Shown here: one piece after another, positions 1-64,000 of the stretch | Position numbering within the stretch: the first letter of the stretch is position 1 | Layout of the letters: each line of letters begins with the position of its first letter | Source of the DNA: Emticicia sp. CRIBPO | GTDB lineage: Bacteria; Bacteroidota; Bacteroidia; Cytophagales; Spirosomataceae | Assembly: GCF_009905725.1 (NCBI RefSeq) | Contig: NZ_JAAAKV010000002.1 | Coordinates: 620,001-684,000, forward strand | DNA length: 64,000 nucleotides | Direction of reading: 5' to 3' | Notes under the pieces: model-generated | Told to the model about the DNA's origin: nothing | Seen by the model: the letters and a program-made list of their open reading frames with translations, nothing else | Databases searched by the model: none | Position numbers and translations under genes: made by a program

Positions 1-11
1 ATAGGTCAAAC

Positions 12-743
12 TTACTTGATAAACAACGCCGCCGGAATTTCTGAGTTAAAGACCCATTCTGTCGTCAGATTGGTCTTTTTCTTATCCTTGCTGTTTACAA
101 ATATAGATACCGAAGGATACTTAATTCCCTTTTTAGAAGTAGAATAAGTTATATGGTCAATGGTATTGGTTACGCCGTTGTCTGTAGACACTTCCCTGTT
201 TAATAAACCGGTCTCTTTATCAAAATAATATTCCAGTTTAAGGGTGTTTTTTACCAGGTTGATCTGATCTGTTTTTTTACCTTCAATGACTTTTTCTCCC
301 ACATAATTGGCTGTAAATCCTTTTTCACCGTAATTTACAAAAGGAAGCAAACCGGTTTTGATCTCGTCAGCCAGGTCAGCAGCTTCTTTATCACTCAGGT
401 CTTTGGTAGTATAAGTCACCGCTTTGTCACGGCTTCCCATAGGTATTTTCAACCAACCCTCTTTTCCATCCACCACATAAAAGAAATCACGCTGAAGAAT
501 GGTTTTCTTTCTTGATAATTGTTTGTTTTTAACACTTACGTTGACCTCTTCGTCAAAGTCCGTGGCGGCATTGGCCTTATAAGAATGTTTTACGACATAG
601 CTGTCAATTCCCTCCCATTTATCAAGTCCTCCTGTTGCTTCAAGATATTTCGCGATAATGGTGTCAACCGTCTGTGCCTGTGCAAAAGTTGTCATCGCCA
701 GAAAGGCTATGATGATGGTGCAATAATTTTTCAGATTTTTCAT
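12..743 (-). CDS. LolA-like outer membrane lipoprotein-sorting family protein
   Basis: A 243-residue exported protein. Residues 1-23 form a Sec signal peptide ending in AQA without a lipobox cysteine, so it is probably soluble in the periplasm. The body has the alternating beta-strand pattern of LolA/LolB-like folds (conserved start around TGGLDKWEGI, then repeated paired strands such as YYFDKETGLLNREV). In Bacteroidota such proteins are usually annotated as outer membrane lipoprotein-sorting proteins; some may bind lipids or lipoproteins. It starts with ATG at 743 and stands alone, separated by about 330 bp from the divergent gene at 1074. Family assignment is by general pattern; the true ligand is unknown. 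Confidence 0.6.
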   Translation of the reverse strand: MKNLKNYCTIIIAFLAMTTFAQAQTVDTIIAKYLEATGGLDKWEGIDSYVVKHSYKANAATDFDEEVNVSVKNKQLSRKKTILQRDFFYVVDGKEGWLKIPMGSRDKAVTYTTKDLSDKEAADLADEIKTGLLPFVNYGEKGFTANYVGEKVIEGKKTDQINLVKNTLKLEYYFDKETGLLNREVSTDNGVTNTIDHITYSTSKKGIKYPSVSIFVNSKDKKKTNLTTEWVFNSEIPAALFIK

Positions 744-1073
744 GTGATCTATTTTATTTTGTATTACAAATAAACGCTAAATCCTGACCGGACAACACTT
801 TATTTTGATTTTTAACGAATCATTAACTTAAGCTATTGCCCCCACATTGCCTTAAAAGCAACATTCCGGGCTAAAAAAAGGGCTAAAATCAATATTTCAT
901 TTTCTGTCCGGCCCGATTACATTGTTAAGACTAAAAAAATCATTCCATGGTTTAAGTTTTTGGCCGGAATATTTCAAAGCTTCACATTAAATACCATTTA
1001 CACTCCAATAATCCATTATTTTTTTTAAATTTCGTTGCCTTTTACTTTTAACCAAAACCTAATTCTTAAAACT
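744..1073. other. Divergent intergenic region with no gene
   Basis: About 330 bp of AT-rich DNA between the two divergent genes. It presumably carries both promoters, but no convincing TTG/TAnnTTTG pair could be placed for either gene. Two GGCCGG-type patches occur (around 918 and 962), with no clear dyad. No RNA gene or short coding sequence was recognised. Confidence 0.5.
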
Positions 1074-1610
1074 ATGAAAAAAATTGCGGTCGGCTCTCTT
1101 GTCGGGGGCATCATCATCTTTTTCTGGCAGTTCCTCTCATGGGCTCTTCTTGACCTCCATCGTCCTATGCAGGAGCATACGCCAAAACAAACGGAGATTC
1201 TTGACTACCTGGGTCAGAACCTCGAAGAAGGCTTCTACTATCTTCCTACCTTACCCAAAGGAGCAGCACATGAAGAGTACGAAACCCTCATGAAATCATC
1301 AGAAGGCAAGCCCTGGGCACAGATCTATTATCACAAAAGCCTGAATACAGCGATGGGCATGAACATGGTACGCGGACTTCTTGCCGATATCATCGCGGTG
1401 GCCCTGCTCTGCTGGGTTTTGTTAAAAATGGGCAATCCCAGTTTTCAGACTATTGTTATCAGTTCAGTCGGTGTGGGCCTGATTTCATTTCTGACGGCAG
1501 TTTATACTATTCATATCTGGTATGAAATCAAAGTCTTCCAGGACCTTGTAGATGCGATATTGCAATGGGGAGTAACCGGGCTCTGGCTCGGCTGGTGGCT
1601 GAGAAAATAA
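1074..1610 (+). CDS. Small multi-pass membrane protein of unknown function
   Basis: A 178-residue protein beginning at ATG 1074 (MKKIAVGSLVGG); the frame is also open upstream to a TTG at 1035, but the ATG gives a clean N-terminal membrane helix. One helix lies at about residues 6-27, followed by a soluble extracytoplasmic stretch (about 28-100, rich in Gln, Glu and Pro), then three further helices to the C-terminus ending WLGWWLRK. I do not recognise a named family with certainty. It is followed directly by a strong bidirectional terminator and is monocistronic. Confidence 0.6.
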   Translation: MKKIAVGSLVGGIIIFFWQFLSWALLDLHRPMQEHTPKQTEILDYLGQNLEEGFYYLPTLPKGAAHEEYETLMKSSEGKPWAQIYYHKSLNTAMGMNMVRGLLADIIAVALLCWVLLKMGNPSFQTIVISSVGVGLISFLTAVYTIHIWYEIKVFQDLVDAILQWGVTGLWLGWWLRK

Positions 1611-1648
1611 AAAATAAAGGGCTTCTCAAACGGGAAGCCCTTTATTTT
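1611..1648. terminator. Bidirectional rho-independent terminator
   Basis: A 15-bp perfect stem (1611-1625 with 1634-1648, core GGGCTTC/GAAGCCC) with an 8-nt loop and A/T tracts on both sides. It lies between the converging genes ending at 1610 and 1648, touching both stop codons, and can serve both. Confidence 0.9.
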
Positions 1649-3273
1649 TATCCAAGAAACGGATATCTGTAATCCGTTGGTGAAACAAAAGTCTCTTTGA
1701 TGGTCCGGGCATTGACCCATCTCAGCAAATTCAGTTTCGAACCTGCTTTATCGTTGGTTCCGGAAGCCCTGGCTCCGCCAAAAGGCTGCTGGCCTACCAC
1801 CGCTCCGGTTGGTTTATCGTTGATATAGAAATTTCCTGCTGCGTCAACCAGTTTCCTGGTAGCCAGTTCAACGGCATACCTGTCCTGTGCAAAAATAGCC
1901 CCGGTTAAGGCATACGGTGACGTCGTATTGACTACTTCGATGATTTCCTCAAATTCATTTTCTTCATACACATAAATCGTCAGTACAGGCCCGAATATTT
2001 CCTCGCACATGGTTCTGTATTTCGGATCTTCCACCTGTAAAACTGTCGGCTCGATAAAGTAACCTTTGCTTTTATCAAAATTACCTCCGGCCACTACCGT
2101 TACACCTTCACTTTGTTTGGCCTCTGTGATAAATGCGGAAATCTTATCAAATGCCTTTTCATCGATAACCGCATTGACAAAATTAGAAAAGTCTTCAGTC
2201 GGCCCCATTTTGATACTTTTAAGGTCTTCAACGATATAGCCCTTTACCTCCTCCCAAAGATTGGAAGGTACATATGCCCGCGAAGCCGCAGAACATTTCT
2301 GTCCCTGGTATTCAAATGCCCCCCTTACCAGACCGGTGGCCAAAGCCTTTGCATTCGCAGACCTGTGGGCCAGCACAAAGTCTTTACCGCCTGTCTCCCC
2401 GACGATTCTCGGGTAAGCTTTATATTTACTGATGTTCTCCCCGATGGTTTTCCAGATGGTCTGGAACACGGCCGTGCTACCTGTGAAGTGGATTCCGGCA
2501 AAATCAGGATGTTTAAAAATTACATCGCCGGCTACTGGGCCATCAACATAAATCAAATTAATGACACCATCAGGTAAACCTGCCTCACGGAAAACTTCCA
2601 TGATCACATGAGCTGAATAAATCTGGGTATAAGCAGGTTTCCATACTACTACATTCCCCATCAAAGCGGCACTGGCCGGAAGGTTACCGGCAATGGCCGT
2701 AAAATTAAAAGGCGTCAGGGCAAACACGAATCCTTCCAGCGGACGATACTCCAACCTGTTCCACATCCCCTTGGACGACTCAGGTTGTTCAGAATATATT
2801 TCCTGTAAAAAAGCAACGTTGAATCTTAAAAAATCTATCAGCTCACAAGCGGCATCAATTTCCGCCTGATAAGCATTTTTCGACTGCCCCAGCATCGTAG
2901 CGGCATTGATCTTGGCACGGTAAGGACCAGCCAGCAGATCTGCCGCTTTTAAAAACACGCTGGCTCTGTGTTCCCACGGCATAGAAGCCCAGTCACCTCT
3001 GGCTTCCAAGGCAGCCTCAATGGCAGCCTCCACGTGTGTTGAATTTCCTTCAAACGCATAACCCAGGGTGTGTTGATGGTCATGAGGCGGAGCAAGCCTG
3101 ATTTTGGTATCTGTGTGAACGATCTGGTCCCCGATGTACATAGGAATTTCTACCTGCTGAGCCCTTGCTTTTGCTAAAGCTTCCTGTAAAGATTCTCTTT
3201 CGGGTGTGCCGGGGGCGTATGACAAGACCGTTTCATTGATGGGTTCCGGTGTATTAAAAAAAGCATTATGCAT
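1648..3273 (-). CDS. pruA: L-glutamate gamma-semialdehyde (P5C) dehydrogenase
   Basis: A 541-residue aldehyde dehydrogenase that oxidises glutamate-gamma-semialdehyde (from proline or arginine catabolism) to glutamate using NAD+. The family is indicated by the N-terminal region (FFNTPEPINETVLSYAPGTP), the substrate/NAD-binding GNVVVWKPA, the general-base motif VGETGGKD, the catalytic cysteine at about residue 327 in GQKCSAASRAY, and the C-terminal GGARASGTNDKAG, typical of the stand-alone 540-residue P5CDH type rather than the bifunctional PutA. ATG at 3273 is preferred over an upstream in-frame TTG at 3312 because homologues start near MHNAFFNTPEP. No proline dehydrogenase gene is in the window. 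Confidence 0.93.
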   Translation of the reverse strand: MHNAFFNTPEPINETVLSYAPGTPERESLQEALAKARAQQVEIPMYIGDQIVHTDTKIRLAPPHDHQHTLGYAFEGNSTHVEAAIEAALEARGDWASMPWEHRASVFLKAADLLAGPYRAKINAATMLGQSKNAYQAEIDAACELIDFLRFNVAFLQEIYSEQPESSKGMWNRLEYRPLEGFVFALTPFNFTAIAGNLPASAALMGNVVVWKPAYTQIYSAHVIMEVFREAGLPDGVINLIYVDGPVAGDVIFKHPDFAGIHFTGSTAVFQTIWKTIGENISKYKAYPRIVGETGGKDFVLAHRSANAKALATGLVRGAFEYQGQKCSAASRAYVPSNLWEEVKGYIVEDLKSIKMGPTEDFSNFVNAVIDEKAFDKISAFITEAKQSEGVTVVAGGNFDKSKGYFIEPTVLQVEDPKYRTMCEEIFGPVLTIYVYEENEFEEIIEVVNTTSPYALTGAIFAQDRYAVELATRKLVDAAGNFYINDKPTGAVVGQQPFGGARASGTNDKAGSKLNLLRWVNARTIKETFVSPTDYRYPFLG

Positions 3274-3333
3274 GACTAAGAAGTAGTTTATTGATTGATG
3301 ATGCAAGTTCAAAAAAAAGGATCAATTTCGCAA

Positions 3334-3387
3334 CTCCGTGCCCTTTAGGCACGGAGCCCCCATTGTAACCGCGTGCCTCGAGGTACG
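3334..3387. repeat. Pair of REP-like palindromes upstream of pruA
   Basis: Two adjacent palindromes lie in the pruA/DCC intergenic gap. The first is a perfect 9-bp inverted repeat (3334-3342 CTCCGTGCC with 3348-3356, 5-nt loop). The second, 3372-3387, is CGTGCCTC/GAGGTACG with one G:T-type mismatch. Both share the GTGCC core, as expected for a dispersed intergenic REP family. There is no T-tract, so a terminator role is less likely. Confidence 0.6.
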
Positions 3388-3390
3388 GCC

Positions 3391-3783
3391 CTACAAAAAT
3401 CGCCCGAGCAATTCTTTGCTCGGCAACATGCACGAATCCTGGCGTCCGAAAAGCCTGTACCTGTTGCGGGCAACCAGCTCGTATATAAAATCTCTGAAAA
3501 AACGGGGTAAAATCTTAAAAACAGTGAGCCACTTGTATCCGGGCAACCGGCGGGCAATTCCGAGAACGGCATCCGATTTCTGGAACACCTGTCCGTTCAG
3601 TAATAAAATGACTGAATAAAATTCGTCTGAGGGCAAATGGTGGGCTTTCAGGGTAGCCTGGCCGAATTCAGACTGAAGCGAAGAAAATCTGAAAACTTTC
3701 TGATGGTCGCGTTCGATGATAAATCCCACAAAACCGTTGCAGAGATTACACACACCGTCAAATAAAATGACAGAATTTTCCAT
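3391..3783 (-). CDS. DCC-family (DUF393) thiol-disulfide oxidoreductase-like protein
   Basis: A 130-residue cytosolic protein of the DCC/YuxK family. The family signature is at the N-terminus: LFDGVCNLCN (residues 7-16), with the DGxCxxC pattern resembling a thioredoxin-like active site. The rest (KVFRFSSLQSEFGQ, DAVLGIARRLPG, FRDFIYELVARNRYRLFG) matches the conserved blocks of the family, ending near the typical RYRLFGR element. The biochemical role is not established; family members are predicted thiol-disulfide oxidoreductases. ATG at 3783; it is transcribed in the same direction as pruA but separated from it by the palindromic repeats. Confidence 0.85.
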   Translation of the reverse strand: MENSVILFDGVCNLCNGFVGFIIERDHQKVFRFSSLQSEFGQATLKAHHLPSDEFYSVILLLNGQVFQKSDAVLGIARRLPGYKWLTVFKILPRFFRDFIYELVARNRYRLFGRQDSCMLPSKELLGRFL

Positions 3784-3818
3784 ATTGATGATAAACCATG
3801 ATCTTTAAAAATAACAAA

Positions 3819-3850
3819 CGGGATGAAAATTACATTCCATTTTCATCCCG
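3819..3850 (-). terminator. Rho-independent terminator after the cytochrome b-like gene
   Basis: A perfect 12-bp stem (3819-3830 CGGGATGAAAAT with 3839-3850), 8-nt loop, followed on the minus strand by a T-rich stretch (complement of 3808-3818). It lies just downstream of the gene ending at 3874. Confidence 0.8.
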
Positions 3851-3873
3851 TAAATGTCATAAAGATACGCTCA

Positions 3874-4308
3874 TCAGAATAGTTTTTCCCAGGGCATTCT
3901 GCTCAGGATGAGGATCAGAGCCAGACCAAAGAAAATCATGGTTACTTTGAATCTCTTCCCGTTTCCGATGGCTTTTTTAGATTTTGCATTGCCGATAGTA
4001 GCCAGAACCACTGCAATGATATTCGTAGTAGGGTGTTCTATCACTGCTTTACGCAATACTGCATTTTTCATGGTCAGAGCCATGTCTGCAAAAGCAGTTT
4101 CAGCCAGAGGCGAAACAATAAGTAGAATAACACCCAACAAAAACATCGTGTGGGTGGAGATCAACGCAAAGACATTAATCTTGCGGTGAAAGTCTTCAAA
4201 CACTTTGCCCGAATTAGACCCTATAATTCCATTGATCGTTGCAAAGGCAAGAAAAAATACCGCCGCAAACGCAATGTAATGATGTAATGAAAGGATAACG
4301 TTGTACAT
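3874..4308 (-). CDS. Small cytochrome b-like integral membrane protein
   Basis: A 144-residue protein with four predicted membrane helices (about residues 8-28, 47-68, 90-108 and 120-138). Histidines fall within or beside helices (LSLHHYIAF near 8-9, FHRKI near 41, STHTMF near 53), an arrangement that leads Bacteroidota homologues to be called cytochrome b-like. Haem binding is an inference only. ATG at 4308. It is monocistronic, followed by a strong hairpin terminator at 3819-3850. Confidence 0.6.
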   Translation of the reverse strand: MYNVILSLHHYIAFAAVFFLAFATINGIIGSNSGKVFEDFHRKINVFALISTHTMFLLGVILLIVSPLAETAFADMALTMKNAVLRKAVIEHPTTNIIAVVLATIGNAKSKKAIGNGKRFKVTMIFFGLALILILSRMPWEKLF

Positions 4309-4426
4309 AATAATAGAATTAAACTGGTAATGATATCCAAATCTAAGGGTTTAATTCCAAATTACACAGACTAAGGGCTACTACGGTGCTTTTCAAGGCC
4401 CAAAAACCCTCATATTTAAACTCATT

Positions 4427-6700
4427 CTATTTTAGACTGTATCTCAGACCCAGAAATCCCCTGATGCCTTGCTGCGAAGCGTACACGTATGAAGGATCAA
4501 ATGTGAGGCGATACGGGTTGTCAACGGTGGCCATGACCTGACCCTGTGCATCAAATTTCACGTTTTTGTCAAAGGGGTCATTGGCCCTGGCGATCAGGAA
4601 AGGGATATTGTTGGCAGGAGAAAAATTAAGCAGGTTTTTCACCCCCCCGTAAATCTCCAGGCCTGTTTTGAATTTCTTGGTCAGCTGAATATTCTGCACC
4701 GACCAGGTCGGCGAATATTCCGGACGCGGATCATCCTCACTCAGCAACGGAAGCAACATAGGCCCGGAAAGGTTTCCGGTATAATCCAGACTCAGACCGG
4801 TGCGTGGAATATCATAAGAAACCGTCCAGGTTCCTGTAATTCTCTCCGTCAGCAACTGCCTTGACTTCACCCCGTTTTCTACCTTTGAGACATCCATTAA
4901 TGTAGCCCCGGTGAGGATTTTCAATCCTGAGTCAAACATAAAGTCAAGGTTAAGACTTATTCCTTTCGAAACGGCGTATCCGTTCAGGTTGCTGTAAATG
5001 ATCTTATTCGGGTCAGAAGTATAGTCGGGCAATATCTGGTTGGTAAAATGGGTATAAAAAGCCGTGGCATCAATGCCGATGAAACCTTTGTTCAAAATCA
5101 GTTTCCTGACATAATTCAGGTTGGCGTTCCAGCTTTGTTCGGGCTTTAAAGATTCTGTGATCTCAACTTTTCTAGAGCCCGTCAGGGCAGCATGGTCTTC
5201 CGTAAACAAATTGACCACCCTGTATCCCCTGCCTATATTGAGCCTCACCACATCCAGGTTTTGATCGGAAGCGAGTTTGTAGGAAAATCTTGGCGTAAAT
5301 ATGCTTCCATGTACCGAATTGTAATCGTATCGCAATCCTGTCAGAATTTTGTGATGACGGTTGATTTCCCATTCGTCCTGGACGAACATACCCGGCAAGG
5401 CAATTTTATCCGGCTTGTTCTTCAACCCGTCATCTTCTGCGGTAGCGGGAGTATTGTCATCATACAGCGTAAATCTGAAAGGTGTACCTGCCAGGATGCT
5501 GTGTTTACCGAAAGTCTTGTCATAAATAAACTGACCGAAGGCCACCTGTTGATGGGCCATGTAAGGCGTGGTTCCGTAGTACGAATTCTGGTCGTGGTAA
5601 TTATAGGAATACTGAAACACCACCTTGTCTTTAACCGGCAACTGGTAAGACCCGATCAGTTCAAAACGCTTGGTATAAATACTTTCTCCGTACAGATCAT
5701 CTTTCCCCCTGTTTTTGGTAGTCCAGCTCATCTCCCCGCCCCAGCGGTCTTCATAGAACAACCGGGCGGCAATACTCGCCTGACGCCCCAGGTTTCTTTT
5801 AAAATTCCATTTATTGAATAAAGATATCCTTTTCTGGATGGTCAGGTCCGTAAATCCGTCCCCGTTTTTATCTGTAGGTGTGTTGAAACCATAGTAATTT
5901 ATCCCGGCTAAAGCACTTGCTCCTGAAGTGTTAAATCTTATGCCGATATCCGCACTCAGCTCTTTCCAGGAAGTTGAAAACACATCAGCAGAAACCAAGG
6001 GTGCTTTTTCAGGATTTTTGGTGATAATATTGATCAGCCCGCCTACTGCTTCTGACCCATAAAGGGTTGATGCCGGACCTTTCACCACTTCCACCCTTTC
6101 AATAAGGCTGTTAGGGATACCCGAAAGACCGTAAACGGTAGACAGGGAGGATACAATGGGCATTCCATCAATCAGGACCATGGTGTAAGGCCCTTCCAGT
6201 CCGTTGATGTGGATATCACCGGTGCTGCAGATGTTACAATTGAGCTGGGGCCTTACGCCATTCACATTTTGCAAAGCATCGAAAATACTCGGCGTAGGGT
6301 TTTTCATCAGGAATTTGGGCGTGAGGATGTCCACCGGAACAGGGCTATCCAGCTTACTCATTTCTTTCATCGTGCCCGTCACTACCACCTCTTCGATCAT
6401 CAGGGCATCATTTTCCATTTCGAAATCCAGGGTCTGACTGGCAGACACCGAAATTTTTTGCCTGTTGGTTTTCATAGATACCGTCGAAACCTGTAGTGTA
6501 TAATTGCCCCTGGGAATACCCGTAATTTTATATGCCCCTTCCAGGTCGGCGGTGACACCTCTCTTTAATTCTACAACAAAAACTGTAGCCCCGATCATCG
6601 CTTCTTTGGTGTCTTTCTGAAGTACCTTCCCCGAAATCTCAAATTGTGCCAAGGCAGGCACTCCAACTAACACACTGATAAAGAATATAAAGTATTTCAT
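4427..6700 (-). CDS. TonB-dependent outer membrane receptor, probable metal or metallophore uptake
   Basis: A 757-residue receptor: signal peptide 1-18 (ALA|QF), carboxypeptidase-D-like domain about 20-95 (ISGKVLQKDTKEAMIGATVF), TonB box region IEEVVVTGT near 102-110, plug domain about 115-235 (LIDGMPIV, VEVVKGPASTLYGSEAVGG) and a beta-barrel to the C-terminal LGLRYSLK ending with an aromatic/hydrophobic strand. The plug carries a cysteine pair, C155-N-I-C158, unusual for these proteins and suggestive of metal binding or a disulfide. The promoter (6746-6775) is overlaid by a palindrome almost identical to the one at the dtxR-like/mntH intergenic region, so manganese or iron control is inferred. 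The divergent neighbour is a zinc-type COG0523 GTPase, leaving zinc as the alternative substrate. Confidence 0.85.
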   Translation of the reverse strand: MKYFIFFISVLVGVPALAQFEISGKVLQKDTKEAMIGATVFVVELKRGVTADLEGAYKITGIPRGNYTLQVSTVSMKTNRQKISVSASQTLDFEMENDALMIEEVVVTGTMKEMSKLDSPVPVDILTPKFLMKNPTPSIFDALQNVNGVRPQLNCNICSTGDIHINGLEGPYTMVLIDGMPIVSSLSTVYGLSGIPNSLIERVEVVKGPASTLYGSEAVGGLINIITKNPEKAPLVSADVFSTSWKELSADIGIRFNTSGASALAGINYYGFNTPTDKNGDGFTDLTIQKRISLFNKWNFKRNLGRQASIAARLFYEDRWGGEMSWTTKNRGKDDLYGESIYTKRFELIGSYQLPVKDKVVFQYSYNYHDQNSYYGTTPYMAHQQVAFGQFIYDKTFGKHSILAGTPFRFTLYDDNTPATAEDDGLKNKPDKIALPGMFVQDEWEINRHHKILTGLRYDYNSVHGSIFTPRFSYKLASDQNLDVVRLNIGRGYRVVNLFTEDHAALTGSRKVEITESLKPEQSWNANLNYVRKLILNKGFIGIDATAFYTHFTNQILPDYTSDPNKIIYSNLNGYAVSKGISLNLDFMFDSGLKILTGATLMDVSKVENGVKSRQLLTERITGTWTVSYDIPRTGLSLDYTGNLSGPMLLPLLSEDDPRPEYSPTWSVQNIQLTKKFKTGLEIYGGVKNLLNFSPANNIPFLIARANDPFDKNVKFDAQGQVMATVDNPYRLTFDPSYVYASQQGIRGFLGLRYSLK

Positions 6701-6722
6701 TTTAGCATTTTCTTAAATAATT

Positions 6723-6738
6723 TTTAGATTAATCTAAA
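6723..6738. promoter_or_regulatory. Predicted DtxR/MntR-type operator at the TonB receptor start site
   Basis: A perfect 16-bp palindrome TTTAGATTAATCTAAA positioned 7 bp downstream of the -7 element, so over the expected transcription start. A second partial copy (GTAATCTAAAA, 6751-6761) overlaps the -7 element and spacer. It matches 15 of 16 bases with the element at 30166-30181 beside the DtxR-family gene. The regulator assignment is inferred from that co-occurrence. Confidence 0.65.
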
Positions 6739-6745
6739 TTTAATT

Positions 6746-6775
6746 CAAATGTAATCTAAAATTTTGAGTTATCAA
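6746..6775 (-). promoter_or_regulatory. Promoter of the TonB receptor gene
   Basis: On the minus strand: TTG (6775-6773), 19-bp spacer, TACATTTG (6753-6746), a full match to the Bacteroidota primary sigma factor consensus TTG-N19-21-TAnnTTTG. The same octamer and the same spacing occur at mntH. Confidence 0.75.
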
Positions 6776-6853
6776 TACATATATCACATTAAATTATTTT
6801 TAAGTACGCCTAAAACTTATTTTAAGATCAATCAAAACATGAAGATACAAATA

Positions 6854-6890
6854 AATTTATTAAATGCAACAATGTTGCATTTAATAAATT
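6854..6890. promoter_or_regulatory. 37-bp perfect palindrome, candidate Fur/Zur-family operator
   Basis: An 18-bp arm (6854-6871), one central A (6872) and a perfectly complementary arm (6873-6890). The core TGCAACA-A-TGTTGCA has the 7-1-7 geometry of Fur-family boxes. It lies 80-116 bp before the start of the COG0523 GTPase gene, a gene class commonly repressed by Zur in other bacteria. No T-tract follows, so it is not an obvious terminator. Confidence 0.6.
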
Positions 6891-6969
6891 ATAATTACTG
6901 GTTATTTCCCGTTTCAGGATTTATTTTGCAGAATATGTGTTTCTATTAAAGAATTGTATTCAGAAAACT

Positions 6970-7989
6970 ATGTCAAGACCAGTTACGATACTTACCGGAT
7001 TTTTAGGTGCCGGAAAAACAACTTTCCTTAATGCCGCCATGTCGGCCAGAAAAAAGACCCGTTTCGCCATTATTGAGAACGAGTTCGGAGAAGAGGGCAT
7101 TGACGGCGAATTAGTGATCAAAGCCGAAGATGACATCATTGAAATGAACAATGGCTGCCTTTGCTGTACCCTGAACGACAATCTTTTTGATATCCTTAAC
7201 GAGCTTCATGAACGCGAAGAAAGCTTTGATGAACTGATCATCGAAACCACCGGCATCGCCGATCCGGCAGGAGTTGCGTCTCCTTTTTACACATATCCTG
7301 AAATCAAAGAGGCCTTCCCGGTAAAAAGAGTGATTTGCCTGGTAGATGCTCAACTGATAGAAGACCAGCTGGATGAAACGGAAGAAGCCATCAAACAGAT
7401 TGCCTTCAGCGACATCATCCTCATCAACAAAACGGATATGGTTTCGCCGGACTACGTCCTGAAACTTGAATCAATACTTAAAACACTCAATCCTTTCGCC
7501 AAAATCCTGACGGGTTCTCAGCAAGATCTTCCTGTCAACCGGATATTTGATATGGAAAGAGACGGAGACTTTAAATCAGGCAAGCAGAAAACATGTAGCC
7601 ACGGACACCATCATGACGATTGTGACCTGCCTCATGACGAAGAGCATGTGCACCACCATGACCATCATCAGCACGGTGATATTGTTTCCCTGAGTTTCAG
7701 ATTCAGTGAGGCGTTTGATGACAAAGAATTGCATTACAGACTCATGGCCTTTCTTGTTTTCCAGGCCAAAGGTGTTTACAGGATAAAAGGGATTATCAAT
7801 GCGAAAGGTGTAAATCACAGGCTGATCGTCCAGTCTGTCGGGCAAAGTCTTTCTATCAGCGGCGGGGCTCCGTGGAAAGAAGAGGAGGAAAGGACCAGCC
7901 GGATTGTCTTTATCGGTAAATTACTTAAACCTGAGGGCTTTGAAGAATTGCTGAGAAGCTGCCTGGCCAAAGAGGAAACCGAGGCCTGA
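6970..7989 (+). CDS. COG0523 (CobW-like) GTPase with histidine-rich metal loop
   Basis: A 339-residue G3E-family GTPase, a predicted metallochaperone. Seen: P-loop GFLGAGKTT (10-18), the invariant metal-binding CxCC motif GCLCCTL (C63, C65, C66), the base-specificity motif NKTD (153-156), a histidine-rich loop (12 His between 211 and 235), and the C-terminal CobW domain. This combination is typical of the zinc-allocating ZigA/YeiR/ZNG1-like subgroup, often made under zinc starvation; cobalamin synthesis is unlikely because no cob genes are nearby. ATG at 6970 is chosen over the upstream ATG at 6937 because homologues begin directly before the P-loop strand. A 37-bp palindrome precedes it. yidD follows 7 bp downstream. 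Confidence 0.9.
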
Positions 7990-7996
7990 ATATCAA

Positions 7997-8251
7997 ATGG
8001 CACAGATCAATAAAATATTCTCATTTCTGCTGATCGGGCTGGTTAGGCTCTATCAATACGGTATTTCCCCCTACCTGCCGAATGCCTGCCGCTACACCCC
8101 TACCTGCTCTCAATACATGATTGACAGCATCAAAGAATGGGGTGTGATCAAAGGAGGCTGGATGGGTCTGAAAAGGATAGGCCGCTGCCACCCCTGGGGA
8201 GGACACGGCTATGACCCTGTACCGAAAAAAGAATGCTGCGACAAGCATTAA
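7997..8251 (+). CDS. yidD: Membrane protein insertion efficiency factor YidD
   Basis: An 84-residue YidD-family protein. The family pattern is clear: [20 protein letters not shown], the conserved [10 protein letters not shown], and [15 protein letters not shown]. YidD assists YidC-dependent membrane protein insertion at the cytoplasmic face and carries an amphipathic N-terminal helix. It begins 7 bp after the GTPase gene stop, so the two are probably co-transcribed; the usual rnpA/yidC neighbours are not present. Confidence 0.95.
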
Positions 8252-8256
8252 GTACA

Positions 8257-9414
8257 TTATCCTTTCATATCTTCCATTACTTTCTGCAGTATGCTCACTA
8301 CTTTTTCTGTCTGTTCTTTACTCGGGGTTGTATCCCAGTTACCCACAATACCATTACTGCCCAGGTAAATGCCGTCTTTTCTTGAGACAAAGTTGGCTCC
8401 CTTAGTAGAAAGCTTGTACTGCACATCCGATTGAGGGATGAGACATGACAGCTGACCGGACACCGGCGTCAGTTCTTCGTCGTTAAATACAGGCTTGGCT
8501 CCCAGACCCATGCAGTTGACCACAACTCTTTCGGGCAAAGCGTCAATGTCTTCCAGTTTTTTGATTTCGTGAATCTTCACTTTGCCACCAAACATCACGA
8601 AGTCATTAAGATGATGACGGAGATATGTCGGGATGTTGAAAATCATATTGGACCTCCGGCTGACATACTCCGCTTTGAAAGGATGTTCTTTAGAAGATAA
8701 CCGCACGCTGCCGGGAATCAACCCGTCCAGGTGATACACCTCTCCACCGTTATTACTTCTGGGCACCGATTTAGGGTCTTCGTTATAAACCCCGTACTCC
8801 TCCACCCAGGCGGCGATGTCGTTCATACCCAGCAGGAACTGAAATCTTCTGAAGGAAAAACGGGTGGCAGCTTCCCATTGAGCCTGGAACTCCGGTTTAG
8901 CGACTTTCGGATCACATACCCTTGAAGCCGGCGACCATGTTCCTGTAGCCAGGTTGGAAGTAATGTTAGGCGGTACGTCTTTGGTATAAATCGTGACCTC
9001 ACAGCCACGTTCCTGCAGCAGGATGGCCGTTGCAATACCCACTGTGCCACATCCCAGCAGGGCTACTTTCTTTTCTTTAGTGGCTAATACCATTTCCCTG
9101 GCCATATTTCCGGTGCCCCACGACAAAGACCAGCCACTGCCGCCATGTCCGTAGTTGTGAACGATGGTTTTGCTTCCCAGTTGTTCTGTTTCGATCCTGG
9201 GGCCGGACGGCCGAAAGGGTCTAAGCCCCACCGTTTCCTTCACAATCCTGTCCATAGAGAGCCGGAGCTTTGGAATCTGGTGATAGCCTTTGTTGATGTG
9301 AAAGTTTTTATCTGCGTAGGTGCCGGGCGATTGGTTAACACAGGAGCCGGCCAAACCGGTACTCAAAGCCAGGCTGCCCAAACCGGCTTTTTGAAAAAAA
9401 TCTCTGCGGTTCAT
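8257..9414 (-). CDS. Tat-exported FAD-dependent oxidoreductase, D-amino-acid oxidase family
   Basis: A 385-residue DAO-fold flavoprotein. The start at ATG 9414 places NRRDFFQKAG at residues 2-11, a twin-arginine signal, followed by a hydrophobic stretch ending GLAGSC, a plausible lipobox, so a Tat-exported lipoprotein is predicted. The dinucleotide fold is visible as VALLGCGTVGIATAILL with EVTIYTKD, and the conserved C-terminal segment GIYLGSNGIVGNWD matches the DAO family FAD-contact region. D-amino acid or D-aspartate oxidation is a family-level inference; the exported location is unusual for it. A longer start at 9474 would bury the Tat motif internally. It converges with yidD, whose stop is 5 bp away. 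Confidence 0.8.
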   Translation of the reverse strand: MNRRDFFQKAGLGSLALSTGLAGSCVNQSPGTYADKNFHINKGYHQIPKLRLSMDRIVKETVGLRPFRPSGPRIETEQLGSKTIVHNYGHGGSGWSLSWGTGNMAREMVLATKEKKVALLGCGTVGIATAILLQERGCEVTIYTKDVPPNITSNLATGTWSPASRVCDPKVAKPEFQAQWEAATRFSFRRFQFLLGMNDIAAWVEEYGVYNEDPKSVPRSNNGGEVYHLDGLIPGSVRLSSKEHPFKAEYVSRRSNMIFNIPTYLRHHLNDFVMFGGKVKIHEIKKLEDIDALPERVVVNCMGLGAKPVFNDEELTPVSGQLSCLIPQSDVQYKLSTKGANFVSRKDGIYLGSNGIVGNWDTTPSKEQTEKVVSILQKVMEDMKG

Positions 9415-9570
9415 AATTTTCTTTGGTCTAAGATGATTGTCATTCAAGCTAATGAAGAAAACCCTTGTTTCCAAATATTCTATTGACTAAGTTTATATCA
9501 GTAAAATTATATTTTTAAAATACAAATTTTATATCATTTATTATTAATATTATACAAAATAGCCAAAGAA

Positions 9571-10047
9571 ATGAAAAAACTAACCTTTATTGTTTTCCTG
9601 TTTTCTGCCGTGAATTGCCTCGGGCAGGCCGTTGAGTTTTATGGTTCTCCCACTTCTATTATTTCTTCAGGGGCAGTGATTCCTGAAGGTAAGAAAATGT
9701 TGTGGACAAGCGGCATTGTAGCGGGGGTAGCAGACAGTTCGGCCGCTGTGGGAACAATGGCGAGATTCGGGGATACCAAAACACAAGCCCTGAATATTCT
9801 GAACAATCTGCAAAAAACGCTTAAAACAAAGGGGCTGACTTTTAAGGATGTCCTGATGCTGAGGGTTTATGTGGCTCCGGACATGATTACCGGAAAACAT
9901 GATTACAAAGGCTGGAACGAAGCTTACCTTCAATTCTTCGGGACGAAAGAAAACCCGGTTAAGCCGATAAGATCGACGATCGGAATTGCAGGGCTGGTGG
10001 CGACGGATAAATTTATTGAAATTGAATTGGTGGCGGTTTACCCATAA
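9571..10047 (+). CDS. Exported RidA/YjgF/UK114-family protein
   Basis: A 158-residue RidA-superfamily protein with a signal peptide (residues 1-18, ending in NCLGQA). Characteristic elements: LWTSGIVAG, the central TKTQALNILNNLQKTLKTKGLTFKD region (in parts), VLMLRVYVAPD, YLQFFG and PIRSTIGIAGLV. In canonical RidA an arginine in the RVYV/RSTIG blocks binds the carboxylate of 2-aminoacrylate and other enamines; both Arg-containing blocks are present. The periplasmic form is a common Bacteroidota variant of unknown substrate. It ends in a strong bidirectional terminator. Confidence 0.85.
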   Translation: MKKLTFIVFLFSAVNCLGQAVEFYGSPTSIISSGAVIPEGKKMLWTSGIVAGVADSSAAVGTMARFGDTKTQALNILNNLQKTLKTKGLTFKDVLMLRVYVAPDMITGKHDYKGWNEAYLQFFGTKENPVKPIRSTIGIAGLVATDKFIEIELVAVYP

Positions 10048-10081
10048 ACAAGAAAGGCGACCGCTGGTCGCCTTTCTTGTT
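10047..10081. terminator. Bidirectional rho-independent terminator
   Basis: A perfect 16-bp stem (10047-10062 with 10066-10081; core AAAGGCGACC/GGTCGCCTTT) with a 3-nt loop, flanked by T-rich sequence, between the converging RidA-like gene and hemA. Confidence 0.92.
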
Positions 10082-10087
10082 TTCCCC

Positions 10088-11353
10088 TCAATGGGTCACT
10101 GTATCTTTTTCGAGATTAAAGAGGTCGTTCAAAACATCTATCAAAGTTTCGGCTTCTCCTCTTTTACACGCTGCTTTCAATTGAAGCACCGGAAGCTTGA
10201 TGATTTTCTGCATCATGCTGCTTGTAATTTTATCTATCTTCTGAATTTCTTCTTCGTTCAATGACTTGACATGTCTTGAAAGCTCCTCTTTCCTGATTAC
10301 TTCCAAAGCATTTTTCAATTTCTGAATGGTCGGCGAAACGATCATTTCCTTAGACCAGTCTTCCAGTTCAGCTACCAACTCCGCCACAATCGCTTTAACA
10401 GCAGGAATAGCCGCTTTTCTTTTTTCTACCGCCTGATTGGCTCTTTTCTGAATTTCATCCAGATCATACACCACCACTCCTGAAAGTTCCTCCACATCTG
10501 TCTGGATGCTTCTCGGCACCGACAAGTCAAGTAAATAAGTAATCGACTTGCGTTTTCTGGCACTCAGGTTCTGAATAGTGATCACCGGATTGTCAGATCT
10601 TACTGAAGAAATAACAATGTCAAAGTCAGATAGTTTATCTTCAAAGTCAGAAAAATTCAAAACTTCAAATCCGAATTCACCTGCCAGTTTTTCAGCTTTG
10701 CTCAGGGTTCTGTTCGAAATCGTAATGTTGTTATAACCTTTGCTGGCCAATGTCCTGCAAACATCTTCCCCGATTTCTCCAAGACCTAAAACCAGGATTT
10801 TAGGAGAATTGATCAACGGAAGAAATCCTTCCATCAGCTCAACTGCCGCGTAAGAAGTAGAAGCCGCTCCGTCTCTGAAACCTGTCTCCTGTACTATTCT
10901 CTTATTGGCAAAAAATATGGTGTGCATTACCCTGTGCAAAAACGGTCCGGCCATCTGCATATCAGCAGACCACTGGTAAGCATGTTTGATCTGGTTCGGA
11001 ATCTGAAGGTCGCCGATCACCTGCGAGTGAAGACCCAATGATACTTCAAACAAATAATTGATCGCAGCAAGCTCTTCACCGATGACATCAAAATAAGACA
11101 ATACTTCTTTGGCAGGAATGCCCTTGTGAGCAGCCAGCAAACTAATGATCTTACCCGGTTCGGTTTCCTCAGACTTATAATATATTTCCGTACGGTTGCA
11201 CGTAGACAACACTAAAGCTTCCGAAATATCAAAAACGTCTTTTAGTTTAAGATAAAATGATTTGGTTTCTTCTTCGTTTAAAGCTATCAGCTCTCTGATC
11301 GCCAACGGAGCATTCACATGTGATATTGACAGTACCCTAAAACTACCTTCCAT
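10088..11353 (-). CDS. hemA: Glutamyl-tRNA reductase
   Basis: A 421-residue enzyme that reduces glutamyl-tRNA(Glu) to glutamate-1-semialdehyde, the first committed step of C5 tetrapyrrole synthesis. Seen: N-terminal catalytic domain with the nucleophilic cysteine C52 in LSTCNRTEIYY, GLHSQVIGDLQI (the HSxVxGExQI family block), the NADPH-binding segment ILVLGLGEIGEDVCRTL with NITISNRT, VVISSVRS, and the C-terminal dimerisation domain. ATG at 11353. It is divergent from the histidine kinase gene. Later haem genes are not adjacent, but a haem-uptake locus lies 3 kb away. Confidence 0.97.
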   Translation of the reverse strand: MEGSFRVLSISHVNAPLAIRELIALNEEETKSFYLKLKDVFDISEALVLSTCNRTEIYYKSEETEPGKIISLLAAHKGIPAKEVLSYFDVIGEELAAINYLFEVSLGLHSQVIGDLQIPNQIKHAYQWSADMQMAGPFLHRVMHTIFFANKRIVQETGFRDGAASTSYAAVELMEGFLPLINSPKILVLGLGEIGEDVCRTLASKGYNNITISNRTLSKAEKLAGEFGFEVLNFSDFEDKLSDFDIVISSVRSDNPVITIQNLSARKRKSITYLLDLSVPRSIQTDVEELSGVVVYDLDEIQKRANQAVEKRKAAIPAVKAIVAELVAELEDWSKEMIVSPTIQKLKNALEVIRKEELSRHVKSLNEEEIQKIDKITSSMMQKIIKLPVLQLKAACKRGEAETLIDVLNDLFNLEKDTVTH

Positions 11354-11375
11354 TTCCCGCTTTTAAAAATTTATG

Positions 11376-11383
11376 CAAAAATA
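11376..11383 (-). promoter_or_regulatory. Possible -7 element for hemA
   Basis: On the minus strand the octamer TATTTTTG fits TAnnTTTG, 23 bp before the hemA start codon. No TTG occurs at the right distance upstream, so the assignment is weak. Confidence 0.35.
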
Positions 11384-11530
11384 CACCCATAGAGCTATAT
11401 ATTTGTTATGACATTTGACAGTTTTTTTGAATTTAGAAAGCTTCTAAATAGAAAATCAAATCTTATAAATTATACGTATTTCCCTATATATTAATCAGTT
11501 ACACTTCTATTGATTGAAATCTGAACGAAA

Positions 11531-12727
11531 ATGATGAATAAAAACAAAGTTTTCTTTAATATCTATGAACAGCTGTCCATTAACCGCATCATTCTCATTG
11601 CAGTATTAATGCTTTTTGGGGCCGGTGTATTGTATTATTTTAAACAATTAGGAGAAGCCCTTGAAGAAAGAGAAGAGAAATATGCGACCCTTTATGCGGA
11701 AAGTATCCGTTTCATTATTGAAGAAGGGATCAACAGCACCTGCGATTATACCTTCGTCCAGGAAGTACTGGATGCCAATGAAACCGTCCCTACGATTCTT
11801 GTGATTGCCGGGCAACCGAGTTCCCATAAAAACATTCCGGAACTGGATGACTCTACCCGTAAATGGAGATCCGGAGAAAAAGAAAAATTTCTTTACCTGA
11901 CCATCGCGGCCATGTCCGAAGAACACGCCCCGATCCAGTTCGGTACGGGCGACCAGACGGGATATGTATATTACAGCAACTCCATCATTGTGAAGCAGCT
12001 GCGGTATTTTCCGTACCTGTTGCTCGGTACATTCCTGATTTTTGGCTCACTGGCCCTTATTGCCTATTCTTCTTCGAGAAAAGCTGAGCAAAACCGGGTT
12101 TGGGTCGGACTTGCCAAGGAAACTGCCCACCAGCTGGGCACGCCGATCTCCGGCCTGATGGCCTGGGTGGAAGTGCTGAGGGCCAATCCGGACTTCGACC
12201 AAAGTGTGGGAGATGAAATGGACAAAGATATAGAACGCCTGGAAACGATCACGACAAGGTTCTCCAACATAGGATCTGTGCCTGCCATGAAGGATGAAAA
12301 CCTGGCAGAACTCGTAGAGCAGACAACAGGTTATCTTAAAAGACGGATTTCGACCAAAGTGAACTGGGAATTTGTCAATAACCTTAATCAGCCCTATTAT
12401 AAAAAAATCAACCGGCACCTTATTGAATGGGTAGTGGAAAACCTATGCAAAAATGCGGTCGACGCCATGGCAGGAAAAGGAAACCTGAAAATAGAGATCA
12501 ATCCAACCTCACGTGGACAAATTACTATCGATGTTTCCGACACGGGGAAAGGGATCAGCAAAATGAATCAGAGAAAAATATTCAAAGCCGGATTCACGAC
12601 CAAAAACAGGGGTTGGGGACTGGGCCTCACCCTCGCCAAAAGGATCATTGAAACCTATCATGACGGCCAGTTATTTGTCAAGGAAAGCACATTGGGAAAA
12701 GGCACCAAATTCCGTATCATCATCTGA
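11531..12727 (+). CDS. Membrane-bound sensor histidine kinase
   Basis: A 398-residue histidine kinase. Two membrane helices (about residues 19-37 and 160-181) frame an extracytoplasmic sensor of about 120 residues. The phosphoacceptor H200 is in KETAHQLGTPISGLMAW, an HPK group in which HQLGTP replaces the classic HELRTP. The ATPase domain shows NLCKNAVDAM (N box), DTGKGI (G1), GFTTKNRGWGLGL (F/G2). No HAMP domain and no adjacent response regulator gene are seen, so it is an orphan kinase. The next gene (apbE-like) starts 22 bp downstream and is probably co-transcribed. Confidence 0.9.
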   Translation: MMNKNKVFFNIYEQLSINRIILIAVLMLFGAGVLYYFKQLGEALEEREEKYATLYAESIRFIIEEGINSTCDYTFVQEVLDANETVPTILVIAGQPSSHKNIPELDDSTRKWRSGEKEKFLYLTIAAMSEEHAPIQFGTGDQTGYVYYSNSIIVKQLRYFPYLLLGTFLIFGSLALIAYSSSRKAEQNRVWVGLAKETAHQLGTPISGLMAWVEVLRANPDFDQSVGDEMDKDIERLETITTRFSNIGSVPAMKDENLAELVEQTTGYLKRRISTKVNWEFVNNLNQPYYKKINRHLIEWVVENLCKNAVDAMAGKGNLKIEINPTSRGQITIDVSDTGKGISKMNQRKIFKAGFTTKNRGWGLGLTLAKRIIETYHDGQLFVKESTLGKGTKFRIII

Positions 12728-12749
12728 AAAAGCATCTATTCAAAAACCA

Positions 12750-13742
12750 ATGAGACATTTTTTTATTCTTTGTTTGCTAATTTCTTTTCAGGCCTTTTCA
12801 CAAAAAGAACCGGTTTTCAAAAGCCTCCAGGGCACAGCACAGGGCACTACTTTCAGCATTACTTACGGCGATATTGAAAGAAGAGATTTCACCGCTGAAA
12901 TCGACAGTTTATTCAAGTTTATTGACAGGTCCATGTCGCTTTGGGATAAAAATTCACTGATTACAAAAATCAATGAAAATCGCCCTTATAACACCCTAGA
13001 CCCACATTTTATCAGGGTTTTTGACCGTGGGATGGAAATTTCAAAACTGAGTGGAGGGTACTTTGACATCACAGTAGGCCCGCTGGTGAAAGCCTGGGGA
13101 TTCGGTGCAAAAAAAGGCCTGCCGCATCCGGACAAAGCACAGATTGACAGTCTGAAAAACTTTGTCGGCTATCAAAAAATCAAAAGAAAGGATCAGAAGA
13201 TCATCAAGGCAAAACCTGAAATGCAGATTGATTTCAATGCCATTGCCCAGGGATATACCGTGGATGTGATGGCTGAGTTTATGAATTCAAAAAATATCAA
13301 AAACTACCTGGTTGAGATAGGAGGCGAAGTAAGAGCACAGGGCACCAACGCTGAGAAAAAAAACTGGAGGGTCGGCATTGAGAAGCCCGAAAAGGCAGAA
13401 GACGAAGAAGCCGATATGCAGATCGTGGTGAGCCTGAACGGTCAGTCACTCGGAACCTCAGGAAGCTACCGGAAATTCTTTGTCAGGGACGGCAAAAAGT
13501 ATTCTCATTCCATCGATCCGTTTACCGGTGAGCCGGTGAGTCATTCAGTATTGAGCATTACCGTACTAACAAAGGACTGCATCTCTGCAGATGCCTTTGC
13601 CAAAGCTCTGCTGGTCGTTGGCCTGGATAAGGCCAGGAAAATGGCTCAGAAGCTGAATATTGATTTTTACTCGATTTATGAAGAAAATGGTGTTCTGAAA
13701 ACCTATGCCACAAAAGGTTTTCAAAAAATAATTTCTGAATAA
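12750..13742 (+). CDS. apbE: FAD:protein FMN transferase (ApbE family)
   Basis: A 330-residue exported flavin transferase that covalently attaches FMN to Thr/Ser residues of target proteins such as Na+-NQR or RNF subunits. The start is taken at ATG 12750 (MRHFFILCLLISFQAFSQ), which gives a signal peptide of about 18 residues; the frame runs upstream into the kinase gene. Family motifs: GTAQGTTFSITY, SLWDKNSLITKIN, GYFDITVGPLVKAWGFG, DFNAIAQGYTVD, GGEVRAQG, and the metal/FAD-binding YSHSIDPFTGEPV and DCISADAFAKAL. No obvious flavin acceptor protein is encoded nearby. Confidence 0.93.
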   Translation: MRHFFILCLLISFQAFSQKEPVFKSLQGTAQGTTFSITYGDIERRDFTAEIDSLFKFIDRSMSLWDKNSLITKINENRPYNTLDPHFIRVFDRGMEISKLSGGYFDITVGPLVKAWGFGAKKGLPHPDKAQIDSLKNFVGYQKIKRKDQKIIKAKPEMQIDFNAIAQGYTVDVMAEFMNSKNIKNYLVEIGGEVRAQGTNAEKKNWRVGIEKPEKAEDEEADMQIVVSLNGQSLGTSGSYRKFFVRDGKKYSHSIDPFTGEPVSHSVLSITVLTKDCISADAFAKALLVVGLDKARKMAQKLNIDFYSIYEENGVLKTYATKGFQKIISE

Positions 13743-13743
13743 A

Positions 13744-14091
13744 CTAGCTGATATCTTCTCCGAACTTATATAAAATCCCGTTGGAATCCTGAAGATAAAA
13801 CTCTTTGATGCCCCAGGGCCTGGTTTCCAGCGACAAAACCACATGCCCGCTGTTTTTATATTTTTCATAAAAACCATCAATATCCCTGACCCTGAGGTAA
13901 ATACTCGAGGCTTCAGGCAGGTTTTTGTTATCGCAAAGCCAGTAATGCAGCTCTATCCCGTTTATTTTATAAATCAGAAAATCGGGGTATTCGGCCAGGA
14001 GCTCTCCGCCGAGAACATCACGGCAGAATGTTTTGGTCGCCGGAAAGTCAATGGCGGGTAATTCTGCAACGATAGAAATTAATTCGGGCAT
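13744..14091 (-). CDS. VOC-family (glyoxalase/bleomycin resistance-like) protein
   Basis: A 115-residue single-domain vicinal-oxygen-chelate protein. The beta-alpha-beta-beta-beta pattern is visible: VAELPAIDFPATKTFCRDVLGGELLAEY, a middle strand set (GIELHYWLCDN), then SIYLRVRDIDGFYEKYKNSG, followed by RPWGIKEFYLQDSNGILYKFGE, the usual end of the fold with the metal-binding glutamate position. The specific substrate is unknown. It lies in the same direction as and downstream of the haem locus, but a terminator at 14148-14174 separates them. It converges with apbE (1 bp between stops). Confidence 0.8.
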   Translation of the reverse strand: MPELISIVAELPAIDFPATKTFCRDVLGGELLAEYPDFLIYKINGIELHYWLCDNKNLPEASSIYLRVRDIDGFYEKYKNSGHVVLSLETRPWGIKEFYLQDSNGILYKFGEDIS

Positions 14092-14147
14092 AAATTCTGT
14101 TTTTTGTTTACAACGCGTAAAAGCTTGTCTTTTTTACAAAAAAAAAA

Positions 14148-14174
14148 TTGAGACGTAACAACATTACGTCTCAA
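14148..14174 (-). terminator. Terminator of the haem-uptake operon
   Basis: A perfect 11-bp stem TTGAGACGTAA/TTACGTCTCAA with a 5-nt loop, followed on the minus strand by a run of nine or more T (complement of 14138-14147). It begins 13 bp past the stop codon of hmuS. Confidence 0.93.
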
Positions 14175-14186
14175 TCTGAATATACA

Positions 14187-15203
14187 TTACAAATTTCCAA
14201 CAATTTCTCTCCACCCTTCCAGTTCCGGAGCACCTGGCTTCCGTTTTCCGAAGATGAGAGCTATCTGTTGTTTCTTCTCATCAAATAACTCAATGCTGGT
14301 TACGATGCCGTCAGCCGTTGGTTTTTTAACCACCCACGCGTTCGCAATATGATCTTCACGAAGATGCAGGTTGAATTTAGGATCCAGTACATTGTACCAT
14401 GGTCCCATTTCAACCAGTTTATTTACTTCTCCGGTATGGATCTGGATACATCCTCTGCTTGAAACAAATACCATAATGGGCAGTTGGGTGTCAGATGCCT
14501 GTTGAAAAGCCTTCTTAACCTGCTCTACAGATATTTTGTAAGCATATCCTTCAGGAGCCAGTCTCAACGATTGCTCTCTGGCTACGTTAAACTTACGAAG
14601 CAAAGGGAAGAAATCGTGCGTATCCTGCAAGCCAAGCCATTCGGCTCTGAAGTTTTCAACGTCAATTTCGTTATCAGGAAGTTCTTCCGGAAGTTTAGCC
14701 ACAGCTTCGGTTACGATTTCAGTGTCCTGGAGTTCGTCTTTAAACTGGTTCACGATTTCATGATAAGCTTCTTCGTTGCTTGATTCCTGCAGGAAAATTT
14801 TATGAACCGCCTCGCCGTCTGCTCCGAAAAACTGAAGGCTTTTGTTTTTATCATTTACCGCAAATCCGTATTTCCAGTGCATCATAAACAGACGCAGGTC
14901 GATGTCTTCACCCAATACCAGACCTACATGACCGTTGAATGAAACTGCTTTGTATTCTCCTTTACGCTCATGCACGCAACTGTCATTACGGGTCAGGGCC
15001 ATTACGTAGCCTAATTTCGGCACTTCTTTTAGTAATTCCTTAAAATCGCCGGAAAGCTTGGTGACGGTATCACCAATACTTGTAGCCAGCAATCCTGCTT
15101 CTGACGATCCCAGCTGTTGAGCGGCATCCCTTATTCTTACTTTCGGGTTCTCTATTTTGAACTGCTCGTAGCGTTCCTTTAAACTGACAAGTGTTGCTTC
15201 CAT
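14187..15203 (-). CDS. hmuS: Haem-handling/degrading protein, HemS/ChuS family
   Basis: A 338-residue cytoplasmic HemS/ChuS/HmuS protein, which receives haem from the ABC transporter and stores, traffics or breaks it down. It has the two tandem structural halves of the family (about 40-160 and 215-338). H196 in LQDTHDFFPLLRKF corresponds in context to the axial haem ligand of HemS (H196 in Yersinia). Other family blocks: VMALTRNDSCVHERKGEY, GPWYNVLDPKFNLHLRED. It overlaps hmuV by 25 bp, indicating tight coupling, and is followed by the operon terminator. Confidence 0.92.
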   Translation of the reverse strand: MEATLVSLKERYEQFKIENPKVRIRDAAQQLGSSEAGLLATSIGDTVTKLSGDFKELLKEVPKLGYVMALTRNDSCVHERKGEYKAVSFNGHVGLVLGEDIDLRLFMMHWKYGFAVNDKNKSLQFFGADGEAVHKIFLQESSNEEAYHEIVNQFKDELQDTEIVTEAVAKLPEELPDNEIDVENFRAEWLGLQDTHDFFPLLRKFNVAREQSLRLAPEGYAYKISVEQVKKAFQQASDTQLPIMVFVSSRGCIQIHTGEVNKLVEMGPWYNVLDPKFNLHLREDHIANAWVVKKPTADGIVTSIELFDEKKQQIALIFGKRKPGAPELEGWREIVGNL

Positions 15204-16033
15204 GAAACTGATGGTTTTGATATTGGTTCTTTACAATGAATTAAAAAAGGACACTCTGCTCCTGCCGGATGCACAAGGTCCATTGATATGTTAAATGCTT
15301 CAAGAATATTGACCGGACTCAGTACTTCCAGAGGATGGCCAAATCCGAGGGCAGCACCGTCTTTTAATAAAAGTACTTTGTCTGCATACTGAATGGCCAT
15401 ATTGAGGTCGTGCAAAATAGCCACGACACAAAAACCTCTTTTGGTAAGACTGGCTGTTAATTCCAGCAACTGATGCTGATAATATAAATCAAGACTACTG
15501 GTAGGTTCGTCCAGTAACAGATACTTAGGTTTGGAAATGGCTTTTTTGTCATTCACCACCTCATCATGTTCCAGCAACTGGCACATGATTTTAGCAAGAT
15601 GAACCCTTTGCTGTTCCCCACCTGACAGGGTCATATAAATCCTGTTGACCAGGTGACCTATTCCTGTTTTTTCAATGGCATATTCCACTACTTCGTGGTC
15701 CTGTACAGTAGGCCTTCCCTGAAAATGCGGATAACGGCCCATCATGACAAGGTCTGACACATTGAAATTAAAAGACAGGTTATTTTGCTGGGCCAATACA
15801 GCCCTTGACTTCGAAAGTTCTTTTGAAGAATAACTCTTTAACGGCTTGTTGTTGAATTTTATAGTCCCCTCACTGGGCTTGTTTTCATTACTGAGTGTTT
15901 TCAGAAAAGTAGACTTTCCTGCACCATTTGCCCCGATGATGGCTATAAATTCTCCTGCCCCGGCATCAAAAGAGATCTCCCTGAGAAGGGTCTTCCTGCC
16001 AATCTGGTAACCTACGTTTCGAACTTCCAGCAT
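15179..16033 (-). CDS. hmuV: Haem ABC transporter ATP-binding protein
   Basis: A 284-residue ATPase of the FecE/HmuV type. Walker A GANGAGKST, signature LSGGEQQRVHLAKIM, Walker B YLLLDEPTSSLDL and switch histidine (AILHDLNMA) are all present. It energises HmuU-mediated import of haem across the inner membrane. The ATG at 16033 shares one base with the hmuU stop (TGATG), so it is translationally coupled; an in-frame GTG lies one codon upstream. Its 3' end overlaps hmuS. Confidence 0.93.
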   Translation of the reverse strand: MLEVRNVGYQIGRKTLLREISFDAGAGEFIAIIGANGAGKSTFLKTLSNENKPSEGTIKFNNKPLKSYSSKELSKSRAVLAQQNNLSFNFNVSDLVMMGRYPHFQGRPTVQDHEVVEYAIEKTGIGHLVNRIYMTLSGGEQQRVHLAKIMCQLLEHDEVVNDKKAISKPKYLLLDEPTSSLDLYYQHQLLELTASLTKRGFCVVAILHDLNMAIQYADKVLLLKDGAALGFGHPLEVLSPVNILEAFNISMDLVHPAGAECPFLIHCKEPISKPSVSWKQHLSV

Positions 16034-17115
16034 CACAATTCGTTTTTACGGTTTTTAATTAAAAGCCAGATAAAGAACGGGGTCCCTACCATAGCTGTGA
16101 CAATTCCGATGGGCAATTCAGCGGGAGCCACAATGGTTCTCGACACCAAATCGGCCAGGGTAAGCACAATAGCTCCCAGCAACGCAGAAGCAGGCAACAC
16201 CAGCCTGTGATCTGCACCGGCAAACAGCCTGATGATATGCGGGATGATCAGACCTACAAATCCTATCGTTCCACACAGGGCCACTGATACTCCCACGCCC
16301 AGCGTCGTCAGAATGATCACCTGGTTTTTAAGTCTCTGCGGATTAATGCCCAGGTGTCCTGCCTGGCTTTCGCCCAGGGCAAAAGCATTAAGGGCTTTCC
16401 CTAACCCCGGAACCAGAAGAATGGGGATCAGACAAACAGGGCCTGCCACTTTCAGGGCTTCCCAGCTCGCTCCTCCTATACTGCCTAAATTCCAGAATTG
16501 TATCGTCCTGATCTGGGCATCATTGGCCATATAAGTCATCAGACCTGTAGTAGCCATTGAAAGGGCGTTAATAGCAATTCCTGCCAGCAGCATCGTCGTG
16601 ACCACAGCTTTGCCTTCTACTTTCGAGATCTGGAATACCAGCACCGTAGTAATAAGGGCTCCGAGAAATGCCGCAAACGAAAGGCTGTACATTCCCGCCA
16701 GCAGGTTAAATTCTTTGATAAAATTGATTTCCAGTACAACCATAAATACGGCAAAGAGGGTTGCACCGGAAGAAATACCAATAAGAGTAGGGTCTGCCAG
16801 CGGATTTCTGAAGAGTCCCTGCATAGAAGCCCCGGTAACACCCAGCACAGCCCCTACCAGCATACTCATTAAAACCCTCGGAAGCCTGATAACCATCATG
16901 ATGGTCTCTTTTTGCTCTTCCACAGCTCCTCTCTCAAAACCTATCTGACTTAGTAAAATATTCCAGACTTCGCTGAAAGAGATTTTTACAGCTCCCACAC
17001 CGACAGCCCACATGGACACTATCACCAAACCCAAACTCAGCACCGACAAAACCAGTGCTTTCTTTGACCATGTGTAGCCTCTTGTCTGAATATTGCTGAT
17101 GGTTAATACACTCAT
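16033..17115 (-). CDS. hmuU: Haem ABC transporter permease (FecCD family)
   Basis: A 360-residue permease with about ten membrane helices. FecCD/BtuC family motifs: RLPRVLMSMLVGAVLGVTGASMQGLFRNPLADPTLIGISSGA (in parts), AIALLLAG-like segment MLLAGIAINAL, GTIGFVGLIIPHIIRLFAG and the final helix region AELPIGIVTAMVGTPFFIWLL. It forms the transmembrane dimer for the HmuTUV importer. ATG at 17115, 13 bp after hmuT; the stop overlaps the hmuV start by one base. Confidence 0.94.
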   Translation of the reverse strand: MSVLTISNIQTRGYTWSKKALVLSVLSLGLVIVSMWAVGVGAVKISFSEVWNILLSQIGFERGAVEEQKETIMMVIRLPRVLMSMLVGAVLGVTGASMQGLFRNPLADPTLIGISSGATLFAVFMVVLEINFIKEFNLLAGMYSLSFAAFLGALITTVLVFQISKVEGKAVVTTMLLAGIAINALSMATTGLMTYMANDAQIRTIQFWNLGSIGGASWEALKVAGPVCLIPILLVPGLGKALNAFALGESQAGHLGINPQRLKNQVIILTTLGVGVSVALCGTIGFVGLIIPHIIRLFAGADHRLVLPASALLGAIVLTLADLVSRTIVAPAELPIGIVTAMVGTPFFIWLLIKNRKNEL

Positions 17116-17128
17116 CGGAAACTATAGA

Positions 17129-17974
17129 TTATTTAATTTTTTCGTTCAATTGAATTACTGCATCACCCAGTCTCGGCGTAAATCCCAAAAGTAAAACGCC
17201 GTCCATTTCTATTATTTTCCTGTTTTTACCGGCATTGGTCTGAGCCACACCAGGCACTTTCAAAAGGCCGTCAACCCCTCCCAGGCTTTCCAGTCCGCTG
17301 TCAAAAAGCAATATATAATCAGGATTGGCTGCAATCAGAGCTTCGGCAGTGAGCGGTTTAAAACCATCAAAATCATTCGTTGCGTTTTTACCTCCGGCCA
17401 GTTCTATCACGCTTTTAGCCTGGGTCCCTTTCCCGGCTACACTCATGGTCCCGAGCCCTCTCGCATAAATGAAAAGTACCTTAGGGGCTTTAGGCAATTT
17501 TTTGACCCTGGCGATCTGGGTATCCAGTTTTTTGATCATTTTCGCCGCCTGGGCCTTTCTTCCAAATAAAGTGGCGACGTCGTTGATCAGTTTTTTAGTG
17601 CCTTCAACGGAATATACCTGGGTAAAAGTAACCACTTTGATACCCGATGACTTAAATTGTTCTTCAATTTCAGGCTTCAGAAACGACTGTCCTTTTTCAT
17701 CTTTTGTGCCGACCACCATGGTCGGTCTTAATGAAAGGGTAGCTTCTGCCCCGATATTGCGGTTGTGTCCTACTTTAGGTAATTTATTGACCGATGCCGG
17801 ATAATTCGAAGTAATGTCTGTGCCAACCATCAGGCTTTCCAGACCCAGTTCCACCATAATTTCAGAAACAGCACCGCTTAACGACACGACACGCTGGCCC
17901 TGAGCCTTTCCGATCGTCTGAACTGAGGTTATCAACAATAGAACAAAAAGTATTTTTTTCATTTTCAGAATCAT
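17129..17974 (-). CDS. hmuT: Haem ABC transporter periplasmic binding protein
   Basis: A 281-residue periplasmic substrate-binding protein of the HmuT/BtuF-like class. Signal peptide about 1-24 (cleavage after GKA). Family blocks: RVVSLSGAVSEIMVELG at the mature N-terminus, VGTDITSNYPASVNKLPKVG, the second-lobe start KVLFIYARG, and NPDYILLFDSGLES. The conserved residue acting as haem ligand cannot be fixed by eye; a tyrosine in the TDITSNYP segment is the natural candidate. ATG at 17974; an alternative ATG at 17962 would equally give a signal peptide. hmuU begins 13 bp downstream. Confidence 0.92.
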   Translation of the reverse strand: MILKMKKILFVLLLITSVQTIGKAQGQRVVSLSGAVSEIMVELGLESLMVGTDITSNYPASVNKLPKVGHNRNIGAEATLSLRPTMVVGTKDEKGQSFLKPEIEEQFKSSGIKVVTFTQVYSVEGTKKLINDVATLFGRKAQAAKMIKKLDTQIARVKKLPKAPKVLFIYARGLGTMSVAGKGTQAKSVIELAGGKNATNDFDGFKPLTAEALIAANPDYILLFDSGLESLGGVDGLLKVPGVAQTNAGKNRKIIEMDGVLLLGFTPRLGDAVIQLNEKIK

Positions 17975-18028
17975 TTCATCCCTTCGGGAATCAAATATAA
18001 TAATTAGTTTTATAAAATTTATTTAGTC

Positions 18029-18367
18029 TTAATTTAAATTACGTTGTGACATTTCCAGTATCTGGTACTTGGCCATAGCCGCACTCAGCAAGACCTGCAA
18101 CTCGCCGAACTCTTTTTCTGTAAAGGTGAAATAGAGGTTTGGCACACTGGTATTGACAATAATTTTAGAGTAAAACGGGCACCTTTTAAAATACTCCTCA
18201 GGCGAAGTCGCACTGATGTTTCTTTCCAGCACACTGAAATCATCATAACTGAAAAGCTGGAAAATAGGCCCAAACTCAAAAGAAATGCATTCTTTGCATC
18301 CGCGGCAAACAGCCACCTGCCCGTTTTTGCTGGTCGCTAAATTTATAGGTCTTTCGTTTTTGTTCAT
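18029..18367 (-). CDS. Small cysteine-cluster protein in the haem locus
   Basis: A 112-residue protein with no signal peptide or membrane helix. Near the N-terminus it has a cysteine cluster, C21-R-G-C24-K-E-C27, then a mixed alpha/beta body (CISFEFGPIFQLFSYDDF, YFKRCPFYSKIIVNTSVPNLYFTFTEKEF). Small CxxC proteins of this general kind are recurrent in Bacteroidota near haem or iron uptake genes, and the sequence may belong to the DUF6686 group, but I cannot confirm that. The position between hmuY-like and hmuT genes in the same direction points to a role in haem or iron handling, for example metal or iron-sulfur binding. Confidence 0.7.
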   Translation of the reverse strand: MNKNERPINLATSKNGQVAVCRGCKECISFEFGPIFQLFSYDDFSVLERNISATSPEEYFKRCPFYSKIIVNTSVPNLYFTFTEKEFGELQVLLSAAMAKYQILEMSQRNLN

Positions 18368-18458
18368 GGTCTGCTGATTTAAGAAAATTGTGCGGATCTA
18401 GTGCCTGAAGAAGCCGGAACCCTCTGACCCCGGCAACTCTTTCAGGGCTTTATATTCG

Positions 18459-19850
18459 TTATCCTTTTTTTACAAGTTTATAAGTGATGGTCGGTTTACC
18501 ACGTTCTCCTCCGTCAGAGCTATGGAAGTTCACGAATTTCACTTTGTAGATGTTCCCGGCAGAATCCTTGATTACATAGAATCTGTCTGTTTTCACACCA
18601 ATCGGTGTACCGCTTGTGATTCTCCAGTTGGAGCCGATCACAAACTTGCCTGCCACACCGCCGGCAAAAACGGTTGTCGCAATGTTAGATTCAGCGTAGT
18701 TGTCGTAAGTCACTGCAGAAGTCAATACTTCAGCTACCTGCGTGCCACCGTAGATATTGGTAAAAACAAGGTCTGAGAAATAATAAGGGATCAATTCAGC
18801 TCCGTTTGACGTCTTGTTAATAGAGCCTCCCCAGACAAAATCCCACGAAGTTTTGGCCGGTTCAACATCTACCGTTTTCTCTGTTTCTACTGAGAAGAAA
18901 GTAAAGTTGTTGGCAGGCACTTTGGTTATTGTAGCGGTCTTAAAGGTAGTTTCTGACAATTTAGCATATTGTAAAGTATAATTGCTTCCGTTTCTTAATA
19001 CCCTCACTTTGACCAGGTCTTTGGCTGCTAGGCCTCCGCCTGTTCCTCTTCTTACGATGTAAACTTTGTTGTCAGCATCGGTAGCAGAAACGGGCTTGAT
19101 GACAGTTTTAGTAAGGTCACCGTCGATATCATCTACCAAAGCCAGCTGACCTGCACCAAAGTTCAGTACCAGTCCTTTTCCTAGAGTATCTGCAGCAGTA
19201 ACGGTATTGATATCAGATTTTGTAGTGGCGATGGCCGTGGTGGCAATGAAGTTGTTCAGAATGACATTGAAATCAGAACCTGTAGAGAATCCGAAGTCCC
19301 AGCTTCCGCGAACAGCTGCAGTCTGGGCGTTGTTACTCAAATCAACATACACCGCGTTCAATGCATTCGCTCCGCCGGTCCCGCCATTCAGCTGAATAGT
19401 GGTTCCTTCCGAAACGATGGTTGAGAACTTAACTTTCAGGCTTGGCACTGTTCCGACCAACACCGGAGAATCCACAGACTGCACTGCAAAAGTCACCGAC
19501 TCTGTACCTTTAAGAAACACCCCGTCTTTTCTCGTCAATTTGAACGATCCTTCAGCAGAAGCCGCAGGAATGGTTAATGTGATAAGGTCAGAAGCCACTT
19601 CGGGTGTTGTAGTCACTTCAGTACCGTAAGTCACACCATCAAAAGTCGGCTTGATCACTACTTTGGTAGCCACATCCACGGCTCTTGATAACTTCAATTT
19701 AACAGTCAATTCTTTTTGTGAAGATTCCAGGCCTTGCTCGGCAGATTCAAATTGTAAAAGGTTATCCGGTAGCGGAGGATCTTTTTCTTCACAAGCAGAG
19801 AAGAGTGCAGTAAAAAGAAAAACCAGACTTACTTTAAAAAGATGTTTCAT
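18459..19850 (-). CDS. HmuY-like haem-binding outer membrane lipoprotein
   Basis: A 463-residue lipoprotein: lipobox at C20 (LFSAC), an N-terminal Ig/Calx-beta-like domain (about 30-145) and a C-terminal HmuY domain. HmuY features are the opening NAVYVDLSNN, SWDFGFSTGSDFNVILNNF, the second SWDFVWGG, and the close DRFYVIKDSAGNIYKVKF followed by GGERGKPTITYKLV. HmuY of Porphyromonas binds haem at the cell surface and passes it to its TonB receptor. The gene follows the receptor gene by 2 bp, strongly supporting that pairing. It is longer than P. gingivalis HmuY because of the extra N-terminal domain. Haem-ligand histidines were not identified. Confidence 0.87.
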   Translation of the reverse strand: MKHLFKVSLVFLFTALFSACEEKDPPLPDNLLQFESAEQGLESSQKELTVKLKLSRAVDVATKVVIKPTFDGVTYGTEVTTTPEVASDLITLTIPAASAEGSFKLTRKDGVFLKGTESVTFAVQSVDSPVLVGTVPSLKVKFSTIVSEGTTIQLNGGTGGANALNAVYVDLSNNAQTAAVRGSWDFGFSTGSDFNVILNNFIATTAIATTKSDINTVTAADTLGKGLVLNFGAGQLALVDDIDGDLTKTVIKPVSATDADNKVYIVRRGTGGGLAAKDLVKVRVLRNGSNYTLQYAKLSETTFKTATITKVPANNFTFFSVETEKTVDVEPAKTSWDFVWGGSINKTSNGAELIPYYFSDLVFTNIYGGTQVAEVLTSAVTYDNYAESNIATTVFAGGVAGKFVIGSNWRITSGTPIGVKTDRFYVIKDSAGNIYKVKFVNFHSSDGGERGKPTITYKLVKKG

Positions 19851-19852
19851 CG

Positions 19853-22138
19853 TTATTTATTTTTTTGTTTTGAACTGAAAGAATAATTTAAACCTAAGAA
19901 ATACGAGCGTCCGTAACTGGTAGCCACCGGGCCACCTGTGCTATGAGCACCGCTTCCGCTTGTTGCAGTATTGTTGATTCTTGTGATATTGAATATATTT
20001 TTAACCCCGGCATTCACATTGAAAGCCTTGAAAGTTTTCAGCAAAGTGAAATCAGCCCAGCTGAAAGCCGAGATTTCGGTCAGCTTAAGGTCCGTTCCAT
20101 CCATAAGGTAGCCAGGTCTTTTGCCGGTAAACTTGTAAAACAAGCCAGCTGTCAGGTTAACTTTTGGGATGGTATAGGAAACGTTCGCATTTACTTCCGG
20201 AGACCACAGGAAAGTAGCCAGGTTTTTGTCAGCATAATCCTGGTTATCGGTAAACGAATTATACCTTCCTATATGAGAGTATCCGATGGTTGATTCCAGG
20301 TTTTTAAAGTGTAACTGAGCCTCCAGCGTTCCCCCGGTAGTTTTAAACTTATCAATGTTGACCGTCATGCTAACACTCGGGTCTGAAGGGTCGATACCGT
20401 AGCTGATCAGATCATTGAACTGGTTATAGAATGACCCCAGGGTAACTTTGGCAAGACCCTTCGGCTCTTTAGCCGTCCAAACCAGGTAACCATTAAAGCT
20501 ATTCGAATACTCAGCCTTCAGGTTCGGATTGCCTTTAATAGAGTGGCTGGCATCAAAGAAATTAAAGTAAAGTTCTCTCAAAGCCGGAGACCTGAATCCA
20601 CGGGCATACGCCAGTCTCAAATCGAGTGCGGGAGTGATAATCAACTTGGTGTTGATCGAAGGAATCGCCGGAGGGGCATCGTAAACAGAGTTTCTGATGA
20701 ACCTCAGTCCCGGGCGAAGCGAAAGTCTTTTACCGGCATTGACAGAAGAAGAAACAAACAAAGCCAGGTCGGAAATAACCGGATTGCCCAGAATTCTTTG
20801 TCCGCCGGCCTGCTCCCTGTTAAAATCAATCCCCGGCTGTAATGAAACAGCATCTGATATTTTGTAATGTAAGGTACTTCTGATCATCTGGGCATCCAGG
20901 TCAGCGACATCCTGTTCTCCCTGACCCAGCGACAAGGTTCTGCTCCCTGTGGCAAGGTCCAGAATTGAAGTCTGCGTTCTGCGGGTGTAATTGGTAATGG
21001 TGGCTACGGTCGTCCACTGAAAACGGTCATTGATTTTCCATTCAGACTGTGCCTGGTGCATCATTCTCCTCGTGATGTACTTCTGATCACGGGCTTTCTG
21101 TGTATTTGTGTTGACAAGACCTTCACTCAGGATGGTCTCACCAAGGGCATTATTCCTGTACCAGATGTTAAAATCCTTACGGGTGTATCCAAGTCTGATG
21201 GTTCCAAGCAGCTGATCTTTAGGCAGCCAGTCTTTTACCCTTGTGGTAGAATAACCCTGCCAGCCTCCGAAGTTATTCTGAGTACCCGAAGCTTCCACCG
21301 ACCAGCCTTTCCTCTGGTAGGCTAAACCTAAGTTCCTGTTGTGCACACCTTCCTCAGTCAGGCTGTATTCTTTTCCTACGGTTTCTTCCTGCAGTTTAAG
21401 ATTAATCCTGAACTGCTGTATTTCCGGTTTTTTAGTGATGATATTGATCACGCCCGCCAGGGCATCAGAACCGTAATTGACTGACATAGGCCCTTCTACG
21501 ATCTCAATTCTTTCGATAGCGTTGATGTCGATCTGGTTAAGACTTTCCCTCGTATCTCCCCGGTCCACCATCGGCACACCGTCAAGCAAAATCTTTACGT
21601 TACGGCCCGTCATCCCCATCAGCTGGATGTCTGTCGTGCCTAAAGTATTATCGTTCGTAAACCTGATCCCCAGCTCATTATTCAGCAGCCCCAACATATT
21701 GGTAGCCCCTCTTTGCTGAATCCTCTGCTGGTTAATGGTCCTGACCTGGAACACTGATTTCTTTAAAGATTGTGGTTCATATTGCCCGGTAACTACCACC
21801 TCATCCAGGCTTTTCTGCGATGTCTTTAGCTGAACTAAAACCGTTTCCGGGTCACTTTTAGCCCTTGCTTTTAAGGTATAAGTTTCAAAACCGACCATTG
21901 AAATTTCGAGAGTGTAGATACCTGAGGGAATATTCCTGAACCTGAAGTTACCATGCTCATCGGCAATGGTATTCTTGCTCAATTCCTTTAATTTAACTGA
22001 CGCAGAAGCAGCAGGGACCTGCTGATCAAGAAGTACTTTTCCAAGTATGGAAGCCGGTTCGGATTGTGCAAAATTCTCATGAAAAGAGCACAGCAATACC
22101 AGCAGGATAAATCCGATATTTAGCCTTTTTAAGTTCAT
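19853..22138 (-). CDS. hmuR: TonB-dependent haem receptor (HmuR-like)
   Basis: A 761-residue outer membrane receptor. ATG at 22138 (MNLKRLNIGF) gives a signal peptide ending in FAQS; the frame is open farther upstream. Domains: carboxypeptidase-D-like about 28-110, TonB box DEVVVTG, plug about 115-235 (LLDGVPMVDRGD, IEIVEGPMSVNYGSDALAGVI), barrel to the C-terminus. In the barrel, FRSP (about residue 514) and NPNL (about 536) flank a histidine near 531, the FRAP-His-NPNL arrangement of haem receptors. Together with the HmuY-like gene 2 bp downstream and hmuTUV, haem as substrate is well supported. A Fur-family gene lies 60 bp upstream in the same direction. Confidence 0.93.
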   Translation of the reverse strand: MNLKRLNIGFILLVLLCSFHENFAQSEPASILGKVLLDQQVPAASASVKLKELSKNTIADEHGNFRFRNIPSGIYTLEISMVGFETYTLKARAKSDPETVLVQLKTSQKSLDEVVVTGQYEPQSLKKSVFQVRTINQQRIQQRGATNMLGLLNNELGIRFTNDNTLGTTDIQLMGMTGRNVKILLDGVPMVDRGDTRESLNQIDINAIERIEIVEGPMSVNYGSDALAGVINIITKKPEIQQFRINLKLQEETVGKEYSLTEEGVHNRNLGLAYQRKGWSVEASGTQNNFGGWQGYSTTRVKDWLPKDQLLGTIRLGYTRKDFNIWYRNNALGETILSEGLVNTNTQKARDQKYITRRMMHQAQSEWKINDRFQWTTVATITNYTRRTQTSILDLATGSRTLSLGQGEQDVADLDAQMIRSTLHYKISDAVSLQPGIDFNREQAGGQRILGNPVISDLALFVSSSVNAGKRLSLRPGLRFIRNSVYDAPPAIPSINTKLIITPALDLRLAYARGFRSPALRELYFNFFDASHSIKGNPNLKAEYSNSFNGYLVWTAKEPKGLAKVTLGSFYNQFNDLISYGIDPSDPSVSMTVNIDKFKTTGGTLEAQLHFKNLESTIGYSHIGRYNSFTDNQDYADKNLATFLWSPEVNANVSYTIPKVNLTAGLFYKFTGKRPGYLMDGTDLKLTEISAFSWADFTLLKTFKAFNVNAGVKNIFNITRINNTATSGSGAHSTGGPVATSYGRSYFLGLNYSFSSKQKNK

Positions 22139-22198
22139 TTTTTTAGTAATTACCAATAATAAAACCGGAGACACCGGATAAAGCACTTTGGCTTTGTG

Positions 22199-22672
22199 TC
22201 AGTTCTGTTTAATTTTTTTATTCTCGCAGTTCTCTTTCCGGCACTTGCCGAAGAGCAATAAATCATGGGACTGAATCTCAAATTCCATGATGCTGCTTAC
22301 CGTTTGCTGAATCTGCTGTAATCTGGGGTCGCAGAATTCACTTATTTTGTTACAATCAAGACAGATCAGGTGATCATGCTGTCTGAAGTTGCTTGCCTTT
22401 TCGTAACGTGTCTTGTTGGTTCCGAACTGGTTTCTTCTGATAAATCCGCTGTCGCTCAACAGGTCCAGAGTATTATATATAGTAGCCCGGCTGATCAGTT
22501 GATTCCTGTTCTGGAAATCCATATAGAGTTCCTCAGCGTCAAAATGGTCATTCCTTGAGTATATCTCCTCCAGAATCATGATCCTTTCGGTAGTTTTCCT
22601 AAGGTTATTCTCCTCAAGATAGATGGAGAACTGAGCTATAATCTTGATCAATTGAGGATTTTTCATCGTCAT
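22199..22672 (-). CDS. Fur-family metalloregulator
   Basis: A 157-residue Fur-superfamily regulator. The winged helix spans about 10-85 (LRKTTERIMILEEIY, RATIYNTLDLLSDSGFIRR), and the dimerisation domain has the metal site segment HDHLICLDCNKISEF and a second cysteine pair near the C-terminus (C-RKEN-C), the structural zinc site. It could be Fur, PerR or Zur; its place at the head of the haem locus argues for iron/haem. ATG at 22672 is used; ATG at 22666 is possible and the in-frame TTG at 22696 less likely. The near-palindrome at 22701-22723 may be its own operator. Confidence 0.9.
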   Translation of the reverse strand: MTMKNPQLIKIIAQFSIYLEENNLRKTTERIMILEEIYSRNDHFDAEELYMDFQNRNQLISRATIYNTLDLLSDSGFIRRNQFGTNKTRYEKASNFRQHDHLICLDCNKISEFCDPRLQQIQQTVSSIMEFEIQSHDLLLFGKCRKENCENKKIKQN

Positions 22673-22700
22673 TTCTTTATTTCCGTTACAAAGCAAAGTC

Positions 22701-22723
22701 TTATTTAGAATTTTTCCAAATAA
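22701..22723. promoter_or_regulatory. Near-palindrome upstream of the Fur-family gene
   Basis: TTATTTAGAA, a 3-bp spacer, then TTCCAAATAA: 9 of 10 positions are complementary. It lies 29-51 bp before the start codon, a fitting place for an autoregulatory operator of the Fur-family protein or another repressor. The assignment is inferred. Confidence 0.45.
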
Positions 22724-22735
22724 TTAGGATATTAT

Positions 22736-22751
22736 TTTTAATTAATCTAAA
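22736..22751. promoter_or_regulatory. Degenerate copy of the DtxR-type box
   Basis: TTTTAATTAATCTAAA matches the palindrome at 6723-6738 in 14 of 16 positions, 64-79 bp upstream of the Fur-family gene. AT-richness makes a chance match possible. Confidence 0.35.
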
Positions 22752-23174
22752 TAAAAAAGGATGAAGTGAGCGATTGAGAAGACAAAATGCGGAAGATAAG
22801 TGAGGTTAAGCTGTCCTCTGAAAGCTTTTAGCTCTAAAAGTTGCAGGAAATCTATCATTCCTTCACTCCATTCTATCACCGAAGCACTCGATTATTCTAT
22901 CATTGAGGCATTCTATCATTGTCCATTCCATCACTGAATCATTCATCATTAACGCTGTCCGGAAACGGAGCTTCATTGTCCATTTCCGAACAAAAAAATA
23001 GCGGCCAAAATACATAAAACACTCACAATGAACCACTTACAAAATTGGCATATTTTGTGTAATTTCAGAAAGTGAAAAAGCATACCTGTTAAAAACATTC
23101 CCACCCAACTTGCAGCAATAAATCTTAAACCTTAAACAAGCTAAAAGTCTGATGCTGATAGCTTACAACCAGTT
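22752..23174. repeat. Intergenic region with degenerate tandem repeats
   Basis: About 420 bp without a gene. Between about 22851 and 22951 a motif of the form CTATCATTGAGGCATT recurs roughly six times with varying spacers (cores CTATCATT, CTATCACC, CCATCACT, CATCATT). It is followed by an imperfect inverted repeat TGTCCGGAAA (22956-22965) / TTTCCGAACA (22983-22992). The remainder is AT-rich and presumably holds the promoter of the permease gene at 23175. Confidence 0.6.
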
Positions 23175-25571
23175 ATGATACTCAATTATCTTAAAATCGC
23201 CTGGAGGAATTTACTTAAAAACAAGGTTTATTCTTTCATCAATATCGGTGGCTTAGCCGTGGGAATCACCGTATTTTCTCTTATCTCACTCTATGTTTAT
23301 GACGAACTGAGCTTTGAGAATCATCATAAAAAAGCGGATGATATCGTGAGGTTGGTCCATCATGCAGAATGGACGGAAGGCGAAGCTCACCATGCCGTCA
23401 CTTCAGCGGCGTTTGCTCCGGCACTTAAGACCGAATTTCCTGAGATAAAAGAGGCGGTCAGAATTGTACCGGAGGGCGGTGGAGTCATCACTTTCGAAAA
23501 CAAAACCATTAAAGCGGGAAATATCTTTTTCGCTGACAAAAATGCCTTTGATGTATTTACCTTCCCTTTTATAGCGGGTAATCCGAAAACTGCCCTTTCA
23601 GAACCCAATACGATCGTTATCACCGAATCACTGGCGAAAAAGATATTTGGTACAGCACAACAAGCCTTAAATCAAACCATAGATTTTGATAAAACAGTAC
23701 TTAACAAAGTGACCGGGGTCATTGAAGACATCCCAGGCAACTCACATCTGCAGTTTGAAGGCCTGCGTTCATTGCCTGAGGGCTTCACGGGCGGCTGGCA
23801 GGATTCTAATCTTTATACCTACTTACTTCTTGACAACGGGGTAGATAAAAACAGGCTGGAGGCCAAGTTACCGCAGTTTGCACAAAAAACCATCCTGAAA
23901 GAAATGCCGGTGGTATCATACAAAATGGAGCTGCAACCTCTGCGTGACATTCACCTGCATTCCAATTTACAATATGAAATAAGTGCCAATAACTCCATTA
24001 ACCGCGTTTATCTGTTCATGGCACTGGCGGGTCTGATCCTGGTTATCGCCATGATCAATTACATGAACCTGGCCACCGCCAGAGCAGGCATGCGGATCCG
24101 TGAAGTGGGCGTACGCAAGGCTGTTGGCTCCACCCAAGGCAGTCTGATCGGCCTGTTTATGGTTGAGGCCGTCACCTTCAGCATCATTGCTTCCTTTATT
24201 GCATCCCTTTTAATAAGCCTTTTGCTTCCGTTTTTCAACCAGCTGGCAGATAAATCTTTAACATTGAGCAGCATCGGTTTTTTCAAATCTGTTTCTGTAT
24301 TAGCCCTTTTCAGCCTGGTCATCGGGTTTATGAGTGGCAGTTATCCGGCCTTGTTTCTTTCCCGTTTTAAAACCATCCTGGCATTAAAAGGCCTGACAGG
24401 AAGTTTGAACCAAAGCATCATTTTCAGAAAATCACTGGTAGTATTTCAATTTGCAGCCACCATCATTCTCATTGCCGGAGCGTGGATTATTTACGAGCAA
24501 TTGCAATTCTCGGAGAAGAAAGACCTTGGATTTAACAGGGAACAGGTGGTAACAGTCCATATTGACGACAGGAGTTTACGTTCAAAGATTGCATCCCTGA
24601 AAGACCAGCTGATGAAAAGCCCGCTGATAGAAGATGTGGCGGCGGCAGGCAACCCTATCGGCAATAATAACCTGGGACAGTCTTCCTACAATTTCGAAAA
24701 AGCTGATGGATCGATGGCTACGAACGGCAAAATAGTACAGGAACTGACTGTTAATCCTTCGTTCGTCCCAACGATGGACATAAAAATGAAACTAGGGAGT
24801 AATTTTTCGGAGAACAAACCGACTGAAGTCACCGATGCCGCACTTATCAACGAAACTTTGATGAAAGAGCTCGGTTTTTCAAATCCGCTGGGCAAAAGAA
24901 TCCAGGTCAAAATTAATAATGAAGGGGTTGTAGCGGAAAGACAGATCATCGGTGTTTTTAAAGATTTCCACACTTATTCCCTGCAACATAAAGTAGAGCC
25001 GATGGTCATGGTGATGCGGGAAGAAGCTATGCAGTATGATAATCTCTATATTAAAATAAATTCAGCGAAAGCCAAAGAGGCATTGGTTCATATTGAAAAA
25101 ACCTTCCGTGAATTTGACAAACTCAGTCCGATAGACATAAATTTCCTGAATCAGAATTTTGCCCGTCAGTATGAGTCCGAACAAAAACAAGGTGTCTTGT
25201 CCCTGACTTTTGCCATTGTCTCCGTTTTACTGGCTTGTCTTGGCCTGTTCGGTCTGGCGGCCTTCACGGCCCAGCAAAGGGTAAAAGAGATTGGTATCAG
25301 GAAAATACTGGGGGCCAGCCTGGGTTCGATATTCTTTTTGCTGAACAAAGACTTTATAAAATTGGTGTTGATTTCGTCAGTGATAGCTATCCCGTCTGCT
25401 GTGTTTCTTATGAACAGCTGGCTGCAAAACTTTGCGTACAAAATTGACATCCAATGGTGGGTATTTGCCGGATCCGGTTTTATTTCCCTATTGATTGCCT
25501 TATTAACGGTGAGTTATCAGGCCATAAAGGCAGCTTTGATGAACCCGGTGAGGAGCTTAAAGAGCGAATAA
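23175..25571 (+). CDS. MacB/FtsX-type ABC transporter permease
   Basis: A 798-residue permease with two MacB-periplasmic-core/FtsX repeats. An N-terminal helix (about 20-42) follows the conserved MILNYLKIAWRNLLKNKVYS; the first FtsX domain has three helices (about 275-390, with MNLATARAGMRIREVGVRKAVGS), then a short helix near 425-445, a second periplasmic domain, and the last three helices (about 670-790, with AQQRVKEIGIRKILGAS). No ATPase gene is adjacent, common for this very abundant Bacteroidota paralogue group, which probably uses a shared LolD/MacB-like ATPase. The substrate is unknown. ATG at 23175. Confidence 0.9.
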   Translation: MILNYLKIAWRNLLKNKVYSFINIGGLAVGITVFSLISLYVYDELSFENHHKKADDIVRLVHHAEWTEGEAHHAVTSAAFAPALKTEFPEIKEAVRIVPEGGGVITFENKTIKAGNIFFADKNAFDVFTFPFIAGNPKTALSEPNTIVITESLAKKIFGTAQQALNQTIDFDKTVLNKVTGVIEDIPGNSHLQFEGLRSLPEGFTGGWQDSNLYTYLLLDNGVDKNRLEAKLPQFAQKTILKEMPVVSYKMELQPLRDIHLHSNLQYEISANNSINRVYLFMALAGLILVIAMINYMNLATARAGMRIREVGVRKAVGSTQGSLIGLFMVEAVTFSIIASFIASLLISLLLPFFNQLADKSLTLSSIGFFKSVSVLALFSLVIGFMSGSYPALFLSRFKTILALKGLTGSLNQSIIFRKSLVVFQFAATIILIAGAWIIYEQLQFSEKKDLGFNREQVVTVHIDDRSLRSKIASLKDQLMKSPLIEDVAAAGNPIGNNNLGQSSYNFEKADGSMATNGKIVQELTVNPSFVPTMDIKMKLGSNFSENKPTEVTDAALINETLMKELGFSNPLGKRIQVKINNEGVVAERQIIGVFKDFHTYSLQHKVEPMVMVMREEAMQYDNLYIKINSAKAKEALVHIEKTFREFDKLSPIDINFLNQNFARQYESEQKQGVLSLTFAIVSVLLACLGLFGLAAFTAQQRVKEIGIRKILGASLGSIFFLLNKDFIKLVLISSVIAIPSAVFLMNSWLQNFAYKIDIQWWVFAGSGFISLLIALLTVSYQAIKAALMNPVRSLKSE

Positions 25572-25725
25572 AGGGAGAACGGAAACTGAGCAGGCGGAAT
25601 TGACTGGATGCTGAGAAGTTACCTGAAAACGCCTGCTCCGATAAACCCAAATCGGAATCAGACGAAAATGGAGAATACGAAAAACCAAACCCGTTTCTTC
25701 ATTTTCCTTTCTGTGTTCTCCCGCC

Positions 25726-26856
25726 TTACAATCTCTGCATCAATTTTTTAACCATTACGGCCTTCCATTCATAAAAATCGCCTTCAAGGATATGCTTGCG
25801 GGCCTCACCGACCAGCCACAGATAGAACCTGAGGTTATGGATGCTGGCGATCTGGGCGGCCAGCAATTCCTGGCATTTGACCAGGTGCTTTAAATAAGCT
25901 TTGGTATAAAAGGTGCTTACATAACCACCCAGCTCCTCATCTATAGGACTGAAGTCGTCTTCCCACTTTTTATTCTTTATATTGATGATGCCTTGTGTTG
26001 TAAACAGCATGCCGTTCCTGGCATTCCTGGTCGGCATCACACAGTCAAACATGTCGGTTCCCAGGGCTATCCCTTCAAGAATATTTTCGGGAGTGCCTAC
26101 GCCCATAAGATATCTCGGTTTTGACTCGGGCAAAATGTTGTTCACCACTTCCAGCATGGCATACATGTCTTCGGCAGGCTCCCCTACCGACAGTCCGCCG
26201 ATGGCATTACCCGGCTGATCCTGTGCGGCAATAAATTCGGCCGACTGAATCCTGAGGTCTTTATAAGTACTTCCCTGCACAATCGGGAAAAGAGCCTGGG
26301 AATAACCGTATCTTCCTTCGGTTTCTCCGAATCTTTTGATACACCTCTTCAGCCAGCGGTGTGTCAGGTGCATTGATTTTTCTGCGTAATTATAGTCCGA
26401 AGGATAAGGAGGGCACTCATCAAAAGCCATGATGATGTCTGCTCCGATGACCCTCTGAATGTCCATGACATTTTCAGGTGTGAAAAGGTGCTTGGAACCG
26501 TCAATATGGGAATTGAACTGAACACCTTCCTCCGAAATTTTCCTGATTTCTTTCATAGAAAACACCTGGTACCCTCCCGAATCGGTGAGAATGGGCCTTT
26601 TCCAGCCGTTAAAACCGTGCAGGCCGCCTGCCTTGCTGAGGATATCAAGCCCTGGCCTGAGGTAGAGATGATAGGTATTTCCTAATATGATCTGTGCATT
26701 AACGTCATTTTCAAGTTCACGCTGGTGAACTGCCTTCACCGTACCGGCAGTACCGACCGGCATAAAGATCGGGGTCAGAATTTCCCCGTGATCGGTGGTA
26801 ATTTTGCCTGCTCTGGCCCTGGTTTTGGTATCTTTTTTCTCTAAATCAAATTTCAT
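25726..26856 (-). CDS. tgt: tRNA-guanine transglycosylase
   Basis: A 376-residue TGT that exchanges guanine-34 in GUN-anticodon tRNAs for a queuosine precursor. Family motifs: MPVGTAGTVKAV, the nucleophile/substrate region ILTDSGGYQVFS, IVQGSTYKDLR, GGLSVGEP, YLMGVGTPENI and the catalytic FDCVMPTRNARNG. The C-terminal CxCxxC zinc motif of E. coli-type TGT is absent: the equivalent stretch reads DEELGGYVSTFYTKAYLKHL, although the histidine in SIHNLRFYL is kept. Loss of the zinc site may be a lineage trait. ATG at 26856. The gene is divergent from the glycosyltransferase at 26990. Confidence 0.95.
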   Translation of the reverse strand: MKFDLEKKDTKTRARAGKITTDHGEILTPIFMPVGTAGTVKAVHQRELENDVNAQIILGNTYHLYLRPGLDILSKAGGLHGFNGWKRPILTDSGGYQVFSMKEIRKISEEGVQFNSHIDGSKHLFTPENVMDIQRVIGADIIMAFDECPPYPSDYNYAEKSMHLTHRWLKRCIKRFGETEGRYGYSQALFPIVQGSTYKDLRIQSAEFIAAQDQPGNAIGGLSVGEPAEDMYAMLEVVNNILPESKPRYLMGVGTPENILEGIALGTDMFDCVMPTRNARNGMLFTTQGIINIKNKKWEDDFSPIDEELGGYVSTFYTKAYLKHLVKCQELLAAQIASIHNLRFYLWLVGEARKHILEGDFYEWKAVMVKKLMQRL

Positions 26857-26944
26857 GCTGCAAATTTCACCCTAACATGTGGCTAATACAAGGAGTTTTA
26901 TTAAAAACCTTCGCTGATATTAAGATTTTAAGTAAACGAATACG

Positions 26945-26952
26945 TATTTTTG
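26945..26952 (+). promoter_or_regulatory. Possible -7 element for the glycosyltransferase gene
   Basis: TATTTTTG fits TAnnTTTG and lies 37 bp before the TTG start at 26990. No well-placed TTG at -33. Confidence 0.35.
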
Positions 26953-26989
26953 TACGACTTTGAAGTTTAACTACTAATACTGGCCAAAT

Positions 26990-28195
26990 TTGGAAATAAT
27001 TGTACCTGTCATTTACTTTACGGCGATATCCCTTCAGCTTATCTTTATTTTATTCATATTCACCAAGCTCAACGGACATCACGATTCACCGACCGATATT
27101 GAAGGACAGCAATTCCCGGGTGTTTCTATAATTATTGCCTCTTTTAACGAGTTGCATAACCTTAAAGAGCTTATTCCGCTCCTCGAAAGTCAGGACTATC
27201 CTGATCTGGAAATCGTAATTGCAGACGACCGCTCCGAAGACGGCACCTATGACTACCTCCTGACTAATGAGGGCCGGTTCAGTAAAGTGATTTTTGTCAG
27301 GATCAAAGACCTTCCTTCTCATTTCACAGCCAAGAAATATGCAGTGACCATGGGCATCAAGAAATCAAGCAAAGATGTGCTTCTTTTTACGGATGCTGAC
27401 TGCCGCCCTGCCAGCGATCAGTGGGTGAAGCAGATGGTAGCCCAACTGACTGCAGATAAAGATATTGTCTTAGGTTTTTCACCCTATACCTATTTCCCGG
27501 GAAGGCTCAATGCTCTCATTCGTTATGAGACATTCCAGACGGCCCTCCAATACCTTTCTTTTGCACTGGCTAAAATACCTTATATGGGTGTGGGCCGCAA
27601 CCTGATGTACCGCAAATCTCTTTTCTGGAGTACCAACGGATTTGCCAAACATGTCGGTCTACTCAGTGGTGACGATGACCTGTTTATCAATGAAGCCTCA
27701 CGATCCAATAATGTGGCCGTTTGTATCGGTAAGGACACCCATACAGAATCCATCCCCAAACTGACCTGGGAAGAGTGGTATACCCAAAAAAGAAGACACC
27801 TTTCTGTAGGTAAAAAATACAAATTCAGGGATAAATTTAACCTCGGCATCCTTTGGTTCGGACAGATCCTTACCTGGTTCGGTCTCATCCCGATGCTCTT
27901 CGTCAATCCCGACTGGTTTATTGCCCCTGAGTGGTCCAGAATCCCCTCTGAACTGCTGAAAGAATACGGACTACGTCACTGGTATCCCTTCAACGACTGG
28001 ATACGCCTGATCCTGGGTATTTTTGTATTCTGGCTGATCGTAAAATGGATCGTGCTCGCAGTAGCCAACAAAAAACTCGGCAAAACCATCAACGCCTGGA
28101 AAATCCCCTATTACGATTTTCTTTACGCCGTTTACCTGCTGATTTTCGGGGTTATCACGGTTTTCTCGAATCCTAAGAAGATTAAGTGGAGGTGA
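26990..28195 (+). CDS. Membrane-anchored family 2 glycosyltransferase
   Basis: A 401-residue GT2 enzyme. An N-terminal membrane helix (about 3-23) precedes the GT-A domain: VSIIIASFNELHNL, IVIADDRSEDGTYDYL, the nucleotide-sugar/metal-binding LLFTDADCRP, and the acceptor-side LSGDDDLFINEA with WYTQKRRHLSVGKK, equivalent to the QxxRW-like block of processive enzymes. Three hydrophobic helices follow (about 275-300, 330-352, 370-395). The start is TTG at 26990; no ATG occurs in the first 100 residues and the helix begins right there. Its product could be a surface glycan or glycolipid; the acceptor is unknown. The stop abuts the stop of the convergent lptG-like gene without any gap. Confidence 0.85.
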   Translation: MEIIVPVIYFTAISLQLIFILFIFTKLNGHHDSPTDIEGQQFPGVSIIIASFNELHNLKELIPLLESQDYPDLEIVIADDRSEDGTYDYLLTNEGRFSKVIFVRIKDLPSHFTAKKYAVTMGIKKSSKDVLLFTDADCRPASDQWVKQMVAQLTADKDIVLGFSPYTYFPGRLNALIRYETFQTALQYLSFALAKIPYMGVGRNLMYRKSLFWSTNGFAKHVGLLSGDDDLFINEASRSNNVAVCIGKDTHTESIPKLTWEEWYTQKRRHLSVGKKYKFRDKFNLGILWFGQILTWFGLIPMLFVNPDWFIAPEWSRIPSELLKEYGLRHWYPFNDWIRLILGIFVFWLIVKWIVLAVANKKLGKTINAWKIPYYDFLYAVYLLIFGVITVFSNPKKIKWR

Positions 28196-29278
28196 TCACC
28201 TCGGTACCGTAAAATACATGATCACCGCGATCGTCGAGAACACAATATTCGGCAGCCAGACTGCGAGTATGGGGTTCATGTTGCCGGACTCTGCGATGCC
28301 TTTGGACATGATGTAAAAGAGAATGTAGACAAATGCGAGGACAAAGCCAATAGCGATCTGGAATCCGACCCCTCCCCTGGCTTTTCTGGCAGAGACAATC
28401 AATCCCATCAGGGCCAGGATAATGACGGCAAAGGGTGTGGCGAACCGCTGGTAAAATTCTATCTGGAAAACCGCAATACCCTCTGCTCCCCGGCTTTCAA
28501 TCAGCCTGATCTTTTCCCTGAGCTGGGGTATGCTCATGGTTTCCTGTATGGCGTGGTTACTTTCAAAATCGGACGGAAACATATTAAGCGTGGTATCCAG
28601 GGGCGTGGCGGTGCTGAAAATGAGCTCATCTTTCATGATCCCCAGTTTTCTGACCCGGTAATCATATACCTGCCATTTACGGGTGCTGTCAAGCCAGACG
28701 ATCCTCCTTGCAGTCAGTTTTTCTTTCAGCTGGTTGTTCTCAAATTTCTCCAACGTAAAATCGTAGGCAGTCTTGGAATTGTTATCGTAAGTAGAAAAAT
28801 ACGCATACACATTCGGACTGACGGCCATGTGAAAATCCCTGTCTGAAAAATAGAATTTGTCCTTCACATACTCATTTTCAAATCCGATCCTGACTTTATT
28901 AGCCCTGGGCAGAATCCAGCCTACCATAATAAATGAAAAAACAGCGACTACACTGGCAGCCCAGAAATAGGGCCACATCAACCTTCTGAAACTGGTACCG
29001 GTGCTCAGGATTGCGATAATCTCTGAGTGACTGGCCAGCTTGGCCGTAAAAAACACCGTAGAAATAAAAATCATCAAAGGGCTGATGTAATTCGCCCAGT
29101 ACGGAGCCAGGTTAAGATAGTAAGAAAGGAGGATTTCCCGCATCGGGGCTTTGTTCTGAATAAAATCATCGTTTTTCTCAACGAAATCGATCACCATGAT
29201 CACCAAAACAATGATAAACACCGCAAAGACATAGGTAGTTAAAAACTTCTTAATTAAGTAGCGGTCTATCTTCTTCAT
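28196..29278 (-). CDS. LptF/LptG-family lipopolysaccharide export permease
   Basis: A 360-residue YjgP/YjgQ permease. Three N-terminal helices (about 12-36, 55-80, 98-122), a periplasmic beta-jellyroll (about 130-265, FSDRDFHMAVSPNVYAYF to MSIPQLREKI) and three C-terminal helices (about 278-355). It would pair with LptB to extract LPS from the inner membrane and hand it to LptC/A. Whether it is the F or the G paralogue is not decidable here; no lptB or lptC is adjacent. ATG at 29278. Its TGA meets the glycosyltransferase TGA in the sequence TGATCA (28193-28198). Confidence 0.9.
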   Translation of the reverse strand: MKKIDRYLIKKFLTTYVFAVFIIVLVIMVIDFVEKNDDFIQNKAPMREILLSYYLNLAPYWANYISPLMIFISTVFFTAKLASHSEIIAILSTGTSFRRLMWPYFWAASVVAVFSFIMVGWILPRANKVRIGFENEYVKDKFYFSDRDFHMAVSPNVYAYFSTYDNNSKTAYDFTLEKFENNQLKEKLTARRIVWLDSTRKWQVYDYRVRKLGIMKDELIFSTATPLDTTLNMFPSDFESNHAIQETMSIPQLREKIRLIESRGAEGIAVFQIEFYQRFATPFAVIILALMGLIVSARKARGGVGFQIAIGFVLAFVYILFYIMSKGIAESGNMNPILAVWLPNIVFSTIAVIMYFTVPR

Positions 29279-29402
29279 CCAACAAGTCCTGAAAATTGAT
29301 TTTTATACCGCAAATTTAAGCTATTGACTTAACTTTTCTTAGCAATTAAGATATTTTAAGGCTCCCGGCACTTCTAAACCGGGTAATAAGATGCTTTGAA
29401 AC

Positions 29403-30083
29403 TTACTTTTTACTCACAAGAATACTGCAGGCCACTTCTTTGCTGATGTGGATAGTGCCGGCTTTGTTGATCTCGATATGAAGGGACTGGTCGTAGCCGC
29501 TTACATCCAGCACCCTAAGTTTGGCTCCCAGATGAAGGCTTAATTTGTCAAGATGTTGTAAGAAAGGAGCCGAATCTTCTGAAACCCCCAGCATTACCAG
29601 CTCGGTGTTAATGACGGCTTCGGATAACTTAAAGCTCACCTGCGAAGGCATATTCCCTTTTTCGTCGGGAATCGGATCTCCGTGCGGGTCAAATTTCGGA
29701 TTCCCCAGGAAATTATCCAGACGCTCGGTAAGCACTTTTGAATCGATGTGTTCCAGCTCTTCCGCTATTTCATGGATCTCATCCCAGCCGAAACCCAGTT
29801 TTTCAACCAGGAAAACCTCCCATAAGCGGTGTTTCCTGATGATCTTAAGGGCAATTGACTTCCCCTCTTCTGTAAGGGTAACCCCCTGGTACTTTTTATA
29901 AAGTATCAGTTCCTTTTCAGAAAGCCTTCGAAGCATGTCACTTACAGAAGCCGCACGGGTCTGGGTTATTTCAGCCAGCTCGTTGGTACTTACCGCCAGC
30001 CCGTTCTTATTCTCACAAAGGTGAAAAATGGCCTTAAGGTAATTTTCTTCTGTAAAAGAGGTCATTTGCTTGTTATTCATCAT
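29403..30083 (-). CDS. DtxR/MntR-family metal-dependent regulator
   Basis: A 226-residue regulator of the long DtxR type. Winged helix about 8-70 (SFTEENYLKAIFHL, RAASVSDMLRRLSEKELI), dimerisation and metal-binding helices about 75-145 with RKHRLWEVFL, EIAEELEHIDSKVL and the FDPHGDPIP motif, and a C-terminal SH3/FeoA-like domain (about 150-226). It senses Mn2+ or Fe2+. The gene is divergent from mntH, and the intervening 157 bp carry a palindrome also found at a TonB receptor promoter, so it probably controls both. ATG at 30083; ATG at 30065 is an alternative. Confidence 0.92.
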   Translation of the reverse strand: MMNNKQMTSFTEENYLKAIFHLCENKNGLAVSTNELAEITQTRAASVSDMLRRLSEKELILYKKYQGVTLTEEGKSIALKIIRKHRLWEVFLVEKLGFGWDEIHEIAEELEHIDSKVLTERLDNFLGNPKFDPHGDPIPDEKGNMPSQVSFKLSEAVINTELVMLGVSEDSAPFLQHLDKLSLHLGAKLRVLDVSGYDQSLHIEINKAGTIHISKEVACSILVSKK

Positions 30084-30165
30084 CCGTCTATCTCCAAATC
30101 CCGTATTGTTTATATGGAACGAGAGAAGGCCTGCAAAATTAAGTTATTCTCTGGAAAAATAAAAA

Positions 30166-30181
30166 TTTAGACTAATCTAAA
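30166..30181. promoter_or_regulatory. Predicted DtxR/MntR operator between the regulator gene and mntH
   Basis: TTTAGACTAATCTAAA: one internal pair breaks the symmetry; otherwise identical to the perfect palindrome at 6723-6738. It ends 8 bp upstream of the mntH -33 TTG and 83-98 bp before the divergent dtxR-like gene, so it could act on either. Confidence 0.65.
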
Positions 30182-30189
30182 AATTTATT

Positions 30190-30219
30190 TTGATCGACAG
30201 GTTTTTTAATTTACATTTG
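30190..30219 (+). promoter_or_regulatory. Promoter of mntH
   Basis: TTG (30190-30192), 19-bp spacer, TACATTTG (30212-30219): a full match to the Bacteroidota consensus, 21 bp before the start codon. The octamer and spacing are the same as at the TonB receptor promoter (6746-6775). Confidence 0.78.
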
Positions 30220-30240
30220 TCTAATACTTAAGATTTTTAT

Positions 30241-31569
30241 ATGGATAACAATGCTCAAGGCTGGAAAAACAGAATCACAAACCACTCACTTCCTGAAGTC
30301 TACGGCTCGTTAGAAGTCAATGAACATGGCAATTTCTGGAAAAAACTCAGGTCATTTATCGGTCCAGGACTGCTGGTGGCTGTCGGATATATGGACCCGG
30401 GAAACTGGGCGACGGACATTGAAGGAGGGGCTAAATTCGGTTATACCTTGCTTTGGGTGATCATGGTTTCCAACTTTTTTGCCATGCTTCTGCAGCATCT
30501 GGCCTTAAAACTGGGCATAGCCACAGGACGTGACCTGGCTCAGGCCTGTAAAGATTCTTACTCCAGAACCACCTCTTTTATCCTGTGGGTACTGGCTGAA
30601 ATAGCCATCGCCGCCACCGACCTGGCTGAAGTGATCGGTTCTGCCGTAGCCATCAACCTCCTGTTCGGTATTCCGCTTCCTGTCGGGATCATCATCACAG
30701 CCATAGATGTTTTATTGATATTGTTTTTACAGTCCAAAGGGTTCAGATACATAGAAATCATTGTAGGAGCTCTTTTGGGGATTATCTTCCTGTGTTTTGC
30801 GTATGAAATCATCATCTCCAGACCTGATATGGTGGCGGTGTCAAAAGGATTGATTCCCAATGCACAGATCATCTCGAATCCTACAATGCTTTATATCTCT
30901 ATCGGGATTCTGGGAGCGACGGTGATGCCGCATAACCTGTACCTCCATTCCAGCATTATCCTGACCCGTAATTTTTCAAAAACCAGCGAAGGAAAAAAGA
31001 ATGCCATCAAGTTTGCGACGATTGACTCCACGACCTCATTGTTCCTGGCTTTCTTTATCAATGCCGCGATCCTGATCATGGCAGCCTCTACCTTCCACTT
31101 CAGCGGCAACCAGGAAGTAGCAGACATCCATGAAGCCTATCACCTCTTAGACCCGATACTGGGGGTTAAATTTGCAGCGTTATTGTTCGCAGTAGCTCTA
31201 TTGGCGGCAGGTCAGAACTCTACCCTGACCGGAACACTCGCCGGGCAGATCGTCATGGAAGGATTTCTGAACATCAGGCTTAAACCATGGCTGAGAAGAC
31301 TGATCACGCGTCTGATTGCCATTGTACCTGCCTTGGTGGCGGCTCTGTATTTCGGAGACCGGGGGGTGAGCGAGTTACTCGTGTTGAGCCAGGTGATACT
31401 TTCTTTGCAACTGAGCTTTGCGGTCGTTCCTTTGGTGCTGATCACTTCCAACAAAAAGAAAATGGGAGAATTTGCCAACCCTGCCTGGGTAAAAAATCTT
31501 TCCTGGGCCGTGGCTTTGCTGATTATCTTCCTGAACGGCTATCTTTTGTTTGATACTTTTACCGGATAA
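30241..31569 (+). CDS. mntH: Nramp-family divalent metal (Mn2+/Fe2+) transporter
   Basis: A 442-residue proton-coupled divalent metal importer of the inner membrane with about 11 helices. Diagnostic: the helix-1 metal-binding motif YMDPGNWATDIEGG, helix-6 motif VMPHNLYLHSSI, and the Nramp signature region LLAAGQNSTLTGTLAGQIVMEGF. Manganese is the usual substrate of bacterial homologues. It is divergent from a DtxR-family gene with a shared predicted operator, which is the standard arrangement for MntR control. ATG at 30241 is supported by the promoter 21 bp upstream. Confidence 0.95.
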   Translation: MDNNAQGWKNRITNHSLPEVYGSLEVNEHGNFWKKLRSFIGPGLLVAVGYMDPGNWATDIEGGAKFGYTLLWVIMVSNFFAMLLQHLALKLGIATGRDLAQACKDSYSRTTSFILWVLAEIAIAATDLAEVIGSAVAINLLFGIPLPVGIIITAIDVLLILFLQSKGFRYIEIIVGALLGIIFLCFAYEIIISRPDMVAVSKGLIPNAQIISNPTMLYISIGILGATVMPHNLYLHSSIILTRNFSKTSEGKKNAIKFATIDSTTSLFLAFFINAAILIMAASTFHFSGNQEVADIHEAYHLLDPILGVKFAALLFAVALLAAGQNSTLTGTLAGQIVMEGFLNIRLKPWLRRLITRLIAIVPALVAALYFGDRGVSELLVLSQVILSLQLSFAVVPLVLITSNKKKMGEFANPAWVKNLSWAVALLIIFLNGYLLFDTFTG

Positions 31570-31578
31570 GTTCAATCT

Positions 31579-32183
31579 TCATTTTTGAAACACCAGCTTT
31601 GTCCAGCATACGTTTTCCTTATGCTTCATGAGGCTGGGCTGATTTTCAAGAAATAACAAGGTCTTTAGTCCTGAATTCTCCGCATTTGCGATGGTTTGTT
31701 TTCCGTCCGTAGGAAAAACACGGGTGCCTACTCCTGCCGGGCCGCTTCTGAGTGTGAGAGCAAAAACACCACCAGGGCTTAATAATTGAGCTATCCTTGA
31801 CATGGCCTGATGCTGCTCTTCCCCGTTGAGGTGATGCCAGACTCCCGAAGCAAGGATAAAATCGAACGCCCCATACAGCGACTTAAGTTCCGGCAAAGCA
31901 TCACGGAGCCATCTGATATCCAATGTAGCATACAATTCCATTGCTCTTATCCTGAGTGCATCAGCAGGTTCTGCTGCAGTGACATCATGCCCCATTCCGT
32001 AAAACACAGAGGCATCCCGGCCTATTCCTGCACCGGCATCTAATATTCGGCTTGGTTTATGAGGTATAAAAGGCATGAAATCCCGGTGCAAATCTCTGCA
32101 AAGTCAATGGCCAGTGTGGCTTCAGTAAATTTCTGTACAGCACCGGAATATCCCTTGGTTCCTGCTACATTATTTTCTTTCAT
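31579..32183 (-). pseudogene. Class I SAM-dependent methyltransferase with a frameshift
   Basis: The intact-looking part (32091-31579) holds the Rossmann fold: motif I ILDAGAGIGRDAS, acidic loop VTAAEPADALRIRAME, DFILASGVWHHLN and LSPGGVFALTL. Its first codon would be a TTG with no leader. In another frame, an ATG at 32183 begins MKENNVAGTKGYSGAV followed by QKFTEATLAIDFAEI, which is the expected N-terminal lead-in for this family (a Y-x-x-A-x-x-F helix before the HRDF-MPF segment). The two frames join near 32085-32095, where one missing base (for example in the TTT at about 32090-32092) would restore a protein of about 200 residues. The ATG at 32183 overlaps the asmA-like stop as ATGA, supporting it as the original start. 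It is either a recent pseudogene or a sequencing error. Confidence 0.72.
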
Positions 32184-34660
32184 TTCTCTATTTCAGGAAT
32201 CTCTTCGGTTTCTTTTTTATCCTTCTTCCCGGAAAGAAGCACGGGACGAATCACGACCTTACCTTTTTCATCCCGGGCTTTGAGATAAAAACTCCTGCCC
32301 ACACTGTCAGGGTGATAAACTTTGAATTCATAGTTTTCATCCCGTTTTTTCAGGTTGGAAAAAGGTATCTGGATATTGATATCGGTCTTGTTGCCGAAGC
32401 TGTAAACACCATCCACAAAAAGTGTCAGGACATTAGACTCGACCTGCATTTTATTGATCTCAATTTCTTCACCCCTGAGCACAAACTCTCTTTCAAAAAG
32501 GTCAAACCTGACATGTTCGAGGTTTCTGCGTTTAAAAATCAGTTTCTTGATCCTCAAAAACGGCTCAAAGTTAATGATCTGGGCCTGGTTCAGCTTTATT
32601 TTGATCCGACCGCTCATGCTTGAAGGGATCAGCATGACATTGTTGCTCAGCAGCGAATTAAACTGGAAACTGGACGTCAGCTTTCCTTCGATGTTCTCAT
32701 GGGTGATGGCGTTCTGCCCGAAATTTTCCAGTGAAGCAAAAACAGACTGTACATCGGCGTTATTCAGATTTCCCCTGAGATACAGCTGAGGGGTTGATTT
32801 CTGGTTCTGAAAGTTAATTCCCCCGGAGATTTTAACGGACCCTCCACAGGCATTCATGGAGAAATTGTCAAGCACCAGGCTTCCGGCTGTCAGGTTCATC
32901 TTACCTTTCACTCCGGAGGCCACGAGCGACTTGTATTTCAAAGTCTTCGCATCCAGGGTGGCGTCAATCTGTATATGGTCAATGGCATCATCCAGCAAAT
33001 CTGACAGTTTGACTTTTGATGGCCTTTTTTTTCTTATTTTCTGTGGGTTATTGTTGATAAACTTACTGATCCAGTTCAGACTCCACTCCGGGATTCTGAC
33101 TGCCAGCGAAGCTACCAAGGGCATTTCTTCCTGGTAAAAATGCTGCAGAAAACCGGTCATCTTACCCGAAAGGAAGACTTTGTTCTGCCCGTCAGAAAAA
33201 TGTACATCAGGCATACTGACTATTTTCTCATCAAAATGCACATCCCCTTTGATTTTACTGACCGAAACCTTCTGCGGCACATACAACATGGCCAGGTCGT
33301 TAATAGAAACTTTACCTTTGAGTGAACCGTTAAGCCTGCTTTGTTTGTAATTGTAAAAATCTTTAAGCGGCCCTTTGTAATCCATTACCAACCTGACCTC
33401 TCCTCCCGTAGCCCTGTATCTTTGCGGATCCAGCATACCGTTCAGCGTATTTTTATCGCCCCTCACTTCACAACTCAGCACAGCCTGGGGATCTTTAAAG
33501 TTATTCACCGTCAATTTACCTTTAACAGGAAGTGTTTCAAAAAAACCGCTAATGTCATGGGCGGTCACCATAGAGTTCAAGCTGCCAGGCGGTAAAAGCG
33601 GGTTAGCCTGGTTCGTAAAAATACCATAGGCCTTTGCCCCTTTGATATTACCAAACCGCAAAACATAGGCCAGCGAGTCTGCCCTGAAATCTACAAAAAC
33701 CCTCGTAGCTTTCGTCCCGAATTTATTGGCAATATTGACCTTAGCGGTAGCTCTTGCACTTTTACCGAAACGGTCGAGCTGTGTCTGAAGATGTTCGCTA
33801 AGAAGCTCCAATGCCGCCGGAACGCGAATATCCTGACATGAAAACTGCAGGTTCAGGTTTCCCGGAGCAGTTGAAAAATCAATATTTCCGCTGATTCCGA
33901 TCACGTCCTTATTGTCTGTTTGTAAATCAGAGGGCTTTATTGTCAGCCGGTTACTTTTGCTGTTATAGCTGAGATGGAGATTCAGGAGGGTATTTTTATT
34001 CCTCAGGAAACTTCCGTGATCTGCCCTGAAAACCATCTTTTTAAACAACACAAAGCCCTCAAGATCATTGTTTACACTTGTATCGCTGCTTGAAATGTAG
34101 TTGGTCAGCTGCGGGATTACCGCTTCCAGATTCCTGTTGCTGATGGAATCAATGACATTGACTTTAAAATTGGCAAATGTAATCCGCTTGATATTTTTAA
34201 GAAAATCGGTATTCGGAGGGGTTTTGCCACCTCCTGGTGCCTGTTTCTTTTTGGATCCGAACATAGAAAGGTTGGAAAACCCGTCCTTTCTTTTGAAAAT
34301 AAAGATCTGACCGTTGTCCAGCTTAATATTCCTGACCACTACCTTTCTTTTGAAAAGCTCCCTGATGTCCAGGGTCACCAAAAGCTGTTCGGCTTTGATC
34401 AGGTCTGTTTTATGCTCCTTAAAGCGGCTATCATGCAGACTGATTCCGTACAACTTAAAAGTAAACCCAACGCCATCGTAAAGCGGGGCAAAATGATAGG
34501 AAGTCACTTCCAGTTCACCATCAATCTCTTCATTGACAACATCCTGGACCCTTCTGAAAATCTCTTCCTGGTTTTTATAAATCCAAAGGCCCGCCGCAAG
34601 CGTCAGCAAAAGGAAGAAGGCAATTACAATTCCGGCTATTTTTAAGGTTTTACGTAGCAT
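32180..34660 (-). CDS. AsmA-like inner-membrane-anchored protein
   Basis: An 826-residue protein with one N-terminal membrane helix (about 9-28) and a long beta-rich periplasmic region typical of AsmA/TamB/YhdP relatives: the opening QEEIFRRVQDVVNEEIDGELEV, the repeated LNGSLKGKVSINDLAM-type strands, and the C-terminal AsmA_2-like block (GKLTSSFQFNSLL, MSGRIKIKLNQAQIINFEPF, RFDLFEREFVLRGEEIEINKMQVESN in parts). Such proteins are thought to bridge inner and outer membranes and move phospholipids. The C-terminus ends in a charged, low-complexity tail (KKDKKETEEIPEIEK). Its stop overlaps the start of the methyltransferase gene. Confidence 0.85.
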   Translation of the reverse strand: MLRKTLKIAGIVIAFFLLLTLAAGLWIYKNQEEIFRRVQDVVNEEIDGELEVTSYHFAPLYDGVGFTFKLYGISLHDSRFKEHKTDLIKAEQLLVTLDIRELFKRKVVVRNIKLDNGQIFIFKRKDGFSNLSMFGSKKKQAPGGGKTPPNTDFLKNIKRITFANFKVNVIDSISNRNLEAVIPQLTNYISSSDTSVNNDLEGFVLFKKMVFRADHGSFLRNKNTLLNLHLSYNSKSNRLTIKPSDLQTDNKDVIGISGNIDFSTAPGNLNLQFSCQDIRVPAALELLSEHLQTQLDRFGKSARATAKVNIANKFGTKATRVFVDFRADSLAYVLRFGNIKGAKAYGIFTNQANPLLPPGSLNSMVTAHDISGFFETLPVKGKLTVNNFKDPQAVLSCEVRGDKNTLNGMLDPQRYRATGGEVRLVMDYKGPLKDFYNYKQSRLNGSLKGKVSINDLAMLYVPQKVSVSKIKGDVHFDEKIVSMPDVHFSDGQNKVFLSGKMTGFLQHFYQEEMPLVASLAVRIPEWSLNWISKFINNNPQKIRKKRPSKVKLSDLLDDAIDHIQIDATLDAKTLKYKSLVASGVKGKMNLTAGSLVLDNFSMNACGGSVKISGGINFQNQKSTPQLYLRGNLNNADVQSVFASLENFGQNAITHENIEGKLTSSFQFNSLLSNNVMLIPSSMSGRIKIKLNQAQIINFEPFLRIKKLIFKRRNLEHVRFDLFEREFVLRGEEIEINKMQVESNVLTLFVDGVYSFGNKTDINIQIPFSNLKKRDENYEFKVYHPDSVGRSFYLKARDEKGKVVIRPVLLSGKKDKKETEEIPEIEK

Positions 34661-34863
34661 GGCTGTTTATGATAGGTCCAACAGGGTGTTTTATCCATTT
34701 TCAGGGCACCACTATTGAAGGGTAATTTAATATATAATTTCTACAAAGCCCATGATTTTAAGCAAGATTACGTGTGAGATTGTGCAGAAACTATAACAGG
34801 TGGATAAAATACTGTTCCACAGACATTTTACCGGGAAATTTCCGGGAAAAATTGCATCAAAAA

Positions 34864-34886
34864 ACCCGCTGAGTTTATCAGCGGGT
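34864..34886 (-). terminator. Terminator of metG
   Basis: A perfect 9-bp stem ACCCGCTGA/TCAGCGGGT with a 5-nt loop, followed on the minus strand by six T. It begins 27 bp past the metG stop codon. Confidence 0.9.
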
Positions 34887-34912
34887 CTTTCTTCAATAAT
34901 TTACTTCCAGCC

Positions 34913-36967
34913 TCACGAAACCGTAGCTCCGCTCCAGACTTCTTTGTGGGGCTGGAGCAATGACAGGCTGCCGTCTTTGTCTTCGGCCATCAGGATCATG
35001 CCGTTAGACTCCACGCCCATCATTTTTCTCGGGGCCAGGTTGGCGATGAACGTCACCTGTTTTCCGATCATTTCTTCCGGTGAAAAGTGCTCGGCAATAC
35101 CGCTCAGTATCGTTCTTTTCTCCAAACCATCGTCGATCAGGAATTTCAATAACTTCTTGCTCTTCGGCATCGGTTCTGCTTCCAGGATTTTACCTATCCT
35201 GATGTCTAATTTAGCGAAATCATCAAAAGTGATCTCGGGTTTTAATGGCGTTACTTCCTTTCCTTCCAATTCGTTCTGACGTTTGGTTTCCAATAATTTA
35301 TTCACCTGGGCCTCTACTACACTGTCTTCGATTTTCTCAAACAGCAGTTCGGCTTCTTCTATTTTTGTGCCGGTTTTGATGAGGTCGTCTTTTCCTGCTT
35401 CGCTCCACCCTTTATGTTCCAGGTTGAGTTGTTTTCTCAGTTTCTCTGCTGTAAACGGCAGGAAAGGCTCACAGACAATACTCAAGGTAGCCGTAATCTG
35501 CAAAGCGACATACATGATGGTTTTTACCCTTTCTTCGTCCTGCTTGATTACTTTCCATGGTTCGGTGTCTGCCAGGTATTTGTTACCCAGACGGGCCACT
35601 TCCAGCATGCCGGCCAGGGCCTCCCGTTGTTTGTAGTTGCGGAGCGACTCCCCGATCTGACCCGGTAACTGGGCCAGGGTCTCAAGGGTTTGCTTGTCGA
35701 AATCCGTCAACTCACCTTTTTCAGGCACAACGCCTTCGTAATACTTATTGGTCAATACCGTCGTACGGTTCACGAAATTGCCGAAAATACCTACCAGCTC
35801 CGAGTTATTCTTTGTCTGGAAGTCTTTCCAGGTAAAGTCATTGTCTTTTGTTTCCGGAGCATTAGCTAGCAATACGTACCTCAGCACGTCCTGTTTGCCC
35901 GGGAATTCCTCCAGGTACTCATGCAACCACACCGCCCAGTTTCTTGACGTTGAAATTTTATCATTTTCAAGATTCATGAACTCATTAGCCGGTACATTGT
36001 CTGCCAGGATAAAACTTCCCTCGGCCATCAACATGGCAGGGAAAATGATGCAGTGGAACACGATGTTGTCTTTACCGATGAAGTGCACCAGTTTGGTATC
36101 CTCGTCACACCAATAGTCTTCCCATCGTTTTCCGGCTTGTTCAGCCCACTCTTTGGTCATAGAGATATAACCGATCGGGGCGTCGAACCATACATATAAT
36201 ACTTTACCTTCAGCATCTTTCAAAGGCACTTTGATGCCCCAGTCCAGGTCCCTGGTCATGGCACGCGGCTGCAGTCCCTGTTTCAGCCACGACTGGCACT
36301 GACCGAAAACGTTGGCTTTCCACTCAGGATGGCTGTTGACATATTTCTCAATCTCCGGCTGCATCCTGTCTAATGGCAGGTACCAGTTGTTGGTCGCCTT
36401 CATCACAGGCTTGGAACCTGAGAAAGTCGACCTGGGGTTGATGAGGTCGGTTGGCGAAAGTGTCGAACCACATTTCTCACACTGATCACCGTAAGCTCCC
36501 GGATTGTGACAATTAGGGCACTCTCCTACAATATACCGGTCGGCCAGAAACTGCCCGGCGGTTTCGTCATAATATTGTTCTGTTGTTACCTCGTCAAAAT
36601 AGCCTTTATCGTACATTTTCACGAAGAAGTCCTGCGAGGTTTTGTGGTGTATTTCTTTGGAAGTTCTGGAATAGATATCAAAGGAAATACCGAAGTCTTC
36701 AAACGACTTTTTGATTATCCCGTAGTATTTATCCACTACCGCCTGAGGTGTAGTGCCTTCTTTTTTAGCCTTGATGGTGATGGGCACGCCGTGTTCGTCA
36801 GTTCCGCTGATAAAGGCCACATCTTCTCCTGCTGCTCTCAGGTACCTTACATACACGTCGGCAGGCACATAACACCCGGCCAGATGACCGATGTGAATAG
36901 GTCCGTTGGCATAAATCAGGGCTGCTGTGACGGTATATCTTTTAGGTTTATTCATTTTGTTTGACAT
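34913..36967 (-). CDS. metG: Methionyl-tRNA synthetase with C-terminal tRNA-binding domain
   Basis: A 684-residue class I synthetase. The start at ATG 36967 puts the HIGH motif at residues 25-28 ([10 protein letters not shown]); the frame is open 51 codons upstream but without family similarity, and a palindromic repeat lies there. Also seen: the zinc knuckle [18 protein letters not shown], the KMSKS-equivalent KISTS in [13 protein letters not shown], the anticodon-binding helical domain, and the C-terminal EMAP/Trbp111 domain ([32 protein letters not shown]) that gives dimerisation and tRNA binding. Full length for the class. Confidence 0.97.
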
Positions 36968-37003
36968 TATATTTGGTAAGAATAAATGCTGCCCGAGAAA
37001 GGA

Positions 37004-37041
37004 GAAAGCCCGCCCGGCGTGACCGTCAGGTCGGACGGGGA
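37004..37041 (+). repeat. REP-like element, copy 1
   Basis: A 38-bp GC-rich element with an internal stem CCGTC/GACGG. It recurs in inverted orientation at 62132-62170 with a single inserted base. It sits in the gap between metG and the DUF1569 gene. The full repeat number needs the whole genome. Confidence 0.75.
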
Positions 37042-37257
37042 AAATGAATTTCCCGGCATCTGCCTGTCTGCATTCACATTTGCGGCATTTTTCCGTTGCA
37101 AAGGTAGATAAAATGGACAAAATTCCACGTTTTATTTGTGCTTTGATTTTCGAAATGAAAGGGCAGAATACTCACTTTCACCCAGCTCAGCTTTCCTGTT
37201 TTTCTTTGTCCGAAACAATTTCTACCTTTGAATCCCTGGATAACAAAATTAAATTTT

Positions 37258-37716
37258 ATGCCTTTCCCTTCCATTTTTGAACCCAAAACGACAGAAGATC
37301 TCGTAAAACGGATCAATCAGCTTACGCCCGCTACTGCCCCGCTTTGGGGAAAAATGAATGTGTCGCAGATGCTGGCCCATTGCTGTGTTTCGTACGACCA
37401 GATTTTTGGTGATCAGACCGGCCGGCCGCCTTTGCTGATGCGGAAATTGCTCAGTCTGCTGATCAGGAAGAAGTTAACGAATGAATCTCCCTATCCGAAA
37501 AACGGACGTACGGCCCCGGCTTTCATCATCAGCGATGAGCGTGATTTTGAAACCGAAAAGAGCCGCCTTGTCAATTATATCTCACGGGTTGAGAAACTCG
37601 GAGCATCACATTTTTCAGACAGGGAGTCGTTTTCTATGGGTAAACTGACTACACGGGAATGGAACAACCTGTTATACAAACACCTCAACCATCACCTGAG
37701 TCAGTTTGGAGTTTAA
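37258..37716 (+). CDS. DUF1569 (DinB-like) family protein
   Basis: A 152-residue protein of the DUF1569 family, part of the DinB/YfiT-like four-helix bundle superfamily. Typical blocks: SIFEPKTTEDLVKRINQL, PLWGKMNVSQMLAHCCVSYD, MRKLLSLLIRKKLTNE, and the final LTTREWNNLLYKHLNHHLSQFGV with histidines at metal-site positions (H in MLAHC and in HLNHHLSQF). The function of DUF1569 proteins is not established. ATG at 37258 is preferred to a TTG at 37228. Its TAA overlaps the convergent amylase stop (TTAA, 37713-37716). Confidence 0.85.
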   Translation: MPFPSIFEPKTTEDLVKRINQLTPATAPLWGKMNVSQMLAHCCVSYDQIFGDQTGRPPLLMRKLLSLLIRKKLTNESPYPKNGRTAPAFIISDERDFETEKSRLVNYISRVEKLGASHFSDRESFSMGKLTTREWNNLLYKHLNHHLSQFGV

Positions 37717-39557
37717 TTCACTTTCAATATTCTGAAACCTGAACCCGGTACTGTGATGCTTTCTTTTGCCGGGAATGTTTCGTCTGTCAACACATCTTTA
37801 AAGCCAGCGGCTCCAGCTAATACCTCGGTGTATGAACCCGGATCAACCGTCTTAGCCGATTCGTTTTTATTGAAAATGATGAGGTGCCTTTCTTTGTTAT
37901 TCGTTCTCGTGTAAGCATAAATGCCATGTTGAGGAGCAAACTGAATCAGTTTTCCATCATGAATGGAAGTGGCGGTTTTCCTCCAGTTCAGCAGTTTTTT
38001 CAGGAAGGCCATGAATTCCTTTTCCTGACCGGTGAGGTTTTGCCCGGTGAATGCGTTGCGGACATCGCCTTCCCAACCCCCCGGAAAATCGCCGCGGATT
38101 TCACCATGGGCATCACTTTTCGGATTCGTCATCCCGATTTCAGTACCGTAGTACAGCTGAGGCACTCCCCTGGTGGTCAGAAAATAAGCCAGTCCCATTT
38201 TAAATAAGGCAGGATTTTCTTTTACCTGGGTAAAGAAACGGCTCATGTCGTGATTGTCAGGAAAAACAACAAGATTATCCGGACCTGCATACAAAAAGTC
38301 TTCGGCCAGTGTCTGGTAAATTTTCGTCAGGCCCTGGTTGTATTTTTTATCGTCCTCGTTCAAAGCCTCCGCCACAGCATTTTGTAAAGGAAAATCCATC
38401 AGGCCCGGAAGATAAGACACATAGCCGTCATGATTTTTCTTCCCCTTCTGCCAGTAAGAAACGATAGAAGGCTTCAGCGACCATTCCTCGCCCACCATGT
38501 TCAGACTTGGGTATTCTTCCAGCATTCTCCGGCTCCACTCAGTCAGGAATTGCTTGTCGGAGTAAGGATATGTATCAATTCTTAACCCGGCCAGTCCGGC
38601 GTATTCGATCCACCAGATGGTATTTTGAATCAGGTATTTGGACATAAACGGGTTCCGTTGGTTCAAATCAGGCATACTGGGCACAAACCAGCCGTCGACA
38701 TGATTTTTAGCGTCTGCTTTTGAGGCATGAATGTCCTGGTGGGTTTCTCTTTTGTGACTGGTGGGACTGAATTTCCCCTCAAAGTTGATCCAGTCTTTGG
38801 AAGGAAGGTCCTTCATCCACCAATGGGCTATGCCGCAGTGGTTCAACACCACATCCATGATCAGCTTGAGGCCCTTTTCCTTAGCTTTTACAGATAACTC
38901 TCTGAACTCCTCATTGGTCCCGTACCGCGGGTCGGTCTTGTAAAAATCACTGATGGCGTAACCGTGATAGGTAACGGCTTTCTGGTTGTTTTCCATGAGC
39001 GGCATATTCCAGATGGTGGTGTATCCCATGTCCCGGATAAAATCCAGGTGATTAATCACCCCCCTGATGTCGCCGCCATGGCGGCCGTCTTTGTTGCTTC
39101 TGTCTGTTTTCTCTATTGTGTCAGGCGTATTGTCATTCGCAGGATTTCCGTTGGCAAACCTGTCGGGAGTGATCAGGTAAATGACATCCGAATTGTCATA
39201 ACTTTTCCTTTGGGCTGATCCTTTCTCACGGGCATTCAGTTTGAAATTGAATTTCTCAGCTTTCTGACCGGGTTTTGTAAAACTGATAACCACTTCGCCG
39301 GGCACAGTGGCCTGGGCAATTTTCAGGTCAATAAAAAGGTAATTCGGATTTTCAGTTTTATTTACTTTCATCAGGGATACACCTTTGTAACTTAGCGAAG
39401 GCATATAAGTGGCGATATCTTTGCCATACACCAGGATCTGTACAGCAGGATCTTTCATCCCAACCCACCAGCTGGAAGGCTCGGCTTTCTGTATGACGTT
39501 CTGGGCAAAAAGCGGCGAAACAAGGCCGCATAATATCAGTAAGATTAGTTTTTTCAT
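37713..39557 (-). CDS. GH13 alpha-amylase/neopullulanase-type enzyme (SusA-like)
   Basis: A 614-residue enzyme cleaving alpha-1,4-glucosidic bonds. Signal peptide about 1-18 (LFAQ), N-terminal cyclomaltodextrinase-type Ig domain (about 20-115), then the GH13 barrel: DVIYLITPDRFANG, DVVLNHCG, the nucleophile D328 in LRIDTYPYSD, the acid/base E357 in MVGEEWS, and D437 in FPDNHDMSR, and a C-terminal beta domain. This layout is that of Bacteroidota SusA/neopullulanase enzymes, acting in the periplasm on maltodextrins imported by SusCD. ATG at 39557 lies 4 bp after the upstream amylase stop, so the two are co-transcribed. Confidence 0.93.
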   Translation of the reverse strand: MKKLILLILCGLVSPLFAQNVIQKAEPSSWWVGMKDPAVQILVYGKDIATYMPSLSYKGVSLMKVNKTENPNYLFIDLKIAQATVPGEVVISFTKPGQKAEKFNFKLNAREKGSAQRKSYDNSDVIYLITPDRFANGNPANDNTPDTIEKTDRSNKDGRHGGDIRGVINHLDFIRDMGYTTIWNMPLMENNQKAVTYHGYAISDFYKTDPRYGTNEEFRELSVKAKEKGLKLIMDVVLNHCGIAHWWMKDLPSKDWINFEGKFSPTSHKRETHQDIHASKADAKNHVDGWFVPSMPDLNQRNPFMSKYLIQNTIWWIEYAGLAGLRIDTYPYSDKQFLTEWSRRMLEEYPSLNMVGEEWSLKPSIVSYWQKGKKNHDGYVSYLPGLMDFPLQNAVAEALNEDDKKYNQGLTKIYQTLAEDFLYAGPDNLVVFPDNHDMSRFFTQVKENPALFKMGLAYFLTTRGVPQLYYGTEIGMTNPKSDAHGEIRGDFPGGWEGDVRNAFTGQNLTGQEKEFMAFLKKLLNWRKTATSIHDGKLIQFAPQHGIYAYTRTNNKERHLIIFNKNESAKTVDPGSYTEVLAGAAGFKDVLTDETFPAKESITVPGSGFRILKVN

Positions 39558-39561
39558 GATT

Positions 39562-40953
39562 TCAGAATTTGTTAAGTGACCAGACGGTATAACTTCTGGC
39601 CGGCACTTCAAGAGTCACTCTTCCGGTATTATCCGTTTTAAGGACTGTTGAGGTATTTTGTGAATAATCAAGCAGGGTGGCGTTTTTCCAGTTGGTAGAT
39701 ACCGACTGTTTTTGGGCCACATTGCTGTTGTTGATAAAAACCACCAGGCCGGGCACTTTGGCGTCTCCCGTGCGTGAGGCTATGTATTTTTCATTGTCGG
39801 CAAACAGCACACCGGTTTTCCCCCTGGCCAGGGAGCGGTTGATCAGTATCAGCCTTTCCAATTTGGCTTTATCCAGTTGCTGCTCATAATCCAGGTAGAA
39901 AATACAGGGATAGCCTTCATGCGTCAGGATGTAGGCATACGCCAGCATTTTGGCTTCTTTCGTACCAATCCTGTTACTCTGATTGGTTTCTTTCTCGGTG
40001 TCATGGTTGGTGACAAAGGTGACAGCTTTGGCAGCGTTGCTTTTGATCAGTGTCTTCCGGTCCTTCAGAATGGTCATGTTATTTCCTTCCAGGGCTTGTT
40101 CAAGAGCATAGAAAGTAGAAAAGTCAAACACATTGGTAGTACTTTGGGTACTGTAGTTTTGCAGGGCATCGGGATTGCCGTCCCAGAACTCGCTCACCGA
40201 AAAACCACCCACCTCAGTCATCCAGGCTTTCACCACAGAAGGATCAAATCCCTTGACATAATCAAAACGCCAGCCGTCAAACTTCAGGGTGTTTTTGTAA
40301 TATTTAGCCACCGAACTGTCGGACTTCCAGAACCATTTCTGCACATTGGCCTGGTCATGACAAACGTCCTGCTCTTCAAAAAACAGGGCCTCCGCATCTT
40401 TCTCGTGGGTTTTGTTGGGATGATAGTCTTCGTAAGTCCTGAAGAATCGTCCCGATTTCGGCCTGAATTTAGTGTAGGTGTTTTTATTCCGGTAAGGATT
40501 AAATTCAAGTTCCCCGCCGCTATTATGGTTCAGCACGATGTCGGCTATCACTTCGATTTTGCTGGCGTGGGCTTTGGTGATGAAGTTTTCCAGCTCAGCC
40601 CTTGAGCCAAACCGGGTCTCAGTGGTACCCATCTGGTCATATTCGCCCAGGTCAAAATAATCCATCGGGTCATAACCCATGGAATAGCCCCCGGACATAC
40701 CTTTCGAAACAGGCGGAAGCCAGACCCTGTCTACGCCCATCTTTTTCCAGCCTTCCAGTTTCGGGCTGACGGTATTCCACCACTCTCCTCTCGGTTCCAC
40801 ATCCCAGTAAAAAGCCTGCATCATCACCCCTCTTTCTTCGGTATGAAGATTCAGATCAACCAATGCCGTTGACTCTTCTCCCAGTTCGTTTTTCTCACAG
40901 GAACTGATCATCAGAAAAATCCCTAGAACATATAATAAAGCGTGTAATTTCAT
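39562..40953 (-). CDS. GH13 alpha-amylase lipoprotein (SusG-like role)
   Basis: A 463-residue lipoprotein (lipobox MISSC, C19 lipidated) with a GH13 catalytic domain. Catalytic triad: D231 in GWRFDYVKG, E255 in VSEFWDG, D318 in VTNHDTE; domain start VMMQAFYWDVEPRGEWWNTV and ADIVLNHNSGG resemble the bacterial liquefying amylase subgroup (GH13_5/6-like). Surface exposure, as for SusG, is inferred from lipidation and from the acidic residues after the cysteine (CEKNELGEE). It would make the first cuts in starch or glycogen. It is separated from the susE-like gene by a terminator-like hairpin, so amylase expression may be attenuated relative to the transporter. Confidence 0.93.
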   Translation of the reverse strand: MKLHALLYVLGIFLMISSCEKNELGEESTALVDLNLHTEERGVMMQAFYWDVEPRGEWWNTVSPKLEGWKKMGVDRVWLPPVSKGMSGGYSMGYDPMDYFDLGEYDQMGTTETRFGSRAELENFITKAHASKIEVIADIVLNHNSGGELEFNPYRNKNTYTKFRPKSGRFFRTYEDYHPNKTHEKDAEALFFEEQDVCHDQANVQKWFWKSDSSVAKYYKNTLKFDGWRFDYVKGFDPSVVKAWMTEVGGFSVSEFWDGNPDALQNYSTQSTTNVFDFSTFYALEQALEGNNMTILKDRKTLIKSNAAKAVTFVTNHDTEKETNQSNRIGTKEAKMLAYAYILTHEGYPCIFYLDYEQQLDKAKLERLILINRSLARGKTGVLFADNEKYIASRTGDAKVPGLVVFINNSNVAQKQSVSTNWKNATLLDYSQNTSTVLKTDNTGRVTLEVPARSYTVWSLNKF

Positions 40954-40988
40954 TTTTTGAAAGGTTAAAGTTTAATATCAGCATAAAA

Positions 40989-41019
40989 AAATCTGTAAGG
41001 AGAAGCCCCTTACAGATTT
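40989..41019 (-). terminator. Hairpin between the SusE-like gene and the amylase genes
   Basis: A perfect 12-bp stem (40989-41000 with 41008-41019; AAATCTGTAAGG/CCTTACAGATTT), 7-nt loop, followed on the minus strand by a T-run. It probably ends part of the susCDE transcripts ahead of the amylases. Confidence 0.82.
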
Positions 41020-41070
41020 ACCATTACGAATTACAATTTCTCACTATTGTACTAATCAGTTAACAAAAAA

Positions 41071-42381
41071 CTATCTTTTGACCATTTTATAAGTCGGGCT
41101 TGACGCCACGCTGAAATCAAGGGTAATGTCATAAACTCCGGCTTTGACTACGATGTTGGCTCCGCCTGCTTCAAGGCTGCCGTTGGCTCCGTCGTCACCA
41201 TAGTTTACCGCCCAGTCATCATTCTGACGGAATTTTACTTCCCCGTCTTTCAGGGTGATGCCCTTCAGTACCCAGTTCCCTTCTTTGAAGAAATCAGGGG
41301 TAAACTTGGCATCAGGCCCATCCCAGCCGTTGGCGGTGGCACTGCCCACAATACCATAAATCTTGATCGGTTCAATGGTATATTTAAGGCTCTTGAAATC
41401 AACTGTCACCAGGTAGGTACCTGCCGTTACTTTGATGTTATCTCCGTTTGATTCCAGTATTTTATCTGCTCCGGTGTCACCGTAGTTGGTGCCCCAGTCA
41501 TTGTTCTTACGGATTTTAACATCACCATCTTTCAACGTTACGATCAGCCTCCACTGGTCGGAAGAAGGATCATAGAAGAACGGTGCATCCGGGCCATCCC
41601 AGCCGTTCGGCGTTGCACTGCCCACCAATCCCCAACCGAACTTCTCGATGGTATAGCTCAGGGCTGCAGTATTGAAAGTGATTTTATAGGTTCCTGCTTT
41701 TACCGCAATGTTGGCTCCGTTTACTTCCAGGCTGCCGTTGGCTCCGTCGTCGCCATAGTTCAGGTCCCATTTGTTGTTCGAACGGATCTTCACTTCACCG
41801 TCTTTCAACGTCACATAAGCCACAAGGGTATTGGCCTGGTCTGTGGTATAGAACGGCATATCAGGGCCATCCCAACCGTTGGTCGTGGCACTGCCCACGA
41901 GTCCCCAGATGGTAGAAAGGTCCAGCTTATCCAGATAAGCCGTGGCTTTCAGAGGCATCACGGTAGAGGCCAGAACAGTAGAGGTGCCCAGCTTGGATTC
42001 CACTTTCAAGTCCAGGTCAGCGGCTGTACCAGCCACAATACCCAGGCTCAGCAGCAGTGAGTTCAGTTCTGCTACCTTGAAAGTTTTGGTCAGGTTGACA
42101 CCCGTAGATACGGCAACGGCTTTTGAAAAATTCCCGCCTTTTTTATCAAACAGGATGGTATAACCGGCTCCCGCATTGAAACCGTAATCAGGCTTGGGCC
42201 AGGTAACAGTCAAGGCGTCTTTGGCTGCATTTTCTTTTGTCAGAACGACATTGGAAGCCGATAAAGTCACTGAGGGAATCGCTCCCTGGTTCAGCACCGG
42301 CTTCAGGAAATCATCCTCGCATGAACCTAAAAAGGCCACTGCTGATAATAATATGATGAATCTGTTAAATATTCTTTTCAT
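41071..42381 (-). CDS. SusE/SusF-like outer membrane glucan-binding lipoprotein
   Basis: A 436-residue surface lipoprotein (lipobox FLGSC, C21). An N-terminal SusE-type Ig domain (about 30-145) is followed by three tandem binding modules (about 159-248, 250-340 and 342-436), each beginning WGLVGSAT-NGWDGPD or YGIVGSAT-NGWDGPD and containing LKDGEVKIR and NYGDDGAN. In SusE/SusF of Bacteroides, equivalent modules bind starch. The high similarity between modules suggests recent duplication. The gene follows susD by 19 bp in the operon. Confidence 0.9.
   Translation of the reverse strand: MKRIFNRFIILLSAVAFLGSCEDDFLKPVLNQGAIPSVTLSASNVVLTKENAAKDALTVTWPKPDYGFNAGAGYTILFDKKGGNFSKAVAVSTGVNLTKTFKVAELNSLLLSLGIVAGTAADLDLKVESKLGTSTVLASTVMPLKATAYLDKLDLSTIWGLVGSATTNGWDGPDMPFYTTDQANTLVAYVTLKDGEVKIRSNNKWDLNYGDDGANGSLEVNGANIAVKAGTYKITFNTAALSYTIEKFGWGLVGSATPNGWDGPDAPFFYDPSSDQWRLIVTLKDGDVKIRKNNDWGTNYGDTGADKILESNGDNIKVTAGTYLVTVDFKSLKYTIEPIKIYGIVGSATANGWDGPDAKFTPDFFKEGNWVLKGITLKDGEVKFRQNDDWAVNYGDDGANGSLEAGGANIVVKAGVYDITLDFSVASSPTYKMVKR
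41074..41907 (-). repeat. Three tandem intragenic repeats encoding SusE-type modules
   Basis: Three copies of about 270-285 bp within the SusE-like gene. Short nucleotide blocks are conserved in all three, such as the segments encoding NGWDGPD and VKAGTY, and copies 1 and 3 share longer runs (LKDGEVK, GDDGANGSLE). Confidence 0.85.
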
Positions 42382-42400
42382 TGTTGTTCAAATTAGAGCA

Positions 42401-43981
42401 TTAGTATCCTGTATTTTGTTTCAAGTTGGGATTGGCTACCAGATCAGCCGCCGGGATCGGGAATAACTTTAGGTTGTCACTCACACCGCGTCCGTCTTTG
42501 ATACCGCCTTTCCACTGCCAGATGTATCCGCCTGCCGTGAATTTATTGAAGCGGATCAGGTCGGTACGACGGTGTCCTTCCCAGAACAATTCCCTTGCCC
42601 TTTCGTCCAGGATAAAATCAAGGTTGATAGAAGTCACATTGCCGGTTGTACCCTTGTAGGCTCTCTGACGCAGCTGGTTTATATAACCCACCGCTGTGGT
42701 TACATCACCACCTGTACCTCCTCTCAGCACCGACTCCGCATAGATCAGGTAGATGTCAGCCAATCTGAATAGAGGAAAATCTGTATCCACAAACGATTCC
42801 TGCAGGTTGGAACCTATCGCCCCGGTTGAGGTTACGTTTTTGAATTTCTTCATGGCATAACCGTCCGCAAAAGTGAAGATATCATTGATGTCCAGTTTTT
42901 GTCCGTCGGTATGGAACATGGCTCTTGAGTCTGTTTTACCCGTTATGTCCGTGAATTTACTGACAAAAGCAGAGGTAGTTCTGACACCTGACCAGCCGCC
43001 GTTGATACCGAACTCAGCCGGGTTCATGGTGCCGCCTACCGGAGCATGTACAAGGAAAGTCATCCCGCCATAGGTTTTGGTGTTTTGTCCGTCAAACCTG
43101 ATCGGGAAAATGATCTCAGGCGACGTATGGTTATCCGCCAGGAACAAACCCTGGTAGTTGGTATGCAGGGTGTAACCAGCTCCAATCACTTTCTTGCTGT
43201 AATCAATCGCTTCTGTATATTTCGGTGTACCGATGTAAACCTCCGCGTTCAGGTAAAGTTTGGCCAGCAATGTCCACACGGCTGCCCTGTCGGCTCTTCC
43301 GAATTCGTTTTGTTTAGGCGAAGGCAACTCGTTTTCAATGGCTTTCAGCTCAGACTCCACATAGGCAAAAATCTCTGCCCTGCTGCCTTGTTTCGGCAGG
43401 AATGAACCCACAGCGTCCTGCTCGGTCACGAAAGGCACACTGCCGAACATGTCAATGCCATGGTAATAACTCAAAGCCCTCAGGAATCTTGCTTCAGCCC
43501 TGTAGGTTGTAAATTCTGTACCTGTCAGGTTTCTTTCTTTCAGTTTGGCATCACTCGCTTCCCTGATCAGCTCATTACACAAGGTAATCTGATAGAAAAT
43601 ACGGTTGTACATGGTGGTGATAAACTCGTTCGAAGAACTCCAGTCCATGTCGTGGTAATCCGGTAAACTACCGTCGTTCCAGCCGATCACGGCCTCGTCG
43701 GTGGTCAGCTCCTGGGCAAACCAGTACTGACGCAGGTAAGATGAAAATCCTTCATCAATACCGCTGATGTCAGGTTGACCTGCCGGGCCTTGTTGTCCGC
43801 TGACAGCCAGACCGGCATAAAGTTTGGCCAGCACTTTTTTATAATTGGCCGGATCGTTATAAACCGACGCCGAGGTTACTTCAATAAAAGGCTTGCGGTC
43901 AAGATCTCCGATACAGGAATTCAGAACGGTCATGCCGATGACCAAAGCCCCTGTTTTTATGAATCTGTTAATATTTCTCAT
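42401..43981 (-). CDS. SusD-family glycan-binding lipoprotein
   Basis: A 526-residue RagB/SusD protein. Lipobox at C23 (VLNSC); TPR-like alpha-helical core with the family blocks YKKVLAKLYAGLAVSG, AEARFLRALSYYHGIDMFGSVP, GRADRAAVWTLLAKLYLNAEVY, the C-terminal FPLFRLADIYLIYAESVLRG, YINQLRQRAY, DFILDERARELFWEGHRRTDLIRF and the closing LFPIPAADLVANPNLKQNTGY (in parts). It forms the lid of the SusC channel and binds the oligosaccharide. Start ATG 43981, 36 bp after the susC stop. Confidence 0.95.
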   Translation of the reverse strand: MRNINRFIKTGALVIGMTVLNSCIGDLDRKPFIEVTSASVYNDPANYKKVLAKLYAGLAVSGQQGPAGQPDISGIDEGFSSYLRQYWFAQELTTDEAVIGWNDGSLPDYHDMDWSSSNEFITTMYNRIFYQITLCNELIREASDAKLKERNLTGTEFTTYRAEARFLRALSYYHGIDMFGSVPFVTEQDAVGSFLPKQGSRAEIFAYVESELKAIENELPSPKQNEFGRADRAAVWTLLAKLYLNAEVYIGTPKYTEAIDYSKKVIGAGYTLHTNYQGLFLADNHTSPEIIFPIRFDGQNTKTYGGMTFLVHAPVGGTMNPAEFGINGGWSGVRTTSAFVSKFTDITGKTDSRAMFHTDGQKLDINDIFTFADGYAMKKFKNVTSTGAIGSNLQESFVDTDFPLFRLADIYLIYAESVLRGGTGGDVTTAVGYINQLRQRAYKGTTGNVTSINLDFILDERARELFWEGHRRTDLIRFNKFTAGGYIWQWKGGIKDGRGVSDNLKLFPIPAADLVANPNLKQNTGY

Positions 43982-44017
43982 GATGTAATTTTCGATAAAT
44001 TGACTTAAGATGTTGGT

Positions 44018-46996
44018 TTAGAATCCAATATTGAGACCCAGCGTGAATACCCTCGGACGCGGATAGAAATTGTTGTCGATACCTCCGCTGATCTCAGGAT
44101 CAAGTCCTTTGTATTTCGTGATCACCAGGGCATTCTGGATATTTCCGCTCAAAGTAGCATCTGCTTTTTTATTGAATATCTTGCCGAGGCTGTATCCGAA
44201 ATTGATGTTGTCAATCCTGAAGAAAGAAGCATTCTGCAGATAGTAATTGCTGAAATACTGGCTGTTTGTAAACCCGCTTTTCAAAGCATCTGTCGTCACA
44301 TTGGTCAGGTATGGGGTAGAATTCGGTCTGAAAACACCTGCCTGGGAATTCACGTTGTTGTAATTATAATTCCCAAAATTGGCTCTTGACACAAATCCGG
44401 CAGTGAATTTTCCGAAAGTAAACTGTGAAGTAAAACCAAGGAACACATCAGCCTGAGGGTCTTTCATACGCACCCGGTCGTCCGGCGTGATTACACCGTC
44501 TCCGTTCATTTCTTCATACACACCCTCGATCGGTTTTCCGGCAGCATCATACACCTGGTTGTAAACAAAATAAGTGTTGGTCGGGTAACCTACCGTATGA
44601 ATCTGAACCGTATTACCCACACCACCAGAAATACCTCCGGTCAGTACGCCCGGGAAGGTCGGGTCAGCTACTTTGGTCAGGTTGGTAATCGTATTTTTGT
44701 TATAAGTAATGTTAAATCCTAAGTCCCAGCTGAATTTCGGGCGAATCACAGGAGAAGTATTCAGGGCAAATTCCACCCCGCTGTTTTCAATATTACCCAC
44801 ATTGGTCAGGATCTGGTTGGTCAGGTTGGAACCTGCAGGAACCGGGATTACGCTCAGCAAGTCTTTTGTTTCTCTCATGTAATAGTCTAAACTACCTGAA
44901 ATCCTGGCTGTTTTCAGGGCGAAATCAATACCGGCGTTATAAGTTCGTGTCTCTTCCCACTTGATGTTGGCATCATAACCTTCCGGTCTCAAAGTCTGGA
45001 TAAAAGTATTGCCAAACTGATACTGGGCCGTGCTCTGGCTCAAGGTATACCTGGCCAGGTACGGATAGTCATTCGGGTTGTCGACCCCGATATCCTGCTG
45101 ACCTGTCACCCCATACCCTAATCTCAGCTTAAGGTCTGACAGTACCGCTGAGTTTTTAAGAAATCCTTCCTCGGAGATTTTCCATGCCAGGGCCGCAGAT
45201 GGGAACAAGCCCCATCTGTTGTCAGGCGAGAATCTCGAGGATCCGTCACGACGTAAGGTAAAGGTTAACAAATATTTGTCAAGCAAAGCATAGTTGGCTC
45301 TGCCATAAAACGATACCAGTGTATTTTGTGTCTTGTACCTGAAATCCGTGAAAACCTCACCGTTCAGGTTTTTGTCAAGATTGGTGTTTTCTCTCAGGAA
45401 GTCCTGGTAAGAATATCCTCCCATGATGTCGATACGGCTGCCGATGGAAGGCAGGTCTTTGACATAATTCAGGTAAAACTCCAGGGTTTTGTTGTTCTTG
45501 TTCTGTGTATACACCAGGTCCTGACCGTTTCTGTTGTAAGCAATTGACGCACTGTCAGAAACATAGTTGATCCCGTCACTTTTTGAAACATCATAGCCTA
45601 AGTTCAGGTTGGCTCTAAGATCAGGCAGAAAGTGGAATTTATAATCGAAAACAATGTTACCGATACTTCTCTGCACGTCGCTGCTGTTGTTTCTCGACTC
45701 CAGTAAGGCCAGCGGGTTTCTCGGGGCCAGGGTATTCGGCTTGCCGGTCGCAGGGTCCAGCCACTCAAAATAACCACTGAACCTGTCTGTTTTGGAATAA
45801 ACCGGTTGGGTGGGGTCAAAGAAAACCGCCGCTCCGATGGCTCCCTGGTCTGCAAACCTGTTGTTGGTGATCGAGCCTTTCAAATTCACATCCACTTTCA
45901 GGTGATTGTCAAGGAACATCGGTGACAAAGCTACTGAAGCAGACGTACGGCCAAGGTTCGAAGTCTTAAGTATACCGTTCTGGTTCAGATAACCCAAAGA
46001 AACCCTGTAAGGCATCTTTTTCACGGATCCGCTGATGCTCAGGTTGTTGTCTGAGGTAATGGCAGTTTTATAAATCTGGTCAGCCCAGACCGTATTTTCT
46101 GTTCCCAGCAAAGCCTGCTGTGCTTCACTTCCCCTGGTAGTGATCATCTCACGGAACTGGTCAGCAGAAAGCGTTTCAATATTTTTGGTACGGATCGAAG
46201 TAGAAAGCAAAGTGCTGAAATTCACACTCATTTTACCACTTTTGGTCCCTTTTTTTGTCGTGATGATGATGACCCCGTTAGATGCCCTTGAACCATAAAT
46301 GGCTGTTGCAGAAGCATCTTTCAATACCGTGAAAGTCTCAATATCATTAGGATTGATCAGACTCAGGGCATTCGGAGAACCTTCAATTTTATTTTTATCC
46401 AGGGGCACACCGTCAAGGACAATCAGCGGATCGTTGTTCGCCGTCAGCGATGAACCTCCTCTGATCCTGATGGTGCTTCCGCTACCCGGTGCACCACCGT
46501 TTGAGGTGATCTGCACACCAGCCAGTTTACCTGAAACCAATTGCTCGGGTGTGGTAATCTGACCTTTCACAAAGTCTTCAGAACTCACCGAAACGATAGA
46601 ACCTGTTAAATCTTTTTTCTTCTGGGATCCGTAACCGATCACGACCACCTCACCCAGGGTCTGGGCATTGTCAGCCAGGGTTACATTAATCACCGACTGG
46701 TTTCCGACTACGATTTCCTGGGAAATCTTACCGATAAAACTAAAAACCAGGGTAGCAGTTTCCTTAGCCATGATCTGGTACTCACCGTTGATGTCGGTCT
46801 GCGTTCCTGTCAGTTCGCCTTTGACCTGTACGGTTACGCCGGGCATACCCGAGCCGTCAACGCTGTCAGAAACCTTGCCTTTCACAGTTCGCTGGGCGAA
46901 GGCTACGCCTGCAGACATCATCAGGGATGCCACCAAGCCGATCGTCAGAAAACTTCTCCGGAAAAAGCCCGGGAAATTTGTAATTGTTTTTTGCAT
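44018..46996 (-). CDS. SusC/RagA-family TonB-linked oligosaccharide importer
   Basis: A 992-residue SusC-type TonB-dependent transporter: signal peptide 1-35 (VAFA|QR), carboxypeptidase-D-like domain about 36-115 (GKVSDSVDGSGMPGVTV), TonB box LGEVVVIGYGSQKKKDLTGS, plug about 125-240 (IRIRGGSSLTANNDPLIVLDG, in parts; ATAIYGSRASNGVIIITTKKG), then the barrel ending PRPRVFTLGLNIGF, a standard C-terminal strand with terminal Phe. It imports oligosaccharides with SusD. Neighbours suggest maltodextrins, but the first gene of the operon is a GH53 endogalactanase, so beta-galacto-oligosaccharides remain possible. Confidence 0.95.
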   Translation of the reverse strand: MQKTITNFPGFFRRSFLTIGLVASLMMSAGVAFAQRTVKGKVSDSVDGSGMPGVTVQVKGELTGTQTDINGEYQIMAKETATLVFSFIGKISQEIVVGNQSVINVTLADNAQTLGEVVVIGYGSQKKKDLTGSIVSVSSEDFVKGQITTPEQLVSGKLAGVQITSNGGAPGSGSTIRIRGGSSLTANNDPLIVLDGVPLDKNKIEGSPNALSLINPNDIETFTVLKDASATAIYGSRASNGVIIITTKKGTKSGKMSVNFSTLLSTSIRTKNIETLSADQFREMITTRGSEAQQALLGTENTVWADQIYKTAITSDNNLSISGSVKKMPYRVSLGYLNQNGILKTSNLGRTSASVALSPMFLDNHLKVDVNLKGSITNNRFADQGAIGAAVFFDPTQPVYSKTDRFSGYFEWLDPATGKPNTLAPRNPLALLESRNNSSDVQRSIGNIVFDYKFHFLPDLRANLNLGYDVSKSDGINYVSDSASIAYNRNGQDLVYTQNKNNKTLEFYLNYVKDLPSIGSRIDIMGGYSYQDFLRENTNLDKNLNGEVFTDFRYKTQNTLVSFYGRANYALLDKYLLTFTLRRDGSSRFSPDNRWGLFPSAALAWKISEEGFLKNSAVLSDLKLRLGYGVTGQQDIGVDNPNDYPYLARYTLSQSTAQYQFGNTFIQTLRPEGYDANIKWEETRTYNAGIDFALKTARISGSLDYYMRETKDLLSVIPVPAGSNLTNQILTNVGNIENSGVEFALNTSPVIRPKFSWDLGFNITYNKNTITNLTKVADPTFPGVLTGGISGGVGNTVQIHTVGYPTNTYFVYNQVYDAAGKPIEGVYEEMNGDGVITPDDRVRMKDPQADVFLGFTSQFTFGKFTAGFVSRANFGNYNYNNVNSQAGVFRPNSTPYLTNVTTDALKSGFTNSQYFSNYYLQNASFFRIDNINFGYSLGKIFNKKADATLSGNIQNALVITKYKGLDPEISGGIDNNFYPRPRVFTLGLNIGF

Positions 46997-47022
46997 TAGT
47001 TAAAGTATTAGTTATGAAAATA

Positions 47023-48144
47023 TTAAAAAGAGTCCTTAAAAAATTTGAATACAGGCAGGGCCTCATTATCATTGGCGGCATCAAAAAACGCCGCGTTTTC
47101 CCAATGTGAGCCTTCCCCCCACTGTGTTTTGCATTTGGTGCTGATCCAGGCGGGCTCCCAGTAAATGATACCCTCAGCCCCGGCTTCCCTGCAGACTTTT
47201 TTGAGGTCTACCATAAAACTCAGCTGGCCTTCTATCGAAATCGGGTAGCCTTTAATGCCGGCTTCCCCGTCCAGTACATTGTTGGCTTTGTCAAATTCCT
47301 TGTTGGTATAAGGGTACCCGGTTTCCACAATCATGACCCGTTTGGCGTAAGTCTTTTTCAGGGTTTTAATGGTATTCTGTAGTTTCAGGAAATCGTATTT
47401 CGACCATTTAGGGTAATAACTCAGGCCAATCCAGTCGTAATTGACCACCTGATGGGCCAGGGCCTGGTTGAACCACGGCTCAGCGTTTTCAGGCTGAGCT
47501 ACGTGGAGCATGGTTTCTATTTGTTGATTGTATTTTTTATTGAAAGCCTTCACCGCCTCAATGCCCTTGTTCAGCAGGAAAGCGTTTCTTTTCCAGTCGA
47601 TGTTTCCCTTATTGAGCGAGTCGGGATGTTGAATGATGCCTATATTGGTTTCATTGCCGATCTGCACCATCTCAGGTAACAACTTCTTGCTGTTTAAACT
47701 CTGTAGGGTTGAAAAAGTGTAGTTATAAACTGAATCTCCGAGCACCGCCAGGCTGTTTATTTTTTGCCAGGCTTTCGGCATCACCTGTTTGGAAGGATCG
47801 GCCCAGTCGTCCGAATAATGAAAATCAAGCAGCACCGCCTGTTTCAGATCTTTGGTCCTGCGGATCGATTTCTCTACATCTGACAGTGTCGAATAGCTGG
47901 TAAAGTCAGGCGAATGCCAGAGTCTGAGACGGACAATATTGGAGCCTTCGGAAGCAAACAATTCATAAGGATCTACCGGCTGTTTGTTTTTCCTGAACAC
48001 CCCTCCGCAATCTTCCAGTTCATTGACATAGGACATATCAGCCCCCAGGTAAAAGGAAGGAGCAGGTGAAGATGACTTCAGGCAGGAAGCCAGCAAAACC
48101 AAAGCAGAAAACAAAGACAACCTCAGGGCAATGGTACTAATCAT
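47023..48144 (-). CDS. GH53 endo-beta-1,4-galactanase lipoprotein
   Basis: A 373-residue lipoprotein (lipobox LLASC, C21) of glycoside hydrolase family 53, which endo-cleaves beta-1,4-galactan side chains of pectin (rhamnogalacturonan I). Family blocks: FYLGADMSYVNELED, NIVRLRLWHSP, VLLDFHYSDDWADPSKQ, the acid/base E165 in VQIGNETN, and the nucleophile E274 in VMIVETGYPYT; C-terminal EGIIYWEPAWI. It is the first gene of the susCDE operon (26 bp before susC). Its substrate class does not match the GH13 enzymes at the other end of the locus, which is a notable feature of the cluster. Confidence 0.94.
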   Translation of the reverse strand: MISTIALRLSLFSALVLLASCLKSSSPAPSFYLGADMSYVNELEDCGGVFRKNKQPVDPYELFASEGSNIVRLRLWHSPDFTSYSTLSDVEKSIRRTKDLKQAVLLDFHYSDDWADPSKQVMPKAWQKINSLAVLGDSVYNYTFSTLQSLNSKKLLPEMVQIGNETNIGIIQHPDSLNKGNIDWKRNAFLLNKGIEAVKAFNKKYNQQIETMLHVAQPENAEPWFNQALAHQVVNYDWIGLSYYPKWSKYDFLKLQNTIKTLKKTYAKRVMIVETGYPYTNKEFDKANNVLDGEAGIKGYPISIEGQLSFMVDLKKVCREAGAEGIIYWEPAWISTKCKTQWGEGSHWENAAFFDAANDNEALPVFKFFKDSF

Positions 48145-48170
48145 GGATGCATTTTGATAAAATCAAGATG

Positions 48171-48178
48171 CAAAAGTA
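48171..48178 (-). promoter_or_regulatory. Candidate -7 element of the GH53-susCDE operon
   Basis: On the minus strand TACTTTTG matches TAnnTTTG, 26 bp before the GH53 start. No TTG lies 19-21 bp upstream; absence of a -33 box fits a promoter that needs an activator, here probably the AraC-type protein encoded just upstream. Confidence 0.55.
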
Positions 48179-48275
48179 GAGGTAATACAAAGGCCAGTCG
48201 CCCCACATTGCATTATTCTAACAAATAATTGAATTGTTTCAATTAGCTGTCTATCAGATAGTTAATCACACCACA

Positions 48276-48300
48276 AGTACCATTTTAATAAAATGGTACT
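48276..48300. promoter_or_regulatory. 25-bp perfect palindrome between regulator and GH53 operon
   Basis: Arms AGTACCATTTTA and TAAAATGGTACT around a single A. It overlaps the stop codon of the AraC-type regulator and lies about 100 bp upstream of the GH53 -7 element. In the direction of the regulator gene it lacks a T-tract, so it may be an operator rather than a terminator; a hairpin role remains possible. Confidence 0.5.
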
Positions 48301-50236
48301 AAGTTTTTCCGTTTTTTACCTGGTCAAAGTAGTCCCGGGGAGTCTGGTCTGTGATTTTTTTGAAGGAACGGTTGAAGGCGGTCTTGGAATTGAAGCCAAC
48401 TTCGTAGGCCAGGCTCAGAAAAGTCAGGTGATGGTTTTTAGGATCAGACACCATCCGCTTGAACTCGTCAATCCGGTAAGAGTTAATGTAGTCGAAGAAG
48501 TTTTTATGCAGGTGGTCATTGATCACTTTCGAAACCAGGTGCGGTTGTAGCTTGATCTGAACGGCAAGTTCATTAAGGGTCAGTTTCGGGTTAATGTAGG
48601 GCTTGTTTTCGGCCATGTGTGCTTCCAGTTTTTCCAGGTAGGGCAACAGGTTTTCGTCTGAAGTATCCTCCTGTTTCGGTGACGACGGGCTTAAGCCGTG
48701 CCCGATTTCGGTTTCCAGTACATCGTCAAAAATCGAAATGGTCCGCGGAGCAGCTTTGAAGGTCTCTGACTGGTGTATCGCAAAATAGCCCAGGAAATAG
48801 GGTATGATGGAAAATGCCAGCCAGGTGATATCGATACTGTTTTCGGTGATGGAGACAATATCAAGCGTAAAAATCCTGCCGATAAATGCAATAAAAAATG
48901 AAAACGCCCACAGGCAGAGGCAGATAAACTGGATAATCAGCACCGTATTCAGGTAGTTCAGGTTCTGATCATAAGAAAGGTTGGTCTGGAACTCAAGCCG
49001 GTATGTTTTGATGGTTTTCCTGAAAAGATTCCAATAGTAGGCGTTCCATAAAAAACCCAGTACACCCGAAATCAGGAATAAGCGGATGATGCCCTGCTTC
49101 TGGTTCATGACGTCCAGCAGAAAATTCTTATCCGTATTGAGCATAAACGGCAGATAAGCAAAAAACTGGATAAGGGCCGGTACAAAATGCAGGTACCACC
49201 TGGAAGGCAACGACCTGACGTTAAACAGTAATTTGATCAGGTAAAAATAAAAGACCGGGGCATACAGAAAATAGATGAAATCAGAAAAGAGGATAAGCCT
49301 CGGAAACTGGTTGACAAACAACTGGTAGTTGCTCATCAGGTACAGCAAAATCGCCACCGAAGAGATAACAATGGAAAAAATCAGCCAGCGGTTGGCGTCA
49401 ATGTTATTCGACTGAATAGACGGGATGGCAATGATCAGCAAAATGCCCTGGAAAACGGAAAAAATCAGCAGCAGGTCATACAGCGAGAAAAAATGGAGCG
49501 TCCCCATGAGGTCTTCCCACCCTTCTATGTCTACGGTAACCGATTTATTGTTGATCTTCGAATCGCGGTTGATGATCCTGTTCGGCCTGGCCTTCCCGGT
49601 ACTCCGGGCTTCCACCGACGGCCAGCCTCCTCTGGTAAATTTATATTCTATTTTTTCCAGGTCGGAATAAATGATGGTCTGGTAAGTACCGTCAATTTTC
49701 CTCTTCAGCTGATAATAAGCGTTGCCCGGGTCCCAGTTGTTAAAGTTACCCGTCACAAAAATCCGGGCATCCTGGGGCGTATTTTCAGGAATATTCTTAA
49801 TAATAAAAGTATAAGCCACCTGTTTCTCCCAGCCGATGATGGTGTTGGAGATCAGTCCTGAGGGATTGATGGTGCGTTCATAAGTCCTGTTGGGCAGGGT
49901 TTCTCCCTGAGGCGTACCTTCCACCAGCATCCAGGTACCCTGCGTAAACTTGTACTCAAATTTATCAGGAGCATCTTCCAGTTCTATATAATACTTATTG
50001 TTCTCTCCTTTTTTCAAAGCAAACCTGGGGTCACCTGGGTTCCAGTTGTTAAAATCAACGGCAATAAAAAGCGGGTTATCCGGTAATAAAGGCGTGGCAA
50101 CCAGCTCGACCTCCACCCTCACCTGGGCCTTCACAACGGTGATCCACGTGATAAAAAACCCTATAGATAGAGTCAAAATTCTGATGTACTGCCGGATTTC
50201 TGATAGCATGTGTTTGGAATAATTACTGTGTTCCAT
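48299..50236 (-). CDS. Membrane-spanning AraC-type regulator with two glucan-binding-like domains
   Basis: A 645-residue protein. In order: an uncleaved or cleavable N-terminal hydrophobic segment (about 17-38); two related beta-sandwich modules (about 40-136 and 140-240), each with F-N-N-W-(N/D)-P-G and E-Y-K-F-T-(Q/R)-G-x-W, the pattern of CBM20/CBM48-type starch-binding domains; seven predicted membrane helices (about 248-480); and a C-terminal AraC HTH (about 535-640; LTLNELAVQIKLQPHLVSKV, LAYEVGFNSKTAFNRSFKKI). With an exported N-terminus and seven helices, the HTH falls in the cytoplasm. It would sense alpha-glucan outside and regulate the adjacent sus-like operon, a functional analogue of SusR with a different build. 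Start ATG 50236; ATG 50209 is an alternative. Confidence 0.85.
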   Translation of the reverse strand: MEHSNYSKHMLSEIRQYIRILTLSIGFFITWITVVKAQVRVEVELVATPLLPDNPLFIAVDFNNWNPGDPRFALKKGENNKYYIELEDAPDKFEYKFTQGTWMLVEGTPQGETLPNRTYERTINPSGLISNTIIGWEKQVAYTFIIKNIPENTPQDARIFVTGNFNNWDPGNAYYQLKRKIDGTYQTIIYSDLEKIEYKFTRGGWPSVEARSTGKARPNRIINRDSKINNKSVTVDIEGWEDLMGTLHFFSLYDLLLIFSVFQGILLIIAIPSIQSNNIDANRWLIFSIVISSVAILLYLMSNYQLFVNQFPRLILFSDFIYFLYAPVFYFYLIKLLFNVRSLPSRWYLHFVPALIQFFAYLPFMLNTDKNFLLDVMNQKQGIIRLFLISGVLGFLWNAYYWNLFRKTIKTYRLEFQTNLSYDQNLNYLNTVLIIQFICLCLWAFSFFIAFIGRIFTLDIVSITENSIDITWLAFSIIPYFLGYFAIHQSETFKAAPRTISIFDDVLETEIGHGLSPSSPKQEDTSDENLLPYLEKLEAHMAENKPYINPKLTLNELAVQIKLQPHLVSKVINDHLHKNFFDYINSYRIDEFKRMVSDPKNHHLTFLSLAYEVGFNSKTAFNRSFKKITDQTPRDYFDQVKNGKT

Positions 50237-50634
50237 TCAGTTACTTAAAATACAAAATTCTGAATACCAAAGCCGGGTAATTCAGGCTGATGAAGCTGAA
50301 AACCGGGTTCAAAATTATAAGTTAAATAAACACAGGTTAATGGTAGTTAATATGTTGCTGAGGATAAAAATGAAATTGAAAAACTAAAAATACCAAAGAT
50401 TTAAAGGATAATCCAATCAAAACAGTGAAAATTTCCAAAAAACACATCCCCGGCCTCCCCGGCTAAAACCATTGAAAATCTGTCTCAATTACTGTCTCCC
50501 GAATTTTCTATTCCTATTTTAACACGAGCCAGAACAAAAAAGAAAAATTACATTATTTAAAGGAATATTATAAAAGCTTTGAAAATCATTGCGTATTTTT
50601 AGTCAAATTTATCAACCTCAGTATTCAACCTTAA
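50237..50634. other. Divergent intergenic region upstream of the GH88 operon
   Basis: About 400 bp, very AT-rich in its right half. A TATTTTTA at 50594-50601 is one base off the -7 consensus, without a good -33. The sequence TATTCAACCTTAA (50622-50634) directly abuts the GH88 start codon and recurs before two later genes of the operon. No RNA gene or short coding sequence was recognised. Confidence 0.5.
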
Positions 50635-52017
50635 ATGATTAAAATTAATTATTCACTAACACCTGAAGACCTTTCAAAAAAACTTCAGGAGTTTTGGGAG
50701 CTTTCGGGTCAGAAGATACTTTCCATTGAACACAATTATGATGTCAGCCAGGGTTCACCTGTATTCACCGTCAAAGGAAAATATACCACAAGAGGGTGGA
50801 CAGAATGGACGCAAGGCTTTCAGTTCGGGTCAGCTATCCTTCAGTTTGATGCCACCGGAGACCCCAGATTTCTGGAATCCGGCAGAAAAAACACCCTCAA
50901 TGTCATGGCCCCGCACATTTCCCACATCGGCGTACATGATCATGGGTTCAACAACGTAAGCACTTACGGCAACCTGCTCAGGCTCATGAAAGAAGGAAAA
51001 ATTGAAGCCAACGAGTGGGAGAAAAATTTTTATGAACTGGCCCTTAAAATCTCCGGGGCTGTACAGGCCAGCCGCTGGACCAGTATTCCTTCCGGAGGGT
51101 TTATTCATTCTTTTAACGGCTCCCACTCTTTGTTTGTAGATACCATCCGCTCCTGCCGTGCTTTGGTCATCAGTCATTTGCTCGGGCATGTTTTCCAGGC
51201 GGAAAATGATGTCAGAATCAACCTGCTTGAAAGGGCTCTCCAACACATCAAAGCCACCGCCGACTATTCGGTTTTCTATGGAGAAGGCCGGGATACGTAT
51301 GATTTATGGGGCAGAACAGCCCACGAGAGTGTCTTCAACACCAAAGACGGAAACTTCAGATGCCCGAACTCGCAGCAGGGCTATACAGGTTTCAGTACCT
51401 GGACACGCGGATTGGCATGGGCTATGTGCGGATTTTCGGAAGAACTCGAATTACTAGAACTGATCGACGAAAAAGAACTTGAAAACCTCGGAAGCAAAGC
51501 CAGCCTGAGAGCCATGATGCTCAAAGCAGCCACCGCCACCTGTGATTTTTATATAGAACATACGCCGGCAGACGGCATACCATACTGGGACACCGGGGCT
51601 CCGGGTTTGTCGCAACTCGGCGACTACCTCGACAGACCGGCCCAACCTGACAATGATTTTGAACCGGTCGACAGCTCTGCTGCGGCCATCGGGGCACAGG
51701 GTTTATTGCGTCTGGGGCATTACCTGAGAAACTACGGAGACTCGGAGCTGGCAGAAAAATACTGGCAGACAGGTTTGACTGTCCTCGATTCTTTGTTTCA
51801 GACACCCTATCTGAGCACAGACCATGAACACCAGGGGTTGATCCTGCACTCCATTTATCACCGGCCGAACGGCTGGGATTATATACCGGAAGGTAAAAAG
51901 ATCCCTTCCGGTGAGTCGAGCATGTGGGGAGATTACCACGCTCGTGAAGTGGCCCTGTATCTGCAGAAAGTCATCAATAATGAACCTTATTATTCATTTT
52001 ATAACTGTGCCCGATGA
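50635..52017 (+). CDS. GH88 unsaturated glucuronyl hydrolase
   Basis: A 460-residue (alpha/alpha)6-barrel enzyme of family GH88. Such enzymes hydrate the C4=C5 double bond of unsaturated uronyl oligosaccharides left by polysaccharide lyases, releasing the 4-deoxy-uronate. Family-like elements: [47 protein letters not shown] (position of one catalytic Asp), [28 protein letters not shown] and [15 protein letters not shown]. No signal peptide, so it is cytoplasmic. ATG 50635 directly follows TATTCAACCTTAA. Its stop overlaps the next start (ATGA), the first of two such couplings. No polysaccharide lyase gene is in the window. Confidence 0.88.
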
Positions 52018-53465
52018 ATCCGAAATCCAAGCCTAAGTATACCCGGATGGCACAGCTCAAAACCGCTGATGACCTCCGTAAATATCTGTCAGATATCCAT
52101 GTTAATCTGGATTTTGACGACACCCTTTCCCCGTCAACAGAATCTCCTTATAATAAACCGATACACCTTAAATCGGGAAAAACCATCGGCAACAGGTTTT
52201 GTATCCTGCCTATGGAAGGCTGGGACGGCACTGAAGACGGCCGTCCGGGAGAGTTTACCAAAAGAAGGTGGGAAAATTTTGCCATCAGCGGGGCCAAATT
52301 GCTCTGGGGCTGTGAAGCCGTGGCCGTTTGTCACGAAGGCCGGGCCAACCCCAACCAGCTTTACATCCACGAGTCCAATCTTGATGAATTCAAAGGATTA
52401 TATCAGCTCGTCATTGATAAACATACCGAGAAATTCGGCAACACCGGTGACCTCCTCGTGGGTCTGCAGCTGACCCATTCAGGCAGGTTTTGTAAACCGA
52501 ACGACAAGAAAAAATTCGAATCAAAAATACTGTACGATCATCCTGTCTTGAACAGGAAATTCGGATTAGCGGAATCTCACCCGCTCATGACCGATGAAGA
52601 GATTGACGAGCTGATCGGGCAATTTGTCAAAGCGGCAGTGCTGGCACAAAAAGCAGGGTTTCATTTTGTAGACATCAAACACTGTCACGGTTACCTGGGA
52701 CACGAATTCCTGAGTGCCTTTAACCGGGAAGGTAAATACGGCGGCAGTTTTGCCAACCGGACGCGTTTTTTAAGAAACATCGTTGAAGGTATCCGCAAAG
52801 AGGCTCCCGGCCTTGAAATAGGGATCCGCCTCAGTGCTTTTGACTGGATTCCCTTTAAAAAAGGACCTGACGGCACAGGAGAACCTGAAAACTTCCCGAA
52901 AGACGAATACATTTATGCTTTTGGCGGAAACTGCACCGGTGTTTCGATAGACCTCACCGAAACCAAATCCTTTCTGACCCTTGCAGCCTCACTGGGGGTC
53001 CAGCTGATCTGCATTACCGTAGGCAGTCCTTATTATAACCCTCATCTGATGCGACCGGCGATATTTCCGCCTTCGGATGGTTATCAGCCGCCTGAAGACC
53101 CGCTGGTAGGTGTGGAAAGAATGCTCAACGTCACCCATGATTTAAAGAAATCATTCCCGGAAATGGTCATTGTAGGTTCTGGGTATTCTTATCTCCAGGA
53201 TTGGCTCCCTAACTTCGGACAGTATGTGCTGAACCATAACATGGCTGACTCCATCGGGCTGGGCCGGATGGTTTTGTCTTATCCCACATTACCTGATGAT
53301 GTGCTGAACGGAAGGCCCATGGAACGCAAACTGATATGCCGGACCTTCTCTGATTGCACTACCGCCCCCAGAAACGGCCTGATTTCCGGTTGTTTTCCGC
53401 TGGACCCGGTCTATAAGAATCTGCCCGAAGCCGAAGAACTCAAACAAATCAAAAGTACAATATGA
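52014..53465 (+). CDS. Old-yellow-enzyme-type NAD(P)H:flavin oxidoreductase
   Basis: A 483-residue FMN TIM-barrel flavoprotein. OYE motifs: [11 protein letters not shown] near the FMN-binding first strand, [13 protein letters not shown], the active-site [17 protein letters not shown] with [20 protein letters not shown], and [12 protein letters not shown] near the phosphate site. Close to the C-terminus three cysteines are spaced C442-x5-C448-x11-C460, recalling but not matching the 4Fe-4S motif of 2,4-dienoyl-CoA reductases; the extra reductase domain of that class is missing. It would reduce an activated alkene or a related carbonyl compound. It starts within the GH88 stop (ATGA) and ends within the SDR start, so all three are probably made in proportion. 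Confidence 0.9.
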
Positions 53466-54232
53466 GAAAGACGGCTCTTGTAACGGGTGGCAGCAGGGGC
53501 ATCGGCCTGGGCATTTCGGAGCAGCTGGCCAAAAGCGGCTTTGACCTGGCAATTAACGGCGTCAGACCGGAAGAAGGGGTCTCTGAAATGATTACCCATC
53601 TGAAATCCTACGGCGGAGAAGTGATCTATTGCCAGGGCAATATCGGTGACAAAACAGACCGTCAGAATATCATTAACAAAGTCAGGAAATCCTTCGGAAA
53701 GCTGAATCTGCTGGTTAACAATGCCGGTGTGGCTCCGAAAGAACGGCTGGACATCCTGGAGGCCACCGAAGAAAGTTTTGACCATGTCATGGGCATTAAC
53801 CTCAAAGGTCCTTATTTCCTGACCCAGTCAATAGCCAGCTGGATGGTGGAACAAAAGGAAACTGACCCTGATTTCAGCGGGGGCATTATCTATATTTCAT
53901 CCATTTCAGCCACAGTAGCTTCGGTCAACAGGGGCGAATACTGCCTCTCCAAAGCCGGCATCAGCATGGCAAGCCAGCTTTTTGCCGTCAGGATGGGGGA
54001 ATTCGGGATACCGGTTTATGAAGTCAGGCCCGGGATTATAAAATCAGATATGACGGCTGGTGTGACAGCCAAGTATGATCAGTTAATAGAAAACGGCCTG
54101 ACCGTCCAGAAAAGATGGGGTTTGCCGGAAGATGTAGGGAAAGTGGTAGCTTCTATCGCCAGGGAGGATTTTTCGTATTCAACAGGTCAGGTTTTTATGG
54201 TAGACGGAGGATTGACCCTCTCCAGGTTATAA
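53462..54232 (+). CDS. SDR-family oxidoreductase
   Basis: A 256-residue classical short-chain dehydrogenase/reductase. Cofactor motif TGGSRGIG (8-15), NNAG (86-89), catalytic S146/S147 with Y160-x3-K164 (GEYCLSKAG), and the C-terminal [12 protein letters not shown]. By sequence it looks like FabG-type 3-ketoacyl reductases, but the setting after a GH88 and an OYE-type gene suggests a sugar-acid substrate, for example a keto-deoxy-uronate as for KduD. Residue after the second strand (INGVRPEEG) gives no clear NAD/NADP preference. Start ATG overlaps the OYE stop by 4 bp. A 38-bp gap follows before the Gfo/Idh gene. Confidence 0.92.
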
Positions 54233-54270
54233 GCTGAAAATCAATATTCAACCTTAAATAGTTACCTTTT

Positions 54271-55569
54271 ATGAAAAAATTTACCAGGCGTGATGTGCTT
54301 AAAACCGCATTACCCGGCTCTTTGGCCATGATGGCCATACCCACCATCATCCCCTCTACCGCGTTCGGGGCCAACGACCGCCTCAGGGTCGGAGTCATTG
54401 GCGTCAACGGTCGCGGCAAAGACCACATCAAAGGATTCATGAGTCAGGAGAATGTGGAAGTGGTTGCCTTGTGTGACGTCGACAATGTGGTTTCACAAAA
54501 AGCCGCCGCAGAATTCAAAGCCAAATACAACAAAGATGTCCAGACTTTCCAGGACCTGAGAAAACTGTATGACGACAAGAACATCGACGCCGTCAGCATC
54601 GCTACCCCTAACCACTGGCATGCTCTGGCGGCCATCTGGGCTTGCCAGGCCGGGAAAGACGTTTACCTTGAAAAACCTGGCTCCCATACTTTCAATGAAG
54701 GCCGAAAACTGATAGAAGCGGCCAAAAAATACAACAGGATTGTGCAACACGGGGTACAGCTCAGAAGCTCAGTTGCCATCAAAGAAGCCATTCAGCACCT
54801 GCGTGATGGCCTGATCGGCAATGTCTACATGGCCCGCGGGGTAGTTTACAAATGGCGTCCGGATATCGGCAACCAGGGCAAATCTGCTGTGCCGGAAGGA
54901 CTCGACTGGAACATCTGGCAGGGACCGGCCCAGACGAGAGACTTCAGCAAAAACTATGTGCATTACAACTGGCATTGGTTCTGGGACTACGGCAACGGCG
55001 ACATCGGCAACCAGGGTGTGCACGAGACCGACCTTTGTATGTGGGGTCTGAATGTGGGCCTACCTGAAGTTATTTCTTCTTCAGGAGGCAAATTCCTGTG
55101 GAATGACTGCAAGGAAACGCCTGAGCTGCTCACCACCAGCTATCTGTATCCGAAAGAGAAAAAAGTAATAGAGTTTGAGGTGCGTCCATGGATGACCAAC
55201 AAGGAAGACGGCGTGGAAGTCGGTAATTTCTTCTATGGCGACAAAGGCTACATGGTCATTAACGGCTATTCCAACTATAAGACCTTCCTGGGCAAAGAAC
55301 GAGAACCGGGTCCGTCAAAAAATGAAGGAGGCGACCACTATGCCAACTTTGTGAAAGCCGTAAGGGCTCATGACACGGGGCTTCAGAACGGTCCCGTCGA
55401 AACCGCCCACCTGTCATCAGGTATCGCTCATTTGGGTAATATCTCTTATCGTCTGGGTCGCAGGTTGAATTTCGATCCCGCCTCTGAGAAATTCATCAAT
55501 GATAAGGAAGCGAATGCGATGCTGACCAGAAATTACAGAGCTCCTTTTACCATACCTGAAAAAGTCTAA
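54271..55569 (+). CDS. Tat-exported Gfo/Idh/MocA-family oxidoreductase
   Basis: A 432-residue dehydrogenase with a twin-arginine signal (KKFTRRDVLKTALPG, cleavage near AFGA, about residue 30). NAD-binding fold RVGVIGVNGRGKDH; the family EKP motif in VYLEKPGSH; the substrate-domain segment NWHWFWDYGNGDIGNQGVHETDL with the conserved His. Tat export indicates that a cofactor is bound before export, as for periplasmic glucose-fructose oxidoreductase-like enzymes. Possible roles are oxidation/reduction of a sugar or removal of a substituent by a redox route. The leader repeats TATTCAACCTTAAAT (54245-54259). Confidence 0.92.
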   Translation: MKKFTRRDVLKTALPGSLAMMAIPTIIPSTAFGANDRLRVGVIGVNGRGKDHIKGFMSQENVEVVALCDVDNVVSQKAAAEFKAKYNKDVQTFQDLRKLYDDKNIDAVSIATPNHWHALAAIWACQAGKDVYLEKPGSHTFNEGRKLIEAAKKYNRIVQHGVQLRSSVAIKEAIQHLRDGLIGNVYMARGVVYKWRPDIGNQGKSAVPEGLDWNIWQGPAQTRDFSKNYVHYNWHWFWDYGNGDIGNQGVHETDLCMWGLNVGLPEVISSSGGKFLWNDCKETPELLTTSYLYPKEKKVIEFEVRPWMTNKEDGVEVGNFFYGDKGYMVINGYSNYKTFLGKEREPGPSKNEGGDHYANFVKAVRAHDTGLQNGPVETAHLSSGIAHLGNISYRLGRRLNFDPASEKFINDKEANAMLTRNYRAPFTIPEKV

Positions 55570-55588
55570 AATATTCAAACCTTAACTC

Positions 55589-56818
55589 ATGGAAAATAAA
55601 GAACAAAGCCTGGCAAAACAGCTGCTCAAACTCCCGGTCATTGTAGCAGCTCTGGGCTATCTGGTAGACATGTACGATTTGTTTTTATTCAGTGTGGTGC
55701 GTGTACCCAGTTTAAAGTCGCTTGGTGTCCCTGACGGGCTTCTGCTTTCAGAAGGCGTTTTCCTTCTGAATATGCAACTCGCCGGGCTCCTTATCGGTGG
55801 GGTATTCTGGGGCATTATGGGTGACAAAAAAGGCAGGCTTTCTGTACTTTTCGGCTCCATTATTCTGTACTCACTGTCCAACATCGCCAACGGCTTTGTC
55901 CAAACCCTTCCTCAATACGCTGTTTTAAGGCTTATTGCCGGAGTTGGCCTGGCCGGAGAGCTTGGGGCAGGAATTACCCTGGTGGCCGAGCTCCTCCCTC
56001 AGCGATTGCGGGGTTACGGAGCCATCATCGTATCTACCATGGGTGTTCTGGGGGGCGTACTGGCCTATTTTGTAGCCGACCTCTTCCAGTGGAGGGTCTC
56101 TTACTTTGTCGGTGGAGGTTTAGGTCTGTTATTATTGGTTCTGAGGATCAACGTCTTCGAGTCCGGTTTATTTATGAAGCTCAAGGAAAAGCCGGTGGAG
56201 CGGGGAAACATCCTGATGCTGTTCAACAACTTCAAACGGTTCAGCCGTTATGTCCTGGCCATCATCGTCGGTATCCCGATCTGGTTTGTTGTCGGGGTTT
56301 TGATCACGTTCTCTCCTGAATTCGGGCTGGCTCATGGTCTTACCGAACCCATTGTTGCGGGAAAAGCCGTCATGCTCACTTTCTTCGGGCAGGCCTTCGG
56401 AAACATCGGCAGTGGTTTGCTGAGTCAGAAGCTCAGAAGCCGCAAAAAAGCCATTGCCATTTTTATGCTTTGTTCTTTTGCCATGATCCTGGTTTACCTG
56501 CTCATCCCTGTCAAAACCAATAACCTGTTCTATTTCCTTATCTTCCTGTTGGGGATATTTAACGGATACTGGGCTTTGTTCATCATCATGGCAGCGGAGC
56601 TTTTCGGTACGAACATCAGATCAACGGTCGCCACCTCCATCCCGAATTTTGTCAGGGGAGCAGCCATTCCGCTGACAGCGTCTTTCGCTTTCCTGAAGCC
56701 AGATTTCGGGGTCATCAACGGATCCATCATCATCGGGACCGTTTCGATCCTGATTGCCCTGGTCGCCCTGATTTTTCTGCAGGAAACTTTCCATAAAGAC
56801 ATGAATTACGAAGAATAA
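55589..56818 (+). CDS. MFS transporter, probable sugar-acid or metabolite carrier
   Basis: A 409-residue major facilitator protein with about 12 helices. MFS signatures: the loop-2/3 motif WGIMGDKKGRLSVLFGS, GLAGELGAGITLVAE in helix 4, and the C-half FNGYWALFIIMAAELFGTNIRS. The helix-4 GELGAGI sequence and RSTVATSIPNF resemble the metabolite:H+ symporter type (sugar, acid or aromatic compound importers) rather than drug exporters. As last gene of the GH88 operon, it probably imports the uronate-type substrate. The leader has TATTCAAACCTTAA (55572-55585). A strong terminator follows at 56845-56882. Confidence 0.88.
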   Translation: MENKEQSLAKQLLKLPVIVAALGYLVDMYDLFLFSVVRVPSLKSLGVPDGLLLSEGVFLLNMQLAGLLIGGVFWGIMGDKKGRLSVLFGSIILYSLSNIANGFVQTLPQYAVLRLIAGVGLAGELGAGITLVAELLPQRLRGYGAIIVSTMGVLGGVLAYFVADLFQWRVSYFVGGGLGLLLLVLRINVFESGLFMKLKEKPVERGNILMLFNNFKRFSRYVLAIIVGIPIWFVVGVLITFSPEFGLAHGLTEPIVAGKAVMLTFFGQAFGNIGSGLLSQKLRSRKKAIAIFMLCSFAMILVYLLIPVKTNNLFYFLIFLLGIFNGYWALFIIMAAELFGTNIRSTVATSIPNFVRGAAIPLTASFAFLKPDFGVINGSIIIGTVSILIALVALIFLQETFHKDMNYEE

Positions 56819-56844
56819 GAAGGTTTTAACATTCCCGAAAATAC

Positions 56845-56882
56845 AAAAAGAGAACACGGATAAGCGTCTGTGTTCTCTTTTT
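56845..56882 (+). terminator. Terminator of the GH88 operon
   Basis: A 13-bp perfect stem (56845-56857 with 56870-56882; GAGAACAC/GTGTTCTC core), 12-nt loop, T-run on the plus strand. It begins 27 bp past the MFS stop. Confidence 0.92.
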
Positions 56883-56926
56883 TTAAATCCCTGATTATCT
56901 TATTTGCAGTAAATTCCGACGACTTA

Positions 56927-57053
56927 TGCGACCCTCTCGGGGTCGGATTCTCAGGTAGCGTCCTTTAGCTATAAACATTTGAATCTTTAAGATTCATTTG
57001 GCGAGGCCTTTGCGTTCCGGTCAAATGATATTTCCGTCCCAAACAGGGTCGCA
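56927..57053. repeat. Structured intergenic element bounded by inverted repeats
   Basis: TGCGACCCT (56927-56935) and AGGGTCGCA (57045-57053) are perfect 9-bp inverted repeats enclosing about 110 bp. Inside are CGACCC/GGGTCG (56929-56934 with 56940-56945) and a 15-bp palindrome GAATCTTTAAGATTC (56981-56995). No coding frame. It looks like a small non-autonomous repeat element; dispersal cannot be tested within this window. Confidence 0.5.
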
Positions 57054-57112
57054 CAAATCCACGTGGCTGTTTGTTGCCAACCTGTGAATGCAATAGATAC
57101 ACTCCCGGTATT

Positions 57113-58303
57113 TCAATTGACAGGCTTAACTGACTTCGCCAGAAAAACACTCAGCAAAATCATCGCCATGGCAAAATAGCCTACATAATAATAATGATCG
57201 ATGTATCCGGATGATCTTTGTACAATAATGGCCCCGCCGATGTTCGTCGCTACTGCCTGGGCCATCAGCTGAACAGAAGAATTAATCGCCATAAAACCTC
57301 CCCTGTTCACCGGTGTCACGACCCCTGAAACCATCGCCTGTGTTGGGATTAACCGCCCGTTGGAGAAAATGAAGAACAATCCCGAAATACACAAAATAAC
57401 CCAGAGCGGTGTCGGGAAAAGATTGGTGATCAGGAAAATCGGGATGGTCGAAAGAATAGCGAAAATAACAAAAATAGGGTATTTCCCTTTCCTGTCTGCC
57501 AGTCTGCCCACCATAGGTGCTGAGAATATCGTTAACAAACCTCCGACCAGGTAAATCAGGTAAATATCATCTTGTTTATACCCGATATTGGCCACCAGGG
57601 TAGGTGCGATATAAGGTATAATACTGAAGTGTCCCAGCATAATGATGGTAGACAGCCCCAGAGCTCTCATCTGATTGGGTGTTTTCAGAATATCTGTGAT
57701 CACGGCAAACGGACTTCTTTTTGGCGTATCTGACTTCAAATGCTCATTGATATTGGGAATAAAGATCATGATCAATACCCCTACCAGAATACTCAAACCA
57801 CCTACGGTAAAGAAAGGAGCATGCCACCCGAAAAGGTTGGCCAGGTATAATCCTCCCGGAACACCCACCACCGAAGCCACTGAGAAAGCCGTCATAATGA
57901 TACCCATCGCCGAAGCCCTTCTCTCGTAAGGAAATTTATCAGCCACAATGGACAAAACCTGTGAACCGATCATCCCACCGAAAATGCCGGCTACGATCCT
58001 GGCCAGGATCAGAATCTCGTAAGTCGGGGCCAGACCACAACCAAAAGTCCCGATGATGAATCCGGTATAAGCAATCAGCAGCATTTTCTTCCTGTCGAAC
58101 TTGTCGGCCACAAAAGCCAGGCAAAAGCCGGAGATGGCCGCCGCAATACCATAAGCAGACACCACAAAACCAAACTGATAAGGTTTGATATCGAAAATTT
58201 TCATGAGTTGCGGACCCAGCGGCATCAGGATCATGAAGTCTACAATGTGGGTAAAATTGACGCAGGCCAATGTAAAAAGCAATAGTTTTTCTTTTGTTGT
58301 CAT
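57113..58303 (-). CDS. MFS transporter, predicted drug/metabolite exporter type
   Basis: A 396-residue MFS protein with 12 predicted helices. The helix 2-3 loop reads AFVADKFDRKKMLLIAY and helix 4-5 has ARIVAGIFGGMIGSQVLSI followed by PYERRASAMGIIMTAFSVASVVGVPGGLYLA, the GxxxGPxxGG-like motif C arrangement of DHA1 exporters (AraJ/YdhP-like). The substrate is unknown. ATG 58303; monocistronic, ending near the structured repeat element at 56927-57053. Confidence 0.88.
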   Translation of the reverse strand: MTTKEKLLLFTLACVNFTHIVDFMILMPLGPQLMKIFDIKPYQFGFVVSAYGIAAAISGFCLAFVADKFDRKKMLLIAYTGFIIGTFGCGLAPTYEILILARIVAGIFGGMIGSQVLSIVADKFPYERRASAMGIIMTAFSVASVVGVPGGLYLANLFGWHAPFFTVGGLSILVGVLIMIFIPNINEHLKSDTPKRSPFAVITDILKTPNQMRALGLSTIIMLGHFSIIPYIAPTLVANIGYKQDDIYLIYLVGGLLTIFSAPMVGRLADRKGKYPIFVIFAILSTIPIFLITNLFPTPLWVILCISGLFFIFSNGRLIPTQAMVSGVVTPVNRGGFMAINSSVQLMAQAVATNIGGAIIVQRSSGYIDHYYYVGYFAMAMILLSVFLAKSVKPVN

Positions 58304-58423
58304 GAGAAGAGGGTAGCTGCAGCCTCTTACTGTCAGCTATAAAAAATAGTATTTAAATACTCCTGTTTGAAAATCGGAAAGCGGGCGTTTTCAGAATGAA
58401 ATTATCAACTAAAGGCAGAAAAA

Positions 58424-58454
58424 TTGAAAACCAGACCAAAAAATCCTACTTTTG
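58424..58454 (+). promoter_or_regulatory. Promoter of rsmH-ftsL-ftsI
   Basis: TTG (58424-58426), 20-bp spacer, TACTTTTG (58447-58454), fitting the Bacteroidota consensus, 31 bp before the rsmH start codon. This agrees with transcription starting here rather than in an upstream mraZ gene. Confidence 0.7.
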
Positions 58455-58485
58455 TAAAATGTTTTGAATCTAAAAAAAGTTCAAT

Positions 58486-59400
58486 TTGAGCAGCGAGCAA
58501 AAATATCATGTCCCCGTCATGTTGAAGGAGTGCCTGGATGGTCTGAACATCAATCCGGAAGGTACTTATGTGGACATCACTTTCGGTGGTGGCGGACACT
58601 CAAGGGCTATCCTTGAACAACTGACTACAGGACACCTGTATTCATTCGACCAGGATCCTGATGCCAAAGCCGAATCGAAAAAAATAGATTCTCCGAACTT
58701 TACCTTCATCGAAGCCAACTTCAGACACATCAAAAAATACCTGAGGGTGTATGGTGTAAAAGAAGTTGATGGCATCCTGGCCGATCTGGGGATATCCTCA
58801 CACCAGATCGACACCGCAGAAAGAGGCTTTTCAACGCGGTTTGAAGGGGAGCTGGACATGAGAATGAACCAGAAAGCAGAAATCAGTGCCAAAGAAATCA
58901 TCAATACCTACAGCGTAGAGCAGCTGCACAAAATCTTGGGCATGTACGGCGAAATCAAAAATGCCAAAACAGCCGCACAGACCATTGTAACCGCCAGGGC
59001 CAATTCGCCGATCAACACCATCAATGAACTCAAAGCAAGCATTCAGGACATTGCTCCGAGAGGACGTGAGTTTAAATATTATGCACAGATATTCCAGGCT
59101 TTGAGAATTGAAGTCAACGAAGAAATAAAAGTGCTCGAAGATTTCCTTCTTCAGACCCCCGAAGTCCTCAAAACAGGAGGAAGACTCGTGGTGATGGCTT
59201 ATCACTCCCTGGAAGACCGTCCGGTGAAGAACTTTATCCGTAGCGGTAAATTTGAAGGTGATGTGGAAAAGGATTTTTTTGGTCATGAAATCAAACCATT
59301 TAACAGCATAACACGCAAACCGGTTGAAGCATCAGCAGAAGAACTGGAGAGAAACCCGAGATCACGGAGTGCTAAACTAAGAATTGCCGAAAAAAGGTGA
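58486..59400 (+). CDS. rsmH: 16S rRNA m4C1402 methyltransferase
   Basis: A 304-residue MraW/RsmH protein that N4-methylates C1402 in 16S rRNA. Family blocks: YHVPVMLKECLDGL, the SAM site VDITFGGGGHSRAIL, GILADLGISSHQID, GFSTRFEGELDMRMN, and the C-terminal VVMAYHSLEDRPVKNF. The start is TTG at 58486 (LSSEQKYHVPV decoded as Met); no ATG lies upstream in frame before a stop and the next ATG would remove the conserved N-terminus. It heads a short division gene cluster with ftsL and ftsI. Confidence 0.97.
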   Translation: MSSEQKYHVPVMLKECLDGLNINPEGTYVDITFGGGGHSRAILEQLTTGHLYSFDQDPDAKAESKKIDSPNFTFIEANFRHIKKYLRVYGVKEVDGILADLGISSHQIDTAERGFSTRFEGELDMRMNQKAEISAKEIINTYSVEQLHKILGMYGEIKNAKTAAQTIVTARANSPINTINELKASIQDIAPRGREFKYYAQIFQALRIEVNEEIKVLEDFLLQTPEVLKTGGRLVVMAYHSLEDRPVKNFIRSGKFEGDVEKDFFGHEIKPFNSITRKPVEASAEELERNPRSRSAKLRIAEKR

Positions 59401-59549
59401 TTTGAGTTTTTTTACTTCCGAACCCCTTACACCCCGGATTTTTCAGAAAAGAAACTGGTTCTTTCATAGCAAGGAATAAAATCAAATTCAGTATTTTTGA
59501 TTACCGTGCTTTATGAAGTAGAAAAGCTTCAACCTAAAAACTTACAAAA

Positions 59550-59933
59550 ATGTCATTTAACCGCCCAAGAAGACCGGCTAAACAGCCTGTCAGGCTGTTC
59601 GGGAATTTAAACCTCCTGAGCAGGCTCACCGATTGGATCAACACCAAAATTGACATTGGTGACGAGCTCCCTACCAAAACCATCAGAAAACTGATCTGGT
59701 GCATCTGCCTGGCCATCATCTACATTTATTTTCAGCATAATTACGAAACGCAGATCCGTAATCTTGGCAAAACCGAGAAAGAAATGAATGAGAAGAGGGC
59801 GGAATACATTACTTACAAATCGAAGTACATGTTTTCAAGCAAGCAATCTGAAATAGAAAAAAAGCTTGCCGACCAGGGATTGGAAAAGAATATCCTGCCT
59901 CCGCTCAAGATTGTGGTTTCAGAAGAAAAATAA
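59550..59933 (+). CDS. ftsL: FtsL-like cell division protein
   Basis: A 127-residue bitopic protein: a basic cytoplasmic N-terminus (about 1-46), one membrane helix (about 47-62, LIWCICLAIIYIYF), and a short periplasmic coiled coil (about 65-115, with heptad-like KTEKEMNEKRAEYITYKSKYM). Size, topology and place between rsmH and ftsI identify it as the FtsL position of the dcw cluster; sequence identity in this family is always low. It would join FtsB and FtsQ and activate FtsWI. TATTTTTG at 59492-59499 might be an extra -7 element. Confidence 0.8.
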   Translation: MSFNRPRRPAKQPVRLFGNLNLLSRLTDWINTKIDIGDELPTKTIRKLIWCICLAIIYIYFQHNYETQIRNLGKTEKEMNEKRAEYITYKSKYMFSSKQSEIEKKLADQGLEKNILPPLKIVVSEEK

Positions 59934-59949
59934 CAAAAGCTTACCTAAA

Positions 59950-62052
59950 ATGTCTGCTAAAAGCATCATCAAAGAACAAATTAAAGACCGGTCACGCTGG
60001 ACATTCCTGAGCATTGCCATCATCGCCATTCTTATATTTATTAAAATCATCTATCTCCAGACTTCAAAACGCAAGGAATTGCTGTCAAAAGTGGCAGAGA
60101 TACAGAGAAGGGAAAGGACCATCAAAGCCACCCGTGGTAATATTTTCGCTTCAGACGGCAAAAGCCTCCTGGCGACTTCCGTGCCCAAATACAGGGTGGG
60201 TATTGACCCAAAACAAGCTAAAATCACGCTTTACGACAAACACATCGACTCGCTTTGCCTCAGGCTCTCGAATTATTTCGGTGACATGAGTGCCAAGGAA
60301 TACAAAGAACTGATCACCACCACCCGTAACAGAAGCAAGGCCCGCTTTCTGCCCTTAGGCGGCAGGCTGGTAGATCACCAGGAAAAACTGATCATTGAGA
60401 AATTCCCATTGTTCAGGGAAGGCTCATTGAAAGGTGGCGGTAAATTTGAAAAGATCGAAAACCGTTTTATGCCGTTTAACAACATGGCTATGAGAACCAT
60501 CGGGAAACTCGACAGGGAAACCAACAGCAAAGGCGAATTCGGTATAGAAGCCAGTTTTGACAATTACCTGTCGGGAAAGGACGGCAAAGGTTTTTATGAA
60601 AGAATAGCCGGGGGAGTCTGGAAACCCATCGACACCGAAACAGATGTGGACTCAGAACCAGGACTGGACGTCATCTCCACCATTGATGTTAATTTCCAGG
60701 ATATCGTTGAAAATGCCTTGAGAAAACAGGTATTTGCGACCTCCGCCAAATATGGCTCAGCCGTGGTGATGGAAGTCGCCACAGGTGAAATCAAGGCCAT
60801 GGCTAACCTCAGCAGAAAAGAGCTGCCCGACGGAGAGGTTGTTTACATTGAAGACCTTAACTACGCCGTAAAAGAAGGAACCGACCCGGGATCAACTTTC
60901 AAGTTAGCCTCCATGATAGCCCTGATCGAAAAAGCCAACCTGAGTGAGAACACCCATGCGGTAGATTGCACGGGCAAGATCATTCATAACGGGCTTGATT
61001 TTACCTGCTCGCATGCCCACGGGCCGCTGACGGTAAAAGAGGTTTTCGAACAATCCTGTAATGTCGGCATTTATGAGCTGATGAAGCGTTATTTCGGATT
61101 CAGCAACGGCGATGATTATATTGAATACCTGAAGCAATTCAGGCTGGACAGACCCACAGGATTCCAGCTCAAAGGAGAGCCTTCACCCCTGATCAAAAGC
61201 AAGAAAAGCAGCACATTCAGTAACACCACCATCCCGTGGATGTCTATTGGCTACGAGTCCAGGATGACCCCGCTTCAGATGCTGTCTTTTTACAATACCG
61301 TGGCCAACGACGGCTATTGGGTACAGCCCATCATTGTGAAAGAAACGCGGATGGCTGACAAAGTCATTGAAAAATTTGAAGCCAACCGTGCCGAAAATGC
61401 CATTTGTACAGACAGAAGTATCAAAATGGTCAGAAGGATGATGAAAGGTGTGGTCGAAAACGGGACCGCCAAAAACGTCAATGTAGGGATATGCAAAATC
61501 GCAGGCAAAACCGGGACTTCACAGAAGAGGTCGGACGGTATTTATAAAGCCGGCAAATATTATACTTCATTCATTGGTTATTTCCCGGCAGATCAGCCGA
61601 CTTACAGCTGTATTGTCGTGATCGACGAGCCGCAGGGAAGCAATGTTTACGGGGGTGATGTTTCTGCCCCGGTGTTCAGACAGATAGCAGACAAGATTTT
61701 TGCCTATGATGTTAATATTCACCCCAAGATGCTGGTTAAATCAGATGTTCAGAAAATCACTAAATATGCTGCTATAGGTGAAGCGGATGATCAGCGATCA
61801 ATAGCGGAAGGATTTAAATTTACCCAGGCTCCGTCACAGACAGGCCTGATTAAACCTGTCAGGAAAAACGGCTCAATAAAATGGGAACAGGTCAGTCAGA
61901 AAGGTGAACTCTCGGCAGTCATCGGTATGACCCTGAAAGACGCCCTGCCCCTTCTTGAGAATCGCGGGTACAGGGTAAGACATACGGGAATAGGAAAAGT
62001 AAAAGAATATGCCATAGTGTCTAGAAACACCATCTCACTGACACTCAACTAA
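59950..62052 (+). CDS. ftsI: Division-specific penicillin-binding protein (transpeptidase) with PASTA domain
   Basis: A 700-residue class B PBP. N-terminal helix about 18-36, dimerisation/pedestal domain (TRGNIFASDGKSLLATSVP), transpeptidase domain with S315-T-F-K318 (PGSTFK), SCN in EQSCNVGIYELM, and K520-T-G (AGKTGTSQ). A C-terminal PASTA domain (about 650-700, LSAVIGMTLKDALPLLENRGYRV in parts) is a usual Bacteroidota feature of FtsI. It cross-links septal peptidoglycan. ATG 59950 lies 16 bp after ftsL; the frame extends upstream into ftsL in another reading frame. A strong terminator directly follows, so murE and later dcw genes are not here. Confidence 0.96.
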   Translation: MSAKSIIKEQIKDRSRWTFLSIAIIAILIFIKIIYLQTSKRKELLSKVAEIQRRERTIKATRGNIFASDGKSLLATSVPKYRVGIDPKQAKITLYDKHIDSLCLRLSNYFGDMSAKEYKELITTTRNRSKARFLPLGGRLVDHQEKLIIEKFPLFREGSLKGGGKFEKIENRFMPFNNMAMRTIGKLDRETNSKGEFGIEASFDNYLSGKDGKGFYERIAGGVWKPIDTETDVDSEPGLDVISTIDVNFQDIVENALRKQVFATSAKYGSAVVMEVATGEIKAMANLSRKELPDGEVVYIEDLNYAVKEGTDPGSTFKLASMIALIEKANLSENTHAVDCTGKIIHNGLDFTCSHAHGPLTVKEVFEQSCNVGIYELMKRYFGFSNGDDYIEYLKQFRLDRPTGFQLKGEPSPLIKSKKSSTFSNTTIPWMSIGYESRMTPLQMLSFYNTVANDGYWVQPIIVKETRMADKVIEKFEANRAENAICTDRSIKMVRRMMKGVVENGTAKNVNVGICKIAGKTGTSQKRSDGIYKAGKYYTSFIGYFPADQPTYSCIVVIDEPQGSNVYGGDVSAPVFRQIADKIFAYDVNIHPKMLVKSDVQKITKYAAIGEADDQRSIAEGFKFTQAPSQTGLIKPVRKNGSIKWEQVSQKGELSAVIGMTLKDALPLLENRGYRVRHTGIGKVKEYAIVSRNTISLTLN

Positions 62053-62081
62053 AAAAGCGGGGAGATGATCCCCGCTTTTTT
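62051..62081. terminator. Terminator after ftsI
   Basis: A 13-bp stem (62051-62063 with 62069-62081; GCGGGGA/TCCCCGC core flanked by A6/T6), 5-nt loop. It overlaps the ftsI stop codon region and can act in both directions, also for the convergent S9 peptidase gene. Confidence 0.92.
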
Positions 62082-62131
62082 TATAGTTACTCCAAGAAAA
62101 AAAACCTTCTTTCCTTCTCCTTTCTCCATCC

Positions 62132-62170
62132 TCCCCGTCCGAACCTGACGGTCACGCCGGGCGGGCTTTC
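62132..62170 (-). repeat. REP-like element, copy 2
   Basis: The reverse complement is identical to 37004-37041 except for one added T. It lies between ftsI and the S9 peptidase gene, ending 6 bp before that gene's stop codon. Confidence 0.75.
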
Positions 62171-62175
62171 ACCAA

Positions 62176-64000
62176 TCAGAGATACTTCTTAAACCAGTCA
62201 ATATACCTCACCAGTCTGTCTTTCTGATAGCTAGGCACTGTGATACCGTGGAATTGTCCAGGATAAATAATCAGTTGGGTAGGAATATTCTGTGATTTTA
62301 AAGCCTGGTACATCTGCTCACTTCCCGCGGCAGGCACATTGAAATCTTTCTCCCCTACCATAAACAATGTAGGCGTTTTGATTTTATCTGCGTGCAGGAA
62401 CGGGAAAGAGACTTTCAGATAATTGTCAATGCTCTTCCACGGCAAGCCCAGTTCGTTCTCATTTTGAAGAATGTATTGATCCACGCCGTAAAATGCCAGC
62501 TGGAAAGAAACCCCGGCTCCTGAAGCCGCTGCCTTGAACCTTGTATCTGTAGCGATCAGGGCATTGGTCAATATACCGCCATAACTCCAGCCCACCGTTC
62601 CCAGTCTGTTCGGGTCTGCAATACCTTTCTCAACCAGGTAATCAACCGCTCCGTGTAAGTCAACCACTTCTTTTTTACCCCAGTCGGCGTAAATGGCTTT
62701 ACTGAATTCAATACCTCTGCCGTTACTTCCCCTGTAGTTGACAGACGCCACCGCATATCCGGCTGCGGCTAATACCTGCCCGTTCAGTCCGAAGCTGTAT
62801 TCATCCTGTGACACCGGGCCTCCGTGGATCAGGAGCAACAAAGGCAAATTCTTTTTGGCTGAACCGAACGGTGTATATAAAATCCCCCCTACAATGGTTC
62901 CGTCTTTGCTTTTGGAGGTAAAACCTTCCACATTAGCCAGGTTGACCTTGCTGAAAAATTCATCATGATGTTTGGTCAGTCTGCGGGTTTGCCCGTTTTC
63001 CAGAGCATAAATCTCCGGAGCCAGAGTCGGATCAGAAATCATCGTAATCCAGCTGCCGTTCGGGTGTGGTTCCAAAGCACTGAAAGAACGCTGGCCGGAA
63101 GCCAGTTTCGTAAACTGTCCGGTTTTCAGAGAAAACTGACCTACATACCTTTCACGGTCGTCAGCTATCAAAGCTACAATATTTTGTCCGTCAGCCGTCC
63201 ATTGGTGATTGTTAACAGGTCTATCCAGTTTATCAGAAATAAGTTTAGGCTCTCCGCCCGCCACGGGTATAACGGCCAGAACCGCCTGGTCATACATATT
63301 ATAAGTAGCAGAAGTCGATTTCAGATAAGCGATGGATTTACCATCCGGGCTCCACATGGGGGCATAATCTCCGCCCTCCCAGGTGGTCAGCTTTCTGATA
63401 GCCCCTTTGGCTTTCGCCTCCACAATCCAGATATCACTGTTGGTATTGCGGTCAGGATCTTCAGTCTGATTACTTACAAAAGCAATGTATTTGCTGTCCG
63501 GCGACCATCTCGGGCTTCCTTCGTCAAACCTGCCGGTAGTAAGCGTATCCAGTTTCTTAGTGGCTACATCATATAAATAAAGGTGGGTAGCACGGTTCTG
63601 AAGATACCCCTGCACATCCACTTTAAATCTGTAGCGGTCGATTTCTATCGGTTTCGGGGTTTTATTTTTGGAGGTATCCCCGGCATCTTTGAAAGTCAGG
63701 ACGATTTTCTTCCCATCCGGCGACCATTCATAGCTGCCCATATCATTTTTGAAGGTCGTCATCTGTTTAGCTTCTCCCCCACGCCTGTCCAGCAAAAATA
63801 TCTGGCTTTTTTCCATGCCGTTACGGGCTGAAACAAAAGAAATGTATTTTCCGTCCGGACTGAATTTCGCCTGGGATTCGCCGTCAGGACTGTTAGTCAT
63901 CTGGATATTCTCTTTGCCATCCCATGAAATGATCCAGACGTCAGAATTCCGCTTGTTTTTGACAGAATCGGTGGTGGTGAGGCTGTAAGCAAGCCATTTA
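62176..64000 (-). CDS. S9-family (acylaminoacyl/prolyl oligopeptidase-like) peptidase, N-terminus cut by window
   Basis: At least 608 residues, read from the window edge; the frame stays open through 64000 (KWLAYSLTTTDSVKNK), so the true start and any signal peptide lie outside. The N-terminal part is a TolB/WD40-like beta-propeller with repeats FSPDGKYISFVS, WSPDGKKIVLTF, WSPDSKYIAFVS, WSPDGKSIAYL. The C-terminal alpha/beta-hydrolase has LLLIHGGP, the nucleophile elbow GWSYGG, the Asp in VGEKDFNVP and the His in QFHGIT. Such enzymes cut short peptides, often in the periplasm. The ATG at 63900 is internal and should not be used as the start. Confidence 0.93.
   Translation of the reverse strand, partial: KWLAYSLTTTDSVKNKRNSDVWIISWDGKENIQMTNSPDGESQAKFSPDGKYISFVSARNGMEKSQIFLLDRRGGEAKQMTTFKNDMGSYEWSPDGKKIVLTFKDAGDTSKNKTPKPIEIDRYRFKVDVQGYLQNRATHLYLYDVATKKLDTLTTGRFDEGSPRWSPDSKYIAFVSNQTEDPDRNTNSDIWIVEAKAKGAIRKLTTWEGGDYAPMWSPDGKSIAYLKSTSATYNMYDQAVLAVIPVAGGEPKLISDKLDRPVNNHQWTADGQNIVALIADDRERYVGQFSLKTGQFTKLASGQRSFSALEPHPNGSWITMISDPTLAPEIYALENGQTRRLTKHHDEFFSKVNLANVEGFTSKSKDGTIVGGILYTPFGSAKKNLPLLLLIHGGPVSQDEYSFGLNGQVLAAAGYAVASVNYRGSNGRGIEFSKAIYADWGKKEVVDLHGAVDYLVEKGIADPNRLGTVGWSYGGILTNALIATDTRFKAAASGAGVSFQLAFYGVDQYILQNENELGLPWKSIDNYLKVSFPFLHADKIKTPTLFMVGEKDFNVPAAGSEQMYQALKSQNIPTQLIIYPGQFHGITVPSYQKDRLVRYIDWFKKYL

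Follow-up and report, generated by a model that had tools for sequence, protein, structure and literature searches.

A candidate alpha-glucan sensor of Emticicia sp. CRIBPO combining starch-binding-like modules, seven membrane helices and an AraC-type helix-turn-helix, with a conserved DNA element ahead of the adjoining sus-like operon

The 64,000-nucleotide stretch of the Emticicia sp. CRIBPO genome that was analysed here (the window) carries a sus-like polysaccharide operon, and it raises the question of how a sugar outside the cytoplasm could be reported to the promoter of that operon. A preliminary description of the sequence proposed that the gene directly upstream encodes a one-component glucan sensor spanning the inner membrane, with two modules like those of CBM20/48 starch-binding domains, seven hydrophobic helices and an AraC-type helix-turn-helix (HTH). 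The 645-aa minus-strand open reading frame (ORF) is present at 48299-50236, and the sus-like operon with GH13 enzymes does lie downstream on the same strand, in the order GH53, SusC, SusD, SusE/F and two GH13 genes (Table 1); the GH13 enzymes had been named earlier, without the GH53 enzyme. Our results indicate that the protein is probably a membrane one-component activator of an alpha-glucan operon, in which the CBM-like modules sense outside and the AraC-type HTH acts inside on two DNA sites, A and B.

Table 1. Features of the regulator gene, the proposed target operon and the DNA between them (positions in the window)
Feature	Position	Strand	Basis
Regulator ORF, 645 aa: signal/anchor helix, two CBM-like modules, seven helices, AraC HTH	48299..50236	-	
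N-terminal helix, residues 5-34, putative signal peptide or anchor	50135..50224	-	hydropathy and AlphaFold2
CBM-like module 1, about residues 38-139 (W65, K96, W102, N116)	49820..50125	-	
CBM-like module 2, about residues 140-245 (W168, K199, W205, N219)	49502..49819	-	
Seven transmembrane helices, residues 252-488	48773..49483	-	hydropathy and AlphaFold2
AraC-type HTH, residues 531-644, behind a low-confidence linker (about 496-527)	48305..48646	-	
Site A, 23-bp palindrome GTACCATTTTATTAAAATGGTAC, proposed operator	48277..48299	-	
Site B, half-site ATGTGGGGCGAC, 18 nt before the -7-like box, proposed activator site	48197..48208	-	
-7-like box TACTTTTG ahead of the GH53-SusC operon	48171..48178	-	
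GH53 glycosidase gene, first of the proposed target operon	47023..48144	-	
SusC-like TonB-dependent transporter	44018..46996	-	
SusD-like lipoprotein	42401..43981	-	
SusE/SusF-like protein	41071..42381	-	
GH13 alpha-amylase	39562..40953	-	
GH13 cyclomaltodextrinase-type enzyme	37713..39611	-	

In a Pfam scan, the AraC-type HTH was the only domain of the regulator to score above a cut-off (HTH_18, 46.4 bits against 33.6; HTH_AraC, 28.2 against 26.6), and this family-level match at residues 558-638 assigns the protein to AraC/XylS. NCBIfam gave HTH matches only, weak and far below their cut-offs, and no match for the module pair. The full-length AlphaFold2 model had a mean pLDDT of 85.6 and a pTM of 0.63, and solved AraC-type domains were among its Foldseek matches at E values of 0.0013 and up. 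Hydropathy and the model agreed on the seven helices and on the N-terminal helix. Among 60 CBM-bearing rows, eight hydropathy peaks (signal plus seven) were counted in 47, seven in 7 and nine in 6, and the CBM-less controls showed 4-7 peaks, with seven in 12 of 21. Both the model and positive-inside counts placed the HTH in the cytoplasm and not outside: in short loops, lysine plus arginine was higher on the inner than on the outer side in 32 of 46 rows, with 3 ties and the reverse in 11, a pattern that modestly supports a cytoplasmic HTH. Modules outside and HTH inside is the topology consistent with either fate of the N-terminal helix, cleaved or retained. No Pfam membrane family matched the regulator. 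A relationship between the seven helices and GPCRs or rhodopsins was considered and dropped, because the Foldseek matches of the full model to such proteins were too weak for the claim (E >= 0.017), and no match of that model to any protein reached E 0.001.

The motifs quoted earlier as starch-binding patterns are present in both modules (FNNWNPG and EYKFTQGTW in the first, FNNWDPG and EYKFTRGGW in the second), and alignment of the copies gives 37% identity over 87 residues (E 1e-16). CBM-family matches in relatives and Foldseek both bore out the starch-binding-like character of the N-terminal half. As to profiles of the CBM20/48 type, the expected similarity appeared in relatives, which matched AMPK1_CBM, X25, CBM53 and CBM48, and not at family level in the window protein, which stayed under the Pfam cut-offs and so outside those families (AMPK1_CBM, 16.6 bits against 26.8; CBM_48, 18.7 against 22.4). 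At E<=1, AMPK1_CBM matched 39 of 45 relatives scanned one by one (best E 6e-7), X25 matched 31 (9e-8), CBM53 21 (1e-5) and CBM48 nine (1e-7); Chibby, an unrelated family, also weakly matched 19 of the 45. The module sequence profile reached a Sus amylase at E 0.002 and solved AMPK domains at E 0.36-1.5, and only at the latter values do the AMPK glycogen residues align, in part, with the profile. The AlphaFold2 model of the module pair, made on 45 aligned sequences (pLDDT 90.1, pTM 0.61), had 31 Foldseek matches at E<=0.001, 27 of them to starch- or glucan-active proteins and four to pilins or serine proteases, with low TM-scores over the two-module model (0.25-0.37 among the 31). The glucan-type matches included the CBM26 pair 6b15, the STBD1 CBM20 with maltotetraose (8x8k), CGTases, SpuA and the Bacteroides ovatus Sus amylase BoGH13ASus.

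The residues W, K, W and N, which we take to be the glycogen-binding ones of AMPK, were conserved in 45, 42, 44 and 35 of the 45 relatives in module 1, and in 45, 45, 45 and 43 in module 2. The pair is predicted to have a starch-binding fold of the CBM20/26/48 type with sugar-stacking residues. Since this predicted fold and the residues fit while the window protein lies below the curated scores, we call the modules CBM20/48-like and place them in no named family. They resemble CBM20, CBM48 and CBM26 modules and the AMPK glycogen-binding domain in predicted fold and in the four residues; those domains, however, belong to an enzyme or a kinase subunit, whereas the modules described here score below the Pfam cut-offs and form a proposed sensor domain. 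Their copy number in the regulators varies from one (L085, L103) to three (L091, L105). The same module was also seen elsewhere: in 3-5 tandem copies in predicted lipoproteins or secreted proteins of Bacteroidales and Cytophagales genomes (L109, L110, L112, L113, L115, L117, L118, L120), ahead of an esterase-like protein in the own genome (L013, 658-1848, minus strand), and in other frames of about 350-420 aa across genomes of the same family.

Orthologues of the regulator were found in 69 of 200 genomes of the same family (one, G137, shows the membrane half only), and its occurrence is therefore more than chance. A phylum-wide search at E<=1e-30 found it in at least 4 of 395 genomes, counting its own; this is a lower bound, because scoring was limited to four candidates per genome among the matches listed. 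The locus survey, which listed up to 80 loci, comprised 57 orthologous ones (L051-L107). These span Spirosomataceae and neighbours, Chryseolinea, Daejeonella, Saprospiraceae, Flammeovirga, Reichenbachiella and Flavobacteriaceae, and the named strains among them belong to Dyadobacter, Runella, Flectobacillus, Maribacter and Zobellia; the organism names of L063 and L083 are not borne out by the tree. Two divergent Bacteroidales members were also found (L108, L116), and the regulators of the Flavobacteriaceae clade are 30-34% identical to the window protein. The own genome has further membrane AraC genes without the modules. Twenty-one such CBM-less loci served as controls, 11 from the own genome (genes of 343-399 aa) and 10 from the own genus; two of the 21 loci were shorter than 14 kb. 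Shorter AraC matches of the own genome and a G073 match in a 290-aa frame were left out. In a quick IQ-TREE on the membrane and HTH columns, a single branch (SH-aLRT 92) separated the 60 CBM-bearing rows from 22 CBM-less rows; the tree is unrooted, and seven of its end branches were flagged as long.

A survey for the same architecture beside other sus loci had been suggested earlier, and the architecture recurs at sus-like alpha-glucan loci in several families. Among the 57 listed loci, many of which end at contig ends, a SusC+SusD pair was found in 32, GH13 in 36, either of these in 43 and GH53 in eight; in the 36 loci of at least 20 kb the corresponding counts were 27, 24, 31 and 4, and five of these long loci (L065, L079, L091, L093, L105) had neither the pair nor GH13. 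The GH13 profile was built from matches in the surveyed loci themselves. The CBM-less paralogue loci had GH13 in 0 of 21 and the pair in 2 of 21, and SusC without SusD was matched in three of them (L141, L182, L183). P-values calculated for these contrasts (for the pair counts by a Fisher test), and for the genome counts given below, ignore shared ancestry. The CBM-less membrane AraC genes of L131 and L178 stand near a SusC/SusD pair without GH13, and such regulators may serve other polysaccharide loci. At many listed loci the regulator is ahead of SusC; in Maribacter and Zobellia it lies between a SusC-D-E-GH13 block and another GH13 gene, in Aquirufa-like loci it is divergent from SusC, and in Reichenbachiella and some Saprospiraceae it adjoins an amylase gene without SusC. 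An amylase with CBM20 or CBM26 is nearby in the SusC-less loci L084, L088 and L097. Alpha-glucan degradation is the recurrent theme of these loci, and GH53 comes and goes. GH53, the beta-1,4-galactanase family, heads or adjoins the operon in the window and at L051-L054, L067, L078, L081, L083 and L216, in several genera, and the proposed operator described below often stands ahead of those GH53 genes too. No mention of GH53 in such an alpha-glucan operon was found in titles and abstract openings of the open-licence PMC literature.

When the gaps between regulator and operon were aligned, two conserved blocks appeared amid otherwise diverged DNA. The consensus, derived from 17 loci together with the window, gives site A as the palindrome GTRCCAYTTTATAAARTGGYAC; site B, AARTGGRRCGAY, is a direct repeat of the right arm of A and in most loci lies 18-19 nt ahead of a TACTTTTG-like box, which we assign, as an assumption, to the -7-like promoter type. 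The first base of site A in the window is the last base of the regulator stop codon. With up to 5 mismatches allowed, the A+B pair was found in 30 of the 57 listed loci, against 2 of 57 for the mirror control and 1 of 21 CBM-less controls; only 13 of the 30 were unseen, as 17 had served to read the consensus. The gene next to the best pair is SusC, GH53 or GH13 in 29 of the 30, and a 111-aa ORF at the contig end in the other (L078). The right arm of A and site B are 68, 76-77, 80-83 or 91-96 bp apart in 29 of the 30 loci and 113 bp in one; these spacings were inspected by eye for helical phasing, and none is claimed. The pair of L088 is doubtful because its B lies 15 nt before the predicted start with no box, and in L074 and L076 TACGTTGC replaces the box. 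The palindrome stands ahead of the operon even where the regulator is 0.7-4.7 kb off (L054, L074, L076) or divergent (L081, L083, L106). In the Flavobacteriaceae clade a compact relative, GGTCATTTTATAAAATGAAGCGAA, was found in all 6 loci, 60-106 nt ahead of SusC or GH13 (nine matches), only L101 and L102 being independent since the pattern was read from L098, L099, L100 and L104; it had no match in the other 51 listed loci, nor had its mirror.

Genome-wide patterns showed that the DNA element co-occurs with the regulator. The palindrome pattern of site A and the B-plus-box pattern, the latter written to admit the window's own site, each matched one place in the 6.06-Mb genome, namely the one ahead of the window operon. 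Across the family, the B-plus-box pattern was found in 40 of 69 regulator-bearing versus 7 of 131 regulator-less genomes, and the mirror pattern in 4 of 69 versus 9 of 131; some of the 29 regulator-bearing genomes in which the pattern is absent have a variant box, as in L053, L085 and L087. Four regulator-bearing genomes have sites on a contig that does not carry the regulator, and a site A with 2-4 mismatches stands 79-92 bp ahead of each. These sites precede GH53-SusC (L216), a GH13 gene and SusC-D-E-GH13 (L217), SusC (L218) and a GH13 gene (L219); L216 and L218 come from contigs so short (5.6 and 3.4 kb) that the regulator is possibly near these two sites, and L217 and L219 lie inside long contigs. 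The proposed operators at L219 6752 and L217 7257 stand ahead of separate GH13 genes whose products, of 904 and 942 aa, have secretion tails, and the regulon can therefore hold more than one operon. Other matches fell inside ORFs, both in regulator-bearing genomes (G115 and G077; L220, L221) and in the regulator-less G051, G127, G074 and G031, and that of regulator-less G020 was ahead of no glucan gene that we found. Six of the seven regulator-less genomes with the pattern were inspected, G072 being left out. The sixth, the draft genome G128, in which no regulator was found, has a first site that precedes SusC-D-E (L222) and a second inside an ORF (L223). The matches in G051, G127, G074, G031 and G020 and the second site of G128 were judged to be chance.

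The mechanism that we favour can be given in a few steps. In the periplasm, the two modules would bind incoming alpha-1,4-glucan or maltooligosaccharide; the preliminary description spoke of polysaccharide, which is uncertain as the ligand, and imported oligosaccharides are what a sensor in this compartment would be more likely to encounter. Binding would rearrange the seven-helix domain and then, via the linker, the cytoplasmic HTH. The activated regulator, probably a dimer, would bridge palindrome A and half-site B, which are presumed to be its own sites. Site B occupies what would be the place of the -33 element, so binding there would recruit RNA polymerase, and activation from B would turn on the GH53-SusC-SusD-SusE-GH13-GH13 operon.

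The sensing step could be read in two other ways. The modules could serve as an anchor or structural cap, with the seven-helix domain itself sensing a small sugar, for instance maltose. There are paralogues that have a similar membrane and HTH half but no CBM modules, from which it follows that the membrane half can function on its own, and the number of modules varies from one to three. We regard this as rather unlikely, since the ligand-type residues of both modules are nearly always kept, which a mere cap would not need, and since the CBM-bearing rows keep to one side of one branch. A sensor of beta-1,4-galactan or of a mixed polymer, at a galactan locus that has amylases too, is suggested by the GH53 gene at the head of the window operon and by GH53 genes near the regulator elsewhere, directly behind it in L078, L081 and L083. 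It is nevertheless improbable, given GH53 in 8 versus GH13 in 36 of the 57 listed loci, the CBM20 or CBM26 amylases of the three SusC-less loci, and the alpha-glucan binders that make up the sugar-binding proteins among the best fold matches.

The step at the promoter can be questioned as well. Nothing in the anatomy of the protein speaks against a repressor that is released by glucan, but site B stands in most loci 18-19 nt before the -7-like box, in the place of the -33 element, which is a usual site of AraC-type activators, and we give repression little credence. The conserved element might also terminate transcription of the regulator gene or be bound by a different regulator, for in the window and several loci the palindrome is found at the regulator stop codon or shortly after it and could form a hairpin. 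That the element precedes the operon where the regulator is distant, divergent or on another contig, and that it tracks the presence of the regulator, makes this account quite implausible. Alpha-glucan sensing by the modules and activation from B thus remain our preferred reading.

The regulators of Bacteroides polysaccharide loci have been classed as SusR-like, hybrid two-component systems (HTCS) and ECF (PMC3878776, PMC6874557, both as excerpted). Like the regulator described here, the SusR family are membrane regulators of starch or dextran loci in these excerpts. The preliminary description had set the protein apart from SusR by architecture, and the comparison agrees: the SusR-type proteins of two Bacteroides-like loci have DUF6377, one strong membrane helix at about residue 330, no CBM and no AraC HTH, whereas the regulator has seven helices, no DUF6377 and no significant BLASTP match to either (E 0.04 and 1.1). 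These two proteins (L262, beside GH97-SusC-SusD; L263, beside SusC-SusD) were picked by position and size, BT3705 itself not being among them, and no SusR-type protein was found in a third Bacteroides-like region, L261. The excerpt of PMC3878776 gives the SusR HTH no similarity to known families, and the HTH found here is clearly of the AraC type. On the other hand, predicted SusR sites consist of two boxes whose centres are 67 or 77 bp apart (PMC3878776, PMC6874557, as excerpted), an unusually long spacing, and the A-B spacing of 68-96 bp (right arm of A to B) resembles it. By analogy, the regulator may act on the promoter in the manner of SusR and yet not be a SusR; the mechanism of SusR is called undefined in the excerpt of PMC6874557.

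HTCS, as outlined in the excerpted sources, likewise join a periplasmic sugar sensor and a cytoplasmic AraC HTH in one polypeptide at polysaccharide loci. Assignment to HTCS was rejected, the regulator having seven helices and no histidine kinase or receiver match (Pfam, E<=1), as was assignment to ECF (no domain match in the Pfam scan) or to 7TMR-DISM (no match to that membrane domain, Pfam, E<=1). The nearest kind, likened by architecture, is that of the AraC-type membrane one-component regulators of Saccharophagus degradans, which have 6-7 TM regions, stand beside polysaccharide-degrading genes and were proposed to have a sensing role (PMC2386152, as excerpted). The regulator has the same combination, seven helices and an AraC HTH beside polysaccharide genes; those of Saccharophagus degradans belong to another phylum and to cellulose genes, and the excerpted text of PMC2386152 mentions no sugar-binding module. 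What appears new beside this kind are the added starch-binding modules and the proposed operator: no description of a CBM-7TM-AraC protein or of such an operator was found among the matches listed from the open-licence PMC literature.

On balance, these proteins may well form a fourth class of regulators of Bacteroidota polysaccharide loci, beside SusR, HTCS and ECF: seven-helix receptors that would read alpha-glucan by periplasmic starch-binding modules and act directly at a palindrome-plus-half-site operator, without phosphorylation, sigma factor or partner. The seven-helix domain would then serve bacteria as a receptor module of general use, and the CBM-less paralogues would read other signals. 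The finding offers a starch regulator whose sensor, membrane part, DNA-binding part and probable operator can each be pointed to, and the matched pair of sensor and promoter might lend itself to starch-inducible expression. The family makes the transfer of a sugar signal through seven helices to DNA directly testable.
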